Shown in pieces: positions 1-29,575 of a stretch of DNA of 29,575 nucleotides; position 1 is the stretch's first letter; each line of letters starts with the position of its first letter. Under the pieces are notes generated by a model. That model ran no database searches and was not told the origin of the DNA. It saw only the letters and a list, made by a program, of their open reading frames with translations. A program made the position numbers and the translations under genes. Source of the DNA: a virus; the IMG/VR virus record IMGVR_UViG_3300022074_000264, positions 1 to 29,575 of that record. One strand, written 5' to 3'.

Positions 1-24
1 TCTATTTTCTTTTTTAGAGTCTTG

Positions 25-402
25 TTATCCTCTGGTTTGGAGGATTGGTTCTCCTGGTTCATAATCGGATATCTCGTAATCCACGAGTCTTGAGCCAGGA
101 TACACTTTTCTTATCTGATCCTGAACTTCTGTTCGTGATGGTCTTTTTACCATGGGGAAGAACATTTTAATCATGAAGTTTCTTCCTCTCCATGCTGCAA
201 TAACAGTGAATATATTTCCTACTTTTTGAAAATCTGGAATGCGGGTTGCTTCGTATTGAATATTTGATTTGGGTGATTTGATTGGATCTGGTTTGATGAT
301 ATCAATTGTTTCAAACTCTCTCCACTGAATATCTCCAGTAGCATCTTCGACCTTAATGCCACAATTTTCTAATGCACCTACTTGTGCTGGAGACCATCCC
401 AT
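25..402 (-). CDS. Conserved-type hypothetical protein downstream of the structural block
   Basis: A 125-residue soluble protein with no signal peptide or membrane helix. It opens with a helical 'MGWSPAQVGALENCGIKVED', followed by 'WREFETIDIIKPDPIKSP', a beta pair 'VGNIFTVIAAWRGRNFMIKM' that looks like a small antiparallel sheet, and 'TEVQDQIRKVYPGSRLVDYE', a helix-strand end. The alternation suggests a small alpha/beta fold. I do not recognise the function. The start ATG at 402 lies 19 bases after the previous stop with no clear Shine-Dalgarno; TATAAAAA (410-403) directly precedes it. In T4 the large terminase gp17 would follow gp16 here, so this gene may lie just before gp17, which would start beyond the window edge; the edge hides this. 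Confidence 0.78.
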   Translation of the reverse strand: MGWSPAQVGALENCGIKVEDATGDIQWREFETIDIIKPDPIKSPKSNIQYEATRIPDFQKVGNIFTVIAAWRGRNFMIKMFFPMVKRPSRTEVQDQIRKVYPGSRLVDYEISDYEPGEPILQTRG

Positions 403-421
403 TTTTTATATCAATACTGTA

Positions 422-1051
422 TTATTTAGTATGTGGAATATCTACATCATCACATCCTGCGTATGAAGTAGATAGATCTGCACCTATATCACCACCCTTA
501 TCTGCACCGAACATAGTGACAAATCCAGCAGCAACCCAACCTACAAATGGTATATTTGAGAGTGCAGGAGCAGCTTGAGCACCAACAGCACCACCTACCA
601 TTCTACCAGTTCCTCTTCCAGATCCAGCAGCTTCAATACACGCAACTGTCTTAGCACTGATTGTTGGAGTCTCTCCTTTTGCATTCTGTGCGGAGGGATC
701 TATCCACGCACTTGTGCTGCTAACTGGCCCACCATGATGAATTGCTCCATCCATTGTGTACATTTCTGTTGTCTGTATATTTTCCTTCTTCATTCCTAAG
801 AATCCACCTCTCTTCTCTATATCTTTTACATTCGACATTACTAATGGATCATTGGCTCTATATGCCATATCGTATGAACCATCTGCATTACTTTTAATTC
901 TGTATGATGTATAAGGGCCAACAGGAAGTGAGGGAAACCGACTTTCCTCTGCACTCTTTCTAGCGATCATGCCAACTAATCCAACTTGAGTTAATGCAAA
1001 TATAGCACCAAAACCCAGTGCGAACAGTTTAACAGGCGATTTTATAGTCAT
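422..1051 (-). CDS. Membrane-anchored hypothetical protein with glycine-rich hydrophobic region
   Basis: 209 residues from the ATG at 1051. A TTG 33 bases upstream (1084) would add 11 residues but gives a start inside the previous gene with no better ribosome site. The N-terminus, after TIKSPVK, is a clear hydrophobic helix (LFALGFGAIFALTQVGLVGM), then a basic turn (IARKS). This is a signal-anchor or uncleaved transmembrane segment, with the rest probably outside the cytoplasm or in the virion. The middle is polar with no known motif. Residues about 150-195 are Gly/Ala-rich and hydrophobic (GRMVGGAVGAQAAPALSN, PFVGWVAAGFVTMFGAD), like a glycine-zipper hairpin. Two of its three visible cysteines are near this part. 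I do not recognise the family. A membrane, lysis-linked or injection role is possible but unsupported. Confidence 0.8.
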   Translation of the reverse strand: MTIKSPVKLFALGFGAIFALTQVGLVGMIARKSAEESRFPSLPVGPYTSYRIKSNADGSYDMAYRANDPLVMSNVKDIEKRGGFLGMKKENIQTTEMYTMDGAIHHGGPVSSTSAWIDPSAQNAKGETPTISAKTVACIEAAGSGRGTGRMVGGAVGAQAAPALSNIPFVGWVAAGFVTMFGADKGGDIGADLSTSYAGCDDVDIPHTK

Positions 1052-1080
1052 TTTTGTCACTGTATGCTGACTTATATAGG

Positions 1081-1371
1081 TCAACCACCATTTCCACCGC
1101 CACCGTTTCCACCGCCACCATTACCACCAGAACCACCGTTTCCACCACCATTTCCACCACCATTTCCTCCATTTCCATTGCCACCATTACCGTTTCCATT
1201 GCCATTACCATTACCAGCATCTGATCTATTGTCAGGTGCTAGATATCCTCCTCTACCAACATGATATCCACCAGGTATCTTCTTACATTTCTGGTCATCA
1301 TAGCACCAGTATTTTCCTTCAGGGCATCTCTTAGCGGCTGCCTCCTCAATAAATTTATTAAAGTTTTTCAT
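1081..1371 (-). CDS. Small protein with capsid-targeting-like leader, three-Cys module and Gly/Asn tail
   Basis: A 96-residue protein in three parts. Residues 1-11 (MKNFNKFIEEA) resemble the T4 capsid-targeting leader of internal proteins (MKTYQEFIAEA), with an I-x-E site where the prohead protease gp21 could cut. Residues 15-45 (KRCPEGKYWCYDDQKCKKIP, then GYHVGRGGYL) form a compact Cys/aromatic/basic module with three cysteines (16, 23, 29). Residues 53-96 are a nearly pure Gly/Asn tract ending in GGGGNGGGGNGG. The ATG is four bases after the fibre stop, so it is probably co-expressed. Small proteins with the same Cys module occur in T4-like marine phages, but I know no function. A packaged internal or virion protein is the best guess. 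Confidence 0.8.
   Translation of the reverse strand: MKNFNKFIEEAAAKRCPEGKYWCYDDQKCKKIPGGYHVGRGGYLAPDNRSDAGNGNGNGNGNGGNGNGGNGGGNGGGNGGSGGNGGGGNGGGGNGG
1084..1222 (-). repeat. Low-complexity (GGN)n/(GN)n coding repeat
   Basis: The plus strand is a run of 'ccacc', 'ccatt' and 'ccgcc' units. On the minus strand it encodes alternating Gly-Asn and then Gly-Gly-Asn/Gly-Gly-Gly-Asn to the stop codon. It is more G+C-rich than its surroundings and likely to change length by slippage. Confidence 0.85.
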
Positions 1372-1375
1372 AGTT

Positions 1376-4300
1376 TTAGACTGTGACTAGATCTTTGAGT
1401 ATGGTGACTGTGGCAGATGATGCACTTCCCATTGTTACTTGGAATAAGACATTATCTCCACTGATTGTTCCAGAGAATGATCCTAACATAGATCCTGTAG
1501 CAATCGCGTTTTCTTCCACAACGGTGACTGTTGTTCCGTCATGTATTAATGAGTATTTACCACTCTGGTAAGCTGACCCCTGAGTAACTAATAATTTAAT
1601 AAATGCTGCTCTATAATCTGCCTTCGCAAATGACAGAACTGTGGTTGCACTTGTAGATGAAACAGCAGTATCTTCCTCTGATGCACCAACACCTGTCAAT
1701 GCAGATCCATCACCAACAAAACTTGTTGCAGTTACGATTCCAGCAGCAATATTACCATTAGTGAATACAGTTGCACCAGTGCTGACAGATAGTTTAGTTC
1801 CATCAAAGGTTAATGATGATTCTCCATTTAATGTATTAGCAGTTCCTGAACCAGTTATTATTCTATTATCTGCATTCGTATTGATTGTTACTCCTGCTGG
1901 TAATCCAGTTAAGTTCGCTCCACTTCCTACAAAACTTGTGGCAGTTACGATACCAGCAAATGTAGCATTACCATTAGATGCAATAGTAGCAGCAGTTCCT
2001 ACCTTTAATCCACCAGTAGATGTTGTGACTCCTGAAACACTCAGTGTTGTTGAAGATACATGATCCGTGTTAGCTACACCAGTTAATCCTGATCCATCTC
2101 CAACAAAGTTAGATGCAGTTATTATACCTGAGAATGTTGCATTACCATTAGCAGCAATGGTAGCAGCAGTTCCTACGTTTACTGCTGTTATTGTAATGGT
2201 TGGATTACCTGTTAATCCTGCAGCAGTTCCTGAAGTATTTTGATTACCAGCTTCGTTTACACCTGGTAGATTGATATTAGCAGATCCATCAAATGATACG
2301 CCACCAATATTTCTTGCAGTTTCTAACGCAGTAGCAGTATCAGCATTACCTGTTGTATCTTGGTTTAATGTAGGTATTTGAGATGCAGTCAATCCAGTCA
2401 ATCCTGAACCACCACCTACAAAATTAGCTGCAGTTAGTATACCAGCAAATGTAGCATTACCATTATTTGATATGGTTGCAGCAGTTCCTACCTCAAATCC
2501 TTTTGCTGTGACCACACCAACAAAGTCAGAATCACCAGTGGATGTAAGAGTAACTCCCGTTCCAATACGAACCTTTTCCTCACTACCATCAATGGTGACT
2601 GATCCAGTTCCTATGGTTAAGATACCTGTTATCCTCGCGTCACCTTGCACGATCAATGCAGTTGTGGCTGATCCTGCTTTTACGTTTACGCCATTTAAGA
2701 AAGAAGATAAACCAACAAAGGTTGATACACCAGCAGTTACATGTAAACCTTCTGAACCAGTTTGTTGTATTCCTTTTGTTGCAGTAACAATACCAGTAGA
2801 AAATATATCAGTTACAACATCATAGTTAAGTTGAGATGCTGTTACAATACCACTAAAGAATCCATTTGTTGCAGTAATAACACCAACACTCATTCCAATG
2901 CCAGATACATTACCCTGTGTTAATGCCTCGTGTAATGTTGAACTCTTATCTAATGCAGTGCTTGCAATACCTACCCATTTATCACCATCATAGATTAATA
3001 AACTACCAGTATCAGGGCTAGCACCAATACTTACATCAGAAAGATCTTTTATAAATCCAGCACCACCGCCACCGATTACGGCAAGTTGCTGTTGAGTTCT
3101 ATTGATGAACAATCTATAATGATCTGCTAATGATTTTAAATTAGGAAACTGTTTGTCTAGAGGAGCTAAAGGATCATCACCAGTTCCAACTGATTGTGTT
3201 TTTTCTGGTGGTTCATTTAATAAACCTTCCTGTATGGTTTCTACTTCATCTTTTGTTAGTTTTTGTTTCTGTCTTATATCTTCAACAAGAATCTTAAGTG
3301 AATCTAAACCTTTACTGAATTCCTCTCGAACATTCTTAATGTCTTCTTCATAATATTTGACTTTGGGTAGATTACTTATCTCCTCTGTTAGTGATTCAAA
3401 ATATCCAGCATATAGATCTTTAGTATCTTCATTAGTTTTATTAAATTTTTCAACTTGTTCTTCTACATTTAACTTTAACAGATTATACTTACTCATAATC
3501 TGTTTTTTCATCAACCTATCATCATTCTTGAATGAATGTTTTATATCAAGAATACCTACAGCAGCAGTTCTTAGCTCTTCATATATTTTTTCTTTTGTTT
3601 CAGTAAAGTTATGAGTTAATTCATTTATTTCAGTTTTAGATTCAAATCTTTTAGTTTCAAGATCTTCTGATAGTTGTCTAACTTCTTCAGTAATTCTATT
3701 TCTAATAGAGTCTGCATTATCAGCGACTTTGATAAAGTCATCATCAATTACACTGAACTGTTTTCCTATCCATGAAAAATCAGGAACTTCATTTACCTCG
3801 TTTACCCATTTAGGGAATACAGGAATAGATTCTTTTAATAGAACAATTTCATCTCTTATAGATGTCAGATCACCTTCATAGTGTCTAATTTCTGGAAGAC
3901 TCTTGAGACTACTTTCAAGACGTTCAATTTGATCATCATAATACCGTATCTCTGGTATCTCCGCAGCGTTTGTACGTACTTCCTCCTTTAAGTCATCAAT
4001 CAATCCACATATTGCTTCTATTTCTTCATCATAAGATTTCTGTTCAGGAACTTCAGGAATGCTTCCTTTAACTTCCTCAACGTATTCAGTTAGTGCCTCT
4101 AGTTGTTTATCATAATATTTTACTTCTGGTATCTCTGGTATATCTTTTCTTACGTCATTTACTAAACGAACAATTTCAGTATACTGTTCTTCAATAGAAC
4201 ATGGTGCAGTATCTGGTGGTTCTTCTTTACTCTGTTGTATTGCATCTGCTATCTCTTCCTCAGGCCTCGGAGGTTCTATAAACTCATCCACGGAGGGTAA

Positions 4301-4378
4301 TTTCTCTTCAGTTATAAGTTCATCTACAGATGGCAACTCTTCATAGAAGTCATCTATAGACGGTAGTTTCTCCGTCAT
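1376..4378 (-). CDS. Long coiled-coil and beta-repeat fibre protein
   Basis: A 1000-residue protein, probably a trimeric virion fibre. Residues 1-35 hold three copies of an acidic motif (LPSIDDFYE, LPSVDELI, LPSVDEFIE). About residues 75-190 hold four helical units starting IPE-[VI]-x-x-Y-D (PEVKYYDKQLEALTEYVEEV, PEIRYYDDQIERLESSL). A long coiled coil runs to about 395, with another PKVKYYEEDI near 340. Residues 440-475 (GFIKDLSDVSIGASPDTGSL, YDGDKWVG) form a common fibre linker. Residues about 600-890 contain beta repeats VGTAATI-x-x-NGNATF-x-GI-x-TA-x-x-FVG-x-GS-x-LTG. The last 100 or so residues look like a compact C-terminal beta domain. It could be a T4 fibritin/whisker analogue or a side fibre, and I see no T4 foldon. 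The gp16-adjacent position is unlike T4. No strong ribosome binding site is visible. Confidence 0.87.
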   Translation of the reverse strand: MTEKLPSIDDFYEELPSVDELITEEKLPSVDEFIEPPRPEEEIADAIQQSKEEPPDTAPCSIEEQYTEIVRLVNDVRKDIPEIPEVKYYDKQLEALTEYVEEVKGSIPEVPEQKSYDEEIEAICGLIDDLKEEVRTNAAEIPEIRYYDDQIERLESSLKSLPEIRHYEGDLTSIRDEIVLLKESIPVFPKWVNEVNEVPDFSWIGKQFSVIDDDFIKVADNADSIRNRITEEVRQLSEDLETKRFESKTEINELTHNFTETKEKIYEELRTAAVGILDIKHSFKNDDRLMKKQIMSKYNLLKLNVEEQVEKFNKTNEDTKDLYAGYFESLTEEISNLPKVKYYEEDIKNVREEFSKGLDSLKILVEDIRQKQKLTKDEVETIQEGLLNEPPEKTQSVGTGDDPLAPLDKQFPNLKSLADHYRLFINRTQQQLAVIGGGGAGFIKDLSDVSIGASPDTGSLLIYDGDKWVGIASTALDKSSTLHEALTQGNVSGIGMSVGVITATNGFFSGIVTASQLNYDVVTDIFSTGIVTATKGIQQTGSEGLHVTAGVSTFVGLSSFLNGVNVKAGSATTALIVQGDARITGILTIGTGSVTIDGSEEKVRIGTGVTLTSTGDSDFVGVVTAKGFEVGTAATISNNGNATFAGILTAANFVGGGSGLTGLTASQIPTLNQDTTGNADTATALETARNIGGVSFDGSANINLPGVNEAGNQNTSGTAAGLTGNPTITITAVNVGTAATIAANGNATFSGIITASNFVGDGSGLTGVANTDHVSSTTLSVSGVTTSTGGLKVGTAATIASNGNATFAGIVTATSFVGSGANLTGLPAGVTINTNADNRIITGSGTANTLNGESSLTFDGTKLSVSTGATVFTNGNIAAGIVTATSFVGDGSALTGVGASEEDTAVSSTSATTVLSFAKADYRAAFIKLLVTQGSAYQSGKYSLIHDGTTVTVVEENAIATGSMLGSFSGTISGDNVLFQVTMGSASSATVTILKDLVTV
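1735..2500 (-). repeat. Coding repeats of the fibre beta region
   Basis: Four visible units have similar DNA as well as protein. The plus strand shows near-copies of 'gtagcattaccatta' followed by 'gcagcagttcctac' at about 1950-2000, 2128-2180 and 2441-2490, with a diverged unit near 1741-1800. Each encodes VGTAATI..NGNATF or close to it. Such repeats could allow fibre length to change by recombination. Confidence 0.75.
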
Positions 4379-4418
4379 GGTATGAGTAAAATATTACTTC
4401 GGGATTCCTCTCCCTGAT

Positions 4419-4832
4419 TTATTTATCTTCTTTTTTAGTCTGAGCTTTTAATAGTTTTGATAACTCAGATGTTGATCCTACAAACAGTGCATTATTAACT
4501 GTAGATGGGCCTTTTGTTTTCTCTTCCTCATTAACTTCTTTTAGTTTCTTTTGAAGATCCATTAACTTATCAGTCGCATCAGCAACATTCTTTATTAATT
4601 GACCTGCGACTTCATATGCTCTTGGCATTTCACTTTCTTGAGCAAGTTCGAGTATGCCATTTATTGCCTCTTGACCTTTCTCTATAATACTGTAAAGATT
4701 TCCACGAGTATATTCATAGTCTTTACTAATATGATCAACACTTGGTTTTTCTTTTTTTTGAACTTTTTCAATATCTGCAGGAACAATACTTGTTTCTACA
4801 TTGAAAGCATCATCTAATCCGTCGGTTTTCAT
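4419..4832 (-). CDS. 16: Terminase small subunit gp16
   Basis: Homologue of T4 gp16, the ring-forming small terminase that recognises DNA for packaging and regulates the large subunit gp17. Visible family features are the acidic N-terminus, 'DYEYTRGNLYSIIEKGQEAI' (T4 '[20 protein letters not shown]') near residue 40, 'SEMPRAYEVAGQLIKNVADA' (T4 '[20 protein letters not shown]'), a Lys/Glu-rich helix, and 'NNALFVGSTSELSKLL' (T4 'QNATVFMGSPTELMDEI') near residue 115. The 137 residues compare with 164 in T4. The start overlaps the gp15 stop as ATGA, so it is probably translated by coupling. In T4 gp17 follows at once; here a fibre gene follows and gp17 is not in the window. Confidence 0.93.
   Translation of the reverse strand: MKTDGLDDAFNVETSIVPADIEKVQKKEKPSVDHISKDYEYTRGNLYSIIEKGQEAINGILELAQESEMPRAYEVAGQLIKNVADATDKLMDLQKKLKEVNEEEKTKGPSTVNNALFVGSTSELSKLLKAQTKKEDK
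4420..4427 (-). promoter_or_regulatory. T4-type late promoter candidate upstream of the fibre gene
   Basis: The minus strand reads GATAAATA, overlapping the last codons and the stop of gp16, about 41 bases before the ATG of the 1000-residue fibre. In the 40-base gap is a small stem, GGGA-GAGGAA-TCCC (4414-4401), whose loop holds the only purine-rich Shine-Dalgarno-like run. Confidence 0.5.
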
Positions 4833-5818
4833 GTGTAAGATCCGTCAAATCCAAAATCATCACCCAATTCGATTAGGTTGCTATCCTCTCTAGGTGAGTA
4901 ATCAATACCTTTAATTCCAGTTCCTCTAACATGTGTTTTAGCAATCGTGCTATCCTGACCTCTTTCAACAGTAATTTTATTACCTGTAATCTTAGTAACT
5001 TTCATCTCTTCACCGTCAACATCAATAAATTTATTAACTGTGATTTCAGTTCCATCAGCAACGTTAATTACTTCTTGAGATGCGTCTATATCTTCACTTA
5101 TGGTTGTTACAACATCATTAGTATAATCTTTGAGTGCTCTTGGTTTGACAGAGAATGTAACATCTCTTTGTGTGCTTTGTGATCCACCAGCAAGATAACG
5201 AACAGAAGCAGTCTTGATGATATCTTTGGATGCAGCAGTAACAGGGCCAAATAGATATGTCTTTGCGGTAAATCTTAAAGTATAATATAAAACTCTTCTA
5301 GATGTGAAGTCTCCTTCATATTCATCCTGCATTGTAATATTTTCTAATACAACAGGAACATCTTTCTTTTCGTTTATCATACTCACTAGATTGATAGTCA
5401 AATTATATTGTGGTTGGAAATATGGTAATATCTGTTCTACTATCTGTAATGCGTCATCATTTAGTTTACACATAATTGCAAGTTCAAATTGCATATTATA
5501 TGGAACTGGCATGAATACCTTTTTAATATCTGTTCCGTCGTCTGGATTCTTAACTGCTATTGTTTGAGTTGTTGTTACCTTTCTAGATGAGTCATATGTA
5601 AGACCAGTAAACTCAAAAGACATTCTAGGCAAACTAATCGCAGTTGCTTGACTTAGATTTGGTGCTTGCTCTAATCTTGCTAAAAATTTTTGTGTTGGGC
5701 CATAAGCTAAAGGAACTTTTACAGTTGATCCATCTTGCTTTATACTAATACCATTGAACAGTGTTCCAAAACTGATAATAGTTTTTCTTAAAATTTCGTT
5801 GTAAAAATACTCAAACAT
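4829..5818 (-). CDS. 15: Tail sheath stabilizer and completion protein gp15
   Basis: Homologue of T4 gp15, the hexameric ring that caps the tail tube and sheath and binds the neck. The start 'MFEYFYN' matches T4 'MFGYFYN'. 'PLAYGPTQKFLARL' matches 'PITYASKEHFMMKL', 'LPRMSFEFTGLTYDSSRK' matches 'LPRINLHLVDFSYNAPFK', and 'ALQIVEQILPYFQPQYNLTI' is nearly identical to T4 'MFQIVEQILPYFQPHFNTTM'. The length is 329 against 272. The extra C-terminal part (about residues 235-305) carries a small module, 'INVADGTEITVNKFIDVDG' then 'ITVERGQDSTIAKTH', that also appears in two other structural proteins here. AAGAGG sits eight bases before the ATG. The last codons overlap the gp16 start by four bases (ATGA). 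Confidence 0.94.
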   Translation of the reverse strand: MFEYFYNEILRKTIISFGTLFNGISIKQDGSTVKVPLAYGPTQKFLARLEQAPNLSQATAISLPRMSFEFTGLTYDSSRKVTTTQTIAVKNPDDGTDIKKVFMPVPYNMQFELAIMCKLNDDALQIVEQILPYFQPQYNLTINLVSMINEKKDVPVVLENITMQDEYEGDFTSRRVLYYTLRFTAKTYLFGPVTAASKDIIKTASVRYLAGGSQSTQRDVTFSVKPRALKDYTNDVVTTISEDIDASQEVINVADGTEITVNKFIDVDGEEMKVTKITGNKITVERGQDSTIAKTHVRGTGIKGIDYSPREDSNLIELGDDFGFDGSYT

Positions 5819-5838
5819 TGCTATAACCTCTTATATTA

Positions 5839-5846
5839 TATTTATG
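5839..5846 (-). promoter_or_regulatory. T4-type late promoter candidate upstream of gp15
   Basis: The minus strand reads CATAAATA, a match to NATAAATA with one change from the T4 consensus. It contains the stop codon of gp14 (5844-5842) in the same register as the site before gp13. It lies about 20 bases before the gp15 ATG, with AAGAGG (5832-5827) eight bases before that ATG as ribosome binding site. Confidence 0.55.
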
Positions 5847-7263
5847 GCATGCCAAATGGGTTGTTCTCTGAGAAGTCTAAAATAGCATCTGCTTGTAGTT
5901 CAAACTCATCATTGTCACCGTATCCAGCATCATCAAAGTTAGTGTAATCAATAATTCTAATTAGATGTGATGCACCTGAAGAAGATCCTGTGATTGTTTC
6001 TCCTTTTACGAATGTTCCTGTGATATTATATATCTCTAATTCATTTGTAGATGCATCCCATGTTCTGATTCTTGCTGTAGCTCCACTTGTTCCACCCGTA
6101 ATTGATTCATTAAATTCATAGTTTCCTGAACCAGAACTACCTGGTGATGCGATAGAAATAGTAGGTGTTACCGTGTATCCTACACCAGCATTCCTGATAT
6201 GTATAGCAGAGATTGTTCCAGCAGCACTAACAATTGCAGTTGCAGCAGCAGACACTGTTGATAATCCTGTGAATGTTATTGTTGGAGATGTTGTATATCC
6301 TGAACCACCTGAAGTAATTGTAACGATACCAACCACACCATTCTCTATCTTAGAAGTTGCAGCAACACCAGTTCCATCTCCAATTACCTGTATTGTGGGG
6401 TTAGATGTATATCCAAAGCCAGGATTTACTAGATCAATATGTTGAACAACAGATTTTTTACTATCACTAATATTACCTTCAACAGCGATTCCACTTAATA
6501 ATTTAGATGTAGCAATACCAGTCAATCCTCCTGACGGTGCGGATGATATTGCAACTCTTGGTGCAAACGTATATCCTTTACCTCTATTTGATAGACTAAT
6601 AAATTGAATACCACCATTAATAATACCAATTGATGCAGTTGCTTGAGATGCAGTTCCTACAAGAGTTAGTTTCTGTGTTCCACCTGAACCGATGAGAATC
6701 TCTTCTCCATCTGCTCCCTCAATACCACCTAATGTATCATCAATCTCCTCAACACCAGTATCAATGACCTCATCCTCATAACGGAAGAGTTCACAAGTTA
6801 ACTTATAAACGTAGTTCTCTCTTAACTGATAAAATGGTTTTTCATGCTCTACATATTTGATTTCAAACAAACGATCACCTAGTGGAAAATAAATCAAATC
6901 CCCTTCTTTTGGTCTTGTAGAGAGTTTGATATTAGATTCATTTTTCATTAGAGGAGATATGTATGTCTCAAACCTTTCTTTTGATATGACTAACGTTACT
7001 TCATTAGTTGCTTGTATACCAAACTTTGACAATGTTGAAGGCATATCATCATAACCATCAAAGTTATCAATATATGCTTCTAATGGATATGCATCATCAA
7101 ATTTTGATTGTGTTACTTCTCTTAATATTGTGCTTTCACTTATAAATTTTCTTGGCATATAGTGTATTTCTACACCGTACATTTTTAACTGCTCGTTAAT
7201 CAAAGATTGAACGAGACTTTGTTCACCAGAGGAGCCTTGTTGAAAAAAAGGATTTAGTGCCAT
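5842..7263 (-). CDS. 14: Neck protein gp14, enlarged by beta repeats
   Basis: Homologue of T4 gp14, partner of gp13 in the head-to-tail connection. Residues 1-175 are the family core: 'YGVEIHYMPRKFIS' (T4 'RGVECYYVPREYVS'), 'YIDNFDGYDDMPSTLSKFGI' (T4 '[20 protein letters not shown]') and 'EGDLIYFPLGDRLFEIKYVE' followed by 'PFYQL'. The protein has 473 residues against 256 in T4. The excess, about residues 190-440, is mostly Gly-Tyr beta repeats (NRGKGYTFAP, GSGYTTSPTITF, GVGYTVTPTISI) and one 'GTSGATARI..GTFVKGETITGSSSGA' module. The end (DFSENNPFGMP) looks like a short anchored tail. The insert probably forms a surface beta structure on the neck, perhaps taking the place of whiskers; that role is inference. 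Confidence 0.93.
   Translation of the reverse strand: MALNPFFQQGSSGEQSLVQSLINEQLKMYGVEIHYMPRKFISESTILREVTQSKFDDAYPLEAYIDNFDGYDDMPSTLSKFGIQATNEVTLVISKERFETYISPLMKNESNIKLSTRPKEGDLIYFPLGDRLFEIKYVEHEKPFYQLRENYVYKLTCELFRYEDEVIDTGVEEIDDTLGGIEGADGEEILIGSGGTQKLTLVGTASQATASIGIINGGIQFISLSNRGKGYTFAPRVAISSAPSGGLTGIATSKLLSGIAVEGNISDSKKSVVQHIDLVNPGFGYTSNPTIQVIGDGTGVAATSKIENGVVGIVTITSGGSGYTTSPTITFTGLSTVSAAATAIVSAAGTISAIHIRNAGVGYTVTPTISIASPGSSGSGNYEFNESITGGTSGATARIRTWDASTNELEIYNITGTFVKGETITGSSSGASHLIRIIDYTNFDDAGYGDNDEFELQADAILDFSENNPFGMP
6115..6640 (-). repeat. Coding Gly-Tyr beta repeats inserted in gp14
   Basis: Four or more degenerate units of about 40-45 codons lie in gp14 residues about 208-380. Each unit has an 'I-x-x-G-x-G-Y-x-x-x-P-x-I-x-I' core followed by a 'GxGAxAxA'-like strand. 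Examples are NRGKGYTFAPRVAI, NPGFGYTSNPTIQVI, SGGSGYTTSPTITF and NAGVGYTVTPTISI. The same kind of unit occurs in gp8, the DUF4815 protein and the giant protein. Confidence 0.8.
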
Positions 7264-7267
7264 TATA

Positions 7268-8116
7268 TCAACCTATGAAATCAAGAGGTGGAAGTTCGTA
7301 AGTGTTAGACATCTGCTCTCTGATGATTGTTAAATCATTCATCGCATCATCATAGATTTGTCTACCATTTAGTTCAACCCCACCAGGCAGTTTAACTCCT
7401 TGGAATTTAATTAAATTTTGACCCCACTGTTTTTTAAGAAGGGCAGTAAAATATCTCTTCAAAAATGAATCATTATATACTTTTGCGTAATCATTGGGAT
7501 TCAAAGTTCTGAATACATCAAAAACAAGAAACTCATCTGCACTCACACTTGACCAATCAATATCTAGATATAATCTATTTTGTCTCTTATTAAATCTAAT
7601 TTGTTTCTGTGTAGTCAATAAGAAATTAATATCCTCAAGGTATGTTTTTGTCATTGCATATGTCAACAGTTCAGTTGATCCATAAAAATAAACATCATTT
7701 AAGAACAACTGATACTTCAAACTGAACATACCACTTGACATTCTGTTTGATCCATCAAAATGAAATACCTTACTCACTCCTATAATATCATCTGGTAGTT
7801 GTAAGTAATTTGCAGTTTCTGTAAAACTAAATGTAGTTGTTCCACCATCAATCGTAGCAGTTGCAGTAGTTGTTGTGATTCCTATATTATCTGTTTCTCC
7901 ATCTCTAGATCTACCTCTTGTTATATCATCTTCCGTTAATTTATATTTTAAAAATGATGGATACACACCATCAAAATGTCTCTCTTGAAAATACTGAATA
8001 GCATCATCTAGTAGATCTTCAACTTGCTCATCTGCAACGTTGATCTCTAATACTGGTGCACCTAATTGCCTTTTAGCATAGGTGATTAATTCTGATCTAG
8101 TGGATGGTTGGGCCAT
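7268..8116 (-). CDS. 13: Neck protein gp13 (head completion)
   Basis: Homologue of T4 gp13, which with gp14 forms the neck that seals the filled head and accepts the tail. The N-terminal 'LITYAKRQLGAPVLEINVAD' and 'IQYFQERHFDGV' correspond to T4 '[20 protein letters not shown]' and 'LELYGEYHFDGI'. Near the C-terminus 'FLKRYFTALLKKQWGQ', 'KLPGGVELNGRQI' (near residue 245) and 'YELPPLDFIG' match T4 'WVKDYATALAKELNGQ', 'MLPGGVTIDGQRL' and 'LLDPPFGILVG'. The length of 282 is close to T4's 309. The ATG at 8116 follows a perfect late promoter and an AGAGGT site. The TGA stop is four bases before the gp14 ATG, as expected for two partners made together. Confidence 0.94.
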   Translation of the reverse strand: MAQPSTRSELITYAKRQLGAPVLEINVADEQVEDLLDDAIQYFQERHFDGVYPSFLKYKLTEDDITRGRSRDGETDNIGITTTTATATIDGGTTTFSFTETANYLQLPDDIIGVSKVFHFDGSNRMSSGMFSLKYQLFLNDVYFYGSTELLTYAMTKTYLEDINFLLTTQKQIRFNKRQNRLYLDIDWSSVSADEFLVFDVFRTLNPNDYAKVYNDSFLKRYFTALLKKQWGQNLIKFQGVKLPGGVELNGRQIYDDAMNDLTIIREQMSNTYELPPLDFIG

Positions 8117-8136
8117 TTATACTATACCTCTATCCA

Positions 8137-8144
8137 TATTTATA
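8137..8144 (-). promoter_or_regulatory. T4-type late promoter upstream of gp13
   Basis: A perfect TATAAATA on the minus strand that contains the stop codon of the 130-residue gene (8142-8140). It lies about 20 bases before the gp13 ATG at 8116. The gap also holds AGAGGT (8131-8126), nine bases before that ATG, a plausible ribosome binding site. This is the best of the four late-promoter candidates. Confidence 0.65.
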
Positions 8145-8532
8145 GTGCGGAGATTGACGATATGCCTGGTTGAACAAGAATGTTACCATCAACTAATCTG
8201 TAAAATGTATTTCCAGAACTAACAATAACATCATATACATATCGACCTTCCTCTATGAGTTTAGTCTGTGTTCCACCAAGTGATATGCGAATTTTACCAT
8301 CAGCAGCACTTGTAAACCCAACAGCAAAAGTTGCTGCAGGAAAAGCAGTTGATCCTATAGAAACACTCTTGGTCATCTGAGATGATCCAGAATACCCCTC
8401 AAGATTAAATGCAGTATTTGATGTTCCTACAACTTCAAAGTTACCTTCAAAATTAGCACCACCAAGCATAGCAAAATTTGCTGCATAAGCAACTCCAGCT
8501 TCTGGATCGAAAGTAATTTTTTTAGTTGCCAT
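8140..8532 (-). CDS. Small beta-rich virion structural protein
   Basis: A 130-residue protein with no signal peptide or membrane segment. Residues from about 40 to the end follow a pattern seen in many small phage baseplate/fibre-associated beta domains: 'LEGYSGSSQMTKS', then an Ala/Phe strand (AATFAVGFTSAADGKIRISL), 'T-x-L-I-E-E-G-R-Y-V-Y-D-V' and a final 'YRLVDGNILVQPGIS'. The same order of strands occurs in BppU-N-like and related appended domains. That suggests a role at the baseplate or neck, perhaps binding a larger fibre; this is inference from pattern only. A strong AAAGGAG precedes the ATG, so it may be made in larger amounts than its neighbours. A late-promoter-like octamer overlaps its stop codon. 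Confidence 0.85.
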   Translation of the reverse strand: MATKKITFDPEAGVAYAANFAMLGGANFEGNFEVVGTSNTAFNLEGYSGSSQMTKSVSIGSTAFPAATFAVGFTSAADGKIRISLGGTQTKLIEEGRYVYDVIVSSGNTFYRLVDGNILVQPGISSISAL

Positions 8533-8749
8533 TTACTAACTCCTTTAGTAAAGATTTAATCTCACTCAATTCACTTTTTAAATTAGCAAGATCTTCTTCA
8601 ACGTTTAAAGATTTTTCTTTTTCACGTTTACGTTGTTCACGACGATTTATGTATTGTTGATATGCACTTGCATTAGTGTTAATTATTTGATCAGTATTTG
8701 GATCTCTAACTAAATCACTATTACCTTCAACTGGAATGAAATTTGACAT
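8522..8749 (-). CDS. Small coiled-coil protein, conserved-type hypothetical
   Basis: A 75-residue acidic/basic protein. The N-terminus is polar (MSNFIPVEGNSDLVRDP). The middle is a basic stretch (YINRREQRKREKEK). The last 30 residues form heptads with Leu/Ile at spaced positions (LANLKSELSEIKSLLKELV), predicting a short coiled coil that probably oligomerises. Its ATG overlaps the stop of the DUF4815 gene by one base (TAATG), and its 3' end overlaps the next gene by 11 bases, so translation of all three is probably coupled. Small proteins of this shape are common between baseplate and neck genes of T4-like marine phages. I know no assigned function; a linker or assembly partner of the neighbouring structural protein is a guess. 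Confidence 0.85.
   Translation of the reverse strand: MSNFIPVEGNSDLVRDPNTDQIINTNASAYQQYINRREQRKREKEKSLNVEEDLANLKSELSEIKSLLKELVNGN
8540..8546 (-). promoter_or_regulatory. Strong Shine-Dalgarno inside the preceding gene
   Basis: The minus strand reads AAAGGAG, seven bases before the ATG at 8532. It is the clearest ribosome binding site in the window and fixes the start of the 130-residue protein even though that start lies inside the 75-residue gene. Confidence 0.8.
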
Positions 8750-11700
8750 TATGCTAAAGTAATCACTCTTAGATCAGAAACTCTAGGAACATAAGTTTGA
8801 TTTGATGATGTTAAAACAAATTTTACTCTATAGTATTTGAATGGTGGAAGATCTTCCATGTTGAACTCATATTCTCTAAATGTCAATTCACTACTCTTAA
8901 ATCCTGCTGCATCTGATTTAGGAATAAATCTATCAGGTAAACCATCACTTTCAGCAGAACTAATTACCTGACCTTGATCATTTAAATTCTTATAGCCAGG
9001 GAATGGTTCAAATATAGGATCAAAGTTTGGAGAAGCACTAATTGCATAATATGCTCTAATATCAGAGTATTCATTAATATGTGCATCAAGTAAAATTTTA
9101 ATTGATGATGCAGAGTTTGCTAGAGTATTTTCTCTAGAAACATACTGACATGATGTTGGATCATCAAGTAAAGTATTAACTCTGGGATCTTGTTTATAAT
9201 TTGTAATAGGAGCGTCAACTCTATTAGAAACTAAAACTGCACTCATTCTTTGTAAATCTACAACAGGAGATATGTTTGGATTAGATGTTTCTAAGGTAAG
9301 TGTCATGTTAAGTGATCTATCACCAGGTGCATTTTGAGTTACTGTATTACTGGTTTCATTAATTCTAGATGCAACCATTCTTGGCGAATTTAAATAGTTT
9401 GATTTATTCAAAGTAACAGTTTCACTTCCTTTATCTAAGAATGGAACGTCAATTCCTTGACCACCACCATCATTAAGACTTGCTGCAGATATAGATTTCA
9501 TAGCAGCAGATATTGTAGTGCCAGGCACTGTCATGTTTGCGATATTTGGTGAAATAATCTGGAAAGGAATATTTTGTGTTGCATGAGCATCGTAACCACC
9601 AGCAGATTTAGTATCGTTAAAGAATAACTTGGGATTACTATTTGCACTTGAATTACTTGTTCTATCTGGAACAGTAAATGGTAATCCAGTTTGAGCAGCA
9701 GTTAGAGAACCAGTGCTAACTTTAACGGTATAACTATCAAAGGTTATTGGAGCAGGATCTGTGTCAGTGACTTCACTTAATAAATGAGTTCTGTTAATTC
9801 GTGCTAAAGATACACCACCTAGTTCATACTTACGAACAGGAGTTCCTTTAATATATCCTTTTGCATTGTTTCCTCTTGTTATACCTGTGATCGATCCACC
9901 AGAAGCACCTGTATATTTCATCACTTCATCACCTATTTGTAATAGGCCTGGGTTTGTTGCTCCTACAGAAACATTTTCATATGTGGTAAAGTTATCAGTG
10001 CTTTCAACAGATATTGTTGAAGTAGAACTAGAACCGTAAGGTAATGATAATTTGGTTGGAGGAACATCAGATTCAACATCAGAAACAGTTACTCTATTCT
10101 GCTCATGATGCATACCATGATTTCTATGATCAACTGTAAAGTGTAATCCATCACTTACAGATGTAATTTTTTCTAATGTAGTAATTCTAGCATTAGTTGA
10201 AGAAGCACCAACTGTTGTGTTCAATGATGTTGTTAAACCAGTAATAGGATGTGTATATGTTAATCTTCCATTCAAAGCAAAGTCTCCTTGAATATTATCT
10301 ACTATCAATTCATCTGTTCTACCAATAGAAACAATTGATAATCTTGCGTTTCTACCAACATTATTATTTCCAATTGTCGCTATACCAAGAACATCACCTT
10401 GTTGAAATCCACTACCAGATGATCTAATAGTCGCTATGGCCACAACACCATCAGTGATTCTTACATCTGCTGTCATAAAATCACCACCAGCAGTTATATT
10501 AGTAAGACCAACCCCTACAAAATCAAATGTTCCAGATGCAGGTGTGTATCCTAAACCAGCATTGATGATACCCATATTACCTGTTCCAATACCAGCACTA
10601 CCGACAAAATCACCAGAAGCATTTGATGCAGCACTATAATCAGTGTCTCCATCACTAAATGATAATTGATTAATTGTGTTACCTAATGTAAGAACAGTAT
10701 CTCCTAATGATTGACCAATACCAAGTCTAACTTTCTTAGAATTAATATTAATTGAATTTGGCATTAATTTAGCAACTTGATTATTACCCTCAGATAAAAT
10801 TGGATTATAAATTTCAAACGTTCCACTAGTTTCAAATACGGCCTTATTGATAACAAATTTTAAATCTTCCCATTGACTTGGTTCCCAAGTAGAAGCGTTC
10901 TGTGATTTAAACAGTGATCCTAGATATGGTTGTTGTGATATAAATTCATCAGTTAATAGATCCGACTCACCAATCCGTGATATGAATACTTTATACTTAG
11001 TTGACCATGATGCTAAACATATGGCATATTCTGTATTATCTCCTTCAAGATAAACAGGAGATTCAAATGTAAATCTAGTTGCTACAGTTCCATTTGTAGA
11101 AACATTAATTTGATCTGGTGCTTTAATTATTTCAGAGAATGGTAAAACTTTTTGTGTTGGAGTTCCTCCTTCCATTGTTCTGATTTGGAATGTCATAGGA
11201 ATATCCATGTCATCCTTAGTCTGGAAGTAAATATCACAACTTGTAATAAAGATACCACCACTTTCAGTAACTTGGAAAGATTGTGCTAGTGGATCATACC
11301 AACGATCTTGTCTACTTTCATTCTCAGATGAGCTGATAGCTTCTGTTTTCATAACAGTAGATCCTGTTAGTTGTCTAACAGATCTTTCTTCTTTAGTGGG
11401 TTTAGTTTGAATAATTGCATTTCTTGTAGAAATAATATTTTCTTGAACTGTCTCTAAAGTTCCAGCAGCAGTGTAATTATCCTCACCAAACGTATCTGTA
11501 TTTTCTTGGTCGTTAGTAGTATTATCAATTACAGTAAATGTTTTTGTTCCTGTTTCAAATCTTGGATGATTACCAGTGTTTGGATTTGGAATATAAAAAC
11601 TACCAATCAAATTAGCACCAAGATCAGAAATTAATCTTCTATTTGATACAACTGCTGTTGCACCACTTGTCGCACCTCTAAGTTCCATCCCAGCATTAAT

Positions 11701-14700
11701 ATATCCATAGAAATCTCCTTGAGCTTGATCACTCATTGATTTAGTATCAACATTTAATATTGTTGATGTGGCAGAATATGTTGCTGGCATATTAGTTGCA
11801 CCACCACTAGCAGATGCAAGTTGAACAGTGCCTGGTGTTCCTAAGAATGTCTCTAGACCAGTTGCACCAACTTGAGATATATAAGGATTTTTTTGGAAAA
11901 CTTCTGTGGGAGCATTATATGGGCCTGCTCTATGATTGGATTGTGCTACTCTAAACCTAATGGCAGGAACATCAGTTCCTTCTGCAACAACACCAGATCC
12001 TGGCATTTTTCCAATAACAGTTTCACCAACTTGGAAAGTTCCAGATTGCATTGTAATTTCTGTTAACTTAGGAGTGCAATATTGAGTGACTGCAATACCA
12101 TCAAAGAATCCATATAACTGTGTAAGTGGTTTACACTTAGTAACTCTGAACTCTACGTTTCTTGAACGCATTGTCATAATTACATCACGACTTACAACTT
12201 TATCTCCTAAAGATTCATTATCGAACTGTTCAGTTACAACCTTTCTAGTTCCATTTCTAGTTTGATGATCGATTCTGAATGTATCACGAATAGTGTCTTC
12301 AAGAGTTGTTGTAGTTGTTGTAGTAACGTCTTGTGAGTGGTTAACACCAGATCCACCATTAATCCACCCTGCTTTAATAATTTCTTCTTCAGTAGTGGTG
12401 CTTGATTCAGTTCTTCTTACTTTACGTTCTGAAAAGTCTTGACCACTCCAGTTTGTTTCCCAAGAATTCCATTGTATAGGAGCCATTCCAGTCTGAGGAT
12501 CAAGACCAAACTGCTGCATCGCTTGTGCCATAACTCCCGCGAAGTTACCTTCCTGTTGAATTATTTTTGCATCGAGTCTCGCAGTATCTGTCCATGTATC
12601 TGTTGATGGTGCTAGTTTAACAGTTGCTTGCCAAAAACTAACCAAGAAAGGTGTAACACTTTCTGTTCTTGTTGCAAACTGTTGACTTAACCATTCAGTC
12701 TCAGTATAATCAAGAGTAACAATATCCTCAGTTTTCCTTATATTTGTTCCTTCAGCAGCAAGGAAAGCACGATCAGTTCCAGCATCTACACCTTCAACAG
12801 GGCCTGGCATAAGGTCTATAGATGTGCAATAGTGTTGTGGTCTCAACTCATTGCGAGAAGGATCTAAACTACATTTGATCTTGAAACCATTAGTTTCTTG
12901 TGGTTTAAGACTTGTAAAATTATCAACAAAGAAACCAGATTTAAATTTATTCAACCCATCAGCATCAGCAACAAACAAGTTTGATGTCTGTGTTTCAAGC
13001 ATTGATAATGATGTATAATATTCAAGATTCTTGATTCTTTCTTCAAGTTCTTTAATATCCTGCATTCTATATCTCTTATATTTTAAGAAATCAATACTTG
13101 CTTGTTTAGGTGAGAATAAGTATGGAGGTAAAACAATACTTGCTATTTCTATAGCATCATCAACTCCAGTTGGTCTTTCTCTTTTTTCTGAAGGATCACC
13201 ATATTTGATTTGGAATCTACCAGTTTTATCTAAGAAAATTCTATCAAGTCTACCAACAAAATGTGAAAAATCAACAGTAATAGTTTCATCTGATGCTAGT
13301 ATATTAGCAGCAGAACTTCCAGATGATGTAAATACTCTACCTTTAAATTCAAAAGGAGATCTGACATTTTCAGCAACAGTATAAGTAGAAACTTTTGGTC
13401 TTATGTCAATAGTATCAGTTACATACTCACCATTAATCATGGGAATTTCTTTGCTGTAATTAAAACTATCGTAAGAGTTTTTAAGTGTTATATCACCTTG
13501 ATCAGTAGTTTCATAGAAACCATTTTTAAAATATATTTTTAATTGTTTCTTAGGTGCTTTTGCATTTGACCTTCTAGTGATAAAACCATAATCATAGAAA
13601 GTGCTTCTTTGACCATTAGTAAATGTATAATTTGCTGATATATTTCGACTAGGATTATCTAAAGTTGTAATTAAACCTTGAACAGTTGTTTCTTTAAATA
13701 TTACAACTTCACCCTCTTCAAATGCAGTTTCATTAAGAGTGATGTATGTAATTTGAGAATCTGTCAAAGACTCAGCAACAATAGCGACAGCACCACTAGT
13801 TTGACCTGTAAATTGCTCTCCAATAACTAAATCAGTTGTTTTTCCAGATGGACCATTTAAAGATGTTAGAGTCATCTTTGGTGCTGAAGCTTCTGATGTA
13901 TCTGTAGATTCAAAAACACCATGAATACCAATAATATCTGCCTCATTCAATGATATTCTTTCATCTTGAACTCTAGTTCCAATCGGGAAGTTTCCAAAAG
14001 TTAATCCATCATTTAAAGTTGTTGCACCAATACCAGATCCAGATTCTTTTGAATAATTAACGACAGTGGCATTTACACGATTTAATCTTTTTATTTTTGC
14101 AGATGGTTTAGATTTTGTGAGAGTTGCTATCAATGTGCATCCAGTTGTTGCTGCTCCTAAACCCTCTATTTGTAATACTGTATTACCTGTAGTAAAGGTG
14201 AACATGTCATCTCTTAATGCAACAGTTGTTCCATCAGATCTCATAAAGACATATCTCTCCTCATCAAATGGTAAAAAAGACTCGTTTGTTCCCGCAGCGA
14301 GTGCAGAGGTAAGTTGACCCAATCCTGTATTTGGATTAAGTGCTACATCAACAGTAAATTCTTTTCTAATTGTTAATGATGAGTTTGTAAGATCAACATC
14401 TGAAATAAATGCTTTTGGCATTAATGCATATAATTTACTTTCAGTGGATCTTTCTAAAGGTGATGTTTGAAGTTTTAAACTAGAAACTTGTGTAGAAGAT
14501 GTTGGAATAGCACCACTTGCAACACCAGTGACTGTGCTGACACCAGTAACTTTAACATCGTTTGTATTAACTTCTGTTATTCTTGCAAATGATGGAACGT
14601 TATTACCTAATCCACCAAATGATAATATATTACCAACTTTTAATGAACCAGGAAATAATGAACTCTCACTGGTAACTGTACATATACCTGTCGCATCATC

Positions 14701-16473
14701 TATTTCAGTAAATTGAGCATTACCAAAATCAATAACTGGTCTTTGTATTACATCTCCATTAAATGTTTTTGCTGCACCAACAACACCAGGCCCAATAGAT
14801 GCTGAAGGGCCACCATATATCGATTTTACATCTTGCATACCAAAAGATGTTATAGCGGTTGCAACACGATTATTTGATACTCCATTTATTTCAAATGGTT
14901 CATTAGTTACAAACTCCCCACTTTTTTCATAAATTTGTAAAGATGTGCTATTAGAAACTGCAGAAACTAAGAATCCTGTAGCACCACTATACTTTCCTTT
15001 TATTTGAGTTGGTATTGAAAGTGTAACTGGTTCATTTAAAGTTACCTTAGAATATAACTGAATATCATAAAGTGATGTATCCCACTCATTAACAGAAGAG
15101 TTAGAAGCAGTATAAGATCCAGACTCTAAAGCAAAATCATAAACTCTAGCGACACCAATCTCTTCACCACCCACACTTATTTGATTGCTACCTTGTCTTT
15201 GATCTCTTAAACTAACGATAAATGTATTTCCAATTCCAATTTGAGGTGCACCGTATACGTTATTAAGTCTGACAGAATTTCCTGTTTTATATGCAACACC
15301 CTGATTTTCCAATCTTTTTGAAGTTCTTGGTTTAGGTGCGTCAATATATGTTGAACTAATTGTCTCAACCTCATATCCCTTAACAAATGCTTTACCTGGT
15401 GAGACCTGATATAACGCAAGGTCATCTGATGCTACAGTGCCACCTTGCGTAAATTGACCCTCTTGATATATTCCTCCGTTTTTAACTCCATCATTTAAAG
15501 AATCTTTCATAGAAACATCAAAACTCTTAACCATATAGTCACCAGACTCTGCGAATGTTCTACGAGCTAATTCATCTCTAATAAAACTATAGTTAGTATT
15601 CTTAACTTGAGATCTTAAAACACCATTATCAATAACTGCCAATTCAATAAAATTAGAGTCATTAAAATCATCTAGTGGTTTAGCAAATAAACTACATGAT
15701 ATTTTTAAACGATCTGCACCAGGTGCAGCATAGTTGTTAAATCCTTTTGAGTTGTCTGCTAATGTTTCATCCTCATCAGCATTGATTATATCTTCCTCTA
15801 TTCTTAAACCAATTCTAGCACTAGGAGTGTTTCCATACTGAGATAAAAGAATCGTTTCATCTTGAACAGTAACAAAATTACCTCTGATAAAATAAACACC
15901 ATTAGATATGGAAAAAGATGCAGCTGTAGATGTTGCATTGTTAGCGATGCATGATGCAAATGTCTCTCCTGAAGGTATAAAAGCATTATTTTGAGGGCCT
16001 GAAACAATATCACTATCTGCTATTAATAATTCCCCATCAGCAAAAACCTTAATACTATTATCCTCTACACCAGATGACATGTATGAAATATAGAGTGTTA
16101 AGTTACCATTCTCACTATTCTCAGACATGAGAACCTGTTTAATTATTGCTGTTACACCAGTTGTTGCACCAATTATTTTCCTATCAATTAACTGATCAAT
16201 ATAAAATTCTACAGGAACTCCTAAATGACTATTATTTAATTCTACAGCAAAATACTCAGAAGAATACGCAGTGTTACCTGGTATTACTTTTGCACCTTCT
16301 TTGAAAAAATGTTGACCAAATTTTTCAATTTGATTTTGTAATATAGATTGAAGACCTGTTAATTCTCTTGCTTGTACAGGATAACCAGGCTTGAAAAGAA
16401 CCTTATGATAATTATCATTCGGATCAAAATCGTCAAAATATGGTGAAACGTTAAGGTTGGTTTGCTGAGCCAT
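8749..16473 (-). CDS. DUF4815-type giant baseplate/tail structural protein
   Basis: A 2574-residue protein. Its first 65 or so residues (VSPYFDDFDPNDNYHKVLF, PGYPVQARELTGLQS, FGQHFFKEGAKVIPG) are typical of the DUF4815 proteins seen in T4-like marine phages. Further along are GATTG/TSGAVA modules in the first 1000 residues, a charged coiled-coil stretch near 1125-1165 (YRMQDIKELEERIKNLEYY), a Gln/Trp-rich part (FGLDPQTGMAPIQWNSW) near 1320, a Gly-Tyr beta repeat near 1965-2060, and a 'G-D-E-V-M-K-Y..TRG' module near 2180-2210. There is no T4 gp9, gp10, gp11, gp12 or wac gene between gp8 and gp13, so this protein occupies their place and may do part of their work in linking wedge and fibres; that is inference from position. 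The start 6 bases after gp8 and the stop overlapping the next start (TAATG) indicate one operon. Confidence 0.88.
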   Translation of the reverse strand: MAQQTNLNVSPYFDDFDPNDNYHKVLFKPGYPVQARELTGLQSILQNQIEKFGQHFFKEGAKVIPGNTAYSSEYFAVELNNSHLGVPVEFYIDQLIDRKIIGATTGVTAIIKQVLMSENSENGNLTLYISYMSSGVEDNSIKVFADGELLIADSDIVSGPQNNAFIPSGETFASCIANNATSTAASFSISNGVYFIRGNFVTVQDETILLSQYGNTPSARIGLRIEEDIINADEDETLADNSKGFNNYAAPGADRLKISCSLFAKPLDDFNDSNFIELAVIDNGVLRSQVKNTNYSFIRDELARRTFAESGDYMVKSFDVSMKDSLNDGVKNGGIYQEGQFTQGGTVASDDLALYQVSPGKAFVKGYEVETISSTYIDAPKPRTSKRLENQGVAYKTGNSVRLNNVYGAPQIGIGNTFIVSLRDQRQGSNQISVGGEEIGVARVYDFALESGSYTASNSSVNEWDTSLYDIQLYSKVTLNEPVTLSIPTQIKGKYSGATGFLVSAVSNSTSLQIYEKSGEFVTNEPFEINGVSNNRVATAITSFGMQDVKSIYGGPSASIGPGVVGAAKTFNGDVIQRPVIDFGNAQFTEIDDATGICTVTSESSLFPGSLKVGNILSFGGLGNNVPSFARITEVNTNDVKVTGVSTVTGVASGAIPTSSTQVSSLKLQTSPLERSTESKLYALMPKAFISDVDLTNSSLTIRKEFTVDVALNPNTGLGQLTSALAAGTNESFLPFDEERYVFMRSDGTTVALRDDMFTFTTGNTVLQIEGLGAATTGCTLIATLTKSKPSAKIKRLNRVNATVVNYSKESGSGIGATTLNDGLTFGNFPIGTRVQDERISLNEADIIGIHGVFESTDTSEASAPKMTLTSLNGPSGKTTDLVIGEQFTGQTSGAVAIVAESLTDSQITYITLNETAFEEGEVVIFKETTVQGLITTLDNPSRNISANYTFTNGQRSTFYDYGFITRRSNAKAPKKQLKIYFKNGFYETTDQGDITLKNSYDSFNYSKEIPMINGEYVTDTIDIRPKVSTYTVAENVRSPFEFKGRVFTSSGSSAANILASDETITVDFSHFVGRLDRIFLDKTGRFQIKYGDPSEKRERPTGVDDAIEIASIVLPPYLFSPKQASIDFLKYKRYRMQDIKELEERIKNLEYYTSLSMLETQTSNLFVADADGLNKFKSGFFVDNFTSLKPQETNGFKIKCSLDPSRNELRPQHYCTSIDLMPGPVEGVDAGTDRAFLAAEGTNIRKTEDIVTLDYTETEWLSQQFATRTESVTPFLVSFWQATVKLAPSTDTWTDTARLDAKIIQQEGNFAGVMAQAMQQFGLDPQTGMAPIQWNSWETNWSGQDFSERKVRRTESSTTTEEEIIKAGWINGGSGVNHSQDVTTTTTTTLEDTIRDTFRIDHQTRNGTRKVVTEQFDNESLGDKVVSRDVIMTMRSRNVEFRVTKCKPLTQLYGFFDGIAVTQYCTPKLTEITMQSGTFQVGETVIGKMPGSGVVAEGTDVPAIRFRVAQSNHRAGPYNAPTEVFQKNPYISQVGATGLETFLGTPGTVQLASASGGATNMPATYSATSTILNVDTKSMSDQAQGDFYGYINAGMELRGATSGATAVVSNRRLISDLGANLIGSFYIPNPNTGNHPRFETGTKTFTVIDNTTNDQENTDTFGEDNYTAAGTLETVQENIISTRNAIIQTKPTKEERSVRQLTGSTVMKTEAISSSENESRQDRWYDPLAQSFQVTESGGIFITSCDIYFQTKDDMDIPMTFQIRTMEGGTPTQKVLPFSEIIKAPDQINVSTNGTVATRFTFESPVYLEGDNTEYAICLASWSTKYKVFISRIGESDLLTDEFISQQPYLGSLFKSQNASTWEPSQWEDLKFVINKAVFETSGTFEIYNPILSEGNNQVAKLMPNSININSKKVRLGIGQSLGDTVLTLGNTINQLSFSDGDTDYSAASNASGDFVGSAGIGTGNMGIINAGLGYTPASGTFDFVGVGLTNITAGGDFMTADVRITDGVVAIATIRSSGSGFQQGDVLGIATIGNNNVGRNARLSIVSIGRTDELIVDNIQGDFALNGRLTYTHPITGLTTSLNTTVGASSTNARITTLEKITSVSDGLHFTVDHRNHGMHHEQNRVTVSDVESDVPPTKLSLPYGSSSTSTISVESTDNFTTYENVSVGATNPGLLQIGDEVMKYTGASGGSITGITRGNNAKGYIKGTPVRKYELGGVSLARINRTHLLSEVTDTDPAPITFDSYTVKVSTGSLTAAQTGLPFTVPDRTSNSSANSNPKLFFNDTKSAGGYDAHATQNIPFQIISPNIANMTVPGTTISAAMKSISAASLNDGGGQGIDVPFLDKGSETVTLNKSNYLNSPRMVASRINETSNTVTQNAPGDRSLNMTLTLETSNPNISPVVDLQRMSAVLVSNRVDAPITNYKQDPRVNTLLDDPTSCQYVSRENTLANSASSIKILLDAHINEYSDIRAYYAISASPNFDPIFEPFPGYKNLNDQGQVISSAESDGLPDRFIPKSDAAGFKSSELTFREYEFNMEDLPPFKYYRVKFVLTSSNQTYVPRVSDLRVITLA

Positions 16474-16479
16474 AGTTAA

Positions 16480-18048
16480 TTAGAACTGTAATATTATTTT
16501 GACATCTTCTTTTTGATTGGAAGATCGTGTAATTGATGGTCTGTGATCAACATAAATCATATTTCCAGAATATTTGTCAATTTCTGGATTAGAAACTCCC
16601 TTAGTAAATGTTTGACCAAGGTAGTAGGTTCTATTATTTATCGAGGTAGAAAGACCTGTAAATGTAGTGCTAATTGATAAATTAGAACTACCACCAACAA
16701 TTGTTACATTACCACCAGAACTTGGATCAGCAGTAAATCTTGTTGTGTTATAACCATAAATCGCTGCAGTCGCTGTTTGTGCAGTTGAAACGGAACCAGT
16801 CGCAGTCACAAAACCAGCGATAGTTCTATCTTGCCAATACTTTAAAACACCTGTTGTTTGATCATATGCAATAACTTTTCCATAGGCAGTAACACCTGTT
16901 CCAACAGTTTGAGATATCAAACTATCTGCAGTAAATGTAACAGAACTATATCCAGTTCCTGACAATCTTAATCCATAAGCAGCACTTGCTTTATCTAATG
17001 TAAGTAACTGGTCAGAACCGAATGATTTAGGATTTTCTATAATACCTATTCTAGCAATCTGGTTTCCTGTTATAAAGTCTGGGTTTTCAGCATCATTTTC
17101 AATTCTTGCATAAAGTAAAGCATTAGTTGCACCCAACTCTCTATAGATATCTGAACCATGACCACCAGGTGGTGGAATGATAACATCAAGAGTTGGTGGA
17201 GATGTAGGTGTTGGAACTGATCCAGCAGCTAAATCAACGTTACCGTAAGTATATCCGAATCCTTCATTAGATATCGTGACACTCTCTATTTGAGCGTCAT
17301 TGTTAACAACAACTGTGCACTCTGCGTTAAATCCATCACCTTTAATTGGAACTCTAGTATAAGTTTGGTTAGCAGTTCCTATACCAGTTCCTCTATTCTT
17401 AACTACAACAATTTTAATTCCACCATCCACAGCATTATTTTTTATAGATGCATCTGCAGCATTATCTCCCCAATTTAAAGGAACTGGCATAAAATCAGTT
17501 GAATCAAATTTAACTAAGTCTGCTGGTTTGATGCTATACAAATACTTCCAAATATATCCGTCACCAGATGTACCTGCACTTCTTGGTTCTAAATCGGTAA
17601 ATGTTGGCTCGTCTAGAGATGGTTTACCATCAGGTGTTTCTGGTGTTGTTCCATTCTGTAAGCAAATATAAACCCTAAAGTCACTATTAACAACAAAGAA
17701 GTTTGCAGTATATAATGATGTTCCACCAGAGTTTGGTGGTGCATTAGAGATACTGTAGTCATGTCTATAATAATCATATGTTGTTCCAGAACTCCAGTTT
17801 AACTTTGGAACAATTTGTTTTACATCAGCAGAGGTTATTCTCTTAACAGCAAGCATAGTATCATAATAATCATTCATATTATTGAAACTATCAATAGGTG
17901 CTGGAGGAGCAGAATCCCATGTTGATACAATACTTGTGGGATTTGGTAAACCAACAAAAGCATAGTAAGAGTTAGTCGAAGTGGATACACCAGCAACGAA
18001 ATTCTTTGCATTTAATATTCTTATTTGATCCGTTATGATTGCCGACAT
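16480..18048 (-). CDS. 8: Baseplate wedge protein gp8
   Basis: A homologue of T4 gp8, a dimeric baseplate wedge subunit. The N-terminal half keeps the family pattern: 'MNDYYDTMLAVKRI' corresponds to T4 'VTDMWTHMMGTVKVL', followed by 'VPKLNW' and 'GDGYIWKYLYSI' (T4 'GDGYVWEYLFEI'). The C-terminus 'YVDHRPSI' then 'EDVKIILQF' matches T4 'YMENRPPI' and 'EEINILFTF'. The protein is 522 residues against 334 in T4. Extra sequence in the middle includes a Gly-Tyr beta repeat (GFGYTYGNVDL, near residue 265), a type also found in other proteins here. The ATG at 18048 follows the giant gene by 28 bases, with no clear Shine-Dalgarno. The next gene starts 6 bases after the stop, so the two are probably co-transcribed. 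Confidence 0.93.
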   Translation of the reverse strand: MSAIITDQIRILNAKNFVAGVSTSTNSYYAFVGLPNPTSIVSTWDSAPPAPIDSFNNMNDYYDTMLAVKRITSADVKQIVPKLNWSSGTTYDYYRHDYSISNAPPNSGGTSLYTANFFVVNSDFRVYICLQNGTTPETPDGKPSLDEPTFTDLEPRSAGTSGDGYIWKYLYSIKPADLVKFDSTDFMPVPLNWGDNAADASIKNNAVDGGIKIVVVKNRGTGIGTANQTYTRVPIKGDGFNAECTVVVNNDAQIESVTISNEGFGYTYGNVDLAAGSVPTPTSPPTLDVIIPPPGGHGSDIYRELGATNALLYARIENDAENPDFITGNQIARIGIIENPKSFGSDQLLTLDKASAAYGLRLSGTGYSSVTFTADSLISQTVGTGVTAYGKVIAYDQTTGVLKYWQDRTIAGFVTATGSVSTAQTATAAIYGYNTTRFTADPSSGGNVTIVGGSSNLSISTTFTGLSTSINNRTYYLGQTFTKGVSNPEIDKYSGNMIYVDHRPSITRSSNQKEDVKIILQF

Positions 18049-18069
18049 GAACTTGTGTTACACTTTTTT

Positions 18070-18077
18070 TATTTATT
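18070..18077 (-). promoter_or_regulatory. T4-type late promoter candidate upstream of gp8
   Basis: The minus strand reads AATAAATA, one mismatch from the T4 late consensus TATAAATA and a match to the looser NATAAATA used by T4-like marine phages. It begins inside the stop codon of the giant gene (18079-18077) and lies about 21 bases before the gp8 ATG. A run of seven A follows. In an AT-rich genome a single such match is weak evidence; support comes from its place in one of the few gaps and from three similar sites in this window. Confidence 0.5.
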
Positions 18078-21000
18078 TAGACGACATAATTCTCAGATTT
18101 AAGAGCCGCCTTTCTCTTAACCTGTGGGCCAGTCTTGATACCAGTGATACCATTAGTGGTGTTTATGGTGTAGGCCTGTGCTATTTGTCTATCTGTTAGT
18201 TGTAATCGACCCCAACTATAGTCACCTATGAATGATGTTGATAGACCTTGATTTAATGTAGAATAACCAACAGTGTTCTCTAATCCGTTCCAATCTAAAA
18301 CTCTACAGAATACTCTTGTTAATGATTCTGCTTGATCAGAACCAAATCCAACAGTTGTAACTCCAACGTGATGAGACACCTCAAAGATATTATCTAATGC
18401 AGTTGTTCCAACACCAACATAACGACCAGCTCTATCTAGTGAAGTAACTCCAGAACCAATATTAGAACCACTAACTGTAAAGAAGAATCCAGTTGTCAAT
18501 CCACTGACTGAAATTGGATCAGGGCTAGTTACATTCTCATCTCTTAATGGAGAACTTTTTGGAATATACAAGTCAAATACAACAGCAGTTCCAATACCAA
18601 TTCCTACACCATTTGCTCTAGAGATATTTGAGCATATACCAACTCCAGTAACAATACCAAAGTCTCCTTGATATAAATCAATGGTATTTTCTTCCCTAAC
18701 ATATGTAGGTGGAGAAATTAGAACAACAGGAGGTTTAGCAGATGTATAACCTATTCCAGAATTAACTCCTACCGTAATTGCATTTACAACTCCGTTACTT
18801 ATTGTAGCAGTCGCTATTGCTATGGTTGTACTTCCAATACCAGCAAACCCAGTATTACCGACACTTACAGGTTGTTGTATTTTAACTGTAGGTGCAGCAG
18901 TATAACCCTCTCCACCATCAGATATTTCAATACTTGAGATTGTTCCAGCGATAGAGACGACAGCCGTTGCAGCAGCACCTGCAAGGAATTCATACTCATG
19001 ACTTGCGTTAACAATCTGAATATCCTTTTGGAAATCTCTGTTTACTGGGTTTTCATTTTCTGGATTAAAGAATGGTTTACAGTTATCAATGAATATAGAT
19101 GTTGAACCAACACCAACAGATTGTATTAGATACGCTGTTGGGAATAAGTTAGGTTCATATAATGGTCTGTCTTTACGAACTATTCTTCCATCAATATACT
19201 TATCTTCAAGTTGTCTATACCATTTAACAGGCCTCGTCTCTGTTTCAGAATCACCTAAACCTCTTCCATAGTATTGGTTAGTATCAACTTGACTTGATGA
19301 TACAATCTCAGACACAGTTCTTGGAAATTCTACGAACGTTCTTGTATTGTAAGCGGGATCAAATCCTATTTGTAAGTCATCACCAACTTTAACAGTTTCT
19401 ACAATGTCTCTATCCTTCACATCCTCACCACCAGTTCCTCTATAGAAGAACATTCTCATAACATCACCAGAGTTTGGTGCTTCGGTCATTGTTATTGATC
19501 CACCACCATCAAATATATAACCCTCACCAGGAACTTGTAAAACATCATTTATAGTAAGAATGATGGTATCCCTTACAACAATATTTGATCCAGTTCTTGC
19601 CTGTATAGCAAATGCTTCACCAGCAACTGTAAGTGGGAATACCTTTCTAGTTCCATCAAATAAATTTGAGAAATCATCAATCGCTTGAAGTTCTCCCATA
19701 CTCCACATATTAAATTCATCATGATGAACTCTATCTAAAGTTAACTTAAATGGTTTAAGTAAATGTGCATCTATTGGAACTGCATATGATTCACCAGGTG
19801 CACTAGCAAATGTAGGAACTGTTAAAACTTGAGCATTCTTATATCCAAATCCAGTATTCGTTATCTCAAAGTCAATAACACGACCACCTGTGGTTGCTAC
19901 ACCAACTGTGATGTTTGCTCTTGCTTGTGATCCACCAACACCTGGTGTTGAATCATTATCATACCAAAGAGGGATATCTTGATATGGTAATGGTGCATCA
20001 ATTATTGCAGTAAATGTTGATTGGCCAGTTCCAACAGATGATGGGTTTTGAGTTCCAATACCTGGTATTGGATTAGTATTTGTAACAGCGATACTTACAA
20101 CACGACCATTTGTAACTGCTGCAGTTCCAATATTTTGAATAGTTGGAGTTCCTCCAGAGGTTGTTACTGCAATAGCAACATTAACAACAGTCGCAATTCC
20201 AACACCACCAATCGAAGTGACTGATCCCAGACCAGCATAGCCTGGAGATACTCTGTAACCAGAACCGCTATTACCAATACTGACTGCAGTGGCAACACCA
20301 ATGTTATTGAAATGTATTGTAGCACCAGCAGACACTAATGGTTGATATCCTAATCCCTCACTTGATGCTACAGAAACTATAATACCACCAACTGGAACTG
20401 AAGCATTATTAACATCATTAGCAATAGACGATGCAGTTCCTGTGAATGTTATCGATGTGATTCCAGAAACTTCAGATAATGCATAGTCATTCAAAGCACC
20501 AGCACCCTGTAATATTCCATTTACCATTACAATGCCAAGGTTTGTTGCAATACCAGTTACATTTGACTTATTAACTTTGAGAGTAAATTCTTTGGTTTGA
20601 CCATCAAACTGTTGAGATATATCATCAATGTTATAATTTGCAGCATATGCTTTTGTAGATCCACCCTTAATACCAGATCTATTAAATATTCTTCCACTGA
20701 AACTTGATGTAGTTGTAATACCAACAAAATCTCTTTCATTTGGTGGTGATGTTGATACACCTATTTTTGGTCTGTTACCAATAGGTGCAGCAGCAAAATT
20801 AAGTGTGCTATCTACAATATTATAATTACCAGACATTTTCTCAACAATATCATGATTCGAGTGTGCGATAAGATCTGTTCCCATCCAATTTCGATGAACT
20901 CTAATTGCACTAGTAATACCAGCATTATTAACTGCTATTATCTTCATCATCTCATGAGTAGTGGCAGAGCCAACTCTAATAACATCTCCACTAAAGAATG

Positions 21001-24000
21001 ACGTTATTCCAGAAGTAAACATAATAGTTTCACTTCTGGGGAAGTCTGCACCCAGTGATGTGGTAACTCCAGTTCCCACAATAGGGCTCTGAATTATGTT
21101 GTCAATTGATATTAATGCTCTTGTATTTTGATTTTTACTTATAAAACTATGAGATGTTCCAACACCAACCGAGGAAAGTTCTAGTGGAACTGTAATTGAC
21201 TTAAGTGCATTTTCTGCTGTTGATGCTAATTTAACCACACTATCACTAACCTTAATGATAAAGACAGATGAAGGAACATAAGTTACGTTTGCAGGAGAAG
21301 TTGATGGTGTATCTGCAATTCCTATAGAATCACCTGTGCTTCCAATACCTGTGGTTGTGCATCCAACTATTGGTTGTGCAATAGCATACTCGACTTCTTC
21401 ACCACTTACAAAGAAGTGATTAGGAATAGTAATTTGATTGTTTGTGAGATCAACTATATCACTATCAGATCCATCAAAATCAACTTTAAATATTTCATTG
21501 TCATTTACATCTAATATTGGGAATTTAGTTCTAGCACCAAAGAAAGTTCCTTCATATACATCAAATTTAGTTTGAATGGTCGCTGCATTTAAATCAACAC
21601 TTGTTGGAGCACTAGAAGTTTCAGTTACTTTAAGAGCATGTATAACTGTTTTAACTTCAACTGGTATATTTGCATTTGGAACAAACTTTATTTCAGTATC
21701 ACAATCACCGTGGCCACCTTTTTCACCAGATATAGTTCCAATACCAGTTGTTGCACCAGCACCAGTTACAATATTTCCATACTCCGTCATGAATACACGA
21801 TTATCATCATCAACCATCATCAATTCAGCAAACTCATATGTATCGTTTAAAGTATCTTTGATTTGAACAATAGCATACGCACCATCAAACTCTTGAGTAT
21901 AACTACCAACACCCACAGGCTCTGGTGCAGCACTTGCTGGAATTGTTGTAGATTTTGCTATCAATGAAGCATTCTTTAACGGTAAAGTTCCCACACCAGT
22001 AAATGATTCTGATGATATTCCTATAGTAACAGTATTAACAAATGCCGTTACAATACCAGCGTTTGGTGTAAATCCTATCTGAACTGCAGCAGTCGTTCCA
22101 AGACCGACTATATGTGGTCTGAATGTTCCTAATGGTTCTGCAGCGAGATTATCTCTTCTATTATGAATTGTTAACTGACCATACTGTTCAAACGCTACAG
22201 TAGATCCTAAACCTACAGCACTTTGATGCATTACTAGACTTAGCTCATTATATTCTACAGTTCCTTCACTTGTTGCAATCGAAACAATAACTTTAGCAGA
22301 TCTTGGATTAAATAATTGATATTGAGCAGTATCGGAAGCACTATAATTGATAGATCCTGAAGTAAGTGCAATTCCTGTTGTAGATGCTGTTCCTACAGTC
22401 GCTATGATAAACTCACCACCACCATGAGCAGATCCACCTAATGTTGTGGCAGCACCAATATGAACAAGTGCTCCAACTGGATTTGATGATGCTCCTATAG
22501 CAGTTGAAGTACCTACAGTTAGAGAAGTTGATAAACCAAGTTCATTAAGGTTGTATGAAAGTGTTGATACATTATAATTGTTAAATTCACTCTTGGTTGG
22601 GAAGAATCTAAGAACTGCCTCACTACCATCAACAGTAGAATCCATTGAACCAAGATCTTTTACAGTATCTACTTGACCATACTGATTAATCATTGATTGG
22701 CCACTAAGAGGATCAAATAAAGCATTGACCATCATTAATTGCCTTTCACCCTCAAATAATCTATCTTTTACATATACAATAAATCTATTTTCTTTATTTC
22801 CTGAAATGTCATATCTACCTATTTCAGAAAAAGGTGTATTTCTTGGTTGATCTTGGAAATCTTGACTAATATTCTTAATCTTAATAACTCTATTACCAAC
22901 AGACTCAGCATAATCAATTAGAATACGATTCTGGAAGTTAATCTGATCAGAAAGATTACCAGCAGCAGGAGCTCTTGATTTTAAATTTTCTGTAACTAGA
23001 TCAAAATTGTCAACTTCATGTAAACTCTCAAATCCTTGTATATCAATAACTTGAGTTACTGTTCCAGCAATACCCACTACCATCGATGCCTTTTGAGCAA
23101 CTGGTAAATTTGATTCTACTTGAAGATTACTAAATTTTTGGAAACCTGCAGTATGGTTTAAGGTATTGACAACATCTTTCCATTTATCAAAGAAAACTCT
23201 AGATTTAATCGCATACGCAAATCTTTGATAATATTCATTCTCATGAGTTACCTGTAGAACATTACTTAAGAATCCAGTTTCATATTCCCAACCATTATTG
23301 ACCATTGAGAAATAATCTAAAGCAAAATTGGTATCAAACGTAAGAACTATCTCAGATACAGTTCCTTTTGCACCTGTTTCTGCAGATTCAATTAATTTAC
23401 CAACCTCAAAGTCACTGGCTGCTTCAACAGTCAACCACTGACTTTCTTCATCATAATCAAAAGCAAGACCAGATACGGGGCCAACACTTGTTTCTGACGT
23501 TAGAGTTTCATTAGCATTAAATGTGTTAGGTTGTAATTCAACGGAGAATTGTGGAAAATCTCTTTCTTTTACTAATATGGCAGATGATAATGTGGCATTG
23601 AAATTACCAGGTACTTCACCAGATGGAAGATTTCCACCTAAACTATAAGTTACAATACCAACGTTACCTAAGTTTTGGTGAACTTGCGTTACCTCAAATG
23701 TGCGGAACTGATATGCCTCTGAGTTATATCCAAATCCTGTAGATCCAACACCAACACTAGAATTTTCAACAAATAAATTATCTCCAACTTCTATTGGAAA
23801 TTCATTAGCAAAACTGTATGCAACTTTTAACGTTGCTGCAACAGTATCTGTAGATGAATCATAAACAAGATTTGTTACTCTAATTCCATTAGGATTATTA
23901 ACAGGAACTATGATAGGAGTTATATTTGTTAAACCAAAAGTGTTTTCAATAATATCAACATATCCCTCTCTATCTGGAGTTGAAAGATTATATCTTAAAT

Positions 24001-27000
24001 CTGCATCAGGATCTTTTGCTCTACTAACACCATCAAGAACAACAAGTGAAGGTGGTTGATTATATCCTTGACCATACGATGTAATACCAACAGCCTTAAG
24101 GCCAGATAGTGCTTCAATTTTAATAATTTGAGGTAATTTGGATTGTGGTCTTAATGTAAAGTCTGATGGATAATCAAAACCAATATTATTAATTTTTGCA
24201 GTTTTAGGTATACCTATTGATCTACTAGATGCCTCCAGAATAGCACCTGTACCCGTGTCAGAGGTCACAGTAGACACACCAGGTAATCTAGTATATCCTT
24301 TTCCTTTTTCAGCGATTGCAATTGCTGCTATTGGGCCATATGCAGTCTTAGATGTAGTATCATAAATGACCTCAGTTGTTGAAGAACTTGTATATGATGG
24401 TTCTTCTGGATATTTGTCTAAATCATATGTGAATGTATTGTCAGAATTTGCAAGGATATTAAATTGACCAGCATAACGACTATCTCTAAAACTTATGGAA
24501 TTATTACCAATAATTTCCTTGTCTAAAACAAGTTCTTTGTTTATGTCGAGATTATCTGTGGAAGTATTAGCAACTAGATTATAATAAAGTATTTTGGGGG
24601 TATTATTGTTATATGTTAATACCAATTTACCATCAATACCAACTGTTCCAGATCTAGTTACATTAAATGTTGACGATTTTTCATTTGAGGTATATTCATG
24701 TATAAAGTTATAATCCGTATAAAGTTCTAAATCAAACGCGGGTAAAGTATCAGCAACTTTAGTATATGATAAAGATGAGTCTGATAGATCAAAAGTTATT
24801 GTTCCATTTTTGTAAAACTCCAAAGGTGGATTTACTAAATTAAGAACTCCACTATTTCCACTGTTAGCGGTTAAAATTCCAACAAATTTAGGTCTTCTTT
24901 GTTGTGTTTGGAATCTACTACCACACAACTTAATTTTATCTTTGTTAATAACATATACAAAATATTCTTCATCATTTACTAAACCACCTATTGGGCTAGA
25001 TGATGTATGAATGACTCTTTGGCCAGTTACCATCTCATGATTAACAATTTCAATAGTATCAGGTATACCTGTTAATGCAGTTGATGTATTAATACCAGAT
25101 GCAGTGAAATCTAATGTTCTTGCTATTAATTTTCTGTTCGCTTTATTATATTTGATAGGAACAGTTGTAACAATTCCAGCATTAACAGTCAAGAATACTC
25201 TATCATTATGACCCAATCCATGACTACTTGCCGTAGATACAGTTACTAAATTTTTCTCTATGGATCCTTTGGTAGTTTCATCATAAGCAATCTTTAAACT
25301 GTGATATACACCAGTTCCAATACCTGTAAAATATAATAAACTTTGTTTTTTTGTAGTAGCAGCAGCACCTACAAATATATCCTCTGGATCTACACCATCA
25401 CCTGGTGTTCCTAAACCAATTTTAACTGTTGACAATCCAATTAAATCATCACTTAATTTTGCTACAAACAATGGTGTTGCTTCAGGTAAAGTTACGGAAG
25501 CAACTAGTAAATCAGCATTAGCACGATTTGTTGCAACACCTATAGAATTACCAGTATTTCTTTGGTATGTGACCTTATCACCAGTTTTAAATTTATGGTT
25601 TGGTAAACGTATAGATCTAGATGGTATGAATAATTGAGACATACCAGAACCAGGATTTTGAATACTTACTGTTGTTCCAATGCCAGGCCCAGCAGTGGTT
25701 CCTACACCAACTGACTCTACTGGATTAAAGTAATATTCTAAATCAATTTCATTATCAAATGTAGTGTTAAAACCAACATCTATCTTAAACTTTCTAGGAT
25801 CTTCTTCCACTGCTGTTGTTGCAGTATGTGATGCACCTGTTACACCATCATCAAGACTATTTTGATTTCTTAATACTCGCAATCTAGATGAGGCAGCATC
25901 AATATTAAGTATCTTAACTTCCTCTTGTCTTGTTCCAATACCAACTTTCAATATATCATTTTCTCTTATTGCAAGATTGTTAAGATTATCATTAGGAGAT
26001 GGTAACTTACCAAGAACATTAAAGAAAGTAACTAATCCTGTTGCAGCTACTGATCCTATACCTTGTGATATAATTAACTTAGTTGAAGATATTCCAATAT
26101 TATAAGTTTTACCCCCAATAAAAGAACTAGTGGTTGTCAATCCAGAAACATAAACTTTATCACCATTTTGCAATCCTATTGGTGTGGTATGAACACCAAC
26201 AAATCTACCTCTCTCATCTGCTGGATAAAATTCTATATTATTTAATTTTGTGTTAGTGATTGAAATAGTTCCAATTCCAGGCCCCCTTACTTTTGATACC
26301 TTTGCAACTGTTTCAAAATTATCAGCAACTTCTTCTTCAAATACAATTTTATCATTTACTTGATATAAAGAACCACCAGTTACAATACCAACTTTATCTA
26401 CAGCACCTTCAGAGGCAAATGTAACTTCACCTTCTTGAGTTACATATTTGTATGATTGACTCACATAATCATAGGCACTATCATCTTGAAGTAATTCATA
26501 TGGTTCTGTGTTTCTTACCCATGTGGTCTTATTAAGATTAATTTCATCTTGATTACTCTTTGATAAAAAGTTAAACTCATTTGGTTGAGCTCCAAAGTTT
26601 TCACCCAATAGATATGGGAATTTTGGTTTTTTGAAATTATTAAATGGATCACTCGAATCTGATGTTACAGTAGATTCAAGAGTGGAGAAATACGCATATA
26701 TTCCATTTGGATACTCTGGAGTTATACCATATCTTCCATTATTTTCATCTAGGTAACTCTCATCAGTGTTACTATTCCAAGTGAAATCTTCGATGAAAAA
26801 TTCCTGTGGGAAAACATCTGTAGGAGGTCTATTAGTTTTTAGATCAACAGAATATCCAGAATTTAATTGAGTAACAGATCCACCAGTGCTTTTTTCATAT
26901 CCATATGGGCCGTATATTGGAAGACCATCATATGCCCAACCAATAATAGGTGAGTGTTGTGTTTTATTTTCTTCCACACCACTTGATAGAGTTAAATCTC

Positions 27001-29575
27001 TACTTCCATATAAGGGAGTTCCTGCAGAGTTATTTTGATATACAATTTTTCTTAATCCTCTTGGTGCGTATGCATGAGAACACTGCAACTCACGACTAAT
27101 TTGAGTTGGTTTTTCTATGAATACATCAGAGTCATCTATATTTGTAAAGTTCTTTCTAACTTCATTTACTTGCCATGTTTTGAGATTTGATTGGAATATT
27201 GCAAATTCACCAGCAGACTCAACGTTAAGTGAAGTGGTTGAAGCACCATATCCAACACCACTCTTTATAATCTTAACAGATCTTATTTGGCCTCCAATAA
27301 TCTCTGGAACTAATTCTGCTCCAGTTCCAATACCCGTAACTGAAATGCTAGGAGGAGTATTATATGATTGACCTCTATTCTGAATCGCAACGTCAATTAT
27401 TTTACCACCAGACACAACTGGTAATAATTCACCACTTACACCACTGTATAAGTCAATTCTTGGTTGCCTGTTAAAGTTAAGTATTTCAGATGCACCGTAA
27501 CCAACACCACCATGAGTTAAGTGAACTGAAGTAACTTCACCTCTAAACAATGGTTGAGGAATACATTGGAAATTTTTTCCCTCTATTGAACTTATACCAA
27601 CAATACCTTCAACTTTTACAACGATTGGATCATAATTAAAGTTGTGAGTTCCAACTCCAATAGATCTTAGGTTTTCATATTGTTTTGTTCTAAAGTAAAA
27701 ATCTTTTGCTGTTGTTCCTACACCCACATTTGATAATTTAAAAGTATTTTCGTCTACAACATACACATAATATTTTTTATCGCTTGAGAGACCCTCTATA
27801 GATGTTCCGTTTGCATCAGCAGTATAAGTTACAATCTCACCTGTCTTATAATCATGATTATTGATTGTTATTCTATCAAGTGCAGTATTGATACCAGTTG
27901 GTTCACATGTTTTAAGTTTATTCTCGTATCCTTCACCAGATTCTAATACATTTATACTACCAACCTGAGATTTTCCATTCAATGATCTAAATTGATGGTT
28001 TCCTTCACCTACAGCAGTGAATCCTATTGTATTAACACCAGCAACTGCTTCATCTAAGTTTCTATGAAGTCTAATTGTTTTTTCTGGATACCAATTTGTT
28101 CCTGCATATCCCACCCACGTTGCTATAGTTGTTAGACCAGCAACATTCTCAGTATTAACGTAATATATCGCTCCTGTGCTTAAACCAGATAATGCTTTTC
28201 CACCAAAAGTATCGTATACAACTCTTTCATAATTTCTAAACTTATGATATGTCAAAAACCCAACGTTAAAGTCATCAGACCCAGTTACTACAATAGTTTG
28301 AGATCCAGAACCAGAGTTAAATACCACTTGATGTGGAACAGTAACCATTTTACACTCGGCAACAGCACCAGTTCCATTTCCACCACTTATTGATACTTTT
28401 GGAACATCAACATAGTCAAAGCCTGGTTCTTCAACTCTTATCTCCTGTAAACTACCTCTAGTTGCGACATATCCAGTAGCCCCTGCTCCTACACCGTCAT
28501 TAATTGCCAATTGGGGTGGATTCATAACATCATACTTTCTCCCACCACCAGTAACGTCTATAGACTTAATATCACCATAATAACAAAGGTCTTGAGATTT
28601 ATAACTTAATACTTCAACACCGTTAATTAAAACACCATTATATCCGATTCTTGTTTTATATTTTTTACCATCATAAACTGGTATGTCGATTTCTCTAAAC
28701 AATTTTTGTGGTAAAATTTTCTTATTATTAAATTCATACTTCTCAAAAGTGTTATTTGTGATTTCAACAGTAACAGTTGACTCGGATACTTTTTGATAAT
28801 TACCATCATATAGATTTGAACGAGATTTTGCTAATCTAATGTCATTTAAATTTACTCTTTCTACAAAATATAATCCTTCACTGAAAAGAAAACTAGAAAC
28901 TGTTCCATCATCATCTTTTTGAGGTGTATAATAGATTGCATCACCACTAAAGAAATTATGATCATTAGATCCAGTCGTGATTCCGATAATTGTTTGGCCA
29001 CCAAGAAAAGTTCCAGATAAATTAATTTTCTGAGTGCTTGGATTTAATTTATGATTAGATCCATATGTTGGTATGGAGTTAGACGCAACTAGATTTTTAA
29101 TTTTGGATAATGTATGTGCATACCCAACTTCATCCATGTATATGTTTTGAATATTTGCAGTATAGTCATTTAAATGCTGTTGATTGTCATTGACACCACT
29201 TCCATCTGAGTTTCCTTTTGCAAGAGTCTTTGTTATCGCAGCGACTGCCGAAAGATCACTTATTGCAGCACCTTGCATTCTAATTTTAACATTACTCAAA
29301 ACGTCAGTAACAGTATAGCTACCAGTTAAAGTAGCATTTGCAGTTTGAACTGTGATTACATCATTTAATCTTATTCTATGAAAATCCTTAGTAACGACTT
29401 CATAGGTAGGGCCTGAAGCATCTTGCAATTCAATAGTATCAATATTATACTTTGGTTGAACATTAAATATCCAGTTATTAGATTTAAAATCAGTTATATG
29501 TGCAATCTTACCAAGTGACTTTAATTTTATTTTTGCACCAAGTCTCTGATAGTAAGTATTAGGTAATTCTATATC
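18077..29575 (-). CDS. Giant virion structural protein with YHYH-type motif, gp7-like segment (5' partial)
   Basis: The frame is open to the window edge. The first possible start inside the open frame, a TTG at 29428, is preceded by 49 more sense codons, so the true start lies outside and at least 3832 residues are encoded. It stands directly upstream of gp8, the place of T4 gp7. Numbering from the TTG at 29428: Gly/Tyr-rich beta repeats (GVGYGAS and similar) lie near 300, 650 and 728. A YHYH-type segment with GWAYDGLPIYGPYGY lies near 820-840. Residues about 2045-2095 (EYYQRFAYAIKSR, then W-K-x-V and H-x-x-G) resemble the C-terminal part of T4 gp7. An M-K-I..R-x-H module lies near 2805-2855, and FDG-T-K/R beta modules near 2943 and 3258. 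No enzyme motif is evident. Likely a baseplate or peripheral tail protein. The structural role is fairly sure; equivalence to gp7 rests on position and weak similarity. Confidence 0.85.
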   Translation of the reverse strand, partial: DIELPNTYYQRLGAKIKLKSLGKIAHITDFKSNNWIFNVQPKYNIDTIELQDASGPTYEVVTKDFHRIRLNDVITVQTANATLTGSYTVTDVLSNVKIRMQGAAISDLSAVAAITKTLAKGNSDGSGVNDNQQHLNDYTANIQNIYMDEVGYAHTLSKIKNLVASNSIPTYGSNHKLNPSTQKINLSGTFLGGQTIIGITTGSNDHNFFSGDAIYYTPQKDDDGTVSSFLFSEGLYFVERVNLNDIRLAKSRSNLYDGNYQKVSESTVTVEITNNTFEKYEFNNKKILPQKLFREIDIPVYDGKKYKTRIGYNGVLINGVEVLSYKSQDLCYYGDIKSIDVTGGGRKYDVMNPPQLAINDGVGAGATGYVATRGSLQEIRVEEPGFDYVDVPKVSISGGNGTGAVAECKMVTVPHQVVFNSGSGSQTIVVTGSDDFNVGFLTYHKFRNYERVVYDTFGGKALSGLSTGAIYYVNTENVAGLTTIATWVGYAGTNWYPEKTIRLHRNLDEAVAGVNTIGFTAVGEGNHQFRSLNGKSQVGSINVLESGEGYENKLKTCEPTGINTALDRITINNHDYKTGEIVTYTADANGTSIEGLSSDKKYYVYVVDENTFKLSNVGVGTTAKDFYFRTKQYENLRSIGVGTHNFNYDPIVVKVEGIVGISSIEGKNFQCIPQPLFRGEVTSVHLTHGGVGYGASEILNFNRQPRIDLYSGVSGELLPVVSGGKIIDVAIQNRGQSYNTPPSISVTGIGTGAELVPEIIGGQIRSVKIIKSGVGYGASTTSLNVESAGEFAIFQSNLKTWQVNEVRKNFTNIDDSDVFIEKPTQISRELQCSHAYAPRGLRKIVYQNNSAGTPLYGSRDLTLSSGVEENKTQHSPIIGWAYDGLPIYGPYGYEKSTGGSVTQLNSGYSVDLKTNRPPTDVFPQEFFIEDFTWNSNTDESYLDENNGRYGITPEYPNGIYAYFSTLESTVTSDSSDPFNNFKKPKFPYLLGENFGAQPNEFNFLSKSNQDEINLNKTTWVRNTEPYELLQDDSAYDYVSQSYKYVTQEGEVTFASEGAVDKVGIVTGGSLYQVNDKIVFEEEVADNFETVAKVSKVRGPGIGTISITNTKLNNIEFYPADERGRFVGVHTTPIGLQNGDKVYVSGLTTTSSFIGGKTYNIGISSTKLIISQGIGSVAATGLVTFFNVLGKLPSPNDNLNNLAIRENDILKVGIGTRQEEVKILNIDAASSRLRVLRNQNSLDDGVTGASHTATTAVEEDPRKFKIDVGFNTTFDNEIDLEYYFNPVESVGVGTTAGPGIGTTVSIQNPGSGMSQLFIPSRSIRLPNHKFKTGDKVTYQRNTGNSIGVATNRANADLLVASVTLPEATPLFVAKLSDDLIGLSTVKIGLGTPGDGVDPEDIFVGAAATTKKQSLLYFTGIGTGVYHSLKIAYDETTKGSIEKNLVTVSTASSHGLGHNDRVFLTVNAGIVTTVPIKYNKANRKLIARTLDFTASGINTSTALTGIPDTIEIVNHEMVTGQRVIHTSSSPIGGLVNDEEYFVYVINKDKIKLCGSRFQTQQRRPKFVGILTANSGNSGVLNLVNPPLEFYKNGTITFDLSDSSLSYTKVADTLPAFDLELYTDYNFIHEYTSNEKSSTFNVTRSGTVGIDGKLVLTYNNNTPKILYYNLVANTSTDNLDINKELVLDKEIIGNNSISFRDSRYAGQFNILANSDNTFTYDLDKYPEEPSYTSSSTTEVIYDTTSKTAYGPIAAIAIAEKGKGYTRLPGVSTVTSDTGTGAILEASSRSIGIPKTAKINNIGFDYPSDFTLRPQSKLPQIIKIEALSGLKAVGITSYGQGYNQPPSLVVLDGVSRAKDPDADLRYNLSTPDREGYVDIIENTFGLTNITPIIVPVNNPNGIRVTNLVYDSSTDTVAATLKVAYSFANEFPIEVGDNLFVENSSVGVGSTGFGYNSEAYQFRTFEVTQVHQNLGNVGIVTYSLGGNLPSGEVPGNFNATLSSAILVKERDFPQFSVELQPNTFNANETLTSETSVGPVSGLAFDYDEESQWLTVEAASDFEVGKLIESAETGAKGTVSEIVLTFDTNFALDYFSMVNNGWEYETGFLSNVLQVTHENEYYQRFAYAIKSRVFFDKWKDVVNTLNHTAGFQKFSNLQVESNLPVAQKASMVVGIAGTVTQVIDIQGFESLHEVDNFDLVTENLKSRAPAAGNLSDQINFQNRILIDYAESVGNRVIKIKNISQDFQDQPRNTPFSEIGRYDISGNKENRFIVYVKDRLFEGERQLMMVNALFDPLSGQSMINQYGQVDTVKDLGSMDSTVDGSEAVLRFFPTKSEFNNYNVSTLSYNLNELGLSTSLTVGTSTAIGASSNPVGALVHIGAATTLGGSAHGGGEFIIATVGTASTTGIALTSGSINYSASDTAQYQLFNPRSAKVIVSIATSEGTVEYNELSLVMHQSAVGLGSTVAFEQYGQLTIHNRRDNLAAEPLGTFRPHIVGLGTTAAVQIGFTPNAGIVTAFVNTVTIGISSESFTGVGTLPLKNASLIAKSTTIPASAAPEPVGVGSYTQEFDGAYAIVQIKDTLNDTYEFAELMMVDDDNRVFMTEYGNIVTGAGATTGIGTISGEKGGHGDCDTEIKFVPNANIPVEVKTVIHALKVTETSSAPTSVDLNAATIQTKFDVYEGTFFGARTKFPILDVNDNEIFKVDFDGSDSDIVDLTNNQITIPNHFFVSGEEVEYAIAQPIVGCTTTGIGSTGDSIGIADTPSTSPANVTYVPSSVFIIKVSDSVVKLASTAENALKSITVPLELSSVGVGTSHSFISKNQNTRALISIDNIIQSPIVGTGVTTSLGADFPRSETIMFTSGITSFFSGDVIRVGSATTHEMMKIIAVNNAGITSAIRVHRNWMGTDLIAHSNHDIVEKMSGNYNIVDSTLNFAAAPIGNRPKIGVSTSPPNERDFVGITTTSSFSGRIFNRSGIKGGSTKAYAANYNIDDISQQFDGQTKEFTLKVNKSNVTGIATNLGIVMVNGILQGAGALNDYALSEVSGITSITFTGTASSIANDVNNASVPVGGIIVSVASSEGLGYQPLVSAGATIHFNNIGVATAVSIGNSGSGYRVSPGYAGLGSVTSIGGVGIATVVNVAIAVTTSGGTPTIQNIGTAAVTNGRVVSIAVTNTNPIPGIGTQNPSSVGTGQSTFTAIIDAPLPYQDIPLWYDNDSTPGVGGSQARANITVGVATTGGRVIDFEITNTGFGYKNAQVLTVPTFASAPGESYAVPIDAHLLKPFKLTLDRVHHDEFNMWSMGELQAIDDFSNLFDGTRKVFPLTVAGEAFAIQARTGSNIVVRDTIILTINDVLQVPGEGYIFDGGGSITMTEAPNSGDVMRMFFYRGTGGEDVKDRDIVETVKVGDDLQIGFDPAYNTRTFVEFPRTVSEIVSSSQVDTNQYYGRGLGDSETETRPVKWYRQLEDKYIDGRIVRKDRPLYEPNLFPTAYLIQSVGVGSTSIFIDNCKPFFNPENENPVNRDFQKDIQIVNASHEYEFLAGAAATAVVSIAGTISSIEISDGGEGYTAAPTVKIQQPVSVGNTGFAGIGSTTIAIATATISNGVVNAITVGVNSGIGYTSAKPPVVLISPPTYVREENTIDLYQGDFGIVTGVGICSNISRANGVGIGIGTAVVFDLYIPKSSPLRDENVTSPDPISVSGLTTGFFFTVSGSNIGSGVTSLDRAGRYVGVGTTALDNIFEVSHHVGVTTVGFGSDQAESLTRVFCRVLDWNGLENTVGYSTLNQGLSTSFIGDYSWGRLQLTDRQIAQAYTINTTNGITGIKTGPQVKRKAALKSENYVV
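19600..20660 (-). repeat. Paired FDG beta modules in the giant protein
   Basis: Two related segments of the giant protein. One begins 'QQFDGQTKEFTLKVN' and continues 'IVMVNGILQGAG' (near 20600). The other begins 'NLFDGTRKVFPLTVAGE' and continues 'IILTINDVLQVPGEGYIFDG' (near 19660). Both follow the pattern FDG-x-[TR]-K-x-F-x-L ... I-x-x-x-x-NG/ND-x-L-Q-x-x-G, known from many phage tail and fibre proteins. They are diverged copies rather than recent duplicates. Confidence 0.6.

Follow-up and report, generated by a model that had tools for sequence, protein, structure and literature searches.

The question raised by this locus is whether a 96-residue protein encoded among the structural genes of a marine phage is carried inside the phage head by virtue of an N-terminal leader like that of the T4 internal proteins, and, if so, to what end. 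The window, by which is meant the entire stretch of DNA analyzed, corresponds to an IMG/VR virus record 29,575 bases long and represents part of a marine cyanophage genome of the T4-like type. T4-type gp8, gp13, gp14, gp15, and gp16 are found on its minus strand with giant structural proteins interspersed. One reading frame, open over more than 3,800 codons, extends past the window end (18077-29575, minus strand) and specifies a giant baseplate/structural-region protein. Following gp16 are, in order, a 1000-residue fiber-like protein, the 96-residue protein under study (hereafter the target), a protein of ~210 residues, and a protein of 125 residues. The relevant genes are listed here.

4829..5818, minus strand: gp15, tail sheath stabilizer (PF16724, E 7e-83)
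4419..4832, minus strand: gp16, terminase small subunit (phrog_445, E 1.3e-55; PF11053)
1376..4378, minus strand: 1000-residue tail-fiber-like protein, directly upstream of the target (several PHROG tail-fiber profiles, best E 3.3e-19)
1081-1371, minus strand: the target, a 96-residue capsid-cargo candidate with a leader, a 3-Cys module, and a Gly/Asn tail (open reading frame translation, relatives)
422..1051, minus strand: protein of ~210 residues with a hydrophobic N-terminus, between the target and the 125-residue neighbor (phrog_605)
25..402, minus strand: 125-residue neighbor sharing a module with a multi-module virion protein of phage S-SCSM1 (45% identity over 92 residues)

The nearest contigs, L003/G006 and L008, display 90-92% DNA identity to the window over 2.0 and 6.1 kb. 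As read from its translations, L003 continues with gp17, gp18, gp19, gp20, an acidic 83-residue protein, a 192-residue protein, gp21, and gp22. Annotated isolates matching the target are phages of Prochlorococcus and Synechococcus, for the most part Kyanoviridae, and judging from these relatives the host would be a marine cyanobacterium. The 125-residue neighbor shows a weak match to L217, a leader-bearing free-standing relative.

The target reading frame extends from an ATG at 1371 to a stop codon at 1081-1083 on the minus strand, and its start lies four bases past the end (1376) of the upstream fiber-like gene. The N-terminus reads MKNFNKFIEE/AAAKRC..., where the slash marks the predicted cut. 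The protein can be divided as follows.

1342..1371, minus strand: capsid-targeting-type leader, residues 1-10, MKNFNKFIEE (conserved positions 4, 7, 8, and 10)
1339..1344, minus strand: predicted gp21-type cleavage point between Glu 10 and Ala 11 (T4 IPIII record and the family residues E10/A11)
1231..1332, minus strand: 3-Cys module, residues 14-47, CPxGKYWCxxDxKCKxIPxGYHxGxGGYL (invariant residues, predicted β unit)
1084..1218, minus strand: Gly/Asn-rich tail, residues 52-96, predicted to be disordered (composition, pLDDT, retention in relatives)

The sequence-only reading of this locus had described a small, Cys-rich protein with a Gly/Asn tail, and this description is borne out by the 3-Cys module and by the 36 glycines and 14 asparagines of the predicted mature protein. 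With its 86 residues, a pI of 8.9, and a net charge of +3, the latter would be both small and basic. In 13 diverse copies of the module the invariant residues are C, G, Y, C, K, C, K, P, and G. An AlphaFold2 model of the target suggests a leader helix, a small β unit (residues 20-46), and a disordered tail, albeit with low overall confidence: the mean pLDDT is 55, with about 81 over residues 21-40 of the module and values below 50 from residue 50 onward. The Gly/Asn tail is retained among the relatives. A Pfam scan of the target matched zero domains, DUF6321 (PF19846) included, and a PHROG profile search returned phrog_30733 as the sole match; the internal-head-protein profiles phrog_2667 and phrog_8765 did not match.

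The leader itself, which together with Ala 11 spans 1339-1371 (MKNFNKFIEEA), was said in that same reading to track the T4 sequence MKTYQEFIAEA. Indeed, Met 1, Lys 2, an aromatic residue at position 4, Phe 7, Ile 8, Glu 10, and Ala 11 are shared. In the GenBank record for T4 IPIII (MKTYQEFIAE/A), the mature protein begins after residue 10. Mutagenesis in T4, as reviewed, has assigned residues 4 and 7 mainly to targeting and residues 8 and 10 to processing (PMC9026906). The target has Phe 4 and Phe 7 at the targeting positions, and its I8-E9-E10/A11 stretch contains the cleavage determinants, namely a hydrophobic residue at 8, a glutamate at 10, and a small residue at 11. Note that the positions conserved in the family, F4, F7, I8, and E10, coincide with those used for targeting and cleavage in T4, with positions 3, 5, and 6 being variable. 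Phe or Tyr at 4 and Phe at 7 are near-invariant among the target relatives. In a set of 83 family members filtered on residues 4, 7, and 8, such that Glu 10 and Ala 11 lay outside the filter, E10 occurs in 75 and A11 in 73. At the level of sequence, then, the presence of a T4-type capsid-targeting leader on the target is confirmed. Within the window it is borne by the target gene alone, and the relaxed leader core was found at none of 9,397 internal positions.

Relatives of the target were collected from IMG/VR (the best 80 of 94 stretches were kept) and were also found in 40 phage or SAG records. To avoid selecting on the leader, IMG/VR was additionally searched with the 3-Cys module alone. 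In this module-only search, all 43 small copies with the module near the N-terminus carry the leader (40 complete, three at contig ends). For larger proteins with an N-terminal module, eight of the 15 complete cases have a leader, and the other seven are leaderless and start with MAKKC.... In P-SSM4 and P-SSM3, the alternative frames ahead of the module were checked for a hidden leader, and nothing convincing was observed.

The collection as a whole, 2.9 million viral contigs, was scanned at the DNA level for MKx[FY]xxFIxEA, yielding at least 125 matches on at least 120 stretches. Among the 125 matches listed, 117 are gene-start-like, and 122 either have an open frame of at least 60 codons or reach the contig edge. 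As controls, two patterns with these residues scrambled were run across the full collection and produced 11 and 16 matches, making them at least about sevenfold rarer; only one of the 11 and none of the 16 are gene-start-like. When the leader was removed from 180 distinct leader-bearing proteins, a set that includes target-family members from other searches, they fell into 47 clusters unrelated after residue 11. Given these 47 clusters, and given that the module also occurs without the leader, the leader and the 3-Cys domain are separable. Two of the clusters match annotated T4-type internal head/virion families, phrog_2667 (E 5e-43) and phrog_8765 (E 2e-45), and as positive controls they validate the pattern. 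Other clusters correspond to nucleotidyltransferases, a GNAT acetyltransferase, a P-loop protein (AAA_33), a 5'-3' deoxyribonucleotidase, and DUF6321, and many contain no known domain. PADLOC gave two weak matches among the leader-bearing proteins.

A relaxed leader scan adds SAM lyase, a family with an anti-restriction role, to the cargo. A search for the leader on other genes had been proposed as a check; the window offers only the target, and it is the relatives that provide such genes. AG-345-L05 contains at least three. One encodes a target relative, another a SAM lyase (PF23780, E 6e-19), and a third a protein with an N-terminus similar to that of the S-SCSM1 nucleotidyltransferase. Leader-bearing SAM lyases (PF23780) are located at L356:3837-5081(-) (S-CREM2 gp6), L118:12421-12936(+) (AG-345-L05), and L144:32753-33268(+) (P-TIM68). 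Three further leader-bearing proteins, at L158:3736-4149(+), L218:1085-1591(+), and L176:1211-1858(-), have HGT...-type stretches that by eye are ADP-ribosyltransferase-like, a resemblance that is unproven; a Pfam scan of those from L158 and L176 returned no match.

Cleavage of the leader would call for a gp21-type prohead protease, and its presence in the genome had likewise been put forward as a check. The 29.6-kb fragment stops short of the expected position. In the ~90%-identical contig L003, however, gp21 lies ~8.5 kb downstream, and it retains, as in T4 gp21, the histidine of GELxHP and the serine of GVSSRG, which we take to be the catalytic residues. The corresponding family, PF03420, is present in all 15 related records with the 3-Cys module. 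Of 16 longer records recovered in the scans for the leader pattern and the module, nine contain it, including all four above 140 kb, versus two of 11 control contigs.

Virion proteomes of related phages allowed the leader to be compared with published mass spectrometry. A strict leader regex missed the T4 IPI and P-TIM68 leaders, and a second missed most of those in S-CREM2; because these stricter forms missed known leaders, a relaxed regex was fixed. It matches five of 219 annotated S-CREM2 proteins: the SAM lyase gp6, gp13, the APH-like kinase gp14, gp136, and the nucleotidyltransferase gp154. Every one of these was detected in virions, as tabulated in PMC10665884 (Fisher p 6.5e-4, or 3e-5 with known structural proteins excluded), a test that was not blind since the regex had been relaxed after some of these N-termini were seen. 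According to the S-CREM2 authors, CsCl-purified virions may hold carry-over proteins (PMC10665884). The mass-spectrometry-positive gp6 would be an expected anti-restriction enzyme among the head cargo. Once fixed, the regex was applied unchanged to S-SCSM1 and S-SZBM1. Of two leader genes in S-SCSM1 (282 genes, 45 detected, from the record and PMC9602691), one product was detected, an NMNAT nucleotidyltransferase beginning with MKSFLQFLKEA. In S-SZBM1, of which the initial 150 kb out of 178 kb were covered, there are likewise two real leader genes, one detected (a cytidylyltransferase, MRFRQFIIEA); a third regex match was rejected as a gene, the frame lying inside recA. Pooled over the three proteomes, seven of nine leader proteins were detected (p 1.2e-4), and for S-SCSM1 and S-SZBM1 alone two of four (p 0.11). 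The undetected proteins in the latter two are about 105 residues long, a size that yields few tryptic peptides. By our reading of PMC9602691, "virion protein" in the S-SCSM1 record denotes detection by mass spectrometry. One protein so labeled, ORF29, is a larger, leaderless form with the 3-Cys module, and hence the module may reach virions by another route. S-CREM2 gp12, L356:7704-10313(-), is a virion protein annotated as Cas9 that has no Pfam match; it displays the leader-like stretch LRFASFMAEA in an offset position and, after this, a segment, LGLVSDGHG, common to leader-bearing proteins of the nucleotidyltransferase cluster, and the Cas9 label looks doubtful.

With respect to known systems, the target is most readily compared with T4 IPII and IPIII, with which it shares the length of the leader, its positions 1, 2, 4 (aromatic), 7, 8, 10, and 11, a small and basic protein, and a gp21-type protease in the same viral lineage. 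It differs in that the mature part, with its 3-Cys module and Gly/Asn tail, is unrelated, the gene sits between gp16 and gp17, and the host, as deduced from relatives, is cyanobacterial. The target would be an additional T4-type internal protein with a mature part unlike that of IPII/IPIII. Similarity of mature parts to IPI-III is not a defining feature, since the T-even internal proteins have the leader alone in common (PMC3012670). T4 IPI, which is injected and inhibits the restriction enzyme GmrSD (PMC3012670), is also small and leader-tagged, and the SAM lyase among the other leader cargo of these phages is likewise expected to act against restriction; the IPI leader region, MKTFKEFTSTTTPVSTITEA, is longer, and similarity to the mature target was not detected.

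A second group of relatives comprises the T4-GC 119 or DUF6321 proteins (S-SCSM1 ORF29, S-SM2 SSM2_109, and Bellamy gp123), which are often encoded between gp16 and gp17 and share only the 3-Cys module with the target. Whereas the target is small, these are mostly 230-1000 residues long with several fused modules, and the leader is often absent. ORF29 starts with the module of the target and also holds that of the 125-residue neighbor together with DUF6321. In P-TIM68 AIR93449 (373 residues; L082:5161-6282(+), two genes after gp23), the C-terminal part relates to the target (65% identity over 52 residues) and has its own internal MKNFTSFMEA stretch, but is fused behind an unrelated N-terminal part. 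S-SZBM1_192, at L367:22628-23125(-), occupies the same gp16-gp17 slot and combines DUF6321 with the leader MKTFKQYITEA and a Cys-rich segment of another kind. Most copies of fused DUF6321 modules are preceded by a glutamate and then alanine, glycine, or serine (SE/GAAW, AE/GAAW, DE/AAAW), and fused or internal 3-Cys modules by leader-like stretches (FTSFME/A, FQNFVEE/T, LSRFMGEA). These Glu-Ala/Gly/Ser and FxxF[MV]E stretches fall at the spot where the leader would be cut in free-standing forms. It is conceivable, though we would put it no higher than a tentative suggestion, that marine T4-like phages use the leader generally as an address tag, borne by a large and rapidly changing repertoire of delivered proteins, and that some lineages make a module polyprotein cut by gp21; the stretches could equally be part of the folds. 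In the full-text literature searched, with most subscription journals outside its coverage, the capsid-targeting sequence in cyanophages was represented only by one T4 review with a single cyanophage mention (PMC9026906), and no paper on DUF6321 was found.

Taken together, we place at roughly 0.82 the probability that the target is packed into the head of a T4-like cyanophage as an internal protein, cut by gp21, and ejected with the genome; the earlier proposal of a head-packed protein with a T4-type leader is supported. On the basis of T4 biology and leader conservation, packaging and cleavage are very likely, and injection into the host is probable. Phe 4 and Phe 7, as the main targeting residues, would lead to uptake into the prohead core, where a gp21-type protease would cut after Glu 10 (I8-E9-E10/A11). 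The 86-residue basic product, a 3-Cys module with a flexible Gly/Asn tail, would then stay among the DNA and, upon infection, exit by way of the tail along with the genome. Given the nature of the other leader cargo, the mature target would most likely be an early host-takeover or anti-defense factor, the alternative being a DNA or core binder.

That last possibility can be extended to a protein sent to the prohead as a structural component, neutralizing DNA or assisting core assembly, rather than as an injected effector. Its basic character and long disordered tail would suit such a function, and T4 IPIII has been tied to head morphogenesis as well as host range (PMC9026906, PMC9391042). Enzymes such as SAM lyase, nucleotidyltransferase, GNAT, and kinase-like proteins make a better fit to delivery, however, and the free-standing gene is not universal, other architectures taking its place in sister phages; we thus regard a purely structural role as possible but unlikely.

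The N-terminal segment might instead be a conserved helix of the 3-Cys domain, without a targeting role, in a protein belonging to the tail-fiber neighborhood. The gene does adjoin a fiber-like gene between gp16 and gp17, and the leader-like stretches before internal modules noted above point the same way. That the leader heads 47 otherwise unrelated clusters, and that the module does without it in the MAKKC... proteins, makes this quite improbable. Finally, only 10-11 residues match, and an MK start is common among small phage proteins, such that a short hydrophobic-acidic N-terminus could resemble the T4 leader by chance. The pattern MKx[FY]xxFIxEA is expected ~6e-7 times in the 13-gene set of the window, given its amino-acid composition, scrambled patterns almost never fall at gene starts, and the leader is conserved across the target family. 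Chance resemblance, which we consider exceedingly improbable, was rejected on these grounds. The preferred reading remains that of a packaged and delivered internal protein.

The proteins that cyanophages carry into their hosts are largely uncharted, and virion proteomics has yielded unexplained enzymes such as a nucleotidyltransferase, a kinase, and SAM lyase. An N-terminal tag would explain their presence in virions and would make such cargo predictable from sequence, including that of uncultured ocean viruses. It yields a list of candidate anti-defense and host-takeover proteins for the abundant marine T4-like phages.
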